Below, piece by piece: positions 1-64,000 of a stretch of 64,000 bases of DNA. Position 1 is the first letter of the stretch. Each line of letters opens with the position of its first letter. The notes beneath the pieces are model-generated. The model was not told the DNA's origin. It worked only from the letters and a program-made list of their open reading frames with translations, and made no database searches. Location of the stretch: contig NZ_CP024955.1 in assembly GCF_002804065.1 (NCBI RefSeq), positions 372,001 to 436,000 on the forward strand, written 5' to 3'. This stretch comes from Kyrpidia spormannii (GTDB lineage Bacteria; Bacillota; Bacilli; Kyrpidiales; Kyrpidiaceae). The position numbers were made by a program, and so were the translations under genes.

Positions 1-121
1 CGTCCATGTGTTGGAAAGGGGCGCGATGGTCTTTTAAGTCCATCGATACCAGGACGAAAGGCCCGGTATCGAAAAGGCCGCACAATTGCAGGAGTTGCTG
101 AACCTCCTGGGTTAACCCCGA

Positions 122-1162
122 TTGAAGCAACCGCTGGGGAGGACCACCGCCCCTCCGGGGTTGGTGCTGGGGCACGAGATCACCGGCGAAGTCATCGAAG
201 TCGGGAGGGATGTGGAGTTCGTCAAGAAGGGAGATTTGGTTTCCGTTCCCTTCAATATTGCGTGTGGCCGTTGTCGGAATTGTAAGGAAGGCAATACACA
301 TATCTGTCTCAATGTGAACCCCGATCGCCCGGGTTCTGCTTACGGGTATGTCGACATGGGCGGGTGGGTCGGCGGTCAGGCCGAGTATGTAATGGTGCCC
401 TATGCAGATTTTCAGGTGTTGAAATTTCCGGATAAGGACCAGGCCATGGAAAAAATCCTGGACCTCACAATGCTCTCGGACATTTTTCCCACGGGATTTC
501 ACGGAGCGGTGAGTGCCGGGGTGAAACCGGGGTCGACTGTGTACGTGGCCGGGGCCGGACCTGTAGGACTGGCGGCCGCCCACTCTGCCCAGTTGCTGGG
601 GGCGGCGGTGGTCATCGTGGGTGACCTGAACGCCGAGCGGTTGGCCCAGGCCCGAAGCTTTGGATGTGAAACGGTGGATCTCACCAAACATGACAGCCTT
701 CCGGAGCAACTCGAGCAGATTCTTGGAGTGCCAGAGGTAGACTGCGCGGTGGACTGCGTAGGTTTCGAGGCCCACGGTCACGGACCGGAGCACCGGGAGG
801 CGCCGGCGACGGTTCTTAACTCATTAATGGAAGTCACCCGGGCCGGCGGGCGGATGGGAATCCCCGGCCTGTACGTGACCGGCGACCCTGGCGCGGTGGA
901 CGAGGATGCCAAACAGGGAACGCTCAAGTTGCGCATCGGCCTCGGATGGGCAAAGGCGATCAGCTTTGTGACAGGGCAGACGCCGGTGATGAGGTACCAC
1001 CGGCAGTTGATGATGGCGATTTTGAACGAGAAGGCCCATATCGCCAAGGCGGTCAACGCCACGGTGATTTCACTGGATGAGGCTCCCCAGGGATATAAAG
1101 ATTTTGACCGGGGTGTGGCCCGGAAGTTTGTGATCGATCCCCACGGCCTGATCCGGCGCTGA
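122..1162 (+). pseudogene. fdhA: 5'-truncated glutathione-independent formaldehyde dehydrogenase (zinc ADH family)
   Basis: The 346 codons match the FdhA-type medium-chain zinc alcohol dehydrogenases from the GRTTAP/LVLGHEITGE segment onward. The structural zinc cysteines (CGRCRNCKEGNTHIC) and the nucleotide-binding GAGPVG are present. Family members have about 50 more N-terminal residues, including the CGSD-x-H segment with a catalytic zinc ligand. Here that part is absent: an in-frame TAA lies at 113-115 and the upstream frame (ending QLQELLNLLG) does not resemble the family. A TTG at 122 could start a truncated protein, but without the first zinc ligand activity is unlikely. I read it as a gene remnant cut by a rearrangement near 115-137. 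The fragment upstream (1-115) is an unidentified 3' end. Confidence 0.8.
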
Positions 1163-1193
1163 GAGCGGCGGGCCGAAATGCGGGGGAGAGTCG

Positions 1194-1976
1194 ATGGACC
1201 GGGCACCTTCGTTATGGAGCCGAAGCCTGGCCGAGGGGATCGGGACGGCGTTGTTGGTGTTGATCGGGCCGGGGTGTGCGGCGTTCAACGGTATATTGAC
1301 GGGGCAGGCGCATCACTCGGCGACCCTGGCCGATGTCGGTGTCATCAGTCTGGCGTTTGGGATCATTGTGGTGGGGATGATTTATGCATTCGGGCATATT
1401 TCGGGGTGCCACATCAACCCGGCGGTGACGGTGGGGTTGGCGGTGATCCGGCGGTTTCCCTGGCGGGAGGTTCCGGCCTATGTGGCGGCCCAACTGATCG
1501 GCGCGATGGCGGGGGCGCTGGGGGTTGTCGCGATCCTGGGGCCGGCCGGAGCGACGGTGGGCAATCTCGGGGCGACGGTGCTCTCTCCTTCCACAGGGTA
1601 TGTGCAGGGAATTGTGATTGAGGCGATCGAGGCGTTTGTCCTGATGACGGTGATCATGGGCGCGGCGGTGGACGGCCGCGCGCCCCAAGGGTTTGCAGGG
1701 TTGGTTATCGGGTTGACGGTGGCGGGGATTATCATGACCACGGCGGGGCCCACGGGTTCGTCGTTTAATCCGGCCCGTACGTTTGGTCCCTATGTGATGG
1801 ACAGTTTTTTTGGTGGGCAGGTGCGGTGGGCAGAGTATCCGGTGTATGTGATCGGCCCGATCCTCGGGGCGTCGCTGGCCGCCTGGTTATATAGTGCGGT
1901 GGCGGGATTGACGGTGCCCGGCGACGAGTCCGGGGCGGAAGAACAAAAGGCGGCGGCGAAACATGAAACTGCCTGA
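1194..1976 (+). CDS. MIP-family aquaporin / glycerol facilitator channel
   Basis: A 260-residue membrane channel of the MIP family. Both half-repeat signatures are visible: SGCHINPAVT near residue 65 and SSFNPARTFGP near residue 188, giving the two NPA loops that meet in the pore, with six hydrophobic helices around them. Length is typical. It should passively move water or small neutral solutes across the cytoplasmic membrane. The tail is short, charged and Ala/Glu-rich. It follows the fdhA remnant by about 30 bases and is followed by a good terminator. Water versus glycerol selectivity cannot be decided from sequence alone. Confidence 0.92.
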   Translation: MDRAPSLWSRSLAEGIGTALLVLIGPGCAAFNGILTGQAHHSATLADVGVISLAFGIIVVGMIYAFGHISGCHINPAVTVGLAVIRRFPWREVPAYVAAQLIGAMAGALGVVAILGPAGATVGNLGATVLSPSTGYVQGIVIEAIEAFVLMTVIMGAAVDGRAPQGFAGLVIGLTVAGIIMTTAGPTGSSFNPARTFGPYVMDSFFGGQVRWAEYPVYVIGPILGASLAAWLYSAVAGLTVPGDESGAEEQKAAAKHETA

Positions 1977-2085
1977 AGGCGGGCGATGTACGGGTGCCGG
2001 GTTGGCACGCCGGACGGCGCGGTTTTCTTAGTGGCGGACATGGGGAAGTGACCGCGTGAGGCGGTGAGGCGGCAATGGGCAGCGG

Positions 2086-2112
2086 CCCCCTCGGGGTGAG
2101 GGGGTTTTTTTT
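2086..2112 (+). terminator. Rho-independent terminator after the aquaporin gene
   Basis: A 7-bp perfect GC stem (CCCCCTC / GAGGGGG, 2086-2092 and 2098-2104) with a 5-base loop is followed by eight T residues (2105-2112). Confidence 0.9.
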
Positions 2113-2387
2113 CTGGGGCAGATTCCATTCGCAACTGCCATATGTACCGTCGGTTCAACGTTCCTGTGTTCCGCGTTCGCTCTGTCCGGGGTTTTCAATA
2201 CCCAATCCCATCCCGTTACGGTGATCCCCATGGGATCCCATCTCGTTTCCGCGGCCGTTGTTGCGGTTTCCTTTTCCGGAGTGTTCGGGATGGGTTGTGC
2301 CCGGAAGTTGATCAACGGCCTGGCTCGAATGGAGTATTATGTGAGGTTATACTAAAAGGGTAAAGATTAAAGGGGGTGGATGCAGAC

Positions 2388-3188
2388 ATGAGTGTGATGG
2401 ACGCCTTTCGACTGAATGACCGGGTTGCTCTGGTAACTGGGGGCGGAAGTGGAATCGGACTTGCTTTTGCAAGGGCTATGGCGGAAGCCGGCGCGGATGT
2501 GGCGGTGGTGGACTGGAATGAGGAGGCGGCCCGGAAGGCTGCGGAGCAGCTGGCAGGGGAGACTGGGCGGAAAGTGATCGCGCTCCGGGCGGATGTGTCC
2601 AAGGAAGAGGACGCCGATCGCATGGTACAAGAGACGGTTCGGCAACTCGGCGGGCTCGATGTGTGTTTTGCCAATGCCGGGATCGGGGATGAAGGCGCAC
2701 TGGTCACCGAATACAGCAAGGAAGATTGGGACCGGGTGATTGCCGTGAACCTCACCGGCGTGTTTCTCACCGATCGGGCGGCGGCCCGGGTGATGGTCGA
2801 GCGCAAACGGGGGAGTATTATTAATACGGCGTCTATCTACGGTCTCGTGGGGGATTTCGGAATGGGAGCCATCGGGTATACAGCCGCGAAGGGCGGTGTG
2901 GTGCAGCTCACCCGAACTCTGGCGGTGCAATTGGCTCCGATGGGGATTCGGGTGAACGCGATCGCCCCGGCCTTTATTCGGACGAATCTCGGGGAAGGAA
3001 AATTGCGCGAGGATGTTCCGGATCCCGAGCTGCGCAAGGTCCATGAGGAAATCACCCGAAGGACTCCAATTGGCCGATGGGGCAGGCCAGAAGATTTAGC
3101 GGGGATAGGGGTGTTCCTCGCCTCGGATGCGTCGGCGTTTTGTACCGGGTACATCTATGCGGTGGATGGTGGCTGGTTGGCAGTGTGA
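2388..3188 (+). CDS. SDR-family NAD(P)-dependent oxidoreductase
   Basis: A classical short-chain dehydrogenase/reductase of 266 residues. It has the Rossmann motif TGGGSGIG near the N terminus, NAG after strand 4 (FANAGIG), the catalytic Ser in NTASIYG, and YTAAK with the catalytic Tyr and Lys. The C terminus (GYIYAVDGG) is typical. I chose ATG 2388 because an AAAGGGGG Shine-Dalgarno lies about 11 bases upstream; a GTG at 2376 overlaps that site. Substrate is unknown. It stands alone between the aquaporin terminator and the rRNA operon. Confidence 0.88.
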   Translation: MSVMDAFRLNDRVALVTGGGSGIGLAFARAMAEAGADVAVVDWNEEAARKAAEQLAGETGRKVIALRADVSKEEDADRMVQETVRQLGGLDVCFANAGIGDEGALVTEYSKEDWDRVIAVNLTGVFLTDRAAARVMVERKRGSIINTASIYGLVGDFGMGAIGYTAAKGGVVQLTRTLAVQLAPMGIRVNAIAPAFIRTNLGEGKLREDVPDPELRKVHEEITRRTPIGRWGRPEDLAGIGVFLASDASAFCTGYIYAVDGGWLAV

Positions 3189-3575
3189 GGGGGATTTAGG
3201 AAAGGCTTACTGGGGCCGGTGGCCGTTTTTGTGCGGGGATTCAGGTGATGGAGGACGGCCGGCCGATCGCGGGCCCGGTGGGGCGGCTGGTGAAGCCGGG
3301 GGTGTGAGGGGTTCCCGCGGAGGTAGGCATCGGGTCGGGGCCGGCCCAGTCCGGGAAAGCCGGCCGGGAAAGGCTGTGAACGTCTCGCTTCTGATCTTCT
3401 CTTCGCCAGGACCCGGGGCGCGGCTTGTCGCCGCCCCGCCACCCCCGGGGGGCGAGGGCCGGCGGGCTCCGGCATTTGGCCGCATGCGCCGGTAAAAAAT
3501 CGCGCATTCCCGAGCGTGCGGGCGCATGGGGGCGAATGAAGCCGGTTGCCCTGCTGAAATCGGGGATCGCCCGGG

Positions 3576-3605
3576 TTGTGTCCAGCCCCTCAAAGGGCCT
3601 ATAAT
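3576..3605 (+). promoter_or_regulatory. rRNA operon promoter P1
   Basis: TTGTGT at 3576-3581, an 18-base spacer, and a consensus TATAAT at 3600-3605, about 190 bases before the 16S 5' end. Confidence 0.65.
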
Positions 3606-3691
3606 TCTCCTCGCTGCCCCGATGGGCTCACCCCCGGGGCGGCCGGAAAATGTGCGCGGCAGACGTCGCGGGCTTTTCCACGAACTACCGG

Positions 3692-3720
3692 TTGCATCTT
3701 CAGCCGGGATTTGATAAAGT
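3692..3720 (+). promoter_or_regulatory. rRNA operon promoter P2
   Basis: TTGCAT at 3692-3697, a 17-base spacer and TAAAGT at 3715-3720. It is closer to the 16S gene than P1; tandem promoters are usual for rRNA operons. Confidence 0.6.
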
Positions 3721-3752
3721 ATCTCTTGTCGCCGCTCGAAGCGGCACCTCGA

Positions 3753-3778
3753 TCCTTGAGAATCAAACAGTACGCCAC
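3753..3778 (+). other. 5' arm of the pre-16S processing stem
   Basis: Bases 3759-3775 are a perfect 17-base reverse complement of 5382-5398 in the 16S-23S spacer. Pairing continues outward with one mismatch to 3753/5404. The stem brackets the whole 16S gene and fits an RNase III cleavage helix. Confidence 0.85.
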
Positions 3779-3796
3779 TTTTAGCCCGGATGAATC

Positions 3797-8368
<4,572 letters not shown>

Positions 8369-8380
8369 TCTCAAGCTGTG

Positions 8381-8404
8381 GTGGCTTTTCGGTTTTGAGG
8401 GAAC
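8381..8404 (+). other. 3' arm of the pre-23S processing stem
   Basis: This segment pairs with 5421-5444 over 24 positions (one G-G mismatch, three G-U pairs) and encloses the 23S gene. It ends immediately before the 5S gene. Confidence 0.85.
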
Positions 8405-8409
8405 GAGGG

Positions 8410-8525
8410 TCGGGTGACGAGAGCGGAGGGGAAACACCTGTCACCATTCCGAACACAGAAGTGAAGTCCTCCAGCGCCGATGGTACTTGGGCCGCAGGGC
8501 CCTGGGAGAGTAGGACGTTGCCGGG
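8410..8525 (+). rRNA. rrf: 5S ribosomal RNA
   Basis: The sequence has the 5S signatures CCGAACACAGAAGTGAAG, CCAGCGCCGATGGTACTTGGG and GAGAGTAGGACGTTGCC. It begins about 40 bases after the 23S end. Ends are set by the weakly matching helix I and are good to a few bases. Confidence 0.95.
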
Positions 8526-8536
8526 CGCGTTCCCGC

Positions 8537-8572
8537 AAGCCCCGCAGGATCTTTCCTGCGGGGCTTCATTAT
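8537..8572 (+). terminator. Terminator of the rRNA operon
   Basis: A 13-bp perfect stem (AAGCCCCGCAGGA 8537-8549 with 8554-8566), a TCTT loop and a short T-rich tail. Confidence 0.85.
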
Positions 8573-8589
8573 GTACGCAGGAAATCATG

Positions 8590-8636
8590 TTGACAGCACA
8601 ACGCACAGCGACTATATTAATCAAGCAAACAATTGA
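8590..8636 (+). promoter_or_regulatory. Consensus sigma-A promoter with dyad, upstream of the arsR-rhodanese gene
   Basis: TTGACA at 8590-8595, a 17-base spacer and TATATT at 8613-8618. An imperfect AT-rich dyad (TATTAATCAA ... TTGAATA, about 8615-8636) overlaps the -10 and start region, where an ArsR-type repressor would be expected to bind. The promoter is clear; the operator is inferred. Confidence 0.7.
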
Positions 8637-8706
8637 ATACTGACCAAGCCTGCAGCGACACTTACCGCGAGGGTAAACATTGTCAGCGCAGAAGAGGTGA
8701 ATCGAG

Positions 8707-9378
8707 GTGGGGGCGAATACGAGACCATTTAAAGAAGCTGTATATTCCGAACTTGCGAGACTCGGGAAGGCCATGGGAAGCCCGCGACGATTAGAGCTTC
8801 TCGACCTGCTTTCACAAGGACCTAAGTCCGTCGAAGTGCTGGCCCGGGAAACTCAGCAAAGTATTGCTAACGTCTCTCAACATCTTCAGACCTTACTGGA
8901 AGCACGTCTTGTGAAATTTTACAAGCGAGGCAACTACTCGATGTACCGGCTTTCGGATGAGCGCGTTCTAGACTTACTCTTGAAAGTTGAGGAAGTGGGA
9001 GAGTGGCTATATCGCGCTATAGAAACAGAAAGGGAGAGCTGGATTCATCCATTGGATTCATCCAGGCCACTCAGTGCAGAAGAACTCGACACCTTGGTGA
9101 AGGACCCCGATGTGGTGGTGCTCGATGTTCGTCCACGGGATGAATACGAATTCGATCATATCCCCGGGGCCTGGTCGGTCCCGCTTGAAGAATTAGAGCA
9201 AAAGATGGCGGAGCTACCCAAAGACAAACAGATCGTGGCTTATTGTCGAGGACGCTACTGTCTGTTTGCGGCGGAAGCGGTACAGATCCTGCGGCGCCAC
9301 GGATATCGAGCGATTCGGGTGGAGCAGGGTGTTCGCGAGTGGCGGAGATCCATGTCTGTTTCCAGGGGGGGATTGTAA
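8707..9378 (+). CDS. ArsR-family winged-helix repressor fused to a rhodanese domain
   Basis: 223 residues in two domains. Residues about 15-95 are an ArsR winged helix (RRLELLDLLSQGPKSVEVLA, then SIANVSQHLQTLLEARLV as the recognition helix). Residues about 120-215 are a rhodanese domain with the CRGRYC active loop (Cys180, Cys185). These are the only cysteines, so sulfur sensing probably runs through the rhodanese loop rather than metal binding in the ArsR part. The start is GTG with AGAGGTG upstream. It likely controls itself and the three genes behind it, all in the same direction. Confidence 0.9.
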   Translation: MGANTRPFKEAVYSELARLGKAMGSPRRLELLDLLSQGPKSVEVLARETQQSIANVSQHLQTLLEARLVKFYKRGNYSMYRLSDERVLDLLLKVEEVGEWLYRAIETERESWIHPLDSSRPLSAEELDTLVKDPDVVVLDVRPRDEYEFDHIPGAWSVPLEELEQKMAELPKDKQIVAYCRGRYCLFAAEAVQILRRHGYRAIRVEQGVREWRRSMSVSRGGL

Positions 9379-9379
9379 G

Positions 9380-10108
9380 GTGATTTTCCGACAATACTTG
9401 CATGAAAACCCAGTTGCCGCATCTTACCTGTTCGGGTGTGGCACGGAAGGTCAAGGCGCAGTTGTTGATCCCGTAGACGATGTCGAATTCTACGTCCGCG
9501 AGGCCGAACGCGCCGGGCTCAATATCCGCTACGTGTTTGATACCCATCTTCATGCCGACCATATTTCGGGCGGTCGCCGACTGGCGGAGCGAACAGGAGC
9601 GAGCTATGTGCTCCATCGGTCGGCAGATGTTCGCTACACGTTTCACCCTGTGGAAGATGGAGATGTTTTATTCACAGGCAATACACGGATTCAAATTATT
9701 CATACTCCAGGCCATACACCGGAACATATTTCACTGCTTGTATCTGATCTTCGTCGCGCAGACGCCCCGTGGTTCGTGCTGACCGGACACACGTTGATGG
9801 TTGGTGATGCAGGACGAACGGAATTGGCCTCCAGTTTGGAGGAAGGAGCTAGAGACTTGTATAACAGCCTATTTGAAAAACTGATGAAATTGGATGACCA
9901 GATTGAGGTTTATCCCGGAGCCTACTCAGGTTCCGTCTGCGGACGTTTCTTGAGTGGCAAACCGTCTTCGACAATTGGGTTCGAACGCCGTTTCAATGTG
10001 GCCCTTCAAGCCCGTTCACTCGATGAATTCATAGCTTTTATGACTCAGGACATACCACCCAAGCCGTCCGACTACGAACGAATTCGGCTCACCAACGCTG
10101 GTCAATAA
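9380..10108 (+). CDS. MBL-fold protein, probable persulfide dioxygenase/sulfur hydrolase
   Basis: A 242-residue metallo-beta-lactamase-fold protein with HLHADH (His56, His58, Asp60, His61), HTPGHTPEH and a later GAYSGSVCG segment, as in ETHE1-like persulfide dioxygenases and related glyoxalase II proteins. The frame is open further upstream, but GTG 9380 has a G-rich ribosome site at 9364-9370 and sits 2 bases after the regulator's stop codon, so I chose it. Linkage to an ArsR-rhodanese regulator supports persulfide or polysulfide metabolism. Exact substrate is inferred. Confidence 0.85.
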   Translation: MIFRQYLHENPVAASYLFGCGTEGQGAVVDPVDDVEFYVREAERAGLNIRYVFDTHLHADHISGGRRLAERTGASYVLHRSADVRYTFHPVEDGDVLFTGNTRIQIIHTPGHTPEHISLLVSDLRRADAPWFVLTGHTLMVGDAGRTELASSLEEGARDLYNSLFEKLMKLDDQIEVYPGAYSGSVCGRFLSGKPSSTIGFERRFNVALQARSLDEFIAFMTQDIPPKPSDYERIRLTNAGQ

Positions 10109-10134
10109 GCGATTCGGGAAAGGAAGGATCGGGC

Positions 10135-11364
10135 ATGGGAGGCATCGGCCTGTTGCAGAGTCGCCCGGTGCAAATCGCATTGCTTGTGATCGTCAATCTA
10201 TTCGTCGGGGGCATGGTCGGCCTCGAGCGAACGGTCCTCCCGTTACTTGCCAAAGAGGAGTTTGGCATTGCCGGTAAAAGCGCAGCCGTCGCTTTCATTA
10301 TCAGTTTCGGCGTCGTCAAAGCCCTGTCCAACCTGTTTGCCGGCCGCATCGCGGACCTTTTGGGGCGAAAACGGCTTTTGGTCGCCGGGTGGGTGGTCGG
10401 TTTGCCCGTGCCCTTCCTGGTGATGTTTGCCCCAAACTGGAACTGGGTGATTTTCGCCAATGTCCTCCTTGGCATCAATCAGGGTTTCTGTTGGTCCATG
10501 ACGGTGAATATGAAAATTGACTTGGCCGGTCCCCGGTTTCGGGGCTTGGTCCTCGGCCTCAACGAGTTTGCCGGGTATTCCGCCATTTCGATCACGGCCC
10601 TGGTGTCCGGGTATGTGGCTGCGGTGTACGGGGTGCGGCCACAGCCTTTCTACTTGGGTGTCGCATATGCGTTGGCCGGGCTTTTGTTGTCAAGCGTTCC
10701 GGTGAAGGACACCACCGCCTTATCCAAAACTGTGGCGGGGTCTTCTCTCCCCCTTGGCCGCGCCTTTGCGATTGCGACTTGGCAAAACACACCACTCCTT
10801 AGCGCCAGTCAAGCCGGGTTCATGACCAATTTTAAGGATGGAATGATCTGGGGACTACTCCCTTTGTTTCTCAATGCTCATGCCTTGGACATCGCGGCTG
10901 TGGGGACGATTGTCGCCTTATATCCTGGGACCTGGGGACTCCTCCAATTGGCGACGGGACCTTTGAGCGACCGGTTTGGGCGCACCTGGCTCATCATCGT
11001 GGGGATGCTCATTCAGGGCGGGGCGATTCTGTGGATCGTCTTTACTCAAGGGTTTGCCCTCTGGTCCACAGGCTCCATTCTGCTGGGCGTCGGGACCGCG
11101 ATGGTATACCCGACCTTGCTCGCTGCTGTGGCCGACCATTCCGAAGCTGAGTGGCGGGCTTCGGCGCTGGGGGTGTATCGGTTCTGGAGGGATTTTGGCT
11201 ACGCGGTCGGTGCCCTCGTCTCCGGCCTTTTGGCCGACGCTCTGGGTACCTCCACGTCGATGGGCATTGTAGGGGTGCTCGTGATCGCGTCGGGTCTCGT
11301 GGCGGCGTTGTGGTTGAGAGACGTCCAAAGTGAAAGGTTCACCGAAACGGGTGTGACGAGATGA
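10135..11364 (+). CDS. MFS transporter in the sulfur cassette
   Basis: A 409-residue major facilitator protein with about 12 hydrophobic segments. Loop 2-3 signature GRIADLLGRKR (about 70-80) and the equivalent second-half GPLSDRFGRTW are visible. It lies 26 bases after the MBL gene and its stop overlaps the next start by four bases, so the four genes form one transcription unit. Transporters of this type near rhodanese/MBL genes may move sulfur compounds; the substrate is not shown by sequence. Confidence 0.85.
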   Translation: MGGIGLLQSRPVQIALLVIVNLFVGGMVGLERTVLPLLAKEEFGIAGKSAAVAFIISFGVVKALSNLFAGRIADLLGRKRLLVAGWVVGLPVPFLVMFAPNWNWVIFANVLLGINQGFCWSMTVNMKIDLAGPRFRGLVLGLNEFAGYSAISITALVSGYVAAVYGVRPQPFYLGVAYALAGLLLSSVPVKDTTALSKTVAGSSLPLGRAFAIATWQNTPLLSASQAGFMTNFKDGMIWGLLPLFLNAHALDIAAVGTIVALYPGTWGLLQLATGPLSDRFGRTWLIIVGMLIQGGAILWIVFTQGFALWSTGSILLGVGTAMVYPTLLAAVADHSEAEWRASALGVYRFWRDFGYAVGALVSGLLADALGTSTSMGIVGVLVIASGLVAALWLRDVQSERFTETGVTR

Positions 11365-12053
11365 CGCTGTTTGATCAGAAGGCTGAATCCTACGATGACT
11401 TTTGCCGCACTCCTCTGGGGCATTTTGTCGACGCGGTGGAACGCCGCCTCATCGGAGCAATGGCGCGGCCCCGGTCTGGGGAATCGGCCATCGACCTGGG
11501 GTGCGGTACAGGTTCGTACACTTATTGGCTGCATAAACTCGGGTTATCGGTGACCGGGGTCGATTTATCGGAAAAAATGTTGGAGGTCGCCAGGCGCAAA
11601 GGGGATGGGCGCGTCCCTTTTATGCGGGCGGACGTCACCCATCTGCCGTTTCCCCCGGACAGCTTTGATCTGGCGTTGGCCAATGCGACCCTCGAGTTTG
11701 TCGCCGATCCGAAGGCGGCATTGCGAGAGGCCTACCGGGTTGTCAAACCGGGCGGGCGAGTGGTGGTGGGGTTTATTGCAAAATTGGGCCCCTGGGCGGA
11801 ACAATACTCAAAACGTGGGCGGGAAGATGCCACCAGTGTCTATCACGGCGCACGGTTTTTCTCTTATGAAGAGGCGGTGGAAATCGGTCCGTGTATACCG
11901 GAGCAGGTGCGGTTCGGACTGTATGTCAGCCCAAGGGAATTCACAGACGAGGCTTCAGCCTGGTCTCTGGAAATGAGGCGAAGGGTGTCCCAAGATGAAG
12001 CTGGGGCTGGGTTTATGGTGGTGCGCTGGCGCAAGGGGACATTGCCTGTCTGA
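11361..12053 (+). CDS. Class I SAM-dependent methyltransferase
   Basis: 230 residues with the SAM-binding motif DLGCGTGSY (about 45-53), acidic VDLSEKM, the DVTHLPFPPDSFDLALA segment and VKPGGRVVVG, as in UbiE/Methyltransf_11 enzymes. ATG 11361 overlaps the MFS stop (ATGA). Association with the sulfur genes suggests methylation of a thiol or small sulfur metabolite, but this is inference. Confidence 0.85.
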   Translation: MTLFDQKAESYDDFCRTPLGHFVDAVERRLIGAMARPRSGESAIDLGCGTGSYTYWLHKLGLSVTGVDLSEKMLEVARRKGDGRVPFMRADVTHLPFPPDSFDLALANATLEFVADPKAALREAYRVVKPGGRVVVGFIAKLGPWAEQYSKRGREDATSVYHGARFFSYEEAVEIGPCIPEQVRFGLYVSPREFTDEASAWSLEMRRRVSQDEAGAGFMVVRWRKGTLPV

Positions 12054-12156
12054 TCCGGTCTCAATATAATGGAGGCGGTTTCGTCGCCGTTTTCGCGGGT
12101 GACTGCCGAGTCCGAGTGGCGGTTCACCCGGGGCGGCAGACAGAAGGGGGAGCGCA

Positions 12157-13119
12157 ATGAAACCTTTGGTTTCGGTGATCATCCCCACGTATAATGTGGG
12201 ACGGTATATCGAGGGGGCCCTTCGCTCCGCCCTTGGGCAGACCCTGGGGAATGTCGAAGTGCTTGTGGTGGATGACGCCTCGACGGACGATACCGTGGCC
12301 CGGGTGAAGGCCCAGGCGGATAGCCGGGTCCGGCTGTTTGTCAACGAAGGGAACAAGGGGCCGTCTTTCAGCCGCAACCGGGCCATCGCGGAATCCCGGG
12401 GGGAGTGGATCGCCGTTTTGGACGGGGACGATTGGTGGGCAGAGGACCGTTTGGAACGGCTGTACGAAACCGCGGTGCGGGAGAAAGCTGATCTTATCTG
12501 TGATGACCTTTATTTTATTCAAGACGGGGCGGAGCTTCCGTGGACCACGTTGTTCCGGGAGCGTGGCCTGCGGCCCACCGAGGGCTGGGTGGCGCCCGCG
12601 CAATTTGTCCGTTGGGACCTCGGGCTTGTCAAGCCCTTGATGCATCGGCAACGGCTGCTGGAATCGGGCGTTCGTTACCCGGAAACGCTGCGTTTTGGCG
12701 AGGATTTTGTGTTTTTGTTCACGTGGCTGCGGCGAGGGGCGTCCATGTGGTTGGCCCCAAAGGCGTACTACTACTATCGAAATCGCCGGGAATCTCTGGT
12801 TCATGATAAAATTCCTCTTCACCAGCAGGTCTATGACATTGCCGTGGAGCTGCTCGCCAAGGTGGACCGGTCAAGGGAGCCGGAGATCTACCAGGCTTTA
12901 TCAGATCGCGTGAGCCATGCCCGGCAGCTGGTGGACTACTACCGAGTTGTCCAACCTCTCAAGGAGAAAAAAGTCCATATCGCGTTGGCCGAGGTGCTGA
13001 AACATCCCAGGGTGATCGTGTCCTTTCTGCGACTTCTGCCGGGGGTCCTACGGTACCAGTTGGCCCACCGCCGGGAACGCGGCGGAGCCGAGGAGGGATC
13101 GCCGCTCCACCTGCCCTGA
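12157..13119 (+). CDS. Family 2 glycosyltransferase (GT-A)
   Basis: 320 residues beginning with the GT2 signature VSVIIPTYNVGRYIEGAL, followed by VVDDASTDDT, NKGPSFSRNRAI and the DxD-like metal site LDGDDWW. The acceptor half contains FGEDFVFLFTWL. It most likely adds a sugar to an extracellular polysaccharide or cell-wall glycan on the cytoplasmic side. It is followed 34 bases later by a second glycosyltransferase, so the two probably serve the same glycan. Donor and acceptor cannot be read from sequence. Confidence 0.9.
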   Translation: MKPLVSVIIPTYNVGRYIEGALRSALGQTLGNVEVLVVDDASTDDTVARVKAQADSRVRLFVNEGNKGPSFSRNRAIAESRGEWIAVLDGDDWWAEDRLERLYETAVREKADLICDDLYFIQDGAELPWTTLFRERGLRPTEGWVAPAQFVRWDLGLVKPLMHRQRLLESGVRYPETLRFGEDFVFLFTWLRRGASMWLAPKAYYYYRNRRESLVHDKIPLHQQVYDIAVELLAKVDRSREPEIYQALSDRVSHARQLVDYYRVVQPLKEKKVHIALAEVLKHPRVIVSFLRLLPGVLRYQLAHRRERGGAEEGSPLHLP

Positions 13120-13153
13120 CTGGCAAAGTCGTCTTTATCTGGAGGGAATCGAC

Positions 13154-14191
13154 ATGCGAGTGGCCTTTGTCGTTTATTTTGCCTTATCCGGGCGGGGCGG
13201 GATCGAGAACGTGACCGGGACGGTGATCCGAGCCCTCGAGGGGCGCGGGGATGCGACGCACGTGCTATTATTCGGCGATCTCAAAGACCGGTCGTGGTTG
13301 AGCGACCTTCCGGGTGAGCTGACGGGGGTGGGGCCGGGGAGGAAGATCGCGAAACTCCTGCGCGGTTTTTTTCGTCTGGCGCAGTGGAACCCCGATGTGG
13401 TGGTCGCTCTCGATAAAAAGGCGCTGGTGTGGGCCAGGCTTTTCTCCCTGTTTCGCTTCCGCCGGGTGCCCGTGGCATCGTGGCTTCATTTTTCCCTGAC
13501 GACCATGCGGCAAAATTTTATTCTTAAGGCGGCGGATTTTCACCTCGCCATCAGTTCAGACATGGCCCGGCAAATTGAAAGGGTTGACGGGAGGCACCCG
13601 ATCTACTTGATTTATAATCCCGTTCCGCCGGCCCGGCGAATCGTTCCCCGGCCGACAACGGCGACTTTTGTTTACGTGGGCAGGCTGATGGTGGAAGGGC
13701 AAAAACGGGTGGCGGATTTTCTTCGGGCCCTGGCCGCGGTGCATGGGGATTGGCAGGCCGTGGTGATCGGAGACGGCGATGAGAAGGAGACCTTGGTTGC
13801 GTTGGCACGGGATCTTGGCATCGATTCCCGGATCCGCTGGACGGGGTGGGTCAGCGATCCTTGGAGTGCCTTGGAGGCCGCGTCGGCGCTGGTGTTGACC
13901 TCGGCGTATGAGGGGTTTGGCATGGTGCTCGCCGAGGCCATGGCCCACGGCATTCCCTGCGTCAGTTCGGATTGTCCCGTCGGGCCGAGAGATATCGTCC
14001 GGCCCGGCGTCAACGGTTGGCTGTATCCCGTGGGGGAGATTCACCAACTGGCGGAGATCCTGCAGCGGATCGTCCGGGATCCCGGGATTCTGCCAAACCC
14101 CGAAGCGGTTCAAGAGTCGGTGGTCCGGTTTCGCGCCGATCGCGTGGTCGATGCCATGAGGGAGGCCCTGGTTACAGAGGTTCGGCGCTAG
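13154..14191 (+). CDS. Family 4-type glycosyltransferase (GT-B)
   Basis: 345 residues with an N-terminal GT-B half and a C-terminal Glycos_transf_1 domain: VGRLMVEGQKRVADFLRAL, VIGDGDEK, and the nucleotide-sugar site SAYEGFGMVLAEAMAHGIPCV. It resembles lipopolysaccharide or teichoic/capsule glycosyltransferases such as RfaB-like enzymes. GGAGGGAA precedes ATG 13154. It pairs with the upstream GT2 gene. Confidence 0.88.
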   Translation: MRVAFVVYFALSGRGGIENVTGTVIRALEGRGDATHVLLFGDLKDRSWLSDLPGELTGVGPGRKIAKLLRGFFRLAQWNPDVVVALDKKALVWARLFSLFRFRRVPVASWLHFSLTTMRQNFILKAADFHLAISSDMARQIERVDGRHPIYLIYNPVPPARRIVPRPTTATFVYVGRLMVEGQKRVADFLRALAAVHGDWQAVVIGDGDEKETLVALARDLGIDSRIRWTGWVSDPWSALEAASALVLTSAYEGFGMVLAEAMAHGIPCVSSDCPVGPRDIVRPGVNGWLYPVGEIHQLAEILQRIVRDPGILPNPEAVQESVVRFRADRVVDAMREALVTEVRR

Positions 14192-14595
14192 GCTTTTCCG
14201 GCCTCGAACCGTCACCTTTCCACATCGGGCCCCGTCCAGGGTGGTCGGCAGCCACCAATGCCGCTTGGTCGATGTCCGGCCGGACCACCCGCACCCCGCC
14301 ACGGAGCATGTTCAGCAACAACCCGAACCAGAGAGACGCGGAATGGGAGGCGTAGAACCCGGCCACCACCTCGGCGGGTGCCACTTTGATCCATTGAACC
14401 AACGCCAAGATTGGGGGCCCGGGGTCGGGGCGACGGTGGCCGATGCGAGGCCGGGTTCTGCCCGGATTGATTTGAGCATAGACGTGAGAAAGGTGGTTGT
14501 CCGGTGAACGGTTCGAGAATGGTGTCAGTTGCGGCAACTCCGGGCGGACGAGGGAGGATGAAACAGACAAGGAAACCCTGAGAAAGAGGTGCCCG
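14192..14595. other. 400-base gap after the glycosyltransferases
   Basis: No gene I can support. The minus strand holds an open frame (14172-14693) whose central part (PAEVVAGFYASHSASLWFGL) has reasonable composition, but it lacks a ribosome site and runs far into the next gene. It may be a decayed gene on the minus strand. Confidence 0.4.
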
Positions 14596-15162
14596 ATGTT
14601 GGAAGAGGTGCTCATCTCGCCCGCCATCGTGTACAGCGAGACCGCTCTCATGTCCGTGGCCCTGGCCACCGATGTCTTCGCGGTGAGCCTCAAGCTCGGG
14701 CTGCAAGGGGTATCGCGGCATGAACGAGAGCGATTCGAATTGGCGGTTACCGTATTTCACATTGTTTTACCGGCCCTGGGGCTGGAACTCGGTCGGAGAT
14801 TGCACGGACGATTTGGCGATCTCATCCTTCCCGTCGGAATGATCGTATTTTTCCTACTTGGTGTGCACACCATCTCTCAGGCGTGGAGGCACCGGAACGA
14901 GCGCTGGTCGTTGTCGGGACCTGTGATGGTGTTGGCCGCAGCCGCGAGCATCGATGCTTTTACGGCGGCGATGGCCCTGAGTTTTACGGGGGTTTTGGCG
15001 TGGGTGGTGATCCCCATCGTGGGGCTTACCGCTTGGGGGGCCGCCCGAGCGGGCTTCGCGTTGGGGTATAAAGCCGGATCTCGGTGGGGGTGGCGGGCCG
15101 AGCTGATTGGCGGCGGCCTGCTCATTGCGATGGGCCTCTATATGTTGACGGGTTTGGCCTAG
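14596..15162 (+). CDS. MntP/DUF204-like manganese efflux protein
   Basis: 188 residues with six hydrophobic segments in two related halves. Each half begins with an acidic helix, ATDVFAVSLKLGL and ASIDAFTAAMALS, the pattern of MntP-type exporters. The frame is open upstream, but ATG 14596 has AGAAAGAGGTG 5-8 bases before it and gives the family's usual length. A role in Mn(II) export is assigned by family only. Confidence 0.75.
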   Translation: MLEEVLISPAIVYSETALMSVALATDVFAVSLKLGLQGVSRHERERFELAVTVFHIVLPALGLELGRRLHGRFGDLILPVGMIVFFLLGVHTISQAWRHRNERWSLSGPVMVLAAAASIDAFTAAMALSFTGVLAWVVIPIVGLTAWGAARAGFALGYKAGSRWGWRAELIGGGLLIAMGLYMLTGLA

Positions 15163-15944
15163 GGTTTATGCACCGAACTGGGCTTTTGTACCCGGTTGAT
15201 ACTCAGGGCGCCAATGGCCAATAGGGCGACACTGGCCCACTGGTCTGGACGCAGTCCCAAATAGAGAGGGCCGGGGCTATCGGCGTAGCCGGCTGTGAGC
15301 AGGGCGGCACCGAGAAGGAAGATTGCAAGGCCGGTGGGGCGCACGCTGCGGATGCTGGAAGGGGGCGCCGAATGGGTCCCCTGCCGGGACCCCGCCAACC
15401 ATACGATGAAAAAGGCTGTGATCAGGAGGAGGGCTCGGTAGATGTTGACGGGGTGGCGACTGGTGTCTCCCAGGGGTATGCCCCACGGAAGGTTGGTGAT
15501 ACTGCCCACGTCCAGGGCAAAAAAGCTATAAAAAGCGCCGGAGAGGAGAAGAGACGGGACGATCCGATCCAAAAGGGCCTGTATCGACAGTCTTTGTCGG
15601 AGCGCTGTCAAGATGAGAGCGGCACCGGCTGCCGCCCCGGCCACCCATACGCTTCCGGAAGGCGGAGCGGAAAAGAGGGCGCGCCCTGGCTCGTTCCACC
15701 ATGCGGCGGGCGTGAGGATCAGGCTTGCGAAGCGGTAACCGACAAGTCCCGCTATGGCCGCGTTCCAATAGGCGGTCAGGGCCACCTCGTCCACGCTTTG
15801 GTCCCGGGGAGTCCGCGCTTCGGGATCGGTCCACGGTCCCCGCCGCATCGCCCAAGCTCCGGCGAGGACGGCGAGGATGAGGCCGACGAGTCGATAAGGC
15901 AGGAACAATGGTCCGATATGTATGCCGCCCAGGAGTTCCAACAA
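15159..15944 (-). CDS. Lgt-like integral membrane protein (prolipoprotein diacylglyceryl transferase paralog)
   Basis: 261 residues with about seven hydrophobic segments. RHPVNIYRA near residue 165 matches the RHP-x-Q-x-YEA box of Lgt, but the catalytic GR-x-GNFIN-x-E segment is replaced by LDVGSITNLPWG. It is therefore probably a diverged paralog and not the lipoprotein-modifying enzyme. The start is TTG behind GGGGGGAG. The gene converges with the mntP-like gene and overlaps its end by four bases. A promoter is visible upstream. Confidence 0.6.
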   Translation of the reverse strand: MLELLGGIHIGPLFLPYRLVGLILAVLAGAWAMRRGPWTDPEARTPRDQSVDEVALTAYWNAAIAGLVGYRFASLILTPAAWWNEPGRALFSAPPSGSVWVAGAAAGAALILTALRQRLSIQALLDRIVPSLLLSGAFYSFFALDVGSITNLPWGIPLGDTSRHPVNIYRALLLITAFFIVWLAGSRQGTHSAPPSSIRSVRPTGLAIFLLGAALLTAGYADSPGPLYLGLRPDQWASVALLAIGALSINRVQKPSSVHKP

Positions 15945-16012
15945 TGGTCTCCCCCCGTCCTGTCCGCCCGCACACTTAATTGGTCGGTGAGTCGGCAGGT
16001 TCGATCGCCGTC

Positions 16013-16042
16013 ATTGTACCACTGATTTTCTCGCGGGATCAA
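16013..16042 (-). promoter_or_regulatory. Promoter of the Lgt-like gene
   Basis: On the minus strand TTGATC (16042-16037), an 18-base spacer and TACAAT (16018-16013), about 70 bases before the start codon. Confidence 0.55.
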
Positions 16043-16252
16043 TGGTGGTGGGCACTGTACAGGATCATAGGCAGGATTTTCACCGTCGGAAGCGAAATCA
16101 AACGGATAAGGGCTCGGTCCGTGGATATGCAATCAACGGCCGGGACGTTCGTGTATTCCTCCGGCAACTGCTGATGCCGTGATCCGCCACACTTTGAGGG
16201 TGAAACGAGCTGGGCGGAGCCGGTACAAAGGGTGAGATGGGGTGTTGGGCCC

Positions 16253-17518
16253 GTGGATAGGCTGAAGTTGGTTCATTGCGCAGATCTCCACCTGGACAGC
16301 CCTTTCGTAGGGTTGGAGGGGGAAGACGCGGCCTTACAGGATCGGTTGTACGAGGCGACTTTCGACTCGTTCTCCCGGATCGTCGACGTGTGTCTGCAAG
16401 AGCAGGCCGATGCTTTGACGGTGGGCGGCGATGTCTACGATCGGGAGACCCGCAGTCTCCGGGCCCAACTGCGTTTTCGCGATGAATTGGCGAGGTTGTC
16501 GCAGGCAGGAATCCCGGTTTTTGTGGTTCACGGAAACCATGACCCGCTGTCCGGGTGGAGTCATCGATTGACGTGGCCCGAAGGTGTCCACGTTTTTGGC
16601 CCGAAGGTGGAAGCGGTGCCCCTGATCCGGGGGGGACGCGAGGTGGCGCGGATCTGGGGTGTGAGCTATGGACAGGCCGAGGTGCGGGAGAACCCGGCCC
16701 CGGAATTCGCGGCTGCCGTTGCCGACAATTCGGGAGAGGGGTGGCGGATCGGGCTCCTTCACGCCAATGTTGGTGGGGATCCGGGGCACGAGTCCTATGC
16801 TCCCTGTTCCGTGGAAGAGCTGGCCGATGTGGGTATGGATCTGTGGTTGCTGGGACATGTGCACGGCGCCCGGTTCTGGCATCACCGGGGAGTCCACTTT
16901 CTCTACGCGGGTACGTCCCAGGGCCGCCACCGACGGGAGAAGGGGCCGAAGGGATGTTATATCCTCACCCTGGGGCCGAACGGGGTGGAGGCGGAGTTTC
17001 GCGCCACCGACTCATTGCGTTGGGAAGACATTGAAATTTCCATCGGTGGGATCACCGGAGAAGAGGAACTGTTTCAAGTTCTGGACGATCGCTTGGAAAA
17101 GGTGCGGAAGGCGGCCGGGCGGCCGGTCATTGTCGACGTGCGCTTCGTCGGCCGAGGCCCTGTGGCCGGGTTGCTCCGGCGCGACGGGTTTCTGGAAGAA
17201 TGGCTGTCGGAGAGCCGCACCCGCTGGTTTGGTGGTGGCAACGACGTGTGGATCAATCGGCTGGATGCGGTTGTGGGTGGCGAGCGCAATTTGGAGAAAT
17301 GGCTGGATGAGCCCACTTTTGTTGGCGAATTGTTGCGCTATGTCCAGGAGCGGCGGGAGGCCGGACAGTGGGCGGTGGAAGCCCAGGAAGTTCTTGGAAA
17401 GGTCATACGCTTTGTTCATCGCCGGGGGGAGCCGGAGGATTGGATCGATGTGGAAGATTGGACGGATCGGGCTGTAGAGCGGTTGTTGGATGAGTTGGTG
17501 GCGGAAGGGGAATCGTGA
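16253..17518 (+). CDS. yhaO: YhaO-type metallophosphoesterase (SbcD-like DNA repair exonuclease)
   Basis: About 420 residues. The calcineurin-like nuclease motifs appear in order: D-x-H in HCADLHLDSP, GGDVYDRE, GNHDP, and GHVHG, so both metals can be bound. Together with the following yhaN gene it should form an Mre11/Rad50-like nuclease complex. GTG 16253 directly precedes the first motif; GTG 16232 is an alternative seven codons upstream. The stop overlaps the next start (TGATG). Confidence 0.88.
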   Translation: MDRLKLVHCADLHLDSPFVGLEGEDAALQDRLYEATFDSFSRIVDVCLQEQADALTVGGDVYDRETRSLRAQLRFRDELARLSQAGIPVFVVHGNHDPLSGWSHRLTWPEGVHVFGPKVEAVPLIRGGREVARIWGVSYGQAEVRENPAPEFAAAVADNSGEGWRIGLLHANVGGDPGHESYAPCSVEELADVGMDLWLLGHVHGARFWHHRGVHFLYAGTSQGRHRREKGPKGCYILTLGPNGVEAEFRATDSLRWEDIEISIGGITGEEELFQVLDDRLEKVRKAAGRPVIVDVRFVGRGPVAGLLRRDGFLEEWLSESRTRWFGGGNDVWINRLDAVVGGERNLEKWLDEPTFVGELLRYVQERREAGQWAVEAQEVLGKVIRFVHRRGEPEDWIDVEDWTDRAVERLLDELVAEGES

Positions 17519-20500
17519 TGCGCATTCTGGGGTGGAGGGTGGACCGCTACGGGCGTTGGCAGGATGTGGAGCGCACGGTGGCACCGGGCGGGCTCATCCT
17601 GCTGTATGGACTGAACGAGGCGGGAAAAACCACGTGGCTTCATTTTATCCGAGCCATGTTGTTCGGGGAATCTCGAAAGGACAAGAGCCCGTATTGGTCG
17701 CCGGAAGAGGGATGGGGAGGGCGCTTAGACGTTGTTTTTGCGGACGGGCAGCAGTGGAGAGTGGAACGCCGGGTGGAGGGACGGCGGGAGCACAGTCGGA
17801 TCCTGGCCCCGGGCGGGGCTCAAGTGGACGAGGAGACGTGGAACCGCCGTCTTGGAGGGTTGAGCCGGTTCGTCTACGATCAGATATTCGCTTTCGGTCT
17901 GGGGGAGTTGGAGCGGTTTGAATCCCTGTCCGACCCCAGGGTTGCCGGACAATTGTACAGCGCCGGCGCCGGTTTGCGCGGGACCGATTTGGCAGCGGCA
18001 GAGCAGCGCTTGGTTCAGGCAATGGAGAAGCGGTACAAGAGTCGGGGCAAGAACCCGGTTATTAATCAGCTCCAGACCGCCCTCCAGGAATGCGAGCGAC
18101 AGATTCGCATACTCGGGGATCCGGCGGCGGAGTACGCCGAGGTAACGGCGGCGCTGGCACAATGTGACGATCAGGAGGCGGAGGTTGCGGACCGGCGAAA
18201 GGAGATCCGCGTTCGTCGGCGGAGATTGCTGCGGCTCAAACAACTGCGGGAAATCTTCGATGCATGGAATAACACGGAATCCTCCTGGGCGGAGGTGCGC
18301 GATCTGCCGGATGTGGACCCGGACGAGGTCGCACGCTTAGATCGCATTCTGGAGAAGGTGGAAGGGTTGCAGCTCGAAGCGGCCCGAGCCGCCAAGGAGC
18401 GGGACGCGCTTGAGGCGGAGCTCCGGAGTGTGCCAGAGCCCGGCCCATTGTGGCGAGAGCGGGAGAGAATCGCAACGGTGCTGGAAGGCCGGGGGCTGGA
18501 GGCGGGGCGCCGGGAAGAGCGAATACGCATCCGCAACGAGTTGGCGTCATGGGCCGTGGAAGAGAGGGATTGGGTCCAGCGCTTGGGTCCCGAGCTTGCG
18601 GGCCAAGGGGCGGAGCCCGACACCTCGATTGCCGCCCGGGAGCAGGGCAGCGAATTGTGGCGGGCTCTGGAGCAGGCCGAGGTGGTCCTGCGGGACCGCC
18701 GGGCGACGGCGGAACGCGAGATAGAAACCCTTGAGCGGATTCGGCAGGAGCGGGTGGAACTGGAGGCGGAGGCGCTGGCGGCGGTGGGCGACGAAGTGCC
18801 CTCCTTCGGTGTCGCACCGGAAGGATCCGGGCTCACTGTCCGTGGAGGCAAGTTTGCCGAAGGGGATATCCCGGGCCGACGGGCGAAGGTGAGAGAGCTT
18901 TTAGAAATTCGCCGACAGCGTGCGGAGAAAGAGGCCCGCTTGGAAAGCACGTTGGAAGCGATCCAGTCGGCGTCCAACTCCCAGGTAGGGCCGGAGAGGT
19001 GGGCATGGGCCATCCCGGCTGCCGGGTTGATACTCATCGCTCTTGTGGGGGCGTTGTTTGGAGCCCATTCGGTCCTGGTGTGGGGTGCGGCCATCGTCGG
19101 AGCCGCAATGGCAGTTTGGGGAGTGAGCCGGGGACGGCGGGCGGAGAGGGACGCGAAAGCCCGCAGAGAGGCGTGGGAGAGGCGAAAATCTGAAGTCGAA
19201 AGCCATATTCGCGATTTGACAGAACGGGAGGCGCGAATGGCGGAGTCGCTGTTCGGACGAGCCGACTGGAGCGAACGGGACATTGAGGATATCGAACGGG
19301 TTTTGGACGATGCGGCCCGACGGATGGCCCTCGTGGAGGATAAACGAGCCCGGATCGAACAGTTGCGCCGGGATGAGGAACGTGCGCGACGAACCGTAGA
19401 GATGGAACAAAAGAAGCTCCAGGAATCAGAGGACCAACTTGTTCGTTGCCGGGAATCCTGGGAGTCCTGGTTGGTCGGTCAGGGATTTCCCAGGAAGCTT
19501 TCGTGGCCCCAGGTGTCTGCCGCTCTGGATGCTTTCGATCACCTGCGCCGCCTGAGGAGGCAGATGGAGGAGCGCCGGCGTCGGGAGGCGGATTTGGGAG
19601 ACCAGGGTCGAAGATGGAGGCGGCAGTTGGCTGAGCTGTGCGCACAGTGCGGACTTCCCATCCCTTCCCTGCCGGAGGATGAGGATTTAGCAGCCCAGGC
19701 GGATTGGGACGCCCGGGTGTGTGGGAGCTTGCGGGCGGCACTAGACGATGAAATCCGACGGGTACAGCGCCGAGACCGCTTGCGAGACGAAAGGAAGAAA
19801 GCGGCGGGTATGGCCGAGCAGACGTCCGATCGATTGGCGGCGGCAAAAGGTGAACTGCAGCGGGGCTGGGCAGATCTGGGCATCACGGGCGAAGAGGAGT
19901 GGCGCAAAGTCCGGCCGGAGCTTCGCCGTCGGAGGGAATTGCGGGATACCCGTCGAGCACTGGAAGAGCAGCTGCACCGCCTGGCGGAGGACGAACGGGA
20001 GTTGGCCGAGGTGGCCCATTGGGACCCGGTTGCAATTGAAGATGAGTTAACAGAATTGGACCGCATGGAGGAAGAGCTGGATCGCAAGACTCGGGATATC
20101 GGAGCCCGACGAGCGGAAAACACGGCTAGACTTAAGGAGCTGGAGGAGGGGCGGTCTCTGTCCCATTGGCTGCAGCGCCGGGAAGATCTCATCGCCGGGC
20201 TGCGGCGGGAGGTGCGGGAATGGGCAGTGGATGCCTTGGCGCTGCATCTCCTGCGCCGAACCAAGGAAAGGTACGAACGGGAGCGACAACCCGCGGTCAT
20301 ACGCCGGGCGTCGACCGCATTCGCCGCCTTGACAGGGGGCCGTTACCGACGGATTGTCGTGCCTCTTGAGGAGGAGGCGTGGTATGCCGAAGATGCAGCG
20401 GGGCATCGATGGCCACTACCCCGGTTGAGCCGCGGTACAACCGAACAGATGTATCTGGCTATTCGGCTTGGGCTGATCGACGATCTCCGGGAGAGGGGAG

Positions 20501-20730
20501 TTGTGCCACCATTGGTTATGGATGATATACTCGTGAATTTTGATCCGGTGCGAAGGCGCCAGGGGGCCAAACTCCTGACGCGTTTGGCCGAGGACGTGCA
20601 ACTGTTTTATTTGACGTGTCATCCGGAGGTGGTGGAGGATTTTCAAAGAGCTTCATCCCGGGTCGAAGTCGTTGATCTGAAAGACTGGGACCCGGGCGTT
20701 CAGGTGAGCGGGGAAGTCCGACATGGATAA
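17518..20730 (+). CDS. yhaN: YhaN-type AAA/SMC-like ATPase, partner of YhaO
   Basis: About 1,070 residues. It has Walker A GLNEAGKTT near residue 33, long Arg/Glu-rich coiled coils, an ABC-like C-terminal head with LSRGTTEQMYLAIRLGL and Walker B PPLVMDDILVNFD near residue 1005. Two hydrophobic helices sit in the middle of the coil (about 490-540, AIPAAGLILIALVGALFG and a second), as is known for YhaN proteins, so the complex is likely membrane-attached. ATG 17518 overlaps the yhaO stop. Role in double-strand-break processing is inferred from family. Confidence 0.87.
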   Translation: MRILGWRVDRYGRWQDVERTVAPGGLILLYGLNEAGKTTWLHFIRAMLFGESRKDKSPYWSPEEGWGGRLDVVFADGQQWRVERRVEGRREHSRILAPGGAQVDEETWNRRLGGLSRFVYDQIFAFGLGELERFESLSDPRVAGQLYSAGAGLRGTDLAAAEQRLVQAMEKRYKSRGKNPVINQLQTALQECERQIRILGDPAAEYAEVTAALAQCDDQEAEVADRRKEIRVRRRRLLRLKQLREIFDAWNNTESSWAEVRDLPDVDPDEVARLDRILEKVEGLQLEAARAAKERDALEAELRSVPEPGPLWRERERIATVLEGRGLEAGRREERIRIRNELASWAVEERDWVQRLGPELAGQGAEPDTSIAAREQGSELWRALEQAEVVLRDRRATAEREIETLERIRQERVELEAEALAAVGDEVPSFGVAPEGSGLTVRGGKFAEGDIPGRRAKVRELLEIRRQRAEKEARLESTLEAIQSASNSQVGPERWAWAIPAAGLILIALVGALFGAHSVLVWGAAIVGAAMAVWGVSRGRRAERDAKARREAWERRKSEVESHIRDLTEREARMAESLFGRADWSERDIEDIERVLDDAARRMALVEDKRARIEQLRRDEERARRTVEMEQKKLQESEDQLVRCRESWESWLVGQGFPRKLSWPQVSAALDAFDHLRRLRRQMEERRRREADLGDQGRRWRRQLAELCAQCGLPIPSLPEDEDLAAQADWDARVCGSLRAALDDEIRRVQRRDRLRDERKKAAGMAEQTSDRLAAAKGELQRGWADLGITGEEEWRKVRPELRRRRELRDTRRALEEQLHRLAEDERELAEVAHWDPVAIEDELTELDRMEEELDRKTRDIGARRAENTARLKELEEGRSLSHWLQRREDLIAGLRREVREWAVDALALHLLRRTKERYERERQPAVIRRASTAFAALTGGRYRRIVVPLEEEAWYAEDAAGHRWPLPRLSRGTTEQMYLAIRLGLIDDLRERGVVPPLVMDDILVNFDPVRRRQGAKLLTRLAEDVQLFYLTCHPEVVEDFQRASSRVEVVDLKDWDPGVQVSGEVRHG

Positions 20731-21655
20731 AGCGGCGGTTCTTTTTCTCACCCTGGCCAACCTGTTTTGGGCGGGAAATTACTTGTTCGGGGCAGCCCTT
20801 GCCCCTGTGATTTCTGCAGGGGCTCTGACCACGGTGCGCTGGTGGATTGCCTTTACGGTCTTATGGCCTTTCGTCAGAAGGGAGTGGGCTCGCCCGGGAT
20901 CGCCGGGTCCCCAAGCGATTCGCCGCCGGTTCGGCGGGTTGGTGTTTTTAGCGGTCACGGGGGTGGGGGGATACGGATTTGTCCTGTACCAAGCTCTCCA
21001 TCATACAAGCCCAGTTAATGCTTCGCTGATTTCCGGGATTAACCCAGCCCTCATCGCAGCCCTCGCTGCCATTTGGCAGAGAAGCCGGATATCGGCGCTA
21101 CAGGTCATTGGGCTGATCGTTTCCCTAGCCGGGGTGGTGGTTGTGGTGAGCCGAGGGGATTGGAGTGTGCTGACTGGGCTGCGGCTCAACCCCGGCGATT
21201 GGTTGATGCTCATCTGCGTGTTCCTTTGGGCCGTGTACTCCCTTTACGTACCCCGGGTTCAACGGGAAGTGGGGACGATGACCACGGCTTGGGTGACTTC
21301 GGGAATGGGGGCGGTGATCGGACTGATTCCCGCTGCTTTAGATTGGAAACTGCTGGCCCTGCCCATCACCTGGGTGGGGGTGGCTTACATTGGCGTGTTC
21401 GCTTCGGTGTTGGCCTATGTCTGTTGGAACGCAGGCGTGATGCGTATCCCGGCAGGCCAAGCGGGAATCTTTATGAACTTACTACCCGTTTTTACGTTGT
21501 TCATGGCCATGCTGCTAGGGCAGCCAGTGAGGGTGGTCCAATGGCTGGGCGGGGCGTTGGTCGTGGCAGGGGTGACGTTGACACTGACCGCCGGTAGAAG
21601 CCGCAAGGGAAGAGATTCAGGGGAACCGAGGGCAGAGGCGTCTACTGGGCTTTGA
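20723..21655 (+). CDS. EamA/DMT-family exporter
   Basis: 310 residues with ten hydrophobic segments in two EamA repeats (ANLFWAGNYLFG at the start of the first; DWLMLICVFLWAVYSLYV at the start of the second). ATG 20723 lies inside the 3' end of yhaN, overlapping by eight bases. Such proteins export amino acids or other small metabolites; the substrate is unknown. Confidence 0.85.
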   Translation: MDKAAVLFLTLANLFWAGNYLFGAALAPVISAGALTTVRWWIAFTVLWPFVRREWARPGSPGPQAIRRRFGGLVFLAVTGVGGYGFVLYQALHHTSPVNASLISGINPALIAALAAIWQRSRISALQVIGLIVSLAGVVVVVSRGDWSVLTGLRLNPGDWLMLICVFLWAVYSLYVPRVQREVGTMTTAWVTSGMGAVIGLIPAALDWKLLALPITWVGVAYIGVFASVLAYVCWNAGVMRIPAGQAGIFMNLLPVFTLFMAMLLGQPVRVVQWLGGALVVAGVTLTLTAGRSRKGRDSGEPRAEASTGL

Positions 21656-21808
21656 TCCCACATCGGCGGTGGGCCGAGAAGGCGGCCTGCCGGGGGAGGC
21701 CCCGATGTTGGGATCGGCGATGTGGTAAGATAGCGAAGAATGGGGTTGGACAAACACCACCGGGCGCCTCACATGTTTAGGCGACACGAGAGAAGCGAGG
21801 GGATGTTG

Positions 21809-22570
21809 ATGGAAAACACGGCGCCCGATGAGAAAGAAGTCGGCGGCATGGTATCGTGGTGGAATCTACTGGTCGCCATGTTTCGCACGGGCATTTTTAC
21901 GTACGGCGGGGGACCGGCGGTCATTCCTTTGATGCGCCATGAAGCGGTCCGGCGCTATAGCTGGATGGAAGATGAAGAGTTCGGCGAAATTGTCGCCTTG
22001 GCGAACGCGCTTCCGGGGCCCATCGCCACGAAACTGGCCGCGTATCTCGGGTATCGCGTTAAAGGGATCCTCGGTGCTGTCCTCGCTGTGGTCGTTCATA
22101 TCCTACCGAGCAGTCTTGCGATGATCGTGTTATTGGGATCCTTGTATGCACTCAAAAGTTCCCGGGTGGTGGCCGGAATGATCGCGGCGGTCAAGCCGGT
22201 GATCGTGGTGATGCTGGGTGTGATGGCCTATGAGTTTGGCGCCTCTGCGAGCCGGGGACTGGGATGGTTATTCGCCGCGGTGGCCGATCTTTTGGCGCTC
22301 GTTTTGCTGGGACCGGTAAACGTACACCCCGCCCTGGTAGTGCTGGCCGCTTTGCTCTACGGGAGTGTGCATTTGAGGGTTGTTGACGCCCTTCGGGCCA
22401 GGCGGCTGGGCAGCGGGGCGGGGTCGGGTGAACAGGGGGCGAATGTTCAGCCCACTGAAACGGTGGCGGGCGGACGGGTCGGGCAAAGCGAAGGTGGCGA
22501 CCAAGGGCGTGATGATCAGGAGGGCCACAGTGGGGCGGGTACGTCCGGAGAAGAGGAGGGCTCGCGATGA
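21809..22570 (+). CDS. chrA: Chromate transporter subunit, first half (ChrA N-type)
   Basis: About 253 residues with the CHR-domain signature FTYGGGPAVIPLMRHEAV and NALPGPIATKLAAYLGY. It is a single-domain CHR protein, paired with a second one that overlaps it by four bases. Such pairs together equal one long ChrA. I chose ATG 21809, eight bases after GCGAGG. A hydrophilic tail of about 60 residues (GAGSGEQGANVQPTETV...) is unusual. Activity could be chromate export, but many homologs are untested. Confidence 0.82.
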   Translation: MENTAPDEKEVGGMVSWWNLLVAMFRTGIFTYGGGPAVIPLMRHEAVRRYSWMEDEEFGEIVALANALPGPIATKLAAYLGYRVKGILGAVLAVVVHILPSSLAMIVLLGSLYALKSSRVVAGMIAAVKPVIVVMLGVMAYEFGASASRGLGWLFAAVADLLALVLLGPVNVHPALVVLAALLYGSVHLRVVDALRARRLGSGAGSGEQGANVQPTETVAGGRVGQSEGGDQGRDDQEGHSGAGTSGEEEGSR

Positions 22571-23109
22571 TGAATTGGCTGCACTTATTATGGGGTTTTT
22601 TGGTCGCGAACCTCTTGGGGTACGGCGGCGGTCCTTCCACGATCCCGTTGATGCAAGAGGAGATCGTCCACCGGTACCAGTGGCTGACAAACGGACAATT
22701 CGCCGATGTACTGGCGGTGGGCAACGCCCTCCCGGGTCCGATTGCCACGAAGATCGCCGCCTTTGTGGGGTACGAGGTCGCAGGGTGGCCTGGACTCCTC
22801 GCGGCCTTGGTGGCGACGGTGGTCCCGACCGCTGTCGGACTGATTGCCTTTATGCGCTTATTGGCTCGGTTTCGGGGATCCAAGGCGGTTCGGGGCATGA
22901 CGATGTTGGTCCAGCCGGTCATCGCCGTGATGTTGGTGCTATTGACCTGGGAAATGGGCCAGGAATCTGTACAGGGCATCGGGATTCTGCAATTTCTTGG
23001 CATTGCGGCGGTGTCACTGTGGGCGCTGGTGGTCCGGAAAATTCATCCCGCCTTCGTGATTCTTGCCGCTTTCGCGTACGGGGGGTTGGTGCTTTCGCAC
23101 TGGGTGTAG
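22567..23109 (+). CDS. chrA: Chromate transporter subunit, second half (ChrA C-type)
   Basis: 180 residues with the same CHR signature, LLGYGGGPSTIPLMQEEIV and NALPGPIATKIAAFVGYEV, in the opposite-topology partner of the preceding gene. ATG 22567 overlaps the upstream stop, indicating coupled translation and a heterodimeric transporter. Confidence 0.82.
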   Translation: MMNWLHLLWGFLVANLLGYGGGPSTIPLMQEEIVHRYQWLTNGQFADVLAVGNALPGPIATKIAAFVGYEVAGWPGLLAALVATVVPTAVGLIAFMRLLARFRGSKAVRGMTMLVQPVIAVMLVLLTWEMGQESVQGIGILQFLGIAAVSLWALVVRKIHPAFVILAAFAYGGLVLSHWV

Positions 23110-23141
23110 TTTGGCGAATTTCGCGCGGAGGCGAGAGTGCC

Positions 23142-23807
23142 GTGCAGACTGTCGTTGATCTGTTCGTGCTGGCGTGGATCAATATTATGCTCAGCGGGGA
23201 CAACGCTTTGGTGATTGCCATGGCCACCCGTCGACTTCCGGCGGGCCAGCGGCGCCGGGCGGCCGTTTTTGGCGCCGCCGCCGCAGTGGCCCTGCGCATT
23301 CTTCTGACAATCCTCGCGGCGCGGTGGCTGACAAAACCCTACATCCAGGCGGCTGCGGGGGTCGCTCTTCTGTGGATCGCGGTCCGGTTGATTTTGCCGG
23401 GGCCGGAGACCCTGCCGCCGGCGGACGAACAGCCGGAATCCCAGCCGCCGCAATGGTGGGAAGCGGTAGGGACGATCGTTCTTGCGGATGTAACCATGAG
23501 CATCGACAATGTGTTGGCGGTGGCGGCCGCCGCCCAGGGGAATCTCCTGTTACTCGTCGCAGGGCTTGCTTTGAGTATTCCGCTGATCGTATGGGGGAGC
23601 GACTTGATTCGGCTGCTTCTGAATCGGATGGAGTGGTTGGTGTACCCGGGTGCAGGTCTTTTGGGGTGGATGGCAGGTGGGCTTGTGGCGGAGGATCCTG
23701 GGCTGGGCATTGCGGATCAATGGCCGGGAGGTGCTTGGTGGACGGCCGGGTTAGCGGCCTGTGCCGTCGTCGGAGTTGGGCTGTGGAAACGCTGGCCGAA
23801 GGATTGA
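23142..23807 (+). CDS. TerC/YjbE-family integral membrane protein
   Basis: 221 residues. Two repeats carry the acidic membrane motifs of the TerC family, SGDNALVIAMATRRL and MSIDNVLAVAAAAQG, with seven hydrophobic segments. Homologs (YjbE, YkoY, Alx) export manganese or handle metal stress. The frame extends upstream, but GTG 23142 has GGAGG ten bases before it. Its stop codon overlaps the -35 box of the arginine operon promoter. Confidence 0.82.
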   Translation: MQTVVDLFVLAWINIMLSGDNALVIAMATRRLPAGQRRRAAVFGAAAAVALRILLTILAARWLTKPYIQAAAGVALLWIAVRLILPGPETLPPADEQPESQPPQWWEAVGTIVLADVTMSIDNVLAVAAAAQGNLLLLVAGLALSIPLIVWGSDLIRLLLNRMEWLVYPGAGLLGWMAGGLVAEDPGLGIADQWPGGAWWTAGLAACAVVGVGLWKRWPKD

Positions 23808-23840
23808 ATGCTTATACATATCGTTGTATAATCATACAAG
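23805..23840 (+). promoter_or_regulatory. arg operon promoter overlapping ARG-box-like inverted repeats
   Basis: TTGAAT 23805-23810, a 17-base spacer and TATAAT 23828-23833. Two overlapping dyads cover it: TTATACA (23813-23819) with TGTATAA (23826-23832), and TTGTAT (23825-23830) with ATACAA (23835-23840). Position over the -10 box and the AT-rich sequence fit an ArgR/AhrC operator. Confidence 0.75.
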
Positions 23841-23892
23841 TCGATGTGTCGGGCTCGCAAAACCAAACCATTGGAGAATGGAGGTGGGATTT

Positions 23893-24939
23893 GTGACTCG
23901 AGTGGCGGTGGTGGGGGCAACGGGTTATGCAGGGGTGGAGTTGGTTCGGTTGCTGGTTCGTCATCCCGAAGCGGAACTTGCCCTGGTGACATCCGACTCC
24001 CATGCCGGAATACAGTTGTCCAGGGTGTACCCCCATTTGACCGGTATCGCCGACTTTGAGCTTCAGGCCTTTGACCCCGATCGAGTGGCCGAGGAAGCGA
24101 ATGTCGCGTTTTTGGCCTTGCCGGCGGGGCTATCTTCGACCATGGTGCCCTCGCTTCGCGAACGGGGAGTGCGGGTGATCGATCTCGGGGGAGATTTTCG
24201 CATTCCGGGTCCTTTGTTTCGGGAATGGTATAAAAAGGATCCCCCGTCGGAAGCCGTGCGGGAAGAGGCCGTCTATGGATTGACGGAATGGAACCGGGAG
24301 CGGGTGGCAGGAGCGTCCTTTGTGTCGAATCCGGGGTGTTACCCGACGGCGGCGTTGCTTGGCCTATTACCGGCCGTCCGCAACAGGGGAGTGGAGGCCG
24401 ATGGATTGATCATCGATGCGAAGTCGGGTGTGACCGGAGCCGGGCGCGGAGTGAACCTGGGAAACCACTTTGCTGAGGTGGCGGAGAATTTCAAGGCCTA
24501 CAAAGTTGCCGAACACCAGCACACACCCGAAATCGAGTATCATCTGGCAGCTTTTGGCCAAGGTTCGGCCCGGGTGTCTTTTACGGCTCATCTCCTTCCC
24601 ATGGGTCGGGGTATTTTGGTAACGGCTTATGGTACCTTGACGGGCGAATGGAGGGAGTGGACGACCGAGCGGGTGTGGGAGGTATACCAGGACGCCTACC
24701 GACAGGAGCCCTTCGTTCGGGTTCGGCCGGCGGGACAATGGCCCCAGACTAAGGAAGTACGGGGGACCAATCTGTGTGACATCGGTCTGACTGTGGAGCG
24801 CCGAACGGGTCGAATGATCGTGGTCAGCGTCATTGACAATCTGGTGAAAGGCGCGGCGGGGCAGGCGGTACAGAATTTGAACGTCATGATGGGGTGGCCT
24901 GAAACGATGGGGTTGGACCTGGTCCCCATGTACCCGTGA
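23893..24939 (+). CDS. argC: N-acetyl-gamma-glutamyl-phosphate reductase
   Basis: 348 residues; it reduces N-acetylglutamyl phosphate to the semialdehyde in arginine synthesis. Visible are the N-terminal VVGATGYAGVELVRLL dinucleotide fold and the active-site Cys149 in SNPGCYPTAALL, with a typical C-terminal dimer domain. The frame is open upstream to 23761, but GTG 23893 has GGAGG nine bases before it and aligns with the family start. First gene of the argC-J-B-x-D operon. Confidence 0.96.
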   Translation: MTRVAVVGATGYAGVELVRLLVRHPEAELALVTSDSHAGIQLSRVYPHLTGIADFELQAFDPDRVAEEANVAFLALPAGLSSTMVPSLRERGVRVIDLGGDFRIPGPLFREWYKKDPPSEAVREEAVYGLTEWNRERVAGASFVSNPGCYPTAALLGLLPAVRNRGVEADGLIIDAKSGVTGAGRGVNLGNHFAEVAENFKAYKVAEHQHTPEIEYHLAAFGQGSARVSFTAHLLPMGRGILVTAYGTLTGEWREWTTERVWEVYQDAYRQEPFVRVRPAGQWPQTKEVRGTNLCDIGLTVERRTGRMIVVSVIDNLVKGAAGQAVQNLNVMMGWPETMGLDLVPMYP

Positions 24940-25036
24940 GCGATCCAAAGATTGTGGAAAGCCGGGGTCGGACCGCTTCGCCTTCGGGGTGGTGCGGCGC
25001 AGTGCAAAAGGGAACTGCGGAAAGAAGGGGTAAACG

Positions 25037-26281
25037 GTGGCTGACCGGTGGGATGAAATGCAACAGGAGGAACGCCAAGAATGGCTGGGGGTCACGGCCC
25101 CAAAAGGGTTCTGGGCGGGGGCGGCAGCGGCGGGCATTCGGGACGGAAAAGCCGAACGCCTCGATGTGGCCATTCTGTACAGCGAGCAGCCTGCGGTGGC
25201 GGCGGGCATGTTCACGACCAACCGGGTCCGATCGGCGGCCGTAGAGGCGACCGAGGCCAGGATCCGGGAGCAGCGGCGGTTGCAGGCGGTGGTGGTTAAC
25301 AGCGGAAACGCCAATGCCTGTACCGGGGAGCAAGGAACTGCGGACGTGCTCGCTATTCAGATCCAGGCGGCGGACCTGTTCGGATTGGAACCGGGCGATA
25401 TCGGGGTGGCCTCCACGGGAGTGATTGGGGTTCCGCTTCCCATGGACCGTTTGAGCGCGGGCATCGAGGAGGCCGCAAAAAAAATTCGAGACGACGGCGG
25501 CCGCGCGTTTGCTGAAGCGATCCTGACCACAGATACGTACACCAAGGAAGTGGTTCGGGAGCTGACGGTCGATGGGCAAACAGTAAGGATCGGCGGGGCG
25601 GCCAAAGGATCCGGGATGATCCATCCCAATATGGCCACCATGCTCGCGTTTCTCACCACCGACGCCGAGGTGGAATCGGAAGCTTTGCAAGAAGCGCTGA
25701 GGCATGCGGTGGATGCGAGTTTTCATTGCATCAGCGTGGACGGGGATACCAGCACCAATGATACCGTCTTGCTTTTGGCAAACGGCATGGCGGGAAATCG
25801 ACCACTTCGCCCGGATCACCCGGACTGGGACCGGTTTGTCGAGGCTGTCACCGAGGCAGCGATCCATCTGGCGAAGGCCATTGCCAGGGACGGAGAAGGG
25901 GCAACCCGTTTGATTGAGACCCGGGTGGAAGGGGCGTCCACCGACGAGGAGGCCCGGCGCGTCGCCAAGGCGGTGATCGGATCGAGCCTCGTCAAGACGG
26001 CGGTGTACGGCGCCGACCCGAATTGGGGACGGATTCTCTGCGCTGCGGGATATGCCGGATCTTCCTTCGATCCACAGAATGTGGACATTTATATTGGGGA
26101 CATTGCCGTTTGTCGCCGGGGCGGAGCGGTGCCCTTCGATGAGGAAGCCGCCCGGGTTGTCCTGCGGGGGGACCCGGTGCCATTGCGGGTGGTGATCGGG
26201 GAGGGCTCCGGAAAGGCCGTGGCGTGGGGGTGCGATTTGACCGAGCGTTATATCGAGATTAACGCCCATTACCGGACATAA
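25037..26281 (+). CDS. argJ: Bifunctional ornithine acetyltransferase / N-acetylglutamate synthase
   Basis: 414 residues. The self-cleavage site and nucleophile lie in KGSGMIHPNMATML (Thr201), and VNSGNANACTG and SVDGDTSTNDT are characteristic. ArgJ recycles the acetyl group from N-acetylornithine to glutamate; whether it also uses acetyl-CoA cannot be told from sequence. The start is GTG behind AGAAGGGG. It lies 97 bases after argC. Confidence 0.95.
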   Translation: MADRWDEMQQEERQEWLGVTAPKGFWAGAAAAGIRDGKAERLDVAILYSEQPAVAAGMFTTNRVRSAAVEATEARIREQRRLQAVVVNSGNANACTGEQGTADVLAIQIQAADLFGLEPGDIGVASTGVIGVPLPMDRLSAGIEEAAKKIRDDGGRAFAEAILTTDTYTKEVVRELTVDGQTVRIGGAAKGSGMIHPNMATMLAFLTTDAEVESEALQEALRHAVDASFHCISVDGDTSTNDTVLLLANGMAGNRPLRPDHPDWDRFVEAVTEAAIHLAKAIARDGEGATRLIETRVEGASTDEEARRVAKAVIGSSLVKTAVYGADPNWGRILCAAGYAGSSFDPQNVDIYIGDIAVCRRGGAVPFDEEAARVVLRGDPVPLRVVIGEGSGKAVAWGCDLTERYIEINAHYRT

Positions 26282-26361
26282 CGGAGTTGTGGACCGTCTT
26301 TTCAGGAGGAGCTCGAGGATTCGGGTTCTCGGTGCCAAGGGGAGAGAAGGAGCTTAAGGAG

Positions 26362-27231
26362 ATGAGCGAGGAAGAAAAAGCGGCGGTCTTGATTGAAGCA
26401 CTGCCGTATATCCAGCGCTTTGCGGGAAAGATTTTCGTCATCAAATATGGCGGCAGTGCGATGGGGGAGCGTTTTACCGATGTCATCCTGGACATCATCT
26501 GGTTAAAGCAGGTGGGGATTCACCCCGTGGTGGTTCACGGAGGCGGGAAAGAGATCACCGCCATGCTGGAGCGCCTGGGCCATCGGGCGCAGTTCGTGGA
26601 GGGTCTTCGAGTCACCGATGAGGCGGTGATGGAGGTCGTGGAGATGGTGCTCTCCGGCGCGGTCAATCCGCGCCTCGTGGCGGCATTCAATCAGCACGAC
26701 GGAGGGGCCGTCGGTTTGTCGGGCGTGGACGGAATGCTCTTGGAGGTGGCCAAAAAACACCACCCCGCCGGGGACATCGGCTATGTGGGCGAAGTGGTGC
26801 ACGTGAACACCGCCCTGATCGAGGGATTGCTCGATCGCCACCTGATCCCTGTCATTGCGCCGGTGGGTGTCGATCGGGAAGGACGGCGGTACAATGTGAA
26901 CGCCGACGAGGCCGCCGGGGCTGTGGCCGGGGCGCTCGGGGCGGAAAAATTGTTCCTCATCACGGATGTACCCGGAATTGTGCGCCGAGGGCCCGGTGGT
27001 TCGGAAGTGGTGTCGAAAATCACGGCGGAGGAGATCCGTCAGCTGGTGGAAAGCGGCGAGATCTACGGTGGAATGATCCCCAAGGTAAAGGCCTGCCTGA
27101 CCGCCTTGGAGGCGGGAGCTAAACACGTTCATATCATCAATGGGGAGGATCCGCACGCCTTGCTGTTGGAGGTGTTCACCGACCGGGGAATCGGCACGAT
27201 GGTCCTTCCTGCCGGGGAGGGGCCCGAATGA
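26362..27231 (+). CDS. argB: Acetylglutamate kinase
   Basis: 289 residues of the amino-acid kinase fold: IKYGGSAM phosphate site, VVHGGGKEITAML, NVNADEAAGAVAGAL and GGMIPKVKACLTAL. ATG 26362 is nine bases after AAGGAG; the frame is open from 26287, but that would add 25 untypical residues. It carries out the second step of the cyclic arginine pathway. Its stop overlaps the next start by four bases. Confidence 0.95.
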   Translation: MSEEEKAAVLIEALPYIQRFAGKIFVIKYGGSAMGERFTDVILDIIWLKQVGIHPVVVHGGGKEITAMLERLGHRAQFVEGLRVTDEAVMEVVEMVLSGAVNPRLVAAFNQHDGGAVGLSGVDGMLLEVAKKHHPAGDIGYVGEVVHVNTALIEGLLDRHLIPVIAPVGVDREGRRYNVNADEAAGAVAGALGAEKLFLITDVPGIVRRGPGGSEVVSKITAEEIRQLVESGEIYGGMIPKVKACLTALEAGAKHVHIINGEDPHALLLEVFTDRGIGTMVLPAGEGPE

Positions 27232-27611
27232 TTCGAAGGATCTATTTGTACCTGGTTCTTTTTGCCACCTTGATGATGTCCATCGGCGGATGTGTGGGAA
27301 TCTTTATGTCCCTGAGCGACATTATCGTGCCAAATGGGGTCATTCAAGATTACGCCTCCTATCGGGACATGCGAATCGCCCAGTCGGTCAAGGTCCCCCC
27401 GGGGGAGCCGGCCCCGCCTGTCCCGGATGAAGCCACGATCCGGGCCGATTATGAACGTTTGGTTGTGGATGAGATGCAACAGGCGCGGCGAAGGGGACTG
27501 AACGGACTGATAAAAAGTCTGGGGTGGATCGTTATTCCGCTGCCCATTTTTCTATGGTACTCGCGAAAACTTAAGGACGATAAGGGGTCCAGCGCCGGGG
27601 CGTCGGCGTGA
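27228..27611 (+). CDS. Small two-helix membrane protein inside the arg operon
   Basis: 127 residues, not recognised with certainty. An N-terminal hydrophobic helix (YLYLVLFATLMMSIGGCVGIF), a Tyr/Asp-rich stretch (IVPNGVIQDYASYRDMR), a proline-rich linker and a second hydrophobic segment (LGWIVIPLPIFLWYS) are visible. ATG 27228 overlaps the argB stop, and argD follows 27 bases later, so it is co-transcribed with arginine synthesis. No enzymatic motif is present. Confidence 0.8.
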   Translation: MIRRIYLYLVLFATLMMSIGGCVGIFMSLSDIIVPNGVIQDYASYRDMRIAQSVKVPPGEPAPPVPDEATIRADYERLVVDEMQQARRRGLNGLIKSLGWIVIPLPIFLWYSRKLKDDKGSSAGASA

Positions 27612-27638
27612 GGGAAACCTGAAAAGGGAGTGGCACTG

Positions 27639-28844
27639 GTGACATTGAGCAACGAAGAGGTCGTGGCGCATTCCGGCGCGCTCATGCATACGTACAGCCG
27701 GTGGCCGGTGGCGATGGTGCGGGGGGAAGGGGTCTGGCTTTGGGATGCCGATGGCAATCAATACCTTGATTTTGCCGCCGGGATTGCGGTGGCGATTCTC
27801 GGACACAGCCATCCGGCGGTGGCCGAGGCGATCGCGGACCAGGCTCGAACCTTGCTGCACTGCTCGAACTTGTTTTACATCCCCCAGCAGGTGGAGTTAG
27901 CCAACTGGCTGGTGAAACACTCGGCCATGGATCAGGTATTTTTCTGCAACAGCGGGGCCGAGGCCAGTGAGGCGGCGATCAAACTGGCCCGGCGATGGGC
28001 GTATCACAACGGTATGCCCGAACGGTCGACGGTGATCACATTGGAGCACTCCTTCCACGGGAGGACTCTGGGAGCTCTTACAGCCACCGCCCAACCGAAG
28101 TACCAGGAAGGGTTTGGTCCGCTGCTTGGCGGCGTGCGCCACGTCCCCGTGGGAGATGTGAAAGCTTTGGAAGAAGCCTTAGATGGAACGGTCTGTGCGG
28201 TCATGATGGAAATGGTCCAGGGGGAAGGCGGGGTGATGCCCGTGCCCACAGACTATGTGCAAGAAGTGCGGGCCCTGTGCGATCGCCGCAATGTCCTTCT
28301 CGTCATCGACGAAGTACAGACCGGAATGGGGCGAACGGGAACATTTTTTGCGTACGAGCAGTTTGGAGTGCAACCGGACATTTGCACCCTGGCCAAAGGA
28401 CTGGCCAACGGCGTTCCGGTGGGCGCCGTGTTGGCAAAACGCCGGGTGGCTGAGGCTTTTGTCCCCGGTTCTCACGGCTCCACCTTTGGCGGCAACCCCC
28501 TGGCTATGCGGGCCGCCTTGGCGACGGTGGAGGTCGTGGAGAAAGAGCGGCTGTGGGAGAAGGCTGCCCGACGCGGGGCGTACCTGCGAGGCCGCCTAGC
28601 CAATGCGCTGGGGAATCACCCGCACCTTCGGGAGATTCGCGGGATGGGACTGATGCTTGGCGTGGTGCTCGATGAGGGCGCCTCCCAAGTGGCCGAAGCA
28701 TGTCTGAAGCGGGGCCTCTTGGTAACGGTGGCCGGCGGGACCACCATTCGGTTGCTGCCTCCGTTGATTGTCGAGGAACCGGAAATCGACATGGCGGTGG
28801 AGCGATTGACGGCGGCATTGGATGATGTTTTCGGGCGGGAGTAA
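27639..28844 (+). CDS. argD: Acetylornithine aminotransferase
   Basis: 401 residues of class III PLP aminotransferase: FCNSGAEASEAAIKLAR, SFHGRTLGALTAT, the cofactor Asp in LLVIDEVQTGMGRTG and the Schiff-base Lys in TLAKGLANGVPVGA, with GSHGSTFGGNPLA. GTG 27639 lies eight bases after AAGGGAG; GTG 27630 is less well placed. Last gene of the arginine operon. Confidence 0.93.
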   Translation: MTLSNEEVVAHSGALMHTYSRWPVAMVRGEGVWLWDADGNQYLDFAAGIAVAILGHSHPAVAEAIADQARTLLHCSNLFYIPQQVELANWLVKHSAMDQVFFCNSGAEASEAAIKLARRWAYHNGMPERSTVITLEHSFHGRTLGALTATAQPKYQEGFGPLLGGVRHVPVGDVKALEEALDGTVCAVMMEMVQGEGGVMPVPTDYVQEVRALCDRRNVLLVIDEVQTGMGRTGTFFAYEQFGVQPDICTLAKGLANGVPVGAVLAKRRVAEAFVPGSHGSTFGGNPLAMRAALATVEVVEKERLWEKAARRGAYLRGRLANALGNHPHLREIRGMGLMLGVVLDEGASQVAEACLKRGLLVTVAGGTTIRLLPPLIVEEPEIDMAVERLTAALDDVFGRE

Positions 28845-28882
28845 GAACTTCGGGGCTGAACGTTATATTGCGGAGGAAACAC

Positions 28883-28913
28883 CGAAAAGAAGGCCGCCCG
28901 ATAAGCGGCGGCC
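28883..28913 (-). terminator. Hairpin between argD and the DUF1540 gene
   Basis: GGCCGCC (28892-28898) pairs with GGCGGCC (28907-28913). Read on the minus strand it is followed by TTCTTTT, so it terminates the DUF1540 gene and may also stop argD transcription. Confidence 0.65.
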
Positions 28914-28926
28914 GGGGATCGGAGGT

Positions 28927-29112
28927 TCAGTCGCTGACGTTGTCGCCATATTGGTTGGTGTGATGGTCGAAGTCGAAGGTGGAGCACATGGTTCCTTTTA
29001 CGGTACCGGCGATAAGGTTGCCGTTGGTGGCGATGAGAATTTCCTCGGCGGTGCAGCCGCCGCGGTGATTATTATACATGCACTCCTCAACCATACATTT
29101 GACACCGGGCAT
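28927..29112 (-). CDS. DUF1540 cysteine-rich small protein
   Basis: 61 residues with the DUF1540 pattern CMVEECMYNNHRGGCTAEEI and a later Cys, likely binding a metal. The ribosome site GGGAGGG precedes ATG 29112. Such proteins are common in spore formers; function unknown. Confidence 0.85.
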   Translation of the reverse strand: MPGVKCMVEECMYNNHRGGCTAEEILIATNGNLIAGTVKGTMCSTFDFDHHTNQYGDNVSD

Positions 29113-29245
29113 CGACCGTCCCTCCCTTCGGGCTTAGGATTGGCCTACGGGCCGCCCCCTATGCCCCGCAATTGTGCAAAACGGCGGGAACGCGCGGGGG
29201 ATGGCGCCCCGGACAGGTCGGACGTCTACACCGAGGTAAGCGTCG

Positions 29246-30214
29246 ATGAACGATGAATGTACGCTGATGTGGCGGGTCGAGGCGAGAGACCACGGGAGAC
29301 AGGTGAGAGAAGTTTTACAGGGGCGCCTGCATGTCTCCCGCCGACTGGTCCGCTTGGCCATTACCCAAAATGGAATTCGGAGAAATGGCCGCCCGGCCTA
29401 CCTTTCTGAACGCGTGTCTGCCGGGGATATCTTGGAGATACGCTGGGGGGAGACGCCTTCCGATGATGTGTTGCCCGAGCCGATTCCTTTTGAGACCCTC
29501 TATGAAGATGAGGACGTGTTGGTGGTGAATAAGCCCCCGGGGATGTTGGTTCATCCGACCAAAGGGGTTTATACCGGCACCCTCGCCAACGGTGTCGTGT
29601 ATGCCTGGCGGCTGACCGGGAGCCATCGCCCTTTTCGACCGTTAAATCGTTTGGATCGGGACACGAGCGGCCTCGTTCTCATCGCGAAAAATCAATTTGC
29701 CCATCATCGGCTGTCGCGAGATCTGCGCTTTGCCGAAGGCGGGCGGAGTCCGGTGTTCGGAGCGGACGAAGCCGGCAGGTGGGATGGGATGCGAAGGGTG
29801 CATAGGGAGTATGCCGCCCTCGTTCAGGGGCGAGTGGTAGCGGACCGGGGCTGGATCGATCTGCCCATCGAACGAGATCCAAACCACGGGAACCGCCGCC
29901 AGGTGGCACCGACGGGCCGGCGGGCCAGAACGCGCTTTGAAGTGGTGGAACGGGTGGAGAATGCCACCCACCTGAAAGTGCGACTTCAGACGGGACGGAC
30001 GCATCAGATCCGGGTCCATCTTGCGGAACTCGGTCATCCGGTCATTGGGGATACTCTCTACGGGGAGCCGTCCCCGTGGATTGAGCGGCAGGCACTTCAT
30101 GCCGAGCGGCTGGTTTTCGACCATCCCCGAACCGGGGAGCGGATCCAGGTGACCGCCCCGTGGTTTCCCGATATGGTGGAACTGTGGCAGCGGTTGAAAG
30201 AGCTCGGCCGGTGA
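29246..30214 (+). CDS. RluA-family RNA pseudouridine synthase
   Basis: 322 residues. An S4-like N-terminal RNA-binding segment (VSRRLVRLAITQNGIRRNG) precedes the catalytic domain with NRLDRDTSGLVL (catalytic Asp), VNKPPGMLVHP and LQTGRTHQIRVHLA. It isomerises uridines in rRNA or tRNA; target unknown. Start ATG 29246 follows GAGGTAAG. Confidence 0.92.
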   Translation: MNDECTLMWRVEARDHGRQVREVLQGRLHVSRRLVRLAITQNGIRRNGRPAYLSERVSAGDILEIRWGETPSDDVLPEPIPFETLYEDEDVLVVNKPPGMLVHPTKGVYTGTLANGVVYAWRLTGSHRPFRPLNRLDRDTSGLVLIAKNQFAHHRLSRDLRFAEGGRSPVFGADEAGRWDGMRRVHREYAALVQGRVVADRGWIDLPIERDPNHGNRRQVAPTGRRARTRFEVVERVENATHLKVRLQTGRTHQIRVHLAELGHPVIGDTLYGEPSPWIERQALHAERLVFDHPRTGERIQVTAPWFPDMVELWQRLKELGR

Positions 30215-30244
30215 TCTCCCGAGGATCATGAGGGGTGAAACGGT

Positions 30245-30487
30245 GTGCCAGGGATAAACGGAACCGAGACGCCGGGGTCCCCGCCCGGTTGGACGTTGGC
30301 AGATGTCAAATCCCTTTTGCGCCGCTTCGGGATTATCGTATATATCGGCTCACCCTTAGACGATCTGCTGATGATGGAGCTCGAGTTGGAGGATCTTTGG
30401 GAGGAACATCTCATCGAGCGGGAAACGTACCTGTTGGCTAAGGCGGCCATTGCCAAGCGGCGGCGGGAGATCGAGCGACAGTCTTAA
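30245..30487 (+). CDS. yqgQ: YqgQ-family (DUF910) small protein
   Basis: 80 residues; the segment VKSLLRRFGIIVYIGSP followed by LLMMELELEDLWEEHLIERE matches the short helical YqgQ family of Bacilli. GTG start with GAGGGGTGA about eight bases before it. Function unknown. Confidence 0.8.
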   Translation: MPGINGTETPGSPPGWTLADVKSLLRRFGIIVYIGSPLDDLLMMELELEDLWEEHLIERETYLLAKAAIAKRRREIERQS

Positions 30488-30518
30488 AGCAGTTTTCCGG
30501 CTCCCTGGATCTTGCAGA

Positions 30519-30788
30519 TCAGTCCTCTTCAAAAAGGGCTGTGTTGAAAGCGTCGACCACCGCCTGCCATTCTTCGTCGTCTTCTACCGGAGCAAAAGCA
30601 ATGCCCCCGCCTCCGTCCGGATCCAGGCGATACACCACCCCCTCGGTGTTGAGAATCTCATCCACGGGCAGTAAGATGGCGTAGGTACGCCCATGTACTT
30701 CCAGGATATCCGCCAAATCATAGGTTTCCTCATGGCCCTCGTCATCTCTGAGGGTGATCCTTTGCTCTTTTTCGGGATAAGTAGCCAT
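30519..30788 (-). CDS. DUF1292 family protein
   Basis: 89 residues: ITLRDDEGHEETYDLADILE, YAILLPVD and an acidic tail, the pattern of DUF1292 (YrzB-like) proteins. GAAAGGAG precedes the ATG. It converges with yqgQ, 31 bases apart. Function unknown. Confidence 0.85.
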   Translation of the reverse strand: MATYPEKEQRITLRDDEGHEETYDLADILEVHGRTYAILLPVDEILNTEGVVYRLDPDGGGGIAFAPVEDDEEWQAVVDAFNTALFEED

Positions 30789-31030
30789 GTTTTTGCGCTC
30801 CTTTCACAGTCGTTGTTCCGGGACATGGGAATTTTTATTGACAATCGCTGTGTCCCTGCCCGTGAGTTGCCGTTCTGTGCCGCCGTTGCAAGGGCCACTG
30901 CCGGGGTGCCGGTTCCGAAGCTCCGGGGTCTGACCTGAAGCCCTCGGCTGACGTGTTTGACCGCCCGGGGAACACATCCGGAGTTTTTGTGCTATACTGA
31001 TGGCATGAGCCTTCCGTGGGAGGGTTGATG

Positions 31031-31621
31031 ATGCCTCACGCCGCCTTCTTTAACCTTCAGACAACGGCGACGCTCGGCGCCGTGGTGATGGCGCTTATGG
31101 TGATCGCCATACGCCTTAAAGCGGCGCAGCGGCCCACCTCGGTAAAAAAGATCATCATGCCGCCCATCGGCATGACCACCGGTTTTGTCATGTTCGCAGC
31201 TCCGGTGATGCGGATCCCTGTGTGGTGGGGCCTGGTTGCGTTTCTCGCCGGCGCGTTATTTCTATCCTATCCATTGATTCGGACGTCGAAGTTCCATGTC
31301 ATTGACGGCAAGATTTATCTCAAGCGTTCCAAAGCCTTTGTGTTGATTTTGCTGGGACTTCTGGCGGTGCGGTTGCTGTTGCACAGCTACCTAGAACAAT
31401 ATATCACATTACCCCAGACGGGTGCGGTATTTTTCCTCCTGGCTTACGGGATGATTGTTCCGTGGCGCGTGGCCATGTTTGTGGAATACAAGCGCACCCT
31501 AAACCGATGGTTGCAGATGTCCCGTGAATCGGAAGTGGAAGAGAACAAGGCAAAGGAAGGAAATGCACCCCTCTTCCAAGGGGCAGAAGCAACGCCGCGC
31601 AATGTCGAAGATACGCCTTGA
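31031..31621 (+). CDS. ccdC: CcdC-family cytochrome c biogenesis-associated membrane protein
   Basis: 196 residues with about five hydrophobic segments and the conserved KKIIMPPIGMTTGFVMF, IYLKRSKAFVLILLGLL and FFLLAYGMIVPWR boxes of CcdC (DUF1453). In Bacilli ccdC neighbours ccdA, but no partner gene is present here. ATG 31031 follows GGGAGGG by seven bases; ATG 31028 is possible. Confidence 0.85.
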   Translation: MPHAAFFNLQTTATLGAVVMALMVIAIRLKAAQRPTSVKKIIMPPIGMTTGFVMFAAPVMRIPVWWGLVAFLAGALFLSYPLIRTSKFHVIDGKIYLKRSKAFVLILLGLLAVRLLLHSYLEQYITLPQTGAVFFLLAYGMIVPWRVAMFVEYKRTLNRWLQMSRESEVEENKAKEGNAPLFQGAEATPRNVEDTP

Positions 31622-31655
31622 ACGGATGACGGTAGTCACCAGGTGTCTATGTGAA

Positions 31656-31695
31656 CGCATTGGGCGCGAGGCGGTCCGCCGCCGCGCCCAATGCG
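31656..31695. terminator. Long GC hairpin after ccdC
   Basis: A 13-bp perfect stem (31656-31668 with 31683-31695) around an inner GGCGG/CCGCC. No T tract follows. It lies between the convergent ccdC and CDF genes and probably ends transcripts from either side. Nothing else is visible between 31696 and 31866. Confidence 0.6.
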
Positions 31696-31866
31696 GGTAG
31701 ACGCTTGTCTCGCCGCAGGGCTTTATAGAACCGTTTTACCCCATCAATCTATGCAGGAACTGTGAAAAATGTGCCCGTCTCCGGGCATTGGCTTTAGTTG
31801 TGGTGACGTCCTTAGGTGGTGAACCGTGGGGGGAGGACGGATGCGGGGCTGACAGCTCCCTTTATA

Positions 31867-32919
31867 TTAGGGGTGGATCCGGCTATGACGACGCACAAGT
31901 CTATGATGATGATTGTGACCATGATCATGGTCCTGTCCATGATAGCCGTGGAAACTTTCGCGGTGATGAAAAGATTCCCCCTGTTCTTCCACAGGGTCCA
32001 CATGGACTTGTACTGTGGATAGATGGTCAATATCATGTTGAAGCCGATGAATGACATTCTTAGCGATTTGATGTGCATCTTTCACGGAAAGATTTGAGTT
32101 AACCGTGATGCTGATGTCAGCCAAAACTTCATGACCAAACCAACGAGCCTTGACGTCATTGACCTTCAGGACACCGGATACGCTCGCAGCGGAAGCGGCC
32201 ATTGCGTCAATCTTCTCCGGTTCGATACCGTCGAGGATTCTGGTCAACACCGTTTTGGCGGAATCTTTGACAATAAGAAGAATCATGAGAGTGATACCGA
32301 GACCCACAATTGGGTCGACGATGGGATAACCCAGCCATGCACCGACCACCCCAATGAGCACGGCTAAAGAAGTAAGGCCGTCCACCCTCGCGTGATGACC
32401 ATCGGCAATCAGGGCTGCACTCCCGATCTTCTTGCCCATGCGGATGCGGTAGACAGCGACCATCTCATTTCCCAAAAAACCGATGACTGATGCCAGCGCA
32501 ACAACTCCCAAATGGTTGATCGAAGAACTGTGGATGAGTTTTAGAACTGATTCGTAGGCTGCAACGATGGCGCTCACCAGAATGACCAGGACAATGAACA
32601 AACCGGCAATGTCCTCAGTGCGGTTTAACCCATACGGAAATCGCCTTGTAGGCAGGCGGCGACTCAAGATGAATGCGAACCAAAGCGGGATGGAGGTGAA
32701 TGCATCTCCAAAGTTATGAATTGTGTCTGCCAGCAGCGCGACACTGCCCGACAGCGCCACAAAGGCGGCTTGCACGATGCCTGTCACAAGGAGACCCACA
32801 AACGAAATCATCAAAACTCTGGTCGCTTCTTTGTCTTGAACGATACTGCTGTCTACACCACGATGTGTGTGGCTGTGTCCTCCGTCATGGTGGTGAGAGT
32901 GACCGTGTCCGAACCCCAT
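31867..32919 (-). CDS. Cation diffusion facilitator (DmeF-like Co/Ni/Zn exporter)
   Basis: 350 residues with six membrane segments. Metal-site residues are seen in ADTIHNFGD (Asp65, His68, Asp72) and ADGHHARVDGLTS. Both ends are His-rich (HGHSHHHDGGHSHTH at the N terminus, HGYHGQDHDHGHNHHH at the C terminus). A CsoR/RcnR-type repressor gene lies 12 bases upstream in the same direction, the arrangement of dmeRF cobalt/nickel efflux operons. Metal identity is inferred. Confidence 0.9.
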   Translation of the reverse strand: MGFGHGHSHHHDGGHSHTHRGVDSSIVQDKEATRVLMISFVGLLVTGIVQAAFVALSGSVALLADTIHNFGDAFTSIPLWFAFILSRRLPTRRFPYGLNRTEDIAGLFIVLVILVSAIVAAYESVLKLIHSSSINHLGVVALASVIGFLGNEMVAVYRIRMGKKIGSAALIADGHHARVDGLTSLAVLIGVVGAWLGYPIVDPIVGLGITLMILLIVKDSAKTVLTRILDGIEPEKIDAMAASAASVSGVLKVNDVKARWFGHEVLADISITVNSNLSVKDAHQIAKNVIHRLQHDIDHLSTVQVHVDPVEEQGESFHHRESFHGYHGQDHDHGHNHHHRLVRRHSRIHP

Positions 32920-32931
32920 TCCGTCCCTCTC

Positions 32932-33207
32932 CTATCGAATATAATGATCCAAGGCATTGCGCAAGTCGCCCAACACCTTGTTCAAGTCGTCTTCGTGGCC
33001 AGCTGCGGCCACACACACCTCCAGATGGTCCTTCAAAATCACCTTGGCCACCCCATCAAGAGCCTTCTGAACGGCGGCGATTTGGATTAACAAATCCGAG
33101 CAGTCCCTGTCATCCTGCGCCATCTCTTTAATGGCCCGAACATGACCCTCAATCCGTGCCAATCGGTTGATCACTTGCTTTCGATATTTGTGTAAATGAT
33201 GTCCCAT
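32932..33207 (-). CDS. CsoR/RcnR-family metal-sensing repressor
   Basis: 91 residues of four-helix-bundle type. Candidate metal ligands are His22 (IEGHVRAI), Cys36 (DCSDLL), His61 and Cys65 (KDHLEVCV). A His in the GH position plus Cys-His-Cys is closer to nickel/cobalt sensors (InrS/DmeR) than to copper CsoR. ATG 33207 is eight bases after GGAGG. A G-tract operator lies directly upstream, and the CDF exporter follows. Confidence 0.88.
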   Translation of the reverse strand: MGHHLHKYRKQVINRLARIEGHVRAIKEMAQDDRDCSDLLIQIAAVQKALDGVAKVILKDHLEVCVAAAGHEDDLNKVLGDLRNALDHYIR

Positions 33208-33230
33208 GGCAGACGCCTCCATGACCCTGA

Positions 33231-33253
33231 ATATAACCCCCCCAGGGGGATAT
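33231..33253 (-). promoter_or_regulatory. CsoR/RcnR-type operator
   Basis: ATAT-aa-CCCCCCC-a-GGGGG-ATAT, an AT-flanked G/C-tract dyad typical of this repressor family, 24 bases before the repressor start. Confidence 0.75.
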
Positions 33254-33334
33254 GTCAACCACCGGATCACACCCCAACGCCCAGAGGCAAAATGGGCAAC
33301 CGCCGCATAGGGTGGAGCAGGAGGGAGAGGAGCG

Positions 33335-34396
33335 ATGAAAGGAGTCAAACGGAAACGAAGATGGTGGGCGGCCCTGGTGGCGGTGGCGCTTGCAGTTTTG
33401 GTTGCCGGATGTGGGGCCACAGGCACAGTGCCCGGGGCGCCGGGGCCGGCGCCCGGAGGGGGCGATGCCCTAGGGGCCCAGACCCAGACCATTCGATTCT
33501 CCGAGGTGATCCGGTCGATTTTTTACGCACCCCATTATGTGGCACTGGCCAAGGGGTTTTTTCAACAACAAGGGCTCAAGGTGGACATGGTGACTTCCCA
33601 AGGTTCGGATAAGGGAGCGGCGGCCCTCCTTGCGGGGACGGCGGATATCTCCCTGATCGGCCCGGAAACCTCCGTCTACATTTACAACCAGCACGGGGAA
33701 AAGAGCATCAAGGCTTTTTATCAACTGACCGGAGTGGATGGGTCATTCCTGGTGGGGCGGCCGACGTCGAAACCTTTCCGTTGGCAGGATTTAAACGGCA
33801 AGACGATCATCAGTTGGCGGCCCGGCAGTTCTCCGCAGATGGTTCTGAACCATGTGTTGGCCGAACAGGGCGTGCATGGCGCAAAGGTCATCACCAATAT
33901 CGCCCCCCAGGCCATGGTGGGGGCGTTCCGCAGCGGGCAGGGGGACTATATTCAGGTTTATGAACCCCTGGCTTCGATGTTGGAACAACAGGGGGTCGGA
34001 AAAGTGGTGGCTTCCCTGGGCGAAGCCGGCGGATCGTATCCTGAGACGGCCTATGAAGCAACGGACGCGTACGTTCACGCTCACCCCGACGTGATTCAAA
34101 AATGGTGCACGGCAGTGCACCAGGCCACTCGGTGGATCGAAAGCCACAGCCCCGCCGAAGTGGCGGACGTGATCGCTCCGTATTTTGAAGGCACGCCGAA
34201 AGACCTGATTGCACAATCGGTCCAGCGCTACGAACAACAACACACCTGGCCGGACAATCCAGTCCTGACGGAGGCACAGTTCGGGATTCTGCAAAATGTC
34301 CTCGTCGAAGCCGGGACGATCAAAGCGGATCAAAAGGTTTCATACAACGCCGTGGTGGAGACCCGGTTCGCCCAAAAAGCGGCGGGCGGCCAATGA
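33335..34396 (+). CDS. ABC transporter substrate-binding lipoprotein (SsuA/NMT1-like)
   Basis: 353 residues. A lipoprotein signal ends in LVAGC (Cys near 26), then a Gly/Pro-rich linker. The mature domain (IRSIFYAPHYVALAKGFFQQQGL, GTADISLIGPE, FRSGQGDYIQVYEP) is of the NMT1/SsuA type that binds sulfonates, taurine or pyrimidine precursors. It heads an ABC operon whose permease is now 9.5 kb away because an integrative element split the cluster. Substrate is unknown. Confidence 0.88.
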   Translation: MKGVKRKRRWWAALVAVALAVLVAGCGATGTVPGAPGPAPGGGDALGAQTQTIRFSEVIRSIFYAPHYVALAKGFFQQQGLKVDMVTSQGSDKGAAALLAGTADISLIGPETSVYIYNQHGEKSIKAFYQLTGVDGSFLVGRPTSKPFRWQDLNGKTIISWRPGSSPQMVLNHVLAEQGVHGAKVITNIAPQAMVGAFRSGQGDYIQVYEPLASMLEQQGVGKVVASLGEAGGSYPETAYEATDAYVHAHPDVIQKWCTAVHQATRWIESHSPAEVADVIAPYFEGTPKDLIAQSVQRYEQQHTWPDNPVLTEAQFGILQNVLVEAGTIKADQKVSYNAVVETRFAQKAAGGQ

Positions 34397-34532
34397 ATGG
34401 CACAGAGCAAAGGCATGTCAGGGGTGGTCGCGGGACGGCTTTTCTGCGGCCCTGGGGCCCCCCTGGCCGGGGCACGGGAGAGGGGACCCGCCCAACGGCG
34501 GCCCCGGGTATCACCGGAAGGAGGGGGTGCCG

Positions 34533-35303
34533 ATGGCGCAGATTGAGGTGCGCGGTGTGTCTCACCGATATTTTACCATGAAAGAAGAAACCGAGGCTCT
34601 GCGGAATGTGAATCTTCAGGTGGAAACCGGAGAATTCGTCAGCATCGTGGGGCCGAGCGGCTGCGGGAAGAGTACACTGTTGTCACTTCTGGCTGGGATG
34701 ATCCGGCCGACCCAGGGGGAGGTGCGCCTGTTCGGCGAGCTTCTCACCGGGCCCTCCCGACGGGTGGGATATATGTTGCAAAACGACTCTTTGTTCGAAT
34801 GGCGGGACGTTCTCCACAACGTCCTCATCGGCGCCGAGGTGCGCGGGCTCGACCGGGAGCCGGCCCGGCGGCGGGCGCTGGAACTACTTGAACGCTATGG
34901 CCTCGGCGGTTTTGTCGGCCACGCGCCCAAGCAGCTATCAGGAGGGATGCGCCAGCGGGTGGCTCTCATCCGGACCCTGTTGCTCGACCCAGATATTTTG
35001 CTTCTCGATGAGCCGTTTTCGGCGCTGGATTATCAAACCCGCCTCAGTCTTGGGGATGAGGTGGCCGGTATTTTGCGCGACCAGGGAAAGACGGTGGTTT
35101 TGGTGACTCACGATATTGCCGAGGCGATCACTATGGCGGACCGCGTGGTGGTGATGTCCAGGCGGCCGGCGACGATTACCGCGGAGCACCCGGTGCGGTA
35201 CGCGGCCGGGCGGCTTCCTCCTACGGCTCTGCGAAAAGAACCGGAGTTTTCCCGGTACTTTAACCGCGTGTGGGAGGAGTTGAAAGATCATGTCCGGGTT
35301 TGA
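34533..35303 (+). CDS. ABC transporter ATPase (SsuB/ThiZ-like), 3' end inside attL
   Basis: 256 residues with Walker A GPSGCGKST, Q-loop MLQND, signature LSGGMRQRVALIRTLL, Walker B ILLLDEPFSALD and the switch His in VTHDIAE. AAGGAGGGGG precedes ATG 34533. The last 27 codons lie in the left copy of the 99-bp direct repeat, so the gene is complete. The right copy carries the same C terminus with one change (Arg to Trp, second-to-last residue). Confidence 0.92.
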   Translation: MAQIEVRGVSHRYFTMKEETEALRNVNLQVETGEFVSIVGPSGCGKSTLLSLLAGMIRPTQGEVRLFGELLTGPSRRVGYMLQNDSLFEWRDVLHNVLIGAEVRGLDREPARRRALELLERYGLGGFVGHAPKQLSGGMRQRVALIRTLLLDPDILLLDEPFSALDYQTRLSLGDEVAGILRDQGKTVVLVTHDIAEAITMADRVVVMSRRPATITAEHPVRYAAGRLPPTALRKEPEFSRYFNRVWEELKDHVRV

Positions 35304-35321
35304 GCAGTTTGGGGAGTTGGA
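35223..35321 (+). repeat. Left attachment repeat (attL)
   Basis: A 99-bp direct repeat, 98/99 identical to 43803-43901; the difference is C35295 versus T43875. It covers the ATPase 3' end, its stop, and the permease ribosome site (GGGAGG) and start (ATG 35290). Confidence 0.95.
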
Positions 35322-35403
35322 GGAAAGCGCCCCTCCTGCTCGCCTTTTTTTCGCGGCTTGGTGCTGTCAACGTCTAAGTAGGGTTGCTATTTATGTACCA
35401 TGA
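35290..35403 (+). pseudogene. Orphan permease start at attL
   Basis: A 37-codon frame created by integration. It begins with the native permease start (MSGFEQFGEL) and then runs into element sequence to a TGA at 35401. It overlaps the ATPase stop by 14 bases. Probably a junction by-product. Confidence 0.7.
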
Positions 35404-35744
35404 AAATAGACCACAGTCAACAGGGGAACAGGAGCGGTCACAACAGGGCGGCGGAATGTGATTCTTTGGCCCCTGTCGGAGGCAGAGAGTGATCGACGCT
35501 ATATATCCTGTGGATAACCTAAGAATCCGTTTTTTAGACACCACATAAAGCCACCATGCGAATTCCGAAGTATGAGCGAGAAAGAAAGAGAGATACACGG
35601 ATTTTTTGGATTTTCGTTCGAAAGCCGGATTTTATCTACGACCGAACAACCTCTAGTATAACTGTGAACATTTCCTCGGGGGTGATAGTCTCAGGTAGGA
35701 TTTCAGCCCATGCTGTCGAATTTTAGAGTTTGGGAGGTGAAAAC
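35322..35744. other. Left-end non-coding region of the element
   Basis: About 420 bases, less GC-rich than its surroundings. No gene is supported; the minus-strand frame at 35374-35598 has no ribosome site or family features. A TATAACT near 35655 may be the -10 of the Cro-like gene's promoter. Confidence 0.5.
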
Positions 35745-35990
35745 ATGACTGGACTCACGAAGCTGGAGGTCCTGCGCCGCGCCCGTGGCTGGACGCAGAC
35801 GGACGTTTCACAAATGATCGGCGTGTCGGGCGGCCTCATTTCGCACATCGAAAGGCGTGTCCGCTCGAGCTATCCCAAACTGCGCAAGGCGTTGGCGGAG
35901 CTGTACGGGGTGTCGGAATCCACCTTGTTCGACGACCTCGGCATGGCCAAGGAAGTGGACCCCGCAGGTCTCGAGCGGCTGGTGGGGTGA
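35745..35990 (+). CDS. Cro/C1-type HTH regulator of the element
   Basis: 81 residues. LEVLRRARGWTQTDVSQMIGVSGGLISHIERR is a clear Xre-family helix-turn-helix. ATG 35745 follows GGGAGGTGA. As the first gene of the rightward cluster it probably controls the replication genes. Confidence 0.88.
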   Translation: MTGLTKLEVLRRARGWTQTDVSQMIGVSGGLISHIERRVRSSYPKLRKALAELYGVSESTLFDDLGMAKEVDPAGLERLVG

Positions 35991-36044
35991 ACAAAAAACA
36001 ACCCCCGGGATGCTGGCCCGGGGACTAGGAGGATGATTGATCGC

Positions 36045-36335
36045 ATGGAAATCGTACAACTGCAAACGGACATGGCCCACCGCCGGACCAAACGCGAGGC
36101 AGTGTGGCGCTATCTCACCGACCACATGGGGGAATGGGTAGACGCCCACGTGTTCACGCATCCCTCTATCGGCGGGAGCGAAGGCCTGCGGCGGCTCAGG
36201 GAGATCCGCGCATCCCTGCCGCCTTATTGGCGCATCGAAATGAGGCGCAAGCCTGGCCCCAACGGAGAACGATTCCACGAGCGCCAATATCGCTTGGCAC
36301 GCACGGACAACCCCTCCGCCAAAGACTGCGGCTGA
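36045..36335 (+). CDS. Small winged-helix-like protein
   Basis: 96 residues. KREAVWRYLTDHMGEWVDAHVF followed by GGSEGLRRLREIR and a C-terminal ERQYRLAR strand resemble winged-helix proteins found in phages and plasmids. AGGAGG lies 12 bases before ATG 36045 (ATG 36033 abuts it). Function unknown; a DNA-binding role is inferred. Confidence 0.7.
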   Translation: MEIVQLQTDMAHRRTKREAVWRYLTDHMGEWVDAHVFTHPSIGGSEGLRRLREIRASLPPYWRIEMRRKPGPNGERFHERQYRLARTDNPSAKDCG

Positions 36336-36543
36336 GATCATCGGGCGCATCATGGCCTCCCTGTGCCTACAGGCAGGTATGGCCGTGGTGTGCCCTTGGC
36401 TTTGGGCCGGAGCACCCGCCCTTGGGCGATTTTCATGTACCACGGTGGGGCATCTAATATCACATCTAATACATTACACGAATTCGATTAGATGGTCAAC
36501 ACGAAAACGTGTATTTTGTACCCGAAAAATTGAGGTGATGATC

Positions 36544-37314
36544 ATGGCTATCACGCCCTTAACATACATCAAGCACGCCCTTTCCATCATCCCGCTCGAA
36601 CCCAAGGGCAAGCGCCCGCTCATCAGGTGGGAGCCGTTTCAGCATAAGCGCCCGACATGGGAGCAAGTCATGCGCTGGTCCCAGGATCATCCCGGGTGCA
36701 ACTGGGCGATTGTGACGGGGGCGGTCAGCGGAGTGGTGGTCCTGGACCTGGACACCCCCGAGGCCGCCCAGGAGATCAAGCAGAAAGGCGTTGAGGCCGT
36801 CGGCCCTGTGGTCAAGACCGGTAAGGGGTGGCATCTGTATTTCCGGCATCCCGGGCATCCCGTACAGAACGCCGTGAAGCTTCTCCCCGGCGTGGACGTT
36901 CGGGGTGACGGGGGGTACGTGGCGGCCCCGCCGTCCGTGCATCCAAGCGGGGCGGCGTACCAATGGGTGCGGGGGCGCTCCATCCTGGAGATCGAGCCCC
37001 CGCCTCTCCCTGAGTGGGTGGAGGAACTGCTGAACCAGCCGCAGGAGCCCGCAAGGGGTGTCAGCATCCAACTGGAGGGCATTGGCGACGACATCGAGCG
37101 CATAGCCCTTGGTGTAGGGCAAGGGGAGCGCAACCAGGCCGCCGCCCGGCTGGCCGGGTATCTGTTCTCTTTCCGCCGGATGAACCCAAACGTGGCGGCG
37201 GCTCTCTTGGAGGCATGGAACCTGACCAACCGCCCTCCCCTGCCCTTGCGGGAGCTTCACAGGACGATAAACAGCATTGCCAAACGCCAAGCGCGGAAGG
37301 AGATGGGGGCGTGA
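36544..37314 (+). CDS. Bifunctional primase-polymerase (prim-pol)
   Basis: 256 residues. The AEP-type prim-pol domain shows the catalytic VVLDLD (Asp68, Asp70), GKGWHLYF with its His (97), and GVDVRGDGGYVAAPPSVHPSG. The last 70 residues (GQGERNQAAARLAGYLF, LREL-HRTINSIAKRQ) match the helical PriCT domain. The frame is open further upstream, but GAGGTGATG precedes ATG 36544. It should prime element replication. The stop lies two bases before the next start. Confidence 0.9.
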   Translation: MAITPLTYIKHALSIIPLEPKGKRPLIRWEPFQHKRPTWEQVMRWSQDHPGCNWAIVTGAVSGVVVLDLDTPEAAQEIKQKGVEAVGPVVKTGKGWHLYFRHPGHPVQNAVKLLPGVDVRGDGGYVAAPPSVHPSGAAYQWVRGRSILEIEPPPLPEWVEELLNQPQEPARGVSIQLEGIGDDIERIALGVGQGERNQAAARLAGYLFSFRRMNPNVAAALLEAWNLTNRPPLPLRELHRTINSIAKRQARKEMGA

Positions 37315-37316
37315 AC

Positions 37317-38771
37317 ATGGACGGAAGCAACGCACTGACTGGCCTGATCGAGTTGCAGAACGCAAGGCGTCTCCGGGCGGCCCGGGAGGACTTCGCGGAC
37401 GGGACGGAACGGGCGGCGGTGCCTTTCAAGACCGAGACCGTGGAGCCGTTCCCGGTGGACGTGTTCCCTTCCTCCCTGGCCCGCTTTGTGGCCGAGGGCG
37501 CGGCGTCCCTGAACTGCCCTCCCGACTTCATCGGGGTGCCCATGCTTTCAGTGGCCGGGGCGCTCATCGGGACAAGCAACGTCATCCGCCCGAAGCCAGA
37601 CCGGACGGAGTACGCCCGTATCTGGACAATCGTGGTGGGCAACCCGGGGAGTGCGAAGACCCCGGCGCTGGAAACCGTCTTGGAACCCCTTCATTCGATC
37701 CAGGCGGAGTTAAAAGACCGCTTTGATCTTGCCGAGGCCGCTTATGAGGACGCCATGACCCGCTGGGCGCAGGACAGGAAGCAACCGAGGCCGCAACCGC
37801 CGGTGATGGAGCAGATTTACACAACGGACACCACGATTGAAGCCCTGGCTGAACTCCTGTCCCGAAACCAAAGGGGGCTGCTCATCTACCAGGAAGAGGC
37901 CGCCGGGTGGGTGTTGAGCATGAACCAGTACAAGGGCGGCAAGGGATCGGACAAGCAGAACGCCCTGTCCCTCTGGAGCGGGGCTCCCATTGTGGGAAAC
38001 CGCAAGGGGAAACAAGCCATATACGTTCCCAAGCCGTTCGTCGGCTTCACCGGCGGCATTCAGCCCGATGTCCTGGCCCAGTTGAGGAATGAGATGTCGG
38101 AGGCTGACGGCTTCATTCACCGCTTCCTGATCGTTCAGCCCGACCGGGTGCAGAAACGGAGGACGGACGCCATCCTGTCCTCCGAGGCCAAAGAGTCATG
38201 GAGCAAGGCATGCCAGGCACTCAGGGACCTTCAGCCCGCCGAGAACGGCCCCTATCCGTTCGCATTCTCTCCGGATGGACTGGAAGCATGGAACGCATGG
38301 CAAGACGACCACTACGCGGAGCAGAACACCGAGGACTTCCCGGAATATCTTGAAGGTCCCTGGGCGAAGATCGATGCATACGCCCTGCGCCTCGCCCTGG
38401 TGGTTCACCTTCTCAGGGCGGTGGCCGGAGAGATCCCGGACGACGCCGATGTAGACGCCGAGACCATGCGCCGGGTGGACAAGCTCATTCGGTACTTCAA
38501 AAGCCACGCCCGCCGAGTGTATGGCCAACTCCGGGAGACCCCCGAAGATCGCAAGGTGAGGCAGGCGGTGGCGTGGCTGGAGAAGAGAGGCGGGGAGGCG
38601 ACCATCCGTGACCTAGTACGTTACAAGGTGGCAGGGACCAAGACAGCCGACGACGCCGAAGCCCTGGCCAACCTGCTTATCAAGCGCGGCCATGCGACCA
38701 AGGTAACGGATTCGCGAACTACCAAAATTCAACTGGTAATGGAAGAGAAAGAACCTGATTCTAGTTTATAA
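37317..38771 (+). CDS. DUF3987 replication ATPase/helicase-like protein
   Basis: 484 residues. A P-loop VGNPGSAKTPALE (about 108-119), LLIYQEEAAGWVLSMNQY, SGAPIVGNRKGK and FVGFTGGIQPDVL are the conserved boxes of DUF3987 (YfjI-like) proteins, which accompany prim-pol genes in phages, satellites and integrated plasmids. A C-terminal winged helix (RKVRQAVAWLEKRGGEATIRDLV) may bind DNA. The repeat array that I take for an origin starts five bases after its stop. Confidence 0.88.
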   Translation: MDGSNALTGLIELQNARRLRAAREDFADGTERAAVPFKTETVEPFPVDVFPSSLARFVAEGAASLNCPPDFIGVPMLSVAGALIGTSNVIRPKPDRTEYARIWTIVVGNPGSAKTPALETVLEPLHSIQAELKDRFDLAEAAYEDAMTRWAQDRKQPRPQPPVMEQIYTTDTTIEALAELLSRNQRGLLIYQEEAAGWVLSMNQYKGGKGSDKQNALSLWSGAPIVGNRKGKQAIYVPKPFVGFTGGIQPDVLAQLRNEMSEADGFIHRFLIVQPDRVQKRRTDAILSSEAKESWSKACQALRDLQPAENGPYPFAFSPDGLEAWNAWQDDHYAEQNTEDFPEYLEGPWAKIDAYALRLALVVHLLRAVAGEIPDDADVDAETMRRVDKLIRYFKSHARRVYGQLRETPEDRKVRQAVAWLEKRGGEATIRDLVRYKVAGTKTADDAEALANLLIKRGHATKVTDSRTTKIQLVMEEKEPDSSL

Positions 38772-38775
38772 ATCC

Positions 38776-38985
38776 ACTCGACACTCGACACAAGCCCGAT
38801 TTTCTCAGTCATATCAAGGGATTAGAGGCGATTTACGTACTCGACAAATCACTCGACACTACTCGACACTTTACCAATAAATGTTAGGAACTGTCGAGTA
38901 GTGTCGACTTAAGTGTCGAGTGCAAAAAAAAGGCCGAAACCCCTTGTGGCACAAGGCATTAAAGGCTATGTGTCGAGTGTCGAGT
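38776..38985. repeat. Mirror-symmetric array of ten ACTCGACA/TGTCGAGT boxes, candidate replication origin
   Basis: Forward ACTCGACA starts at 38776, 38783, 38839, 38851 and 38861. Inverse TGTCGAGT starts at 38892, 38914, 38971 and 38978, plus a variant TGTCGACT at 38902. The outer pairs overlap into perfect 15-bp inverted copies (38776-38790, 38971-38985), and all pairs are symmetric about 38880 to within one base. An AT-rich core (38869-38891) sits in the centre. A small hairpin (CCTTGT/ACAAGG, 38943-38957) lies in the right arm. Confidence 0.9.
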
Positions 38986-39050
38986 AAGAAAATGAATGAG
39001 AGCCCAAAGGTGCTGGAAATTCATCCATGATGGAGGGGGAGGTTATCCCG

Positions 39051-39458
39051 ATGGACAAGCCCAAGCGGTTGGCCCCGATGAAGACCATTCATGAGATCGA
39101 GCTTCCCGAGAAGTCTAAAGCAATCCCCACGGGCAAGCCCAAGCGACTGGCTCCCTTAAAGACGATCTATGACCTCGGGTACCAGGAGGGGAGCCACCAA
39201 GAGGCAAGCCTGCCCCCGGCTTTGGTGCCCATGGAGCCCGCTGTGGCCTCACAGGAGCCCGTGAAGGCCCCCGCCTATGTGGTCACTGCGGACGGCTCCC
39301 CGGTGGCCTCCCTGGGGAGCATGGCGGAGGCCCTGGAGGCCCTGGCCGCCGTCGTCCGCTCCACTCCCTCGCGCCCTGGCCATACGGTGCGGATCGAGAT
39401 TCGGGACGCCGCCGGGAAGCCCCTGCGAATCTGCTATCTGCCGCGTGGCAGGGGGTGA
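39051..39458 (+). CDS. Element protein with duplicated KPKRLAP-x-KTI motif
   Basis: 135 residues, not recognised. The first 45 residues contain the same basic motif twice (KPKRLAPMKTIHEI and KPKRLAPLKTIYDL). A proline-rich linker then leads to a domain with ALEALAAVVRSTPSRPGH and VRIEIRDAAGKPLRICYL. ATG 39051 lies eight bases after a long GGAGGGGGAGG site. Likely a small DNA- or protein-binding accessory factor, by inference. Confidence 0.7.
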   Translation: MDKPKRLAPMKTIHEIELPEKSKAIPTGKPKRLAPLKTIYDLGYQEGSHQEASLPPALVPMEPAVASQEPVKAPAYVVTADGSPVASLGSMAEALEALAAVVRSTPSRPGHTVRIEIRDAAGKPLRICYLPRGRG

Positions 39459-39462
39459 GATC

Positions 39463-39636
39463 ATGAGAAGGACGACCGCAACCCCCGCCCTCCGCAAGCA
39501 TGTCTACCAGTGCCCGAAATGCCGGGCGGCAAGGACCGTCGAGACCATGGGCCGCGTGGTCCTGGCCCCCGTCTGTCCCCGCTGTGGCCTGCGCATGAAG
39601 CCGATGGGCGGCGGGGGCGGTGGTGACGCGGCGTGA
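39463..39636 (+). CDS. Small zinc-ribbon protein
   Basis: 57 residues with CPKC (near 18) and CPRC (near 39), a four-cysteine zinc ribbon, and a Gly-rich tail. It starts four bases after the preceding stop and overlaps the next gene by four bases (GTGA). Confidence 0.7.
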   Translation: MRRTTATPALRKHVYQCPKCRAARTVETMGRVVLAPVCPRCGLRMKPMGGGGGGDAA

Positions 39637-39755
39637 CGGGCAACCGCCGAAAGGGGGTGTGGCACGTGGTTATTTGGGTGCTGGCCGCCGTCCTGCTCTT
39701 CGCCGGGGCATATTCGGCTGTCCTGTATGGCTGGCATGACGCCGGGCGGGACTGA
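39633..39755 (+). CDS. 40-residue single-helix membrane protein
   Basis: A GTG start overlaps the zinc-ribbon stop. A basic N terminus (TGNRRKGVW) precedes one membrane helix (VVIWVLAAVLLFAGAYSAVL) and a short polar tail. Support comes from the overlap and the transmembrane pattern; no family recognised. Confidence 0.6.
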   Translation: MTGNRRKGVWHVVIWVLAAVLLFAGAYSAVLYGWHDAGRD

Positions 39756-39899
39756 AGCGACCAACTGGCCCCCCTAAAAAGGACATACCCTCCAGAGCCC
39801 CAGAATCGCCCGTAGAGGCGTCGAATGCCGGGGGTGGCTATCATACCATTACCGTGCACGAAAAAGGCGCTTAAAATGGCTCCTAGGAGGCCGTTTTGG

Positions 39900-39930
39900 A
39901 GGGCGTCGGCAGAATCGACGCCCTTTCGTT
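39900..39930 (+). terminator. Terminator before the HTH/terminase-like gene
   Basis: A 9-bp stem (39900-39908 with 39916-39924), 7-base loop, then TTCGTT. It would end the replication and accessory transcript. Confidence 0.65.
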
Positions 39931-40009
39931 AGGGTGCTGACACTGGCAGTACCATTGCGGTGGCTTCAGTTGAACTGAACCCCTACCAGGGGTGGCGGAG
40001 GTGGACCAC

Positions 40010-40432
40010 GTGACCAAAGCGGACAGAAGCCGACAACTGAGCATTGAGCAACTGAACGCGATTGACATGCTGGTGCAGGGCAAGAGCGACCGGGAGGTTG
40101 CCGAGGCCGTCGGTGTGGCCCGGCAGACCGTGACGGAGTGGAGGAACCGCAATCCCGCGTTCATGGCGGAACTGAACCGACGGCGGCAGGAGGTATGGGG
40201 CGCTCAGGCCGAGAGGCTCAGGCACTTGGTGGCCCGCGCCGTGGACGTGCTGGAGCAGGACCTTGAGCAGACCGATGACCCGAAGCTTCGGCAGTCGGCG
40301 GCGGTGCACATCCTGCGGTGCGTTGGTTTGTACGGTGCCAACCTGGAGCCGACCGGCCCGACGGACCCCGAGGACATCGAAAGGCGAGAGGCGGAAGACC
40401 GGCTTATTCGCGACATCCTGCGGGTGGGGTGA
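40010..40432 (+). CDS. Terminase-small-subunit-like / phBC6A51-type HTH protein
   Basis: 140 residues. LSIEQLNAIDMLVQGKSDREVAEAVGVARQTVTEWRNRNPAFMAELN is a helix-turn-helix as in phage small terminases and the phBC6A51 family. A helical stretch (LRHLVARAVDVLEQDLEQ, LRQSAAVHILRCVGLYG) follows. GTG 40010 is seven bases after GGAGGT. No large terminase gene is present, so it may redirect a helper phage's packaging, or simply be a DNA-binding regulator. Confidence 0.75.
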   Translation: MTKADRSRQLSIEQLNAIDMLVQGKSDREVAEAVGVARQTVTEWRNRNPAFMAELNRRRQEVWGAQAERLRHLVARAVDVLEQDLEQTDDPKLRQSAAVHILRCVGLYGANLEPTGPTDPEDIERREAEDRLIRDILRVG

Positions 40433-40438
40433 GTTATC

Positions 40439-40492
40439 ACCGTGATGACTGTACTCATGGTGATGACTGTTCACATGGTGATGACTGTTCAC
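40439..40492. repeat. Three 18-bp tandem repeats
   Basis: Units at 40439-40456 (diverged), 40457-40474 and 40475-40492 (identical, ATGGTGATGACTGTTCAC). They lie between the HTH gene and the ArpU-like gene and look like protein-binding sites. Confidence 0.85.
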
Positions 40493-40630
40493 ACGGTATT
40501 AACCCTGGAGCGGTACGCATAGCCGTAACGAATCGCCGTCAAGCGTAACAAGGGTAACAAGCTGGCCGGGGAGCGGAACAAGGCGCACACAAAAACAACC
40601 CCATGCACTGGGGACGGCGGGGGTGGCCTT

Positions 40631-41062
40631 ATGAAGCTGGCGAAGGAGAAGCGGCGGGAGATTGTCAGGGCCCTGAAGTTGTACCGTTTGTATGTGCAGG
40701 CGGGCGTCCATCCGGGGTACGAGCCACGAATCACGCCCGCTTATTCCCTGGCCCCCAGCGGAGAGACGAACGTTGTGCAGGATTCGACCGGCGACACTGC
40801 CCAGCGCAACACAGACGGCGAGCGCGAACGCCGGGAGCACGTGGAGAGGGTGCACCGGGCCCTTGAAGCGCTCAAGCCGATGGAGCGGCGGATCATCGAA
40901 TGCGCGTATTTCCGGGACATGACGACGATTGAGATCTGCGAGGAACTGGCGATCTGCGAACGAACCGCCCACCGGACGAAGGCTACCGCCCTGGTGAAGC
41001 TGGCCATTGTGTTTGGTCTCCTGACCCCGGAGGAAGAGCGGGAGGCGGCGGAGGTGCTGTAA
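40631..41062 (+). CDS. ArpU/sigma-region-4-like transcription factor
   Basis: 143 residues. The C-terminal half, LKPMERRIIECAYFRDMTTIEICEELAICERTAHRTKATALVKLA, resembles sigma region 4 or ArpU-type phage late regulators (YFRDMTTIEI-C, helix-turn-helix). The N-terminal half is basic, then polar. A G-rich site precedes ATG 40631. In phages and satellites such genes switch on late or packaging functions. Confidence 0.75.
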   Translation: MKLAKEKRREIVRALKLYRLYVQAGVHPGYEPRITPAYSLAPSGETNVVQDSTGDTAQRNTDGERERREHVERVHRALEALKPMERRIIECAYFRDMTTIEICEELAICERTAHRTKATALVKLAIVFGLLTPEEEREAAEVL

Positions 41063-41455
41063 CCTAAGAATTCCTAAGCCGCACGTGCATCGAACGTGCA
41101 AGGCACGTGATGCGCACGTGCAGTTTCGGACATCCGCCGGACCTCTCGAGGACCTCCCGAGGACACACGACGCGCATCTTGGCGCTGATGTGCGGCATTG
41201 TGCGGCCTTTTGCGGTGCTCTGCGGCGGCGGGAACTTCCCGGAGTTTCCCGGAATTTCCGGGAATCGCCCGGAAAGCAGTCAGACCCCGCCAACCTGAGC
41301 CGGTGGCCGGAACAGCATTCCGCTCATCCTCATCCTGAGCAGTGGCCGGACCCCCGCCGAGCCCCACGGGGACCCACGGGGTAGACGACAAGAGGCCGGG
41401 ACAGTTCCCGGCCCATGATAACAAATGCTAACATGCTAAGGTATGCTAAGTTTTG
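41063..41455. other. Non-coding region rich in short repeats between convergent gene clusters
   Basis: No gene is supported. It contains GCACGTGC at 41081-41088 and 41114-41121 with two partial copies between, several TTCCCGGA-type boxes near 41236-41272, a hairpin GGCCGGGA/TCCCGGCC (41394-41413), and three ATGCTAA boxes starting at 41425, 41433 and 41443. Confidence 0.6.
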
Positions 41456-41761
41456 TTAAGCCCTTCGCCTCTCCGCGTACTCACGGCTCAGGCGCTCATG
41501 GAGCCGGACAGCATCCCGCAGGAGCGCCTGCACTCCCGCTTCCCCTTCCAGGGCGCGGACGACGATGGCCTTCTCCGTGCCCGAGACCTCCACCACGTCC
41601 GCCCAAAAGTCGGTGTCCGCCTCGGAGACGAGCATCGGCGTGGCCGTCTCATAGCTCCAGGCCGGGTACAGGTTGTCGGCGAGAGCAATGCCGGGTAGCG
41701 GCTCAAGGCCCACGACGATGGGCCGCCCTCCGAATCGGCGCTCGTAGATGGCGTATCTCAT
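41456..41761 (-). CDS. Element orphan protein, 101 residues
   Basis: Starts MRYAIYERRFGGRPIVVG and contains YPAWSYETATPMLV, then a helical C terminus (VQALLRDAVRLHERLSREYAE). ATG 41761 overlaps the stop of the preceding gene (ATGA). No family recognised. Last gene of the integrase operon. Confidence 0.65.
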   Translation of the reverse strand: MRYAIYERRFGGRPIVVGLEPLPGIALADNLYPAWSYETATPMLVSEADTDFWADVVEVSGTEKAIVVRALEGEAGVQALLRDAVRLHERLSREYAERRRA

Positions 41762-42123
41762 TGCGAGACCCCCTCTGCGCTCATCGGGTGCTCGATCGGC
41801 TCCCAACCGTTCCCCGTCCACGCCCATGCTTCCCCCATCTGTGGCGGCTCCATGTCGGAAAACGACTCCCAGGATTCGAGCCACGAGTAGCCCGGAGCGG
41901 GGTGCCAAACGAAGGATTCGACGCAGAAAGTCACGTCCCCCGCCCGGAACTGGGTGAACCACGACGTTCCATGTCCGCACGAATCCTCATGCTCGTCCCG
42001 CCAACAGGCGACCGGCTGAGGCTTCTCCGGGACTTCAAGCGTCTCCGCCGGTACGGTGTCCCTGTTTCGGTGGCCGCCCTCCACGCGGACGAACCAACGC
42101 CCGTTTGTCTGGTATGCGATCAT
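41758..42123 (-). CDS. Element orphan protein, 121 residues
   Basis: Starts MIAYQTNGRWFVRVEGGH behind GGGAGGGC. It is rich in Trp (SWFTQF, SWLESWESF, AWAWTGNGW) with three Cys (CWRDEHEDSCGHG, FCVESF). Not recognised. Its stop overlaps the following gene start. Confidence 0.65.
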   Translation of the reverse strand: MIAYQTNGRWFVRVEGGHRNRDTVPAETLEVPEKPQPVACWRDEHEDSCGHGTSWFTQFRAGDVTFCVESFVWHPAPGYSWLESWESFSDMEPPQMGEAWAWTGNGWEPIEHPMSAEGVSQ

Positions 42124-42146
42124 CCGCCTTGCCCTCCCCTCTTGAT

Positions 42147-42341
42147 TCACCACGTCCGCCGCCGGTGAACGTCTTCCAGCCACGGGACGAGGACCGTATC
42201 TTTCCACTGCCGGAGCTCCATGACCCGCCGTCCCTTGGTCTTATCGAACGGGGACAGCCGGGACACGTCCTTGACCTGCCTGACGAACCATGCGATGGCT
42301 TCCGCCGGTGACAGCGCGGTGATGTCCGGGAACTCAGTCAC
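42147..42341 (-). CDS. Element orphan protein, 64 residues
   Basis: GTG start behind GGGAGGG. It reads TEFPDITALSPAEAIAWF then KDVSRLSPFDKTKGRR and a Trp-rich end. It overlaps the upstream gene by eight bases. Function unknown. Confidence 0.6.
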   Translation of the reverse strand: MTEFPDITALSPAEAIAWFVRQVKDVSRLSPFDKTKGRRVMELRQWKDTVLVPWLEDVHRRRTW

Positions 42342-42615
42342 GGGAAGCCCTCCCCGATGACAGCATCTCAGCCAGCGCATTGAGCCCTTGACCCCGCAAG
42401 TCTCGGATGAATGATCGGAGGAGCGAATCACCGGCGTGGTACTCCCCGGAGAACACAGGGCGTTTGAAGACCGGGTAGAAGTTGCCGTCGTCGTCCCGGT
42501 AAGCGGGTGTCTCGTAGTCCACTCTGATTGTCGCCGCATCGGCGTCCCCGCCGACGGTGAGCCAGTAGATTCCCCCGCTCTTGTCCCTGACCATGAACAT
42601 CTGAGGCGTGCTCAT
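42334..42615 (-). CDS. Element orphan protein, 93 residues
   Basis: Starts MSTPQMFMVRDKSGGIYWL; GGAAGGTGA precedes it and its start overlaps the upstream stop (ATGA). It contains RDDDGNFYPVFKRPVFSGEY and an amphipathic C-terminal helix. No family recognised. Confidence 0.65.
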   Translation of the reverse strand: MSTPQMFMVRDKSGGIYWLTVGGDADAATIRVDYETPAYRDDDGNFYPVFKRPVFSGEYHAGDSLLRSFIRDLRGQGLNALAEMLSSGRASRD

Positions 42616-42782
42616 CGTTTCACCTTCCTTGCCCGAAGCATGCTCATGCCCGTCCAATGGTCATTGGGCCGCAGGCCGCGCATCTTGCAATACTGCCTTT
42701 TGGCGTCCCGGCTGTCATAGGCCCAAAAAGGGTACCACGGCCCGTTTGGAGACTTGACCTCGTAGAGGCACTTCACTTTCAT
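42612..42782 (-). CDS. Element orphan protein, 56 residues
   Basis: MKVKCLYEVKSPNGPWYPFW then AYDSRDAKRQYCKMRGLRP, a small basic beta-rich protein. It begins one base after the integrase stop and overlaps the next gene by four bases. Function unknown. Confidence 0.65.
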   Translation of the reverse strand: MKVKCLYEVKSPNGPWYPFWAYDSRDAKRQYCKMRGLRPNDHWTGMSMLRARKVKR

Positions 42783-42783
42783 G

Positions 42784-43701
42784 TCACTTCACCTTCCTCG
42801 CCCGGGTGCGCTGGGGCAGGAGGTTGGCCACGGGGGACGCGACGGCGTGCTGTTCGTGGAGATCGGCATCGGCCAGGGCGATGTAGCGCCGCGTCATGGT
42901 GATATCGGCGTGTCCCAGCTGGCGCTGGAGGGCGAAGACATGGCCGCCCCCCCGCAAGAACATGACGGCAGAACTGTGGCGAAGCATGTACGGCGTGACT
43001 CGGGCACCGAGCTTGCGCCCATATTGGCGCATTATTCGCGACCAGCTTTCCTCTGCCAACTTGCGGCCAGAGGCGGAGGCAAAGACGGGGACGCTGTCAT
43101 CCCAGTCGGCTGGGCGGACACTTAGAAGCTTGCGAATGGCCTTCGCTGTCTGCGGACTGATGACGACCGTCCTGGAGACTCGCGCCTTAGCCACATGGGC
43201 AGGTATGGTAATTTCCAGTGAGGCAAGGTTCAGGTCTCGCGGCGTTAGCTGAAGCGCCTCACCTGGGCGCACTCCGCTGTCCAACTGAAACAGCATCAAA
43301 GCGTAGTCCCGGACCCCCACGAAAGCGCTCTGGTTTGGCAATCTCAGGAGCTTCGATAGGATGTCATCGGGCAGGTGACGTGGCGTTTGATCCTCGCGGC
43401 GTTGCTTGATCCCCTTGGTCGGATTCCCAGAGACAAGCCCTTCGTCGGCGGCCCAATTGAAAAACGAGCGCAACACTCGAAGCTGTTGGTTATGATAGCT
43501 GGCGGCTAACCCCCGGATGTCCGTGAAGTGTTGCAGGACGGCCCGACGGAGGCGGTCGGCGTCCGGCCAGGCGCTCTGAGCTTCGGGGCGGCGGAAAAAG
43601 GCCCCGACAATTCTCCGATAGTCCCGAACGGTGTAATGTGACCGCCCTTCGGCTCGCTTGAATAGGATGAATGTCGAGAGCGATTCTTGCCATGTCTGCA
43701 T
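42784..43701 (-). CDS. int: Tyrosine-family site-specific integrase
   Basis: 305 residues. A SAM-like N-terminal core-binding domain (STFILFKRAEGRSHYTVRDYRRIVG...) precedes the catalytic domain with Arg in DSGVRPGEALQL, MLRHSSAVMFL (HxxR region), LGHADITMTRRYI (His and nucleophile Tyr). ATG 43701 is seven bases after AGGAGGG; the frame is open 15 codons further. The gene ends the element beside attR and heads a five-gene minus-strand operon. Confidence 0.93.
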   Translation of the reverse strand: MQTWQESLSTFILFKRAEGRSHYTVRDYRRIVGAFFRRPEAQSAWPDADRLRRAVLQHFTDIRGLAASYHNQQLRVLRSFFNWAADEGLVSGNPTKGIKQRREDQTPRHLPDDILSKLLRLPNQSAFVGVRDYALMLFQLDSGVRPGEALQLTPRDLNLASLEITIPAHVAKARVSRTVVISPQTAKAIRKLLSVRPADWDDSVPVFASASGRKLAEESWSRIMRQYGRKLGARVTPYMLRHSSAVMFLRGGGHVFALQRQLGHADITMTRRYIALADADLHEQHAVASPVANLLPQRTRARKVK

Positions 43702-43802
43702 GCAGGTCCCTCCTAACGGCTTGTGTACTGCGTCAACAGCGTCCAAGTACCGGCGAAAAAAGTCCGGACCCCAGCGAGGCGGCAGGCCCGGGAATCCAAG
43801 GC

Positions 43803-43901
43803 ACGGCTCTGCGAAAAGAACCGGAGTTTTCCCGGTACTTTAACCGCGTGTGGGAGGAGTTGAAAGATCATGTCTGGGTTTGAGCAGTTTGGGGAGTTGG
43901 A
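43803..43901 (+). repeat. Right attachment repeat (attR)
   Basis: Partner of 35223-35321, one mismatch (T43875). It supplies the permease with its ribosome site and start and carries a spare copy of the ATPase C terminus ending DHVWV. Confidence 0.95.
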
Positions 43902-44748
43902 TGAAAAAGGATGGGGCGGGATGGCGGAGAATCCGGCGGCGACCCGGGCTGTGCCCAGTGCGGCCTATCGGGCTTACCTGCGGTGGCAACGGGGACGAAT
44001 TCGCCGCATCCGAGCGGGGCGGTGGCTGCTGCTCCTGGTGGTGCTGGGGATTTGGGAGCTTGCGGCCAGGCTGCACTGGGTCGATCCCATGTTGACCAGC
44101 ATGCCGTCCCAGATCGCCACCAGTTTCTGTGCCTTGGCCGGGCAGGGGCAAATCGGTTATCACACCTGGGTGACGGTCCAGGAGACACTGGGGGGATTCG
44201 TCTTGTCCATGGCGGTGGGCGGGTTGGCCGCAGTGGTCCTGTGGTGGTCTTCGTTCCTCTCCAAGGTGCTGGAGCCGTACCTCGTCGTCCTCAATGCACT
44301 GCCCAAAGTGGCAATGGGGCCGATTTTTTATATTTGGCTGGGGGACCGAAATTCTATCTATGGGATGGCGGTGGCCATTTCCATTGTGGTGACGGTCCTG
44401 ATGCTGGAGTCCGGCTTCCGGGAGGCCGGCCGGGACAAATTGAAGTTGATGGAGTCCCTGGGGGCAACGAGATGGCAGATGTTCAAGCTCGTCGTCCTCC
44501 CGGCTTCGGTTCCCAGTCTGGTGGCGACCATGAAGGTCAACATCGGGTTGACGTTGGTCGGCGTGATCATGGGGGAGTTCCTCTCTTCCAAGGCGGGGCT
44601 CGGGTTCCTGATTCTCTATGGCGGCCAAGTGTTCCAAATGAATCTCGTGATGACCAGCATTGCGCTTCTGGTCATCGTCTCCATCGTGTTGTATGGCCTG
44701 ATTGTTGTGGCGGGGCGTCTGCTGCAGAAGCGATACCGTTTTGAGTGA
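43870..44748 (+). CDS. ABC transporter permease (SsuC/ThiX-like), start inside attR
   Basis: 292 residues with about six membrane segments. The cytoplasmic EAA loop is ESLGATRWQMFKLVVLPASVPSLVATMKVNIGLT. The first 11 residues lie in attR. It belongs with the binding protein and ATPase at 33.3-35.3 kb. After integration it must be transcribed from inside the element or from a new promoter. Confidence 0.9.
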   Translation: MSGFEQFGELDEKGWGGMAENPAATRAVPSAAYRAYLRWQRGRIRRIRAGRWLLLLVVLGIWELAARLHWVDPMLTSMPSQIATSFCALAGQGQIGYHTWVTVQETLGGFVLSMAVGGLAAVVLWWSSFLSKVLEPYLVVLNALPKVAMGPIFYIWLGDRNSIYGMAVAISIVVTVLMLESGFREAGRDKLKLMESLGATRWQMFKLVVLPASVPSLVATMKVNIGLTLVGVIMGEFLSSKAGLGFLILYGGQVFQMNLVMTSIALLVIVSIVLYGLIVVAGRLLQKRYRFE

Positions 44749-44778
44749 AAGCGGGCAAGAGAAACGTGATAGAAACTT

Positions 44779-44804
44779 GGGGCGGTCGCGCGGGCCGCCC
44801 TTTC
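44779..44804 (+). terminator. Terminator after the ABC permease
   Basis: GGGCGG (44780-44785) pairs with CCGCCC (44795-44800), followed by TTTC. Confidence 0.65.
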
Positions 44805-44951
44805 ACGCGGCGTCATGGGGAGAATAAACTCGACAAAACTGAGGCAAAATCTGGGATGTTCGATGACAATATGTCCCGGGTAGTGGTTTTTTTCCTCGCT
44901 TTTTGAAATACTGAAAGAGGAACCTGATGTCCCAACAGGGAGGGGAGCCTC

Positions 44952-45152
44952 ATGAAAGAGAACGTTGGGAAAGTGGACCGCATCGTTCGAGCCGTGATTG
45001 GAATCGTTTTGTTGGCACTGTTGTTCATCTTGCCGGGCAATGCCAAGTATATCGGTCTTATCGGCATCATTCCCTTGTTCACGGCGGTGGCGAAATGGTG
45101 TCCCCTGTATTCGTTGTTTGGCATCAACACCTGTCGGCGGGTGAATCGGTAG
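44952..45152 (+). CDS. DUF2892 small membrane protein
   Basis: 66 residues, KVDRIVRAVIGIVLLALLF, then LIGIIPLFTAVAKWCPLYSLFGINTC, the two-helix DUF2892 pattern with its CPLY and C-terminal Cys. GGGAGGGGAG precedes the ATG. These domains often accompany rhodaneses; function unknown. Confidence 0.85.
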   Translation: MKENVGKVDRIVRAVIGIVLLALLFILPGNAKYIGLIGIIPLFTAVAKWCPLYSLFGINTCRRVNR

Positions 45153-45195
45153 GTGGACGGCTGAAACGATCATGCGAGCAGGAGAATGTGCGGAA

Positions 45196-45223
45196 AAGGC
45201 GGGCGATGGGGCCCGCCTTTTTG
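45196..45223 (+). terminator. Terminator after the DUF2892 gene
   Basis: A 9-bp stem AAGGCGGGC (45196-45204) with 45211-45219, a 6-base loop and a run of Ts. Confidence 0.85.
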
Positions 45224-45720
45224 CGTTCCTCCCCATTGCCAACATGGCCGGGAGGTTGAATTTCTCGATCTCGCTGCTGGTTCTCCTACGGTGTCTACTC
45301 GAAGGTCATGATCGCCGTCATCCACCACGCGAATACGACAGCCGGAGAGATGGCGCGACCTGTCGACTTCGGGAAGCGGATCATTTCTTCAGGCAGGGTG
45401 ACGGCAATCATGCCGAAAGATTCCGTTTGCCCGAAGCCCTGAATGAGAACAGCTTTCGGAAACCACCGCAGTACCGCCTCTGGGCGAAGGCGAGTTCTCC
45501 CTCGCCGGACCCGGGGCCTATGAACGGGCGGCTTTCGCTCTGGAGACGCTTAGCAAACGGTATGAGCGCTTTTATAACGGCCGGGACGAAAATCGCTACG
45601 ATCCCGAGGGGATGACGACCCAAGCGGAGGCGGTGGCCCTGTTGTTGGGGGCCCGGAGCAAAGGTGGCCCGGTGACGGGCCTGGCAGCCGGTCAGATTCC
45701 ATCTTCCGGCACGCATTGGG
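45224..45720. other. 500-base region with probable decayed reading frames
   Basis: No intact gene. Two short stretches have natural protein composition in different frames, MIAVIHHANTTAGEMARPVD (near 45309) and AAFALETLSKRYERFYNGRD (near 45530). This suggests a frameshifted remnant, but I do not recognise a family. Confidence 0.4.
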
Positions 45721-45721
45721 C

Positions 45722-45727
45722 TATAAT
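45722..45727 (+). promoter_or_regulatory. -10 box of the aldo/keto reductase gene
   Basis: A consensus TATAAT at 45722-45727, only 21 bases before the TTG start, giving a very short leader. No good -35 box is seen. Confidence 0.45.
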
Positions 45728-45747
45728 GTCTGTTGGAGGTGTCGGAG

Positions 45748-46734
45748 TTGGAGCAAACAAAACTTGGCCGTTCGAACATCCAAGTCAGCCGAATCGGGTT
45801 GGGAACCTGGGCGATCGGCGGATGGATGTGGGGTGGAACGGACGAACAAGAATCCATACGGACCATTCTGCGGGCGCTGGAACTGGGGATCAACCTGATC
45901 GACACCGCTCCCGCCTACGGGGCGGGCTTGTCGGAGGAGATCGTGGGGAAGGCCGTGAAACAGTACGGCCATCGGGAAGACGTGGTCATCGCCACGAAGG
46001 TCGGCCTTGAACTGCTGCCTGGTGGCGGGGTCCGGCGAAATGCGACCAAACAGGCGCTCCAGAAGGAGCTCGATGATTCCCTGCGCCGACTGCAGACCGA
46101 TTACATCGACCTCTACCAGGTGCACTGGCCGGATCCCCTCGTGCCCGTCGCGGAAATCGCTGATACCCTTCACGACATGTTAAAAGCGGGCAAGATCCGA
46201 GCCGTGGGTGTGAGCAATTTTTCACCCGCCCAGATGGAGGAATGGCTATCTGTGGCACCCCTTCACACCGCCCAGCCCCCTTACAATATTTTTGAGCGGG
46301 AGATCGAAAAGGACGTTCTCCCGTTCTGTCGGGAGCACGGGATCGCCACCTTGATGTACGGGAGTTTGTGCCGGGGGCTGCTCACGGGCAAAATGAAACG
46401 GGAGACCACCTTCCAGGGGGACGATCTGCGCAAGACGGATCCGAAGTTTCAGCAGCCCCGCTATGATCAATACCTCTCAGCGGTGGAGCAAATCTCGGCC
46501 ATTGCCCGGGAGTACAACAAGACGATGCCCCAGTTCTCCGTTCGCTGGGTGCTCGATCAGCCGGGGGCGTCGGTGGCCCTGTGGGGGGCGCGGCACCCCG
46601 AACAATTGGCCGATGTGCCCGGGGTGGACGGATGGCACATCCGGGCGCAAGATTTGAAACGGGTGGACGAGATCCTCGAGAGGAGCGTCACCGATCCGGT
46701 GGGGCCGGAGTTTATGGCTCCGCCGTCCAGGTAA
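45748..46734 (+). CDS. Aldo/keto reductase
   Basis: 328 residues of the NADPH-dependent AKR barrel. Catalytic Asp and Tyr lie in NLIDTAPAYGAG, Lys in VIATKVGLE and His in YQVHWPDP, and GVSNFSPAQM and the cofactor segment near the C terminus are typical. TTG 45748 is six bases after GGAGGTG. Substrate unknown. Confidence 0.9.
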   Translation: MEQTKLGRSNIQVSRIGLGTWAIGGWMWGGTDEQESIRTILRALELGINLIDTAPAYGAGLSEEIVGKAVKQYGHREDVVIATKVGLELLPGGGVRRNATKQALQKELDDSLRRLQTDYIDLYQVHWPDPLVPVAEIADTLHDMLKAGKIRAVGVSNFSPAQMEEWLSVAPLHTAQPPYNIFEREIEKDVLPFCREHGIATLMYGSLCRGLLTGKMKRETTFQGDDLRKTDPKFQQPRYDQYLSAVEQISAIAREYNKTMPQFSVRWVLDQPGASVALWGARHPEQLADVPGVDGWHIRAQDLKRVDEILERSVTDPVGPEFMAPPSR

Positions 46735-46746
46735 TCCGTTCACGTG

Positions 46747-46776
46747 GAAGGGACCAGTTTCGGCCGGTCCCTTTCG
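46747..46776 (+). terminator. Terminator after the aldo/keto reductase
   Basis: A stem AAGGGACC with GGTCCCTT around a short loop, followed by TTCGC. Confidence 0.75.
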
Positions 46777-46801
46777 CATGTTGCCCGGCATACGTGTTGT
46801 T

Positions 46802-46820
46802 GCCCGGCATGGGCGTTGAC
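46802..46820 (+). repeat. 19-base copy of the group II intron 5' region
   Basis: Identical to intron positions 47422-47440 (GCCCGGCATGGGCGTTGAC), with weaker similarity continuing downstream. It lies 135 bases before the interrupted gene and looks like a degenerate intron fragment. Confidence 0.6.
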
Positions 46821-46954
46821 CAGGTGGAATCCAGCCCGATGAGCCGGATACGCACAGTATTCGGGCGGATGACGGGCAAATCGGCGATTGCTATACTGGG
46901 AATAGACAGAACTATTTTTTCTGGTCGTTTATTGGGAACAGGAGCGTGGGCGAG

Positions 46955-49900
46955 ATGGGGCGTTGGAGGAGGCGGGCGGTGGCCGCGGTGTTGGGGACGG
47001 GGTTGATCGCCGCGGGTGCAGCGGGCGGAGAGGTGGAAGCGGCCGGGGCAGATACCGCAAGTTCCCCCAGGGGAGCTGTGGCGGGTGCCGGAGCGGCGCC
47101 GGTGTCTGAAACGGCGGTGCCAACCGGTGCACCGGCGAGGGATACTTCGCCCGGGCAGGAGCCGGAAGCGGCCAAGGTTTTGGCGGAATTGCACGTCGAT
47201 GTCACCGGGGACGATTTCCCGGATACCGTGGATCTGATGGGCCGGCCCCTCATGGCCGGGAGCCCCATGCTGGGCGATTTTGTCCTGACGATGACCCACG
47301 GGGTGGGGGGCACGAAAATCATCCTGCCCCTGGGTCCGAAAAATTTTGTCGGCCTGGAGCCCGTCTTGTATCCAGTGGACATTCCAGGGCAGCGGGGTTC
47401 CGGAGTTCTCGTTTCTAGTGCGCCCGGCATGGGCGTTGACTGGGTGGTGAAAGTCCACTGCAGGCGAGGCAGCACGAGTCTGCTAGCCAAAGGCAAGGGT
47501 GTCCATCGTGAGGTGGGATCCGAAGGAAGCTGGAGGCAAACCCACGGCCCGATGAACAAGAACCTCATACGAGGCTACGCCGTTCGGATGAGCTGGCAAG
47601 ACACAGCGAAATCCAAAGGCTGCCAAAGGGCGGCGGAGTATATGAGGCGGGCGCGGGGGGAAGGTCAACGCTCTTACCCGGGGAGGCCTGCCGGATACGC
47701 CAGGGGACTGGCAACCCGGATCGAGAGGTTCGGTTGAACCGGCAGGAGTCAGCAGAGGGCATAGTACCCAGGAGGTCATGAACTCCGGGGGAAGGCCCGA
47801 ACATCAAGACAGAGGTGAAACCGGTGCGTTCGCGAGAAGGACGAAGACAGCCGAAAACCCTGAACAGGGACTACCCACGGGAGGAAGTGGTGAAGCCACG
47901 GGGGACCGTGGGAGAGCCGAGCCCTTCTCCGGCACAAAGCGGAGCTTCACCTCGCGGAGAACAAGGTGACGGCCTGATGGAGAAGGTGGTGGCCAGGCAG
48001 AACATGCTGGCCGCCCTGAAGCGGGTGGAGCAGAACAAGGGTGCCCCCGGCGTGGACGGCATTCCCACGGAAAACCTCCGGGAACAGATCCGAGCCGAGT
48101 GGCCGCGCATCCGGGAAGAGCTGCTCACGGGGATCTACCGACCGCAGCCCGTGCGCCGGGTCGAAATCCCGAAACCCGGGGGAGGCAAGCGGATGCTGGG
48201 GATCCCCACCGTGATGGACCGCCTGATCCAGCAGGCACTTCTGCAGGTGCTGACGCCCATCTTTGACCCGCAATTTTCGGAGGCCAGCTACGGGTTCCGA
48301 CCCGGAAGAAGGGCACACGAGGCGGTCAAGAAGGCGAGGCAGTATGTGGAAGAAGGATACGAATGGGCCGTGGACATGGACCTGGAAAAGTTCTTTGACC
48401 GAGTGAATCATGACATCCTGATGGCCCGGGTAGCCCGGAGGGTCACGGACAAACGAGTGCTCAAGGTCATTCGCCGGTACCTCCAGGCAGGGATCATGGT
48501 GAACGGAGTGGTCATGGAAAGAGAGGAAGGGACACCACAGGGCGGGCCGCTGAGTCCCCTGTTGGCGAATATCCTTCTGGATGACCTGGACAAAGAACTG
48601 GAAAAGAGAGGTCACAAGTTCGTCCGGTATGCGGATGATGCTAACATCTACGTTCGAAGCAAACGGGCGGGGGAGAGAGTCCTGGCCAGTGTCCGGACAT
48701 TCCTGCAGGAGCGGCTAAGACTCAAACTCAACGAGCAGAAGAGCACGGTGGACCGACCGTGGAAACTGAAGTTTCTGGGATTCAGCATGTACAAACGCAA
48801 AGCCGGGGAAATCCGCATTCGCTTGGCCAGACAGTCGATCGAGCGGGTCAAGGCCAAGATCCGAACCCTCACGGCGAGGAACACACCGATCGCCATGGAG
48901 GAACGCATCCGGCGGCTGAACACGTATCTGGGCGGATGGATGGGATACTTTGCCCTGGCGGAGACGCCGAGCACCTTCGAAGAAATCGAAGGATGGATCC
49001 GGCGGAGGCTGCGGATGTGTCTCTGGAAACAGTGGAAACGGGTACGGACGCGATACCGTGAACTGCGCGCGCTAGGGCTGCCGGAGTGGGTCGTTCATCA
49101 ATTTGCCAATGCCCGCAAAGGACCGTGGCGGATGGCCCATGGGCCGATGAATCGAGCCTTGGGGAACGCCTATTGGCAGGCCCAAGGACTCATGAGCTTA
49201 ACCGAACGTTACCGAAGGCTTCGTCAATCTTGGTGAACCGCCGGATGCGGACCCGCATGTCCGGTGGTGTGAGAGGACGGGGGCTAGCCGCCCCCTCCTA
49301 CTCGATTTGGAAACGGGGGCAGTGGAGGCACCCGGACGAGCCTTCTCGTGTCCTTTGCGGAGGGCGTCGCCCGGGAGGTGGTTCCCAGGGAGGAACTGAA
49401 TGCGGGACTGCAGGCGAAAATTGAGTATCTGGACGGCTTCAAGGCGCGGCTCACAGAGCCCCGAACCGGCCGATCGGTCACCCTTGACCTCCGGGACCGC
49501 AAAACCGATTACCTTCGGTTGGGGATTTTCGACCAAAATGGCAAATTGCTGAAGCCGGTGTCGGGGTTTGTGGATGGATACAGCGTCTTCGTGCCGGCGC
49601 GGCAGCCGGATGGACACCAAGTTTTTGAGGGCAGGCAGACGCTCTCCGGCGCCTACCGTTCCGACGGTTTGGCGGTGTTGTCCTCCACCTGGGCCCTCCA
49701 AGACGGCAAGCTCGAACTGCGGGATGTCCGGTTTTTGACGGTGGGCCCGAAAGCTGCGGCGGCGGACCCCTCCCTGGACAACCAGCCCGCTCCAAAGTAT
49801 CCGGTGGGAAGCGAATTTTCTGAGCCCGGCACGTGGCCTCCCGAGACGATCCTGGATTCCCGCTACGCCGACATGGATGGAGACGGGGTGCGGGATTCTG

Positions 49901-50556
49901 TGTTGCTGCTCGGCACCCGGCGGCCGGACAACGGTGCCATGTGGTGGAATATTTCCCCGGCGGTGGTGGACGGGGCGACGGGGGCATCCCATATTTTTAG
50001 ACTCGACGGAGAAGACCAAGGGTACTCCCCCCTGCTCTGGGTCGGTCCTCTCGGGGAAGCCGGGCAGAAAGTGATTTTGGCGAGCATTGAGACCGGCGGC
50101 AGTGGAGGGACCTCCTATTATAGCTTGTGGACCGTGAAGGACGGGCTATTACATCCGGTTATCGATACCGCCGTCCTCAGTGACGGGGTCGGCAAAGAAG
50201 CGTCGGTGCGGTTTTTGCCCGGCTTTCTGGCCGAGCTTCGCATTCCGTCGGTTCACGTTCAATGGACCTTCGACGTGAGCGATCGCAAAGACGAGTACAT
50301 CGCTCTGGGGCTTTACAATGACCAGGGTCGGCTTTTGAAAAATCAAGAGGGCTGGGTGGATCCGCTGTCTTCCTTGACTCCGGTGGATGAGAACGGGGAT
50401 GGCGTCTATGATGCCCTCATCGGCAAGCAGGCGATTGCAGGGGCGGCCCACGTGGACCGGCTGGGCACGGCGGTGTCGCGCTGGGTGTTGTCGGGGGGTC
50501 AGCTCACTTTGCAGTCGGTGCGGGTGGAGCCCACACCCCCTGCCCCCGGGGCGTAA
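46955..50556 (+). CDS. Secreted two-repeat protein interrupted by a group II intron (exons 46955-47417 and 49307-50556)
   Basis: Exon 1 encodes a signal peptide and the start of repeat 1. Exon 2 encodes the rest. Joining 47417 to 49307 keeps the frame and gives 570 residues. Two homologous halves are then visible, each with an acidic Ca-type loop ([22 protein letters not shown]), a GGSGGT box ([22 protein letters not shown]) and a closing strand with Lx[10 protein letters not shown]. The intron sits exactly before the first GGSGGT box. Without splicing the frame ends inside the intron. Probably a cell-surface or exported protein; function unknown. Start ATG 46955 is slightly far from CAGGAG; GTG 46946 is possible. 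Confidence 0.8.
47418..49306 (+). mobile_element. Group II intron with reverse transcriptase ORF
   Basis: It begins GTGCG at 47418 and ends CTCGAT at 49306. Domain V is at about 49236-49269 (ACCGCCGGA paired with TCCGGTGGT, inner TGCG/CGCA stem, CGC triad). Domain VI is at about 49270-49306 with a GGGGGC/GCCCCC-type stem and a bulged A in CCTACTCGAT. Its removal restores the host reading frame exactly. The 5' part (47418-47814) is domain I-IV RNA. Confidence 0.92.
47815..49236 (+). CDS. ltrA: Group II intron reverse transcriptase/maturase
   Basis: 473 residues. RT blocks include [61 protein letters not shown] and the catalytic YADD. A maturase X domain follows ([35 protein letters not shown]). 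No HNH endonuclease domain follows; the stop codon touches domain V. The start is GTG behind AGAGG. It helps splice and mobilise the intron. Confidence 0.93.
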   Translation: MKPVRSREGRRQPKTLNRDYPREEVVKPRGTVGEPSPSPAQSGASPRGEQGDGLMEKVVARQNMLAALKRVEQNKGAPGVDGIPTENLREQIRAEWPRIREELLTGIYRPQPVRRVEIPKPGGGKRMLGIPTVMDRLIQQALLQVLTPIFDPQFSEASYGFRPGRRAHEAVKKARQYVEEGYEWAVDMDLEKFFDRVNHDILMARVARRVTDKRVLKVIRRYLQAGIMVNGVVMEREEGTPQGGPLSPLLANILLDDLDKELEKRGHKFVRYADDANIYVRSKRAGERVLASVRTFLQERLRLKLNEQKSTVDRPWKLKFLGFSMYKRKAGEIRIRLARQSIERVKAKIRTLTARNTPIAMEERIRRLNTYLGGWMGYFALAETPSTFEEIEGWIRRRLRMCLWKQWKRVRTRYRELRALGLPEWVVHQFANARKGPWRMAHGPMNRALGNAYWQAQGLMSLTERYRRLRQSW

Positions 50557-50570
50557 AGCAGAGCCCAACT

Positions 50571-50607
50571 GGCCGCCGGCGATCTTGGGTTCGGATCGCC
50601 GGCGGCC
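50571..50607. terminator. 14-bp perfect hairpin between convergent genes
   Basis: 50571-50584 pairs with 50594-50607 around a 9-base loop. There is no T tract; it probably acts in both directions between the two-repeat gene and the MFS gene. Confidence 0.65.
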
Positions 50608-50612
50608 CTGGC

Positions 50613-51869
50613 TCAGTATCCCCGTTTGGTGAGCACCAGCCCGCTGATGCCCCCGACAAAGGCGAAAATGATGAGGTACGGAAAGCCGATGGCAAAGGAG
50701 ATTCCTAGAATATAAGTGCCCACGGCGGCGATGATGTTCTCCAGACCGTTCAGGAGACCCGCTCCGATGCCGACGTTGCGGCTGGGAAACATCCGTTGCA
50801 GGGAACTCCAGATGGTGGGCAGGACCACACCGTTCATGGCCGCAGAAATGGAAATGAGGATCATGGCCAGCGTCAGGTCGGCGGCCCGGGTACCGAGCCA
50901 TAAGCCCAAACCGGCAATCAGGGTACCGATGCCGGCGAAAATCGAGCGCTTCATGAGCTTGTCGCTGGTCAGTGCCGTGATGATCATAAACAAGGTCATC
51001 AGAATATACGGCAGCATGTACCAGAACCCGGTCATGTGCAGGTCGATGTGCCGCACTTTGATCAGGTAGTTCGGTAGCCAGAAGGTGATCCCGTAAAAGA
51101 CCGTGGCCATCCCGGACCAGTTGATCAGCAGCAGCCAGAAATCCCCTTTGCGCAGCACGTCGCCGATGGTGACCGATTCCCCGACACTTTCCGTCTCCGC
51201 TTCGGCGCCTGCGCGGATATAGGCCACTTCCGACTCGGAGACAAATCGACTTTGCTCCGGCCGGTCTTTCGCCACCCACCAAATGAGCGGGACCACGATC
51301 ACCAGTCCGATGATCCCCATCACATAAAAGGGCACCCTCCACGACCCGGAACTGAGGATCAACCAGGTCACCAGCGGGCCCGTGATGATGGGCCCCACGG
51401 TGAGTCCGAACTCCCAGAACATGTTTGCCCGGGCGCGCTCGGCAGGTGGAAACCACGTCTTGACCCATTTGGAGTTCATGGGCCAATGCATCCCTTCCCC
51501 GAGGCCGAGCAGGACCCGGGAGAGCACCAGGGCCACGGAACTCCATACCGCTCCGGTAAACAGGGTCATGACCGACCACCAAACCAACGCGATCAGTGCC
51601 ACTTTGCGGGGGCCCAGGCGATCTCCGAGATAGCCGCCGAAGATATTGGCCAGGCCGTAGGAGAACAGAAACAAACTGTTGGCCAGGGCCAGGGCCGCGG
51701 CGGTGACCACGCCGTTTTTGACCATCTCCGGTCCGGCGATGGAGATGTTGGTGCGATCGATGTACGAAATGAGTAGAAGAATCCAGAGGGCGATGGCAAA
51801 CCACCAGCGGAACCGAGTGGTCGGTCGGTCCAGGGCGCCGATACCACTCCACGAACTTGGATGAGCCAT
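50613..51869 (-). CDS. MFS transporter, anion:cation symporter (ACS) type
   Basis: 418 residues with 12 hydrophobic segments. SYIDRTNISIAGPEM in helix 1, GYLGDRLGPRKVAL in loop 2-3 and GLGEGMHWPMNSKW fit ACS-family carriers of organic anions (hexuronates, tartrate, phthalate or similar). AGGAAGGAG precedes ATG 51869. Substrate unknown. Confidence 0.87.
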   Translation of the reverse strand: MAHPSSWSGIGALDRPTTRFRWWFAIALWILLLISYIDRTNISIAGPEMVKNGVVTAAALALANSLFLFSYGLANIFGGYLGDRLGPRKVALIALVWWSVMTLFTGAVWSSVALVLSRVLLGLGEGMHWPMNSKWVKTWFPPAERARANMFWEFGLTVGPIITGPLVTWLILSSGSWRVPFYVMGIIGLVIVVPLIWWVAKDRPEQSRFVSESEVAYIRAGAEAETESVGESVTIGDVLRKGDFWLLLINWSGMATVFYGITFWLPNYLIKVRHIDLHMTGFWYMLPYILMTLFMIITALTSDKLMKRSIFAGIGTLIAGLGLWLGTRAADLTLAMILISISAAMNGVVLPTIWSSLQRMFPSRNVGIGAGLLNGLENIIAAVGTYILGISFAIGFPYLIIFAFVGGISGLVLTKRGY

Positions 51870-52016
51870 ACGAAAACTCCTTCCTGACCTGCCGATGGTT
51901 CACGACAGGAAAATCATACGCCGATCCTGGGGACTCTATTCCAGGTTGAGGAGGCATAGACATAAGGTGTCCCGGTGATCAGACAACATTATCATAAGAA
52001 TTGTGCGCGCCCCGTG

Positions 52017-52337
52017 TCAATCATTGATGTGTGGAAAAGCACCCGGACACGAGGACCGCCTGGATCCGGCTTCCATCGCGCAATGATTGAGGCAAAGGCG
52101 TATGGCCACCTGGCGCAGCCACGGTTTACAGGGCCTCCCGCGTTGAAATCGGTCCAAATTGCGGCATGAGCCGATGAACGTTTCCTGGGTCAGGTTCAGG
52201 GCATCGTCTCGGTTCCCGCTCAATCGGCGGCGTAAGGCGTACACGTATTTTTCGTAGAGATTCATCAACTCCCGGTATCCCTCTTCATCTCCGTTGCGGC
52301 AGAGGAGGATCAGCCGGCGGTCTTCGTCGGCGGCCAT
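52017..52337 (-). pseudogene. Truncated ECF sigma factor (region 2 only)
   Basis: 106 codons closely related to the intact sigma gene at 63.2 kb: both begin EDRRLILLCR, continue EEGYRELM, YEKYVYAL/TL and LTQETFI, and reach PWLRQVA. After LCLNHCAMEAG it diverges and stops, so region 4 is missing. The promoter (TGAAA, 15 bases, CCGGGTAT) is also shared. It is probably a duplicated, 3'-broken paralog. Confidence 0.8.
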
Positions 52338-52373
52338 CCGGTCGCGCTTTCTTTTCCCGATCCCACCCTCACG

Positions 52374-52401
52374 ATACCCGGATGTTGGGCGGCAGTTTTC
52401 A
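52374..52401 (-). promoter_or_regulatory. ECF-type promoter of the truncated sigma gene
   Basis: On the minus strand TGAAA, 15 bases, CCGGGTAT. The same two blocks at the same spacing precede the intact sigma gene (63835-63862). Confidence 0.65.
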
Positions 52402-53097
52402 GCCCGACCCATTGCCCGGCGAAAAAATTTCCCCGGCAATCGAGAGGCCGGGGTTTTCGCGTTGGTCGCCATGACCTGGTGGAGCACTTGGAAAATCCCG
52501 CATCGCCCATGGACGACCGGGCCGGACGGTGCGAAAAGTCAGTTTCTATCGCCCTCTCCGATGCTTGGAAGGGAAAAATCTAACTTCCGAAGAATATCCC
52601 TCATGAGGTGAGGAGTGTTGCTCCGCGGCAGAAAGCCGCGGCCCCGTTGAAATAGATGATTCTCCCGATACACGTTCCGGGTCTGCCGGCGGGCGGCCGT
52701 CTGATACCCCCGTCCCGAAGGGCTGTTCAACCCCTTTATTGACACTTCAAATGGAATATTGTACCTTGTTTGCAAGAGAGTTTCGTCAACCGATGCGGCC
52801 GGGGGTGCCGTGCCGGGAAAGGGGTCTGGGTTACCGGTCTGAAGACCGGTGCTTCGATGCCGTGACCCGGCGGCGGAAGGCCGGCAGTGGGGAGTTCCGG
52901 GCCGGGAGCCGGCGGCGGGAAGCCGGCGGTGGGCCGGGGCGTTTCCGGCCCGGTGCGGCGATCGGAGGCGGGAGACCACCAGGGCGATCGGAGGCGGGGT
53001 GACGACCATAGGCCGACGATTGAGCAGAGCTCCGACGTCGGTGGGCGCCCGCGGGAATCGGGAGCCGCCGGGTCTTGGCCGGGACGGGGGGATCGGG
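52402..53097. other. Gene-free region before the nurA-herA operon
   Basis: About 700 bases without a supported gene. It contains a solitary CRISPR-type repeat (52617-52653), a possible promoter (TTGACA 52739, 17 bases, TACCTT 52762), a perfect palindrome ACCGGTCT-GA-AGACCGGT (52833-52850) and a 16-base GGCGATCGGAGGCGGG block present twice at 28-base spacing near 52957 and 52985. Confidence 0.6.
52617..52653 (+). repeat. Solitary CRISPR-type repeat (37 bases)
   Basis: It starts GTTGC, contains a 7-bp stem CCGCGGC-agaaa-GCCGCGG (52623-52641) and ends CGTTGAAAT. Length, hairpin and ends match type I/III repeats of the GTTGC...TTGAAAC kind known from thermophiles. No second copy is seen in the window, so it is not an array. 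Confidence 0.5.
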
Positions 53098-54249
53098 ATG
53101 ATCGAAGCGGACAACTATCGGGTGCTGCAAAGAGAAATCCGGCGGCGGATCGGGGTGGAACGCTATCTCCTCGACCAGCTTCGGGAGGAGATCCGGCCGC
53201 TCAAACACCAGGTCAGGCAGATTCAGCCCCGCACGACGACGTCCATCTCCCTGGTGGGGACGGACGGGGGCGACAACCGCCTACACTTCGATCCCTTCCT
53301 CGTGCAATTGATCCGGGTGGTGGATTCCTCCAACAACGGATACTGCCTGGAAGCCGTGACGCCCACCACCAGCGTGGCGGAGCTGAGCGCCAAACAGTTC
53401 CGGGGCCGCGAACCGGCCACTCCCCTCGGCGAGATGATGGCCGCCCTCGGGGTGCGCCACCTGTCGGAGCTCAGCCCCATGATCCGGGAATCCGCTCCGG
53501 GCCGGCCGGTCAGCCCATCCTGGATCCAGGTCTACCGGGAGTTGACCGAATGGGCGGTCCTCTTCTCCATCCTCCGCACGAAAGATTTTGCCGCCGACAC
53601 CCTCGTTGTCTACGACGGACTGCTTCGCAGCAAAGTTTTCGCCAAGGGATTTTTCCGCCGGCTTCTCGGGGAGATCGAGGACGCCGTGGAGATCCGCGCT
53701 CGAAAGTCCAGGCGCAAGATCTACCTGGCCGGGGTTGCCAAAAAGAGCAAAGTGCTCGACCGGTACCGGTTGGCCATGGCTCTCGAACAGGTGCTGACCA
53801 CGGACTACCCCGCCTATGTCGAGGTGCCCCGGGAGATGGAAGAAAAAGCGTACGTGTGGCCCGAGTACGCCCAGGGGGACGACCGGACCGGGGGTGGCGG
53901 GGAAACAGAGAACATCATGGTCGGAGGCAAGATGTTTTTCGTCAAATTCGGCTCCGGGCGTCGGGATCCCGTCTGGCCGGTGGACATTTTTCTCCCCCAG
54001 GTCCCGGAGGCGCCGGTGGTGCTGGGGTTTCTGCTCGCCGACGCCGTGGAAGGTTTCCCGATCCCCCTTTATCCCCGCTGTTTGCAGAAGGCGCACGAAC
54101 ACGCCGCCCTCGTCGATTTTGACATCGCCGTGCTGCAGGACCAGATTTTCGAAGGAATCCGGGAGACCCTGGGTCCGGAAGCGGAGGTCCTTGACGCCTT
54201 TCGCCTCCGGGACGGCGATCCGGCCCGGCTCCGCTACGGGAGGGATTGA
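53098..54249 (+). CDS. nurA: NurA-domain nuclease
   Basis: 383 residues. The conserved Asp of the NurA fold is in SLVGTDGGDNRLHFD near residue 66, a second acidic site in LVVYDGLLRSKVF, and the C-terminal His/Asp in KAHEHAALVDFDIAVLQ. ATG 53098 follows a GACGGGGGGA ribosome site. NurA is a 5'-3' nuclease partner of HerA; the two genes overlap here, and a methyltransferase follows, which points to a role in DNA defence. Confidence 0.85.
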   Translation: MIEADNYRVLQREIRRRIGVERYLLDQLREEIRPLKHQVRQIQPRTTTSISLVGTDGGDNRLHFDPFLVQLIRVVDSSNNGYCLEAVTPTTSVAELSAKQFRGREPATPLGEMMAALGVRHLSELSPMIRESAPGRPVSPSWIQVYRELTEWAVLFSILRTKDFAADTLVVYDGLLRSKVFAKGFFRRLLGEIEDAVEIRARKSRRKIYLAGVAKKSKVLDRYRLAMALEQVLTTDYPAYVEVPREMEEKAYVWPEYAQGDDRTGGGGETENIMVGGKMFFVKFGSGRRDPVWPVDIFLPQVPEAPVVLGFLLADAVEGFPIPLYPRCLQKAHEHAALVDFDIAVLQDQIFEGIRETLGPEAEVLDAFRLRDGDPARLRYGRD

Positions 54250-54251
54250 GG

Positions 54252-56348
54252 GTGGCGGCGCTTCGCCTGTTTCCCGATGAGCAGGTGGTGGGGGTGTTCC
54301 GCGGCTTCCGGGAGGGTGGAATGGAATTTCACGCGGACCTCGTGCTGCCGTACCGGAATGATTTTCAAAATATTCCCATGCACGGGCAGTTCCTGCTGGT
54401 CCAACTGGAGACGCCCGAGGAGGCGGTGCTCGGGCGGATCACCTCCCTGTCGGCGGAGGGGCGGCTGACGGCCGGGGCCGGGGAAGAGTTCAACATCCGG
54501 GCGGTGCGCGAGGACCGGCCGATCCCCGAGGATCTGCGCGAACAGTATTTGCGCTACCGGGTGAACATCCGGGTGCTGGGGGTGCTGCGGCAGCGGGCCG
54601 GCGACAGGCTCGTCTTTGTGCCCTCCCACCGGCGCCTGCCCCACGTGGGCAGCAGAGTGGCCTTTCCGTCGCCGGAGGTGCTGCGGGAGATCGCCGGACA
54701 CAACGCCCCGGGGGCCCCGATCGGCCACCTGGCCCTGGGCGAGTACATCTACGCCGCCGGATCCCGGTACGTCCGCGAGGAGGACTGGATGCAGATCCGG
54801 GAGCCCGAGGTGCTCGTCAAATTTCCCGTCGAAAATCTGGTCTCCCGGCGATCGTTTATTTTCGCCCGGGCGGGATTCGGCAAATCGAACTTGAACAAAT
54901 TGCTTTTCAGCATGTTGTACCGGGAGACGCCGACGGTGGAGAAGCGCGGCGGCCGGCGGGTGCCGGTGGGGACGCTCATCTTCGACCCGGAAGGCGAATA
55001 TTTTTGGCCGGACGACAAGGGGCGGCCCGGCTTGTGCGATGTGCCGCGCCTGCAGGACAAGCTGGTGGTTTTCAGCGAGCGCCAGCCCCCCAGTCCTTTT
55101 TACGGCTCCTTTGTGGCGGGTGGGGTCAGGCTTGATATTCGCAGACTTCAGCCCTCCGACGTGGTCGGTCTGGCCCTCAGCCCCGAACGGCAAGAACAGC
55201 AAAATGTGCGGAAGCTGAAGGGGCTGCCCTGGGACCGGTGGGTGCGCCTGGTCAATCTGATTCACCAGGACGGCAATCAGGCCGATCTCAAGGAAATTCA
55301 GAAACTTCTTCAACTGGACGCCAATCAGGAGGTGGAGGCCCAGGCCGCCCGGGCGAACATGACGGCCATCGTCCGGACGATCCACGACCCGAACAGCCGG
55401 TTGCTCGACATGCTCCTCCGGGCCCTGTCGGATGGAAAACTGTGCATCGTGGATCTGTCCCAAATGCGGGGCGGTCAGTCGATGATCCTCTCGGGCTTGA
55501 TTCTTCACCGGGTTTTCGAGCACAACCAAAAGGAGTTCACCGAGGCCGAACCGCGCACCATTCCCACCATTGCCGTGGTGGAGGAGGCCCAGGCGGTTCT
55601 CGACGAGCGCTCATCGGCCGCCGAGCCCTACATCGCCTGGGTGAAAGAGGGGCGCAAATACGATCTGGGAATGCTGATGGTCACCCAGCAGCCCGGGAGC
55701 ATTTCCACGGAGATTTTGAGCCAGGGTGATAACTGGTTCATCTTCCACCTGCTGTCCGCCGCCGACCTCACCACCCTGCGCAAAGCGAATTCCCACTTCA
55801 GTGAGGATCTGTTGTCGTCATTGCTCAACGAACCGATCCGAGGCCAGGGGGTCTTCTGGAGCTCGGTGAGCGGGAATCCGTATCCGATTCCCATCCGGGT
55901 GCTCTCGTTTGAAGGGCTGTACAGCCCACGGGATCCCGGCTTCGATCAGCTGCCGGTCCCGACCTATGCCGCGAAGCTCAGGCAGTGGTTTGCTCATCCG
56001 CCGGAGTTTGGGGAGGAAGAGATCGAGGCGGGCGAAGGCCGGCGAGAGGAAAATGCGAAGGATTATTTGGAGGTCCTACACAAGCGGACTTTCGAAGCTC
56101 TTCGCAGTGCGGGCCGGCTGATTTCCCGCATGAAGGATCAGGGAGTGCCATGGTGGGAGGTCCAAAAGGTGTTGAAAGAGGCGCTGCCTCAGGATATGGA
56201 TGAGGAGGAGCGCCATCAGTATGCGTTCAAGCTCGTACCTCTGGCGATGAATACAGTATTTGGGGCGGAGGGACAGAGCTGGGGGACCCGAAGGGAAAAC
56301 GGGAAGACCTTTGTGTTTTTGAAAACCGGGGAGGAGACGGCCTCGTGA
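54252..56348 (+). CDS. herA: HerA-type hexameric DNA translocase (DUF87 ATPase)
   Basis: About 698 residues. An N-terminal HAS-barrel-like region precedes Walker A in FARAGFGKSNLNKLL (about 205-215), DPEGEYFW, Walker B TIAVVEEAQAVLDE (about 440-450) and the arginine-finger/GQ segment YDLGMLMVTQQPGSIS. GTG 54252 is about eight bases after GGGAGG; TTG 54246 overlaps the nurA stop. It should pump DNA into the NurA nuclease ring. Confidence 0.9.
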   Translation: MAALRLFPDEQVVGVFRGFREGGMEFHADLVLPYRNDFQNIPMHGQFLLVQLETPEEAVLGRITSLSAEGRLTAGAGEEFNIRAVREDRPIPEDLREQYLRYRVNIRVLGVLRQRAGDRLVFVPSHRRLPHVGSRVAFPSPEVLREIAGHNAPGAPIGHLALGEYIYAAGSRYVREEDWMQIREPEVLVKFPVENLVSRRSFIFARAGFGKSNLNKLLFSMLYRETPTVEKRGGRRVPVGTLIFDPEGEYFWPDDKGRPGLCDVPRLQDKLVVFSERQPPSPFYGSFVAGGVRLDIRRLQPSDVVGLALSPERQEQQNVRKLKGLPWDRWVRLVNLIHQDGNQADLKEIQKLLQLDANQEVEAQAARANMTAIVRTIHDPNSRLLDMLLRALSDGKLCIVDLSQMRGGQSMILSGLILHRVFEHNQKEFTEAEPRTIPTIAVVEEAQAVLDERSSAAEPYIAWVKEGRKYDLGMLMVTQQPGSISTEILSQGDNWFIFHLLSAADLTTLRKANSHFSEDLLSSLLNEPIRGQGVFWSSVSGNPYPIPIRVLSFEGLYSPRDPGFDQLPVPTYAAKLRQWFAHPPEFGEEEIEAGEGRREENAKDYLEVLHKRTFEALRSAGRLISRMKDQGVPWWEVQKVLKEALPQDMDEEERHQYAFKLVPLAMNTVFGAEGQSWGTRRENGKTFVFLKTGEETAS

Positions 56349-57493
56349 ACGGCGAAGCGGACGGCACCGTTTTGGACAACACGACGGAGGGGTTGGCACA
56401 TACCGCCCTCAACGGCATCGCGCCGTATTTTACCATGTTTCCCCTGTCGTTCCCGTACGCCATTCTGAAAGAGCGGGCCCGGGAGGGCGAATGGGTGCTG
56501 GATCCCTTTTGCGGCCGGGGCACGACCAATTATGCCGCCCGGCTCCTGGGGCTGCCCTCGGTGGGAATCGACAGCAGTCCGGTGGCCGTGGCCCTGTCCG
56601 AGGCCAAGCTGGTCAACACGACGCCCGAACGGGTGATCCGGGCGGCGGAGGAGATTCTGGAAGAGGTGCCGGTGCCGGCGGAGGTGCCGGAGGGGGAGTT
56701 CTGGGAGTGGGCCTTTGACACGGAGGTGCTGGCGGTGGTGTGCCGCCTGCGGGAGGGGCTGCTCGCCAACTGCCGGTCCCACGCCCGCAAGGCTCTGCGC
56801 GCCCTCCTGCTCGGTGCTCTCCACGGGCCGCGGGGAAAAACGAAACGGACGTATTTTTCGAACCAGTGCCAGCGGACCTATGCGCCCAAACCCAACTATG
56901 CGGTGACCTTTTGGAAACGGAGGGATCTGCGTCCGGAGCCGGTGGACGTGCTGGGGATCATCCGGGAGCGGGCGGACCGCTATTTCGGCGGGGAGCGGAC
57001 CCGCGGTCGGGGCAAAATTTTGCGGGGCGACAGCCGGGAGGAGGCGGTGTACCGCCGGTTTCCCGCCGGGGCGTCCGGGGCGATCCGGTGGGTCGTCACC
57101 TCGCCTCCTTATTATGGAATGAATACATATTTGCCCGATCAGTGGTTGCGGCTGTGGTTTCTCGGGGGGGCGCCCGAGGTGGCCTACGGGGCCGAGGGGC
57201 AGATCCGCCACTCCAGTCCCGGGGAGTTTGCTGCCCAGATCCGGCGGGTGTGGATGCGGGTCGGGCAGGTGTGCGCTCCCGGGGCCCAGCTCGTCTTCCG
57301 GTTCGGCGGGATCCGGTCGCGGAAGGCGGATCCCCTGGAGATCGTTCGCCTTTCCCTGGAGGGCACCGGCTGGCGGCTGACGGAGCTGCGCCCGGCGGGG
57401 ACGGCGGACGCCGGGCGCCGGCAGGCCCTGCACATCGCCCGGACCGACCGGGCGAAGGAGGAGACGGATGTGTTCGCCCGGTGGGAGGGGTGA
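56345..57493 (+). CDS. DNA methyltransferase (N6-adenine/N4-cytosine type)
   Basis: 382 residues. SAM-binding motif I is LDPFCGRGTTNYAARLLG (Asp53) and catalytic motif IV is TSPPYYGMNTY (about 252-262). No separate target-recognition domain is obvious; the 100 residues between the motifs may serve. GTG 56345 overlaps the herA stop (GTGA). Modification of host DNA with HerA-NurA as the restricting machine is a reasonable hypothesis. Confidence 0.87.
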   Translation: MNGEADGTVLDNTTEGLAHTALNGIAPYFTMFPLSFPYAILKERAREGEWVLDPFCGRGTTNYAARLLGLPSVGIDSSPVAVALSEAKLVNTTPERVIRAAEEILEEVPVPAEVPEGEFWEWAFDTEVLAVVCRLREGLLANCRSHARKALRALLLGALHGPRGKTKRTYFSNQCQRTYAPKPNYAVTFWKRRDLRPEPVDVLGIIRERADRYFGGERTRGRGKILRGDSREEAVYRRFPAGASGAIRWVVTSPPYYGMNTYLPDQWLRLWFLGGAPEVAYGAEGQIRHSSPGEFAAQIRRVWMRVGQVCAPGAQLVFRFGGIRSRKADPLEIVRLSLEGTGWRLTELRPAGTADAGRRQALHIARTDRAKEETDVFARWEG

Positions 57494-57535
57494 GGGTTCC
57501 CCTTGGCCGTTTAAGGAATCAAAGCAGAACCGGTA

Positions 57536-57721
57536 TTGATGGAGAAAAGAGGGAGACCTGTGGCGGTGATTTTACCCTGTGAAGATTTTCTACGTTTGCA
57601 GGATTTGGAGGATGCCGGGTTGGGAGAAGAAGCTCGCAAGGCTGCGGCGGAAGGTTTTTTGAGTGCGGAGGAAACGGAATCGTGGCTGAAGGAGAAGCTG
57701 CGTGAAGCTGATCTTGAGTAA
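57536..57721 (+). pseudogene. 5'-truncated Phd/YefM-type antitoxin
   Basis: The 61 codons begin in the middle of the antitoxin fold: PVLMEKRGRPVAVILPCEDF, then an acidic helical tail. The normal N-terminal DNA-binding part is absent because an in-frame TAA lies at 57512. A TTG at 57536 or ATG 57539 could still start a C-terminal fragment. Confidence 0.65.
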
Positions 57722-57854
57722 AGCGGCGAGAGATTTGAAGGTTTTCTTCACTGGCGCCGTAACTAAGTGGACGGGAGCAGGTCAGACAGTAGAAACCCGC
57801 CTCCCTTTACATTCCCTGTGGCCGTTTGTTAAGGTGGAAATGCGGAGACAATAG
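57702..57854 (+). pseudogene. Toxin gene remnant
   Basis: A GTG overlapping the antitoxin end starts KLILSKAARDLKVFF, like the beginning of a RelE/ParE toxin. The frame then loses similarity and stops after about 50 codons. Low-confidence remnant. Confidence 0.4.
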
Positions 57855-57946
57855 AATATTGGGATGTTTGACTATAGCAAAACCGCTGTGCTGGGATGGG
57901 CGTTTAAACAAATGCGCGTCTATTTCGCCCCAAGGAGGTGGGGGTA

Positions 57947-59098
57947 GTGCTCGAATCATTTCAGGTGACCAATTTCCGGGCCTTTTCCAACTTAAAGATC
58001 GATACCCTGGGAGCGGTCAATCTCATCATTGGAAAAAACAACTCGGGCAAATCGTCTTTGCTGGAAGCGCTCAGGCTGTACAGTTCTCGGGGTTCTCCGG
58101 CGGTAATCATGGAAATTTTAAATTCGAGAAATGAATTGCGCGAACCCCCTCGAGCGGAATTTGTGTATCCGGAGGATCGCCCGGAGTTTACGGATCCAGA
58201 GGATCACAGATCTGTCGGTGTAGTCTTCCTTTTTCACGGGTACAAGGTCGGAGTTAATGGTGCAGGCATGATTCAGATGGGGCCTGTTGGAATGCCGGAT
58301 GAGATTCTGTCTCTTTCTCTCAATTGGTATCGAGCGGTGCCGACTCAGGAGGGGCCTCCGAGTTGGGAGCCGGTTTCGAGAACGACGGATGAGGAGCGAC
58401 AAGACCTGCGTTCCGCTTTGACGATTCGATGGGGAGATTCTGAAAAAGGGCGTTTGTGGTTGGATGACATGTTGATGCGGCATAGACGAATCCTCAATTC
58501 GGATAGGCTTCTGGATCGAGGGAGGCTGTGTTGTTACGTTCCTGCAGGGGGGCTCAGGCCGTTCGAAATTGCTTGGTGGTGGGAAAGGGTGGCTCTGACC
58601 GAAGAAGAAGAAGATGTTCTGAAGGCGTTACGACTCATTGAGCCGGACGTGGAACGGGTGGCGATGGTAGATGCGTTTATGCCAAGGTTCGGTGGGGTCC
58701 CCGTTGTGAGAATCCGTGGTACTTCATTCCCGGTGCCCCTACGCAGCCTCGGGGACGGCATGAACCGGCTTTTTGGCATCATCTTGGCGCTGGTCAACGC
58801 CAAGAACGGCCTGCTGTTGATTGACGAAATTGAAAACGGCGTCCATTACACCGTTCAGCCGGAGCTCTGGCGGATCATCATTCATACAGCGAAGCGGCTC
58901 AATGTTCAGGTTTTTGCAACCACCCACAGTTGGGACTGCATCGAGGCCTTCCAAAGGGCTTTGCAACATGGCGAACAGGATGGGCGGGGAATCGGGTATC
59001 TCATCCGCCTGAACCGGCGGGAGCAGGGCGTTGTGGCTACGATATATGACGAAAAAGACCTGGCGGTGATTACTCGGGATCATGTTGAGGTGCGATAA
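57947..59098 (+). CDS. AAA_15/21 family ATPase (OLD/AriA-like)
   Basis: 383 residues. MLESFQVTNFRAF and Walker A IIGKNNSGKSSLLEAL (about 28-43) are typical of OLD-type ABC ATPases. The C-terminal half has the signature-like PLRSLGDGMNRLFGIIL, Walker B GLLLIDEIENGVHY and switch ATTHSWDCIEAF. GTG 57947 is eight bases after AAGGAGG. It is followed by a stand-alone TOPRIM-like gene, giving a two-gene version of OLD nuclease architecture. Confidence 0.88.
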   Translation: MLESFQVTNFRAFSNLKIDTLGAVNLIIGKNNSGKSSLLEALRLYSSRGSPAVIMEILNSRNELREPPRAEFVYPEDRPEFTDPEDHRSVGVVFLFHGYKVGVNGAGMIQMGPVGMPDEILSLSLNWYRAVPTQEGPPSWEPVSRTTDEERQDLRSALTIRWGDSEKGRLWLDDMLMRHRRILNSDRLLDRGRLCCYVPAGGLRPFEIAWWWERVALTEEEEDVLKALRLIEPDVERVAMVDAFMPRFGGVPVVRIRGTSFPVPLRSLGDGMNRLFGIILALVNAKNGLLLIDEIENGVHYTVQPELWRIIIHTAKRLNVQVFATTHSWDCIEAFQRALQHGEQDGRGIGYLIRLNRREQGVVATIYDEKDLAVITRDHVEVR

Positions 59099-59100
59099 CG

Positions 59101-59733
59101 GTGGGTAAAGTAAAGTTTCAGGGCAACAGGATTTTGCTTGTGGAAGGGAAAGACGACCTGCACGTCGTCACCAATCTTTGTAATATTCATGGTGTCCCGA
59201 AGACCTTTGATGTGGATGATGCGGAAGGGGTCGAGCATTTGCTCGACGTCTTTCGTGTCCTCATCAAAAAGCCCTCGAACAAGGAGAGGATCGGGATCAT
59301 CGTGGATGCCGACCTGGATATTGAATCCAGATGGCTAAGTATCAGGAAAATGCTTGTTCAGGCAGGATATACTTCGATTCCTCTTAAGCCGCAGCCTTCG
59401 GGCACCGTCATCAAGGATCCCGAAGGGCCAGTGATTGGCATATGGATCATGCCAAATAACACTGTTCCCGGAATTCTAGAAGATTTCGTGGCCTTCCTTG
59501 TGCCGCCGAACGATCCCTTGTGGCCTCGGGTCGAGGGATGTTTACAGAATCTTCCTTTCTGTTCTAACCGATTTGAAGACAAGGACTGGTCAAAAGCGCG
59601 TCTCCACACATGGCTGGCCTGGCAAAAAGAACCGGGTAAACCAATTGGGGTAGCGATTTCGAAACGATATTTGGATGCTGGGGTACCGGTGGCACAAGAA
59701 TTGGTTGATTGGTTGAAGAGGGTCTTTGCTTAA
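59101..59733 (+). CDS. DUF3226 TOPRIM-like protein, partner of the AAA ATPase
   Basis: 210 residues. TOPRIM acidic residues are seen in ILLVEGKDDLHVV (Glu15) and IGIIVDADLDIESRW (Asp69, Asp71, Asp73), followed by the DUF3226 segments IWIMPNNTVPGILEDF and TWLAWQKEPGKPIGVAIS. It starts two bases after the ATPase stop. By analogy with split ATPase/TOPRIM defence systems it may be the nuclease effector. Confidence 0.87.
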   Translation: MGKVKFQGNRILLVEGKDDLHVVTNLCNIHGVPKTFDVDDAEGVEHLLDVFRVLIKKPSNKERIGIIVDADLDIESRWLSIRKMLVQAGYTSIPLKPQPSGTVIKDPEGPVIGIWIMPNNTVPGILEDFVAFLVPPNDPLWPRVEGCLQNLPFCSNRFEDKDWSKARLHTWLAWQKEPGKPIGVAISKRYLDAGVPVAQELVDWLKRVFA

Positions 59734-59829
59734 GGATGGATTTATAAAAGGGAAACGATTGGACTTTCTACATTCCAAAGGAATACGAACGTTGCCATAC
59801 GTGAAGCACTTCAATTTCAATAATCTGAT

Positions 59830-61100
59830 ATGAACGAGGCTGTCAAGTACCCGGCCCCGTGGTTTTTGTTTTTCCGTGAAGAGCCCGGCCCGACGAGGGG
59901 ACGGCCTCCCGCAAGCAATCGCCCATACAAAGCCAAGAAGTTCTATGGCTACAGACGTCACCGAAACGCCTATCGGCTTGCCCTTGCTTACCATCCTCCG
60001 ATACATCCTCCGATACTTGCGATGGAGCCGGTCCTGGGCACGCCAGGCGATGTCGGTGATTTTGGCCGGCTGTCCTTCCTGTCGCTTCCTGATCTGTCCT
60101 TTGATTGCCGGTTTGTATCGATAGCTCCACGCCGCCTCAACGAGTACCCGTCGCAAGTGGGCGTTGCCCGTTTTCGTGATCCCTCCCTGCCAGCGCCGTG
60201 TCCCACTGGAAAACTCTTTCGGTACGAGTCCCGCGTAGGCCATGAGCTGACGGGGGTTGCGAAACCGTGAAAACTCGCCCACCTCAGCACCAGCGACACG
60301 GCCGTCACTTCGGCAACGCCACGCAAGGTCTGTAGCGCCTGAATCACCGGCGCCCGATCACTCTGGGTGGCCTGCTCGTGAATCGCCGCCTCCAACCGCT
60401 GAATCCGCCCCTCGATTTCGTCGAGTGCGTGCAGATACTCCTGAAAGACCGTCTGCAATCGCACGTCCGACCAGGACAATTGATCCAACCAATTCCGATG
60501 AGCCTTGGACCAGGCCCGTGTCCCTTCGAGAGGACGCCGATTCCACCGCAACAGAAACTTCGACAGCCGATGCCGCGCCCGTAAACGATCCTGGACGGCG
60601 TCTTCCCGAGCACGGACAAGATCACGCAGGGCTTCATCGACCTCCCCCGGCACCCAGACCGGTGTCAACTCTCCCGCTCGCAGCAGTTGAGCCAGGCGAA
60701 CCGCATCTCGCTTATCGGTCTTTACTCGATCTCCGGGTCTGGTGGGGATGAGCGACGGTGCCACCACGATGCAAGACAGTCCCATCGCTCGAAGCAGGCG
60801 ATAGAGCCCGTATCCGGTTGGTCCGGCTTCGTAGCAGAATTCCAGCCGAACGGAAGGGCCTCCGAGTTGCTTTACCACCTTGTGTACGGCCTCGACCGTA
60901 TGAGGGTATGTCCCGACAAAACGAACCTCCCCCCGTCCACCTTCTGCAACCGCCACGGCAATCGTGTCCTTCGAGACGTCCAAACCGACGAATTTTGTGG
61001 TATCCTTCATAGTGCTGGCTCCTTTCGTATGTGGCTCTGCAATGGTCTGTCAACTTCCATTGTAACCCACGGCTTACGAAACGGGGCCAGCCTCGTTCAT
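59830..61100 (-). mobile_element. IS110/IS1111-type insertion sequence, probably inactive
   Basis: About 1.27 kb containing a minus-strand IS110 transposase with a frameshift. A 13-base inverted repeat (59830-59842 and 61088-61100, ATGAACGAGGCTG) lies at or near the ends, as in the IS1111 subgroup, which has subterminal repeats. Exact ends are not determined. It lies just downstream of the DUF3226 gene. Confidence 0.8.
59831..61010 (-). pseudogene. Frameshifted IS110-family transposase
   Basis: The N-terminal DEDD domain reads FVGLDVSKDTIAVAV, then KTDKRDAVRLAQLL. The C-terminal transposase_20 part (FRNPRQLMAYAGLVPKEFSSG, GGITKTGNAHLRRVLVEAAW) is in another frame. The break is near 60285-60291, where one base seems to be missing in the SLV-AEVGEFSRF region. 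The C-terminal frame has no stop inside the element and runs on into antisense of the DUF3226 gene, a further sign of decay or of an end truncation. Confidence 0.8.
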
Positions 61101-61224
61101 TATGACTTACCGAAGGGGTATAGCTCACTCACATAAATATCTAACCCAATCCCTATCCCTGTGGAGGAGGAGCGGGAGGGGTGAATGGCCGTGAGGCCGG
61201 AGCGGAGCGCCCTCCCCTGAATAG

Positions 61225-61279
61225 GGCCTGTGGAGCTTGTGGACAACCCGCTTTTGGTTGTCCATCAAATCCACAGGCC
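61225..61279. other. Long two-tier hairpin
   Basis: Outer 10-bp perfect stem (61225-61234 with 61270-61279), a 5/5 internal loop, inner 9-bp perfect stem (61240-61248 with 61256-61264) and a 7-base loop. No T tract follows on either strand. No gene is seen between 61101 and 61325. Confidence 0.75.
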
Positions 61280-61325
61280 GTGGTCTTTCAGGGTGAGCCC
61301 GGTGTGACAAGGGCATCGCCGCAGA

Positions 61326-61685
61326 TCAGTCTTTCTGTTCTTGGGGTTTGCGGAACTGGCTGATCTTTGAGGCCAACTCCGGAACCAATTCGGCTAGTTT
61401 CTCTAAAGCCCCCTTTTGGCTGAGGGAGAAGACCTTGACCTCATCGTCCCGGATGATCACCAGGGCCGCGGGGACGAGCTTGGCCCCTCCGCCGCCGCCG
61501 CTTCCGGTCCCGCCTGAGCCTTCCGGTTCATTGCCTTGTCCGCCACCGCCGCCGAATCCAAAGGATGCGCTCACTACCGGGATGAGCGTGGTGTTGCCGA
61601 CGGTGATGGGCTCTCCGATGACCGTCTTCGTATTGACGAGATTTTCCAAATGCGCGACAACGGCGTCAATCGTTTCCTTAACCAT
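61326..61685 (-). CDS. gerW: GerW/YtfJ sporulation protein
   Basis: 119 residues. The conserved TVIGEPITVGNTTLIPVVSASFGFGGGGG segment, a Gly-rich loop and LVPAALVIIRDDEVKVFSL identify YtfJ/GerW, made in the forespore and needed for some germination responses. AAGGAGGCGC precedes ATG 61685. It supports a spore-forming host. Confidence 0.93.
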   Translation of the reverse strand: MVKETIDAVVAHLENLVNTKTVIGEPITVGNTTLIPVVSASFGFGGGGGQGNEPEGSGGTGSGGGGGAKLVPAALVIIRDDEVKVFSLSQKGALEKLAELVPELASKISQFRKPQEQKD

Positions 61686-62614
61686 GTCAATGCGCCTCCT
61701 TGTTGAGTCCGATCGCGCCTGCCGGGGGCCCGCCACAGGTTCCGCAAGGCCCGGAGCAGCCGGCGTACGTCTTTTCTGGCCAGAAGCGACAGGGCGGTGC
61801 CGAGGATGGCAATGGGGGTGAACCGGGCTTGGCCCCGCAGGGTGAGGTCCGGGACGGTGTTGACAAAATCCGGTTGAATTCCGAGGGAGATCCGCTCCTT
61901 TGTTGCCGCGCCTGCGACCGGCTCCAGCGCCGCCTGGAGGGCCGCGATCCAGCCGGTCCAGGCCGGGTCCGGGGTCGCGTAGGTTCCGCGGGCCTGAAAT
62001 TCCAGGTGAAGGGCTTTGGCCAAACGCCCCAGAACCGTGAAAGCTGTGGCGATCCATTCTTCGTCTCTCATTCGCCGGAGAAGCCGGGGCAGATCCCGGG
62101 CGTCAAAGCCACTCGTCCGTCCGCCGGCCGACTTTTGGCGGGTGTCCCGGCGGGCTCGGCGCCTCTTCCGCCCTCGGCGGGTCGCGCCCGCGCGACTGGG
62201 GCCGGCCCGCCGCTTCGCCACGGGGATTCCCGCGATGCGCAGTTCAAGCTCGGGCCCCGGATGGCGGGCGTCCGGCCCACTGCCCGGCAGGGTCTCCTGG
62301 GCAGTCGGGCTGCCGGATCCCTCCATAGCCGGTAGGAGCGGTTCGATCCCCAGGCCGGATCCCCCGCTGGTCGGTTCGGACCTCCCGTTCGTCGGTTCGG
62401 GCGTCCCGTCCGCCCGCCGGGGTTCCCCGACCCGGAGTCGTATCCGGACAACCCCCCAGTACCACGTCGCGGACAAGCTTCCTTCTGAGGTTGTCCCGAC
62501 CCGGCCGGCGGCCTGAAGGCGGCAGGGGCCGAGCAGGACGAAGACGAGCAAAATCACCGCCAGGGCAGCCACCGTCCAGGCGGCCCAGTGAACCATGGAC
62601 AACAGCGCGGTCAT
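61574..62614 (-). CDS. DUF2953 protein, 3' end overlapping gerW
   Basis: 346 residues: an N-terminal membrane helix (WAAWTVAALAVILLVFVLL), a long low-complexity Gly/Arg/Pro linker, then the DUF2953 part (YATPDPAWTGWIAALQAAL, GIQPDFVNTVPDLTLRGQARFTPIAIL). In spore formers DUF2953 genes precede gerW. The frame overruns gerW by 112 bases. In the next frame a stop lies four bases before the gerW start, so a frameshift near 61700-61715 may have lengthened the tail. Confidence 0.75.
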   Translation of the reverse strand: MTALLSMVHWAAWTVAALAVILLVFVLLGPCRLQAAGRVGTTSEGSLSATWYWGVVRIRLRVGEPRRADGTPEPTNGRSEPTSGGSGLGIEPLLPAMEGSGSPTAQETLPGSGPDARHPGPELELRIAGIPVAKRRAGPSRAGATRRGRKRRRARRDTRQKSAGGRTSGFDARDLPRLLRRMRDEEWIATAFTVLGRLAKALHLEFQARGTYATPDPAWTGWIAALQAALEPVAGAATKERISLGIQPDFVNTVPDLTLRGQARFTPIAILGTALSLLARKDVRRLLRALRNLWRAPGRRDRTQQGGALTWLRKRLTPLSRIWKISSIRRRSSESPSPSATPRSSR

Positions 62615-62664
62615 GTCTTGGACCTCCTCCGCCCCCCGGCGCCTTTGTGATCAGCTCCGAAGGC

Positions 62665-62695
62665 TGCCCGGCACTGCGGGCTGATCCGCCGGGCA
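62665..62695 (-). terminator. Possible terminator after the anti-sigma gene
   Basis: TGCCCGGC (62665-62672) pairs with GCCGGGCA (62688-62695), without a clear T tract on the minus strand. Confidence 0.4.
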
Positions 62696-62704
62696 CCCCC
62701 GTTT

Positions 62705-63211
62705 TTACCTTGGACGGGGAATCAGGCCCAGGAGCCTTCCGAGGCGGCCTTTTTTTCGCCTCCCCGTCTTGGGGGAATGTGATGCCCGGCCGGAGGAAGC
62801 CGGGGGCCGGGTCAACAGGTGTGCCCCGGGGATATACTGCATCCCCGTCCATACCGGCCGCATGATCGCCGGCTGCGCTTTCAGCCAGAGAAGGGCGGCC
62901 TGGCGGGCCGGGAGAGGGGAGGACCGCGGCGCGGACTCGCTCTCGCCGTGGGGCCCTGCTCCTGCGGTATCCCTCCGGACCTGTTCACGATGAGCTTTTA
63001 CGGCTGCCAGTACCTGCCGGCGCTGATAGACGAGTTCCGGGGCCGGCTCGACATCGGCGACCCGGTCCAACTCCATCCACAACAGTTTCAGCGCGGCGAG
63101 TTCCCGGCGGCACGTCGGGCAAATCGCCAAATGATGCTGCACCGCCGCCTCCGCCTCGGGCTCCAACTCCTGGTCCAAATACGCCTGCAACAACATCGGG
63201 TCGCATTCCAC
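62705..63211 (-). CDS. Zinc-finger anti-sigma factor
   Basis: 168 residues. The first 45 carry the zf-HC2 pattern, ECDPMLLQAYLDQELEPEAEAAVQHHLAICPTCRREL, with His and the CPTC pair binding zinc. The rest is basic and polar with only a weak hydrophobic stretch, so it may be cytoplasmic. The start is GTG, three bases after the sigma stop. It should hold the ECF factor inactive until a signal arrives. Confidence 0.85.
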   Translation of the reverse strand: MECDPMLLQAYLDQELEPEAEAAVQHHLAICPTCRRELAALKLLWMELDRVADVEPAPELVYQRRQVLAAVKAHREQVRRDTAGAGPHGESESAPRSSPLPARQAALLWLKAQPAIMRPVWTGMQYIPGAHLLTRPPASSGRASHSPKTGRRKKGRLGRLLGLIPRPR

Positions 63212-63214
63212 CTT

Positions 63215-63802
63215 TCACACCTCCCATCCGTAGAGCCGGGCGAGCTCCGCTTTCAGCCGGTTCCGGGCGCGAAACAGATAGGTTTTGACCGTGCCTACCG
63301 GGAGATCGGCGGCTTCGGCGATTTCTTGATAACTCATCCCCTCCTGGTGGCGGAGGGTGACCACCAGGCGATACACGGGAGGGAGCCGTCCCACGGCCTC
63401 CCAAATCCGGGCGCTCAGGTCCCGCCATTCCACTGCTGCCGCGGGGTCGTCCCCGGAGGTCAGGGTGTCCGCCAGAACGACCTGTTCCCCCAAGGCGTAT
63501 TCCAGGGAAAGGGGCTTTTCACCGGTTCCCGCCCGGGAGTCCCGGAGGTGGTTGAGTGAAAGGCGGACGGCCACCTGGCGCAGCCAGGGCTTGAAAGGTC
63601 TCCCGGGTTCAAACCGGTCCAGGTGCTGAAAAGCCCGGATGAAGGTCTCCTGGGTGAGATCCAGGGCGTCTTCCCGGTTGCCCGTCAGGCGAAAACACAG
63701 AGTGTAGACATATTTTTCATAGCGCCGCATTAACTCCCGATACCCCTCCTCCGCCCCCTCCCGGCAGAGGAGGATCAGCCGGCGGTCTTCTCCGGCGGGC
63801 AT
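63215..63802 (-). CDS. ECF-type RNA polymerase sigma factor
   Basis: 195 residues. Region 2 is EEGYRELMRRYEKYVYTL...REDALDLTQETFIRAFQHLDRF, and region 4 is LPPVYRLVVTLRHQEGMSYQEIAEAADLPVGTVKTYLFRARNRLKAEL. It resembles SigW/RpoE-type factors. ATG 63802 follows GGGAGTGGGG. Upstream promoter blocks are shared with a truncated paralog at 52.0-52.3 kb, which suggests autoregulation. Confidence 0.93.
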   Translation of the reverse strand: MPAGEDRRLILLCREGAEEGYRELMRRYEKYVYTLCFRLTGNREDALDLTQETFIRAFQHLDRFEPGRPFKPWLRQVAVRLSLNHLRDSRAGTGEKPLSLEYALGEQVVLADTLTSGDDPAAAVEWRDLSARIWEAVGRLPPVYRLVVTLRHQEGMSYQEIAEAADLPVGTVKTYLFRARNRLKAELARLYGWEV

Positions 63803-63834
63803 CCGGCCCCACTCCCTTCCCTTCCATCCCCACT

Positions 63835-63862
63835 ATACCCGGCCCGTGGGTGCCGGGTTTCA
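63835..63862 (-). promoter_or_regulatory. ECF-type promoter of the sigma/anti-sigma operon
   Basis: On the minus strand TGAAA, 15 bases, CCGGGTAT, conserved in sequence and spacing with 52374-52401. The rest of the window to 64000 shows no gene. Confidence 0.65.
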
Positions 63863-64000
63863 AGAAAACGCTCGGCTGCGAAAAATTTTGTCCACCGGCC
63901 TGGGCCGCCCGGTGGGGCGAGGGGACCTGTCCGCGGCAACGGCCGTTCACCGTCGCGGCACTGTGGCGCGCCAGCGCTTCACAGGAACCGACCACGCGGG

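Follow-up and report, generated by a model that had tools for sequence, protein, structure and literature searches.

What is the function of ten copies of an 8-bp box, arranged in two opposed sets within 210 bases of Kyrpidia spormannii DNA? The boxes lie in a stretch of 64,000 nucleotides, referred to here as the window, and an earlier note, made from the letters alone, took them for a candidate replication origin. The description given there is borne out by the box positions: nine exact ACTCGACA boxes and one variant, TGTCGACT, occupy 38776-38985, five on each strand. The midpoints of the five pairs fall at 38880.5, 38880.5, 38880.0, 38880.0 and 38880.0, so that the pairs are equidistant from 38880 to within one base, as claimed, and the outermost pairs are indeed overlapping doublets with an offset of 7 bp. 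The first box starts 5 nt past the stop codon of a DUF3987 gene (end 38771), i.e., with four bases between, in agreement with the distance noted before. The centre had been called AT-rich, and the core between the innermost boxes, though short (23 nt), is 70% A+T; the arms reach 54-55%, and the final kb of the DUF3987 gene 40%. The coordinates are collected in Table 1.

The array stands out against its surroundings. Exact ACTCGACA is present 11 times in the 64-kb window against 1.2 expected (maximum of 4 in 100 shuffles), and a scan of the same 64 kb for at least six copies of any 7-mer per 500 nt returned only windows covering the ACTCGACA array. Paired ACTCGACA boxes are found nowhere outside the array in the whole 3.35-Mb genome. 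When the gaps are shuffled and the strands kept, 0.55% of trials produce five mirror pairs. The array region, taken as single-stranded DNA, folds far above shuffles (z -9.8), which is a consequence of the mirrored boxes. A short inverted repeat, CCTTGTGgCACAAGG, is also seen in the right arm (38931-38959), with a similar copy at the corresponding position of G001, a sister genome, and a partial one in locus L056.

Table 1. Features of the integrated element and of its box array (positions in the window).
Feature	Position	Strand	Remarks
Left attachment repeat	35250..35326	+	77 bp, 97% to right copy
XRE/Cro-type regulator	35730..35990	+	Pfam HTH_31 3.7e-9
Small protein, "winged-helix" of the earlier note	36033..36335	+	no Pfam or PHROG match
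PrimPol + PriCT_1 primase	36541..37314	+	PF09250 1.5e-35, PF08708 3.5e-11
DUF3987, putative initiator helicase	37314..38771	+	PF13148 7e-66; PHROG 'DNA helicase' 1.7e-32
Boxes on the + strand	start 38776, 38783, 38839, 38851, 38861	+	
Left outer doublet	38776..38790	+	boxes 38776-38783, 38783-38790
Constant motif CAGTCATATCAAGGG, left arm	38806..38820	+	identical in L007, whose box differs
Left inner boxes	38839..38868	+	boxes 38839, 38851, 38861
AT-rich core, candidate melting site	38869..38891	.	23 nt; dyad centre 38880
Right inner boxes	38892..38921	-	boxes 38892, 38902 (variant), 38914
Variant box TGTCGACT	38902-38909	-	
Boxes on the - strand	start 38892, 38902, 38914, 38971, 38978	-	
Right outer doublet	38971..38985	-	boxes 38971-38978, 38978-38985
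Small terminase subunit-like (TerS-like) protein	39992..40432	+	PHROG terminase small subunit 1.8e-11
ArpU-family late regulator	40631..41062	+	TIGR01637 above cut-off
Tyrosine integrase	42784..43746	-	PF00589 1.5e-25
Right attachment repeat	43830..43906	+	repeat spacing 8,580 bp = element length

The array belongs to an integrated element of 8,580 bp that is bounded by 77-bp direct repeats, 97% alike. At the same transporter locus, G001 carries an empty site with a single copy of the repeat, at which the two window flanks overlap by exactly 77 bp; therefore, the insertion point lies between a gene for an ABC-transporter ATPase and its neighbour. Pfam places a PrimPol + PriCT_1 gene directly before the DUF3987 gene, consistent with the prim-pol module recognized in the earlier note. 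Four small ORFs of the element have no matches, and neither a capsid nor a portal gene is present among the element genes scanned; the gene set is therefore that of a phage satellite. Integrase, attachment site, primase-helicase-array and TerS are combined in one small element, with no structural genes among those scanned, and this is the combination, TerS being a frequent member, by which a PICI is recognized. A satellite lifestyle dependent on a helper phage would be consistent with these genes. A DUF3987 relative of 91% identity is found in a Kyrpidia MAG, and G002, of the same genus, has a match equal to it in identity and extent. We also note that the gene after the array opens with two copies of a 55-nt repeat (39045-39177), 75% alike, encoding KPKRLAPxKTI, and that downstream of the element an ORF at 47815-49236, judged from its translation only, encodes a reverse transcriptase of the group II intron type.

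The AlphaFold2 model of the DUF3987 protein, built with 13 sequences (mean pLDDT 86), has an AAA+ core (residues ~49-401) followed by a winged helix at the C-terminus (410-474). Searching the PDB by sequence gave no relative of this protein. In a fold search, MCM helicases score best among solved structures, led by 6mii_B (Z 17.9; 269 residues aligned with an rmsd of 3.7 Å), and all of the 50 matches listed are MCM proteins. The predicted core groups with MCM-type AAA+ helicases and suggests a putative helicase, a role that was predicted for DUF3987 from context by Kazlauskas et al. (PMC5862659).

The earlier note had suggested a search for the same layout beside other DUF3987 genes. Relatives were taken from viral contigs, genome contigs, Bacilli genomes and plasmids, giving 35 loci, and an array was called where a 7-mer is repeated above shuffles within the 500 nt that surround the DUF3987 stop codon. 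A significant array is present at 27 of the 35 stop codons (other Bacillota, viral contigs and one plasmid), usually in a mirror-symmetric layout; 500-nt windows drawn at random from these loci contain five copies in 3-6% of cases, and this background rate still counts the arrays. The box words differ among elements and include ACTCGACA, ACTCTGCA, CGATTGCA, CAACACAA, ACCCGACA, GTGACAA, AAACTGT, GCAACCA and others. Mirror symmetry is individually significant at P<0.05 for 13 of 22 arrays, and the combined Fisher P is 3e-15 with related arrays treated as independent. Judged by sequence, arrays beside DUF3987 are a conserved class in which two-sided symmetry, previously thought unusual, is instead the rule. 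Many of the relatives possess an AT-rich core of 65-92 nt (69-85% A+T), in comparison with which the Kyrpidia core is much shorter.

A clear array is absent from 8 of the 35 loci. These include L023 (Alicyclobacillaceae I2511), in which no array is detectable after the DUF3987 gene and the PrimPol-DUF3987 pair is 42-43% identical to that of the window. The DUF3987 gene yfjI of E. coli K-12 CP4-57 (L117), taken as a family-wide control, is likewise followed by no box array, and among further plasmid DUF3987 loci from cyanobacteria, alphaproteobacteria and Bacteroides, a repeated box is present only in Geminocystis pGM03, where symmetry is not clear. Priestia megaterium plasmid p3 (L077) is a natural plasmid of 16.9 kb with DUF3987 and a box array. 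No known Rep family is found among its seven proteins scanned, and the plasmid may offer a natural test of DUF3987 as the sole initiator.

Mirror positions could be obtained in one step by inverted duplication, in which case the symmetry would be a mere relic and the boxes of one side alone would matter. We consider this very unlikely: the arms have no clear complementarity outside the boxes, yet the spacings of L004, whose DUF3987 protein is 57% identical, are kept to 1-2 bp (pair distances of 32/54/76/188/202 vs 32/52/76/189/203 in the window), and box words have been replaced on both sides together.

A comparison of closely related elements indicates which protein may read the box. Between G001 and the window, the DUF3987 core is 93% identical and the C-terminal ~75 residues 60%; the G001 boxes are ACTCTGCA at places matching the window boxes (a few copies are imperfect), with the arm stretches between boxes unchanged. 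G559 and G001, with 69% identity in the core and 72% in the tail, have the same ACTCTGCA box. Boxes also differ in the pairs L005/L052 (core 90%, tail 53%) and L007/L008 (core 81%, tail 62%), and L017/L059 (core 73%, tail 86%) share one box. In a sample of 18 elements, some of them related, box similarity correlates with tail identity at r 0.70-0.76 (best 20-residue windows, 426-480) vs a median r of 0.08 and a maximum of 0.46 for core windows, both restricted to pairs whose cores are at least 60% identical; the test of same-box against different-box pairs gives P 0.024. Over all pairs, the effect is weak and no more than borderline (global Mantel test, partial r 0.18, P 0.05), which would follow from convergence, chance or reuse of boxes among distant proteins. 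Identity of the whole protein was rejected as a predictor of the box, r being about 0. The box thus seems to follow the winged helix of DUF3987, while the rest of the protein does not.

The earlier note named the DUF3987, winged-helix and Cro-like proteins as possible binders. No counterpart of the small protein encoded at 36033 was found in the G559 element, the array of which is similar, and the XRE protein is 81% identical between the window and G001 elements. The covariation of tail and box, along with the small protein not being found in G559, makes the DUF3987 tail the best candidate reader, even though XRE also differs. The reader of the box is apparently the C-terminal winged helix of DUF3987, and that part of the proposal stands; a separate winged-helix or Cro-like gene product is less likely. 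The same data bear on the possibility that the array is an operator, to which the XRE or the small putative winged-helix protein binds to control downstream transcription. Multi-box operators exist, the array sits between two genes, and the difference in XRE would suit this explanation as well; nevertheless, the array stays with DUF3987 in G559 and in widely differing gene neighbourhoods, the box word tracks the DUF3987 winged helix, and an operator would not usually comprise ten boxes split into mirror halves by an AT-rich core; we therefore regard this explanation as unlikely. Repeated boxes are typical also of centromere-like sites and copy-control iterons. A partition (parS-like) or incompatibility/copy-number array, with the origin proper elsewhere, is nonetheless highly improbable, as ParA/ParB are absent among the element genes examined and the array both adjoins and covaries with a helicase gene.

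By analogy, the closest known kind of site is the SaPI/PICI origin. In SaPIs and PICIs, an AT-rich region with one iteron set on either side directly follows the initiator-helicase gene at its 3' end, the C-terminal domain of the initiator recognises the origin, and the primase adjoins the helicase (PMC6092414, PMC7581432). As in those elements (Rep/Pri-Rep, e.g., SaPIbov1, EcCICFT073), the Kyrpidia array is immediately 3' of the DUF3987 gene and places 5+5 boxes on either side of its AT-rich, if short, core; in contrast, the putative initiator is a DUF3987 protein, and PrimPol is encoded separately. Neither base-pair-exact mirror placement nor coevolution of box and winged helix is described in the available portions of the SaPI/PICI literature. 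The proposal of a replication origin is supported at the sequence level by DUF3987 linkage, box/winged-helix covariation and this SaPI/PICI-like layout. Mirror arrays of the same type accompany some Bacilli loci (L092, L093, L096) of DUF927, the family to which SaPIbov1 Rep/Cch belongs, and a profile comparison of DUF3987 with DUF927, in which the alignments are shallow, detected no homology. The origin of SCCmec Cch2 (D5-type) has AAGTG iterons just downstream of a self-loading helicase, the C-terminal domain of which binds them (PMC7581432), but the iterons are three and direct in contrast to the ten mirror-placed boxes here. Origins of the MCM/SV40 large T type resemble the present case in the predicted MCM-fold AAA+ core and in a two-sided site with possible room for a pair of hexamers. 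Loading of MCM2-7 depends on ORC/Cdc6, and iterons are not involved. Judging by the length of its model, the DUF3987 protein of the element also differs in lacking the MCM N-terminal tier. The PrimPol-helicase proteins of the PrimPol-PV1 supergroup are composed of the same domain families (PMC5862659), and the available text of that work names no origin or box for DUF3987.

Many such arrays contain a constant motif, CCAGTCATAYCAAGGG, in addition to the box. Its copy in the left arm, CAGTCATATCAAGGG, has one mismatch in L008 and L010, and in the DUF3987 loci carrying the motif it falls inside the array. Written as AAACCCAGTCATAYCAAGGGWTT, the motif is seen in the window (38806-38820), in L007, L008 and L010, and in L118-L330, in part within the arms of box arrays that adjoin several helicase families. 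A blind scan of viral contigs returned at least 120 stretches each for CCAGTNATAYCAAGGG and CCCAGTCATAYCAAGGG, against 3 for the reversed CCC pattern. Among the matches listed, 30 of 123 distinct contexts contain five or more equal 7-mers in an array, and the adjoining genes are of the D5-type, VapE-type, DUF3987, AAA_25/PriCT_2, T7-type primase-helicase and DnaG-like kinds. A common plan per half, with outer boxes, one reversed box and two inner boxes, is observed in L269, L312, L194 and L096; other arrays in the same symmetry test, both VapE-type ones included, did not reach significance. Copies of the motif that have no array also exist, some of them beside T7-type terminase genes, and the 14 matches in Bacilli genomes (vs 1 for the reversed pattern) are without arrays. 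A stem-loop was considered for the array-associated copies and rejected, the flanking bases having no covariation beyond base composition, and Rfam gave a single match (RatA, L184), far from the array. No literature description of the motif in an array setting was found.

It is conceivable, though somewhat short of probable, that these sites share one architecture across phages, satellites and plasmids, comprising mirror halves of ~6 boxes, an AT-rich core and a fixed geometry, often with CCAGTCATAYCAAGGG, and seating one hexamer per half. The initiators would include DUF3987, DUF927, D5-type, DnaG-like and perhaps VapE-type proteins, and the boxes would lie at set distances from the centre, with three outer ones at ~120-146 bp, a reversed one at ~100 bp and two inner ones at ~46-67 bp. 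The box word would be exchangeable and co-evolve with the winged helix, and the motif would be read by a factor common to all. If true, this would constitute a bacterial counterpart of head-to-head double-hexamer loading.

For the Kyrpidia locus itself, we consider it very likely that the array is the replication origin of the 8.6-kb satellite-like element, with the boxes bound by the DUF3987 winged helix and two hexamers facing each other. We infer the binding, the number of hexamers, their head-to-head loading and the origin activity from the array and its symmetry, the conservation beside DUF3987, the covariation of box and winged helix, the MCM-like predicted fold and the att sites. DUF3987 hexamers would assemble on the two box sets via their winged helices, one self-loading hexamer per array half of five or six boxes. 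The mirror layout would set them head to head across the short AT-rich centre, which they would melt before departing in opposite directions, and the neighbouring PrimPol would make the primers.

The sequence comparisons point to three novelties, namely symmetric origins for DUF3987, coevolution of box and winged helix, and the constant motif in many arrays; relative to SaPI/PICI origins, the putative DUF3987 initiator, the short core and the sequence evidence for coevolution of box and tail appear new. DUF3987, a family still of unknown function by name, gains a putative role as an origin-binding helicase, and its tail a probable and readable DNA target in the 8-bp box just downstream of its own gene. 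Natural pairs of elements with swapped tails and swapped boxes provide a ready domain-swap test of how an initiator recognizes its origin, and a dyad this strict, with five to six boxes on each side, would allow double-hexamer loading to be tested in a bacterial system that is simple.
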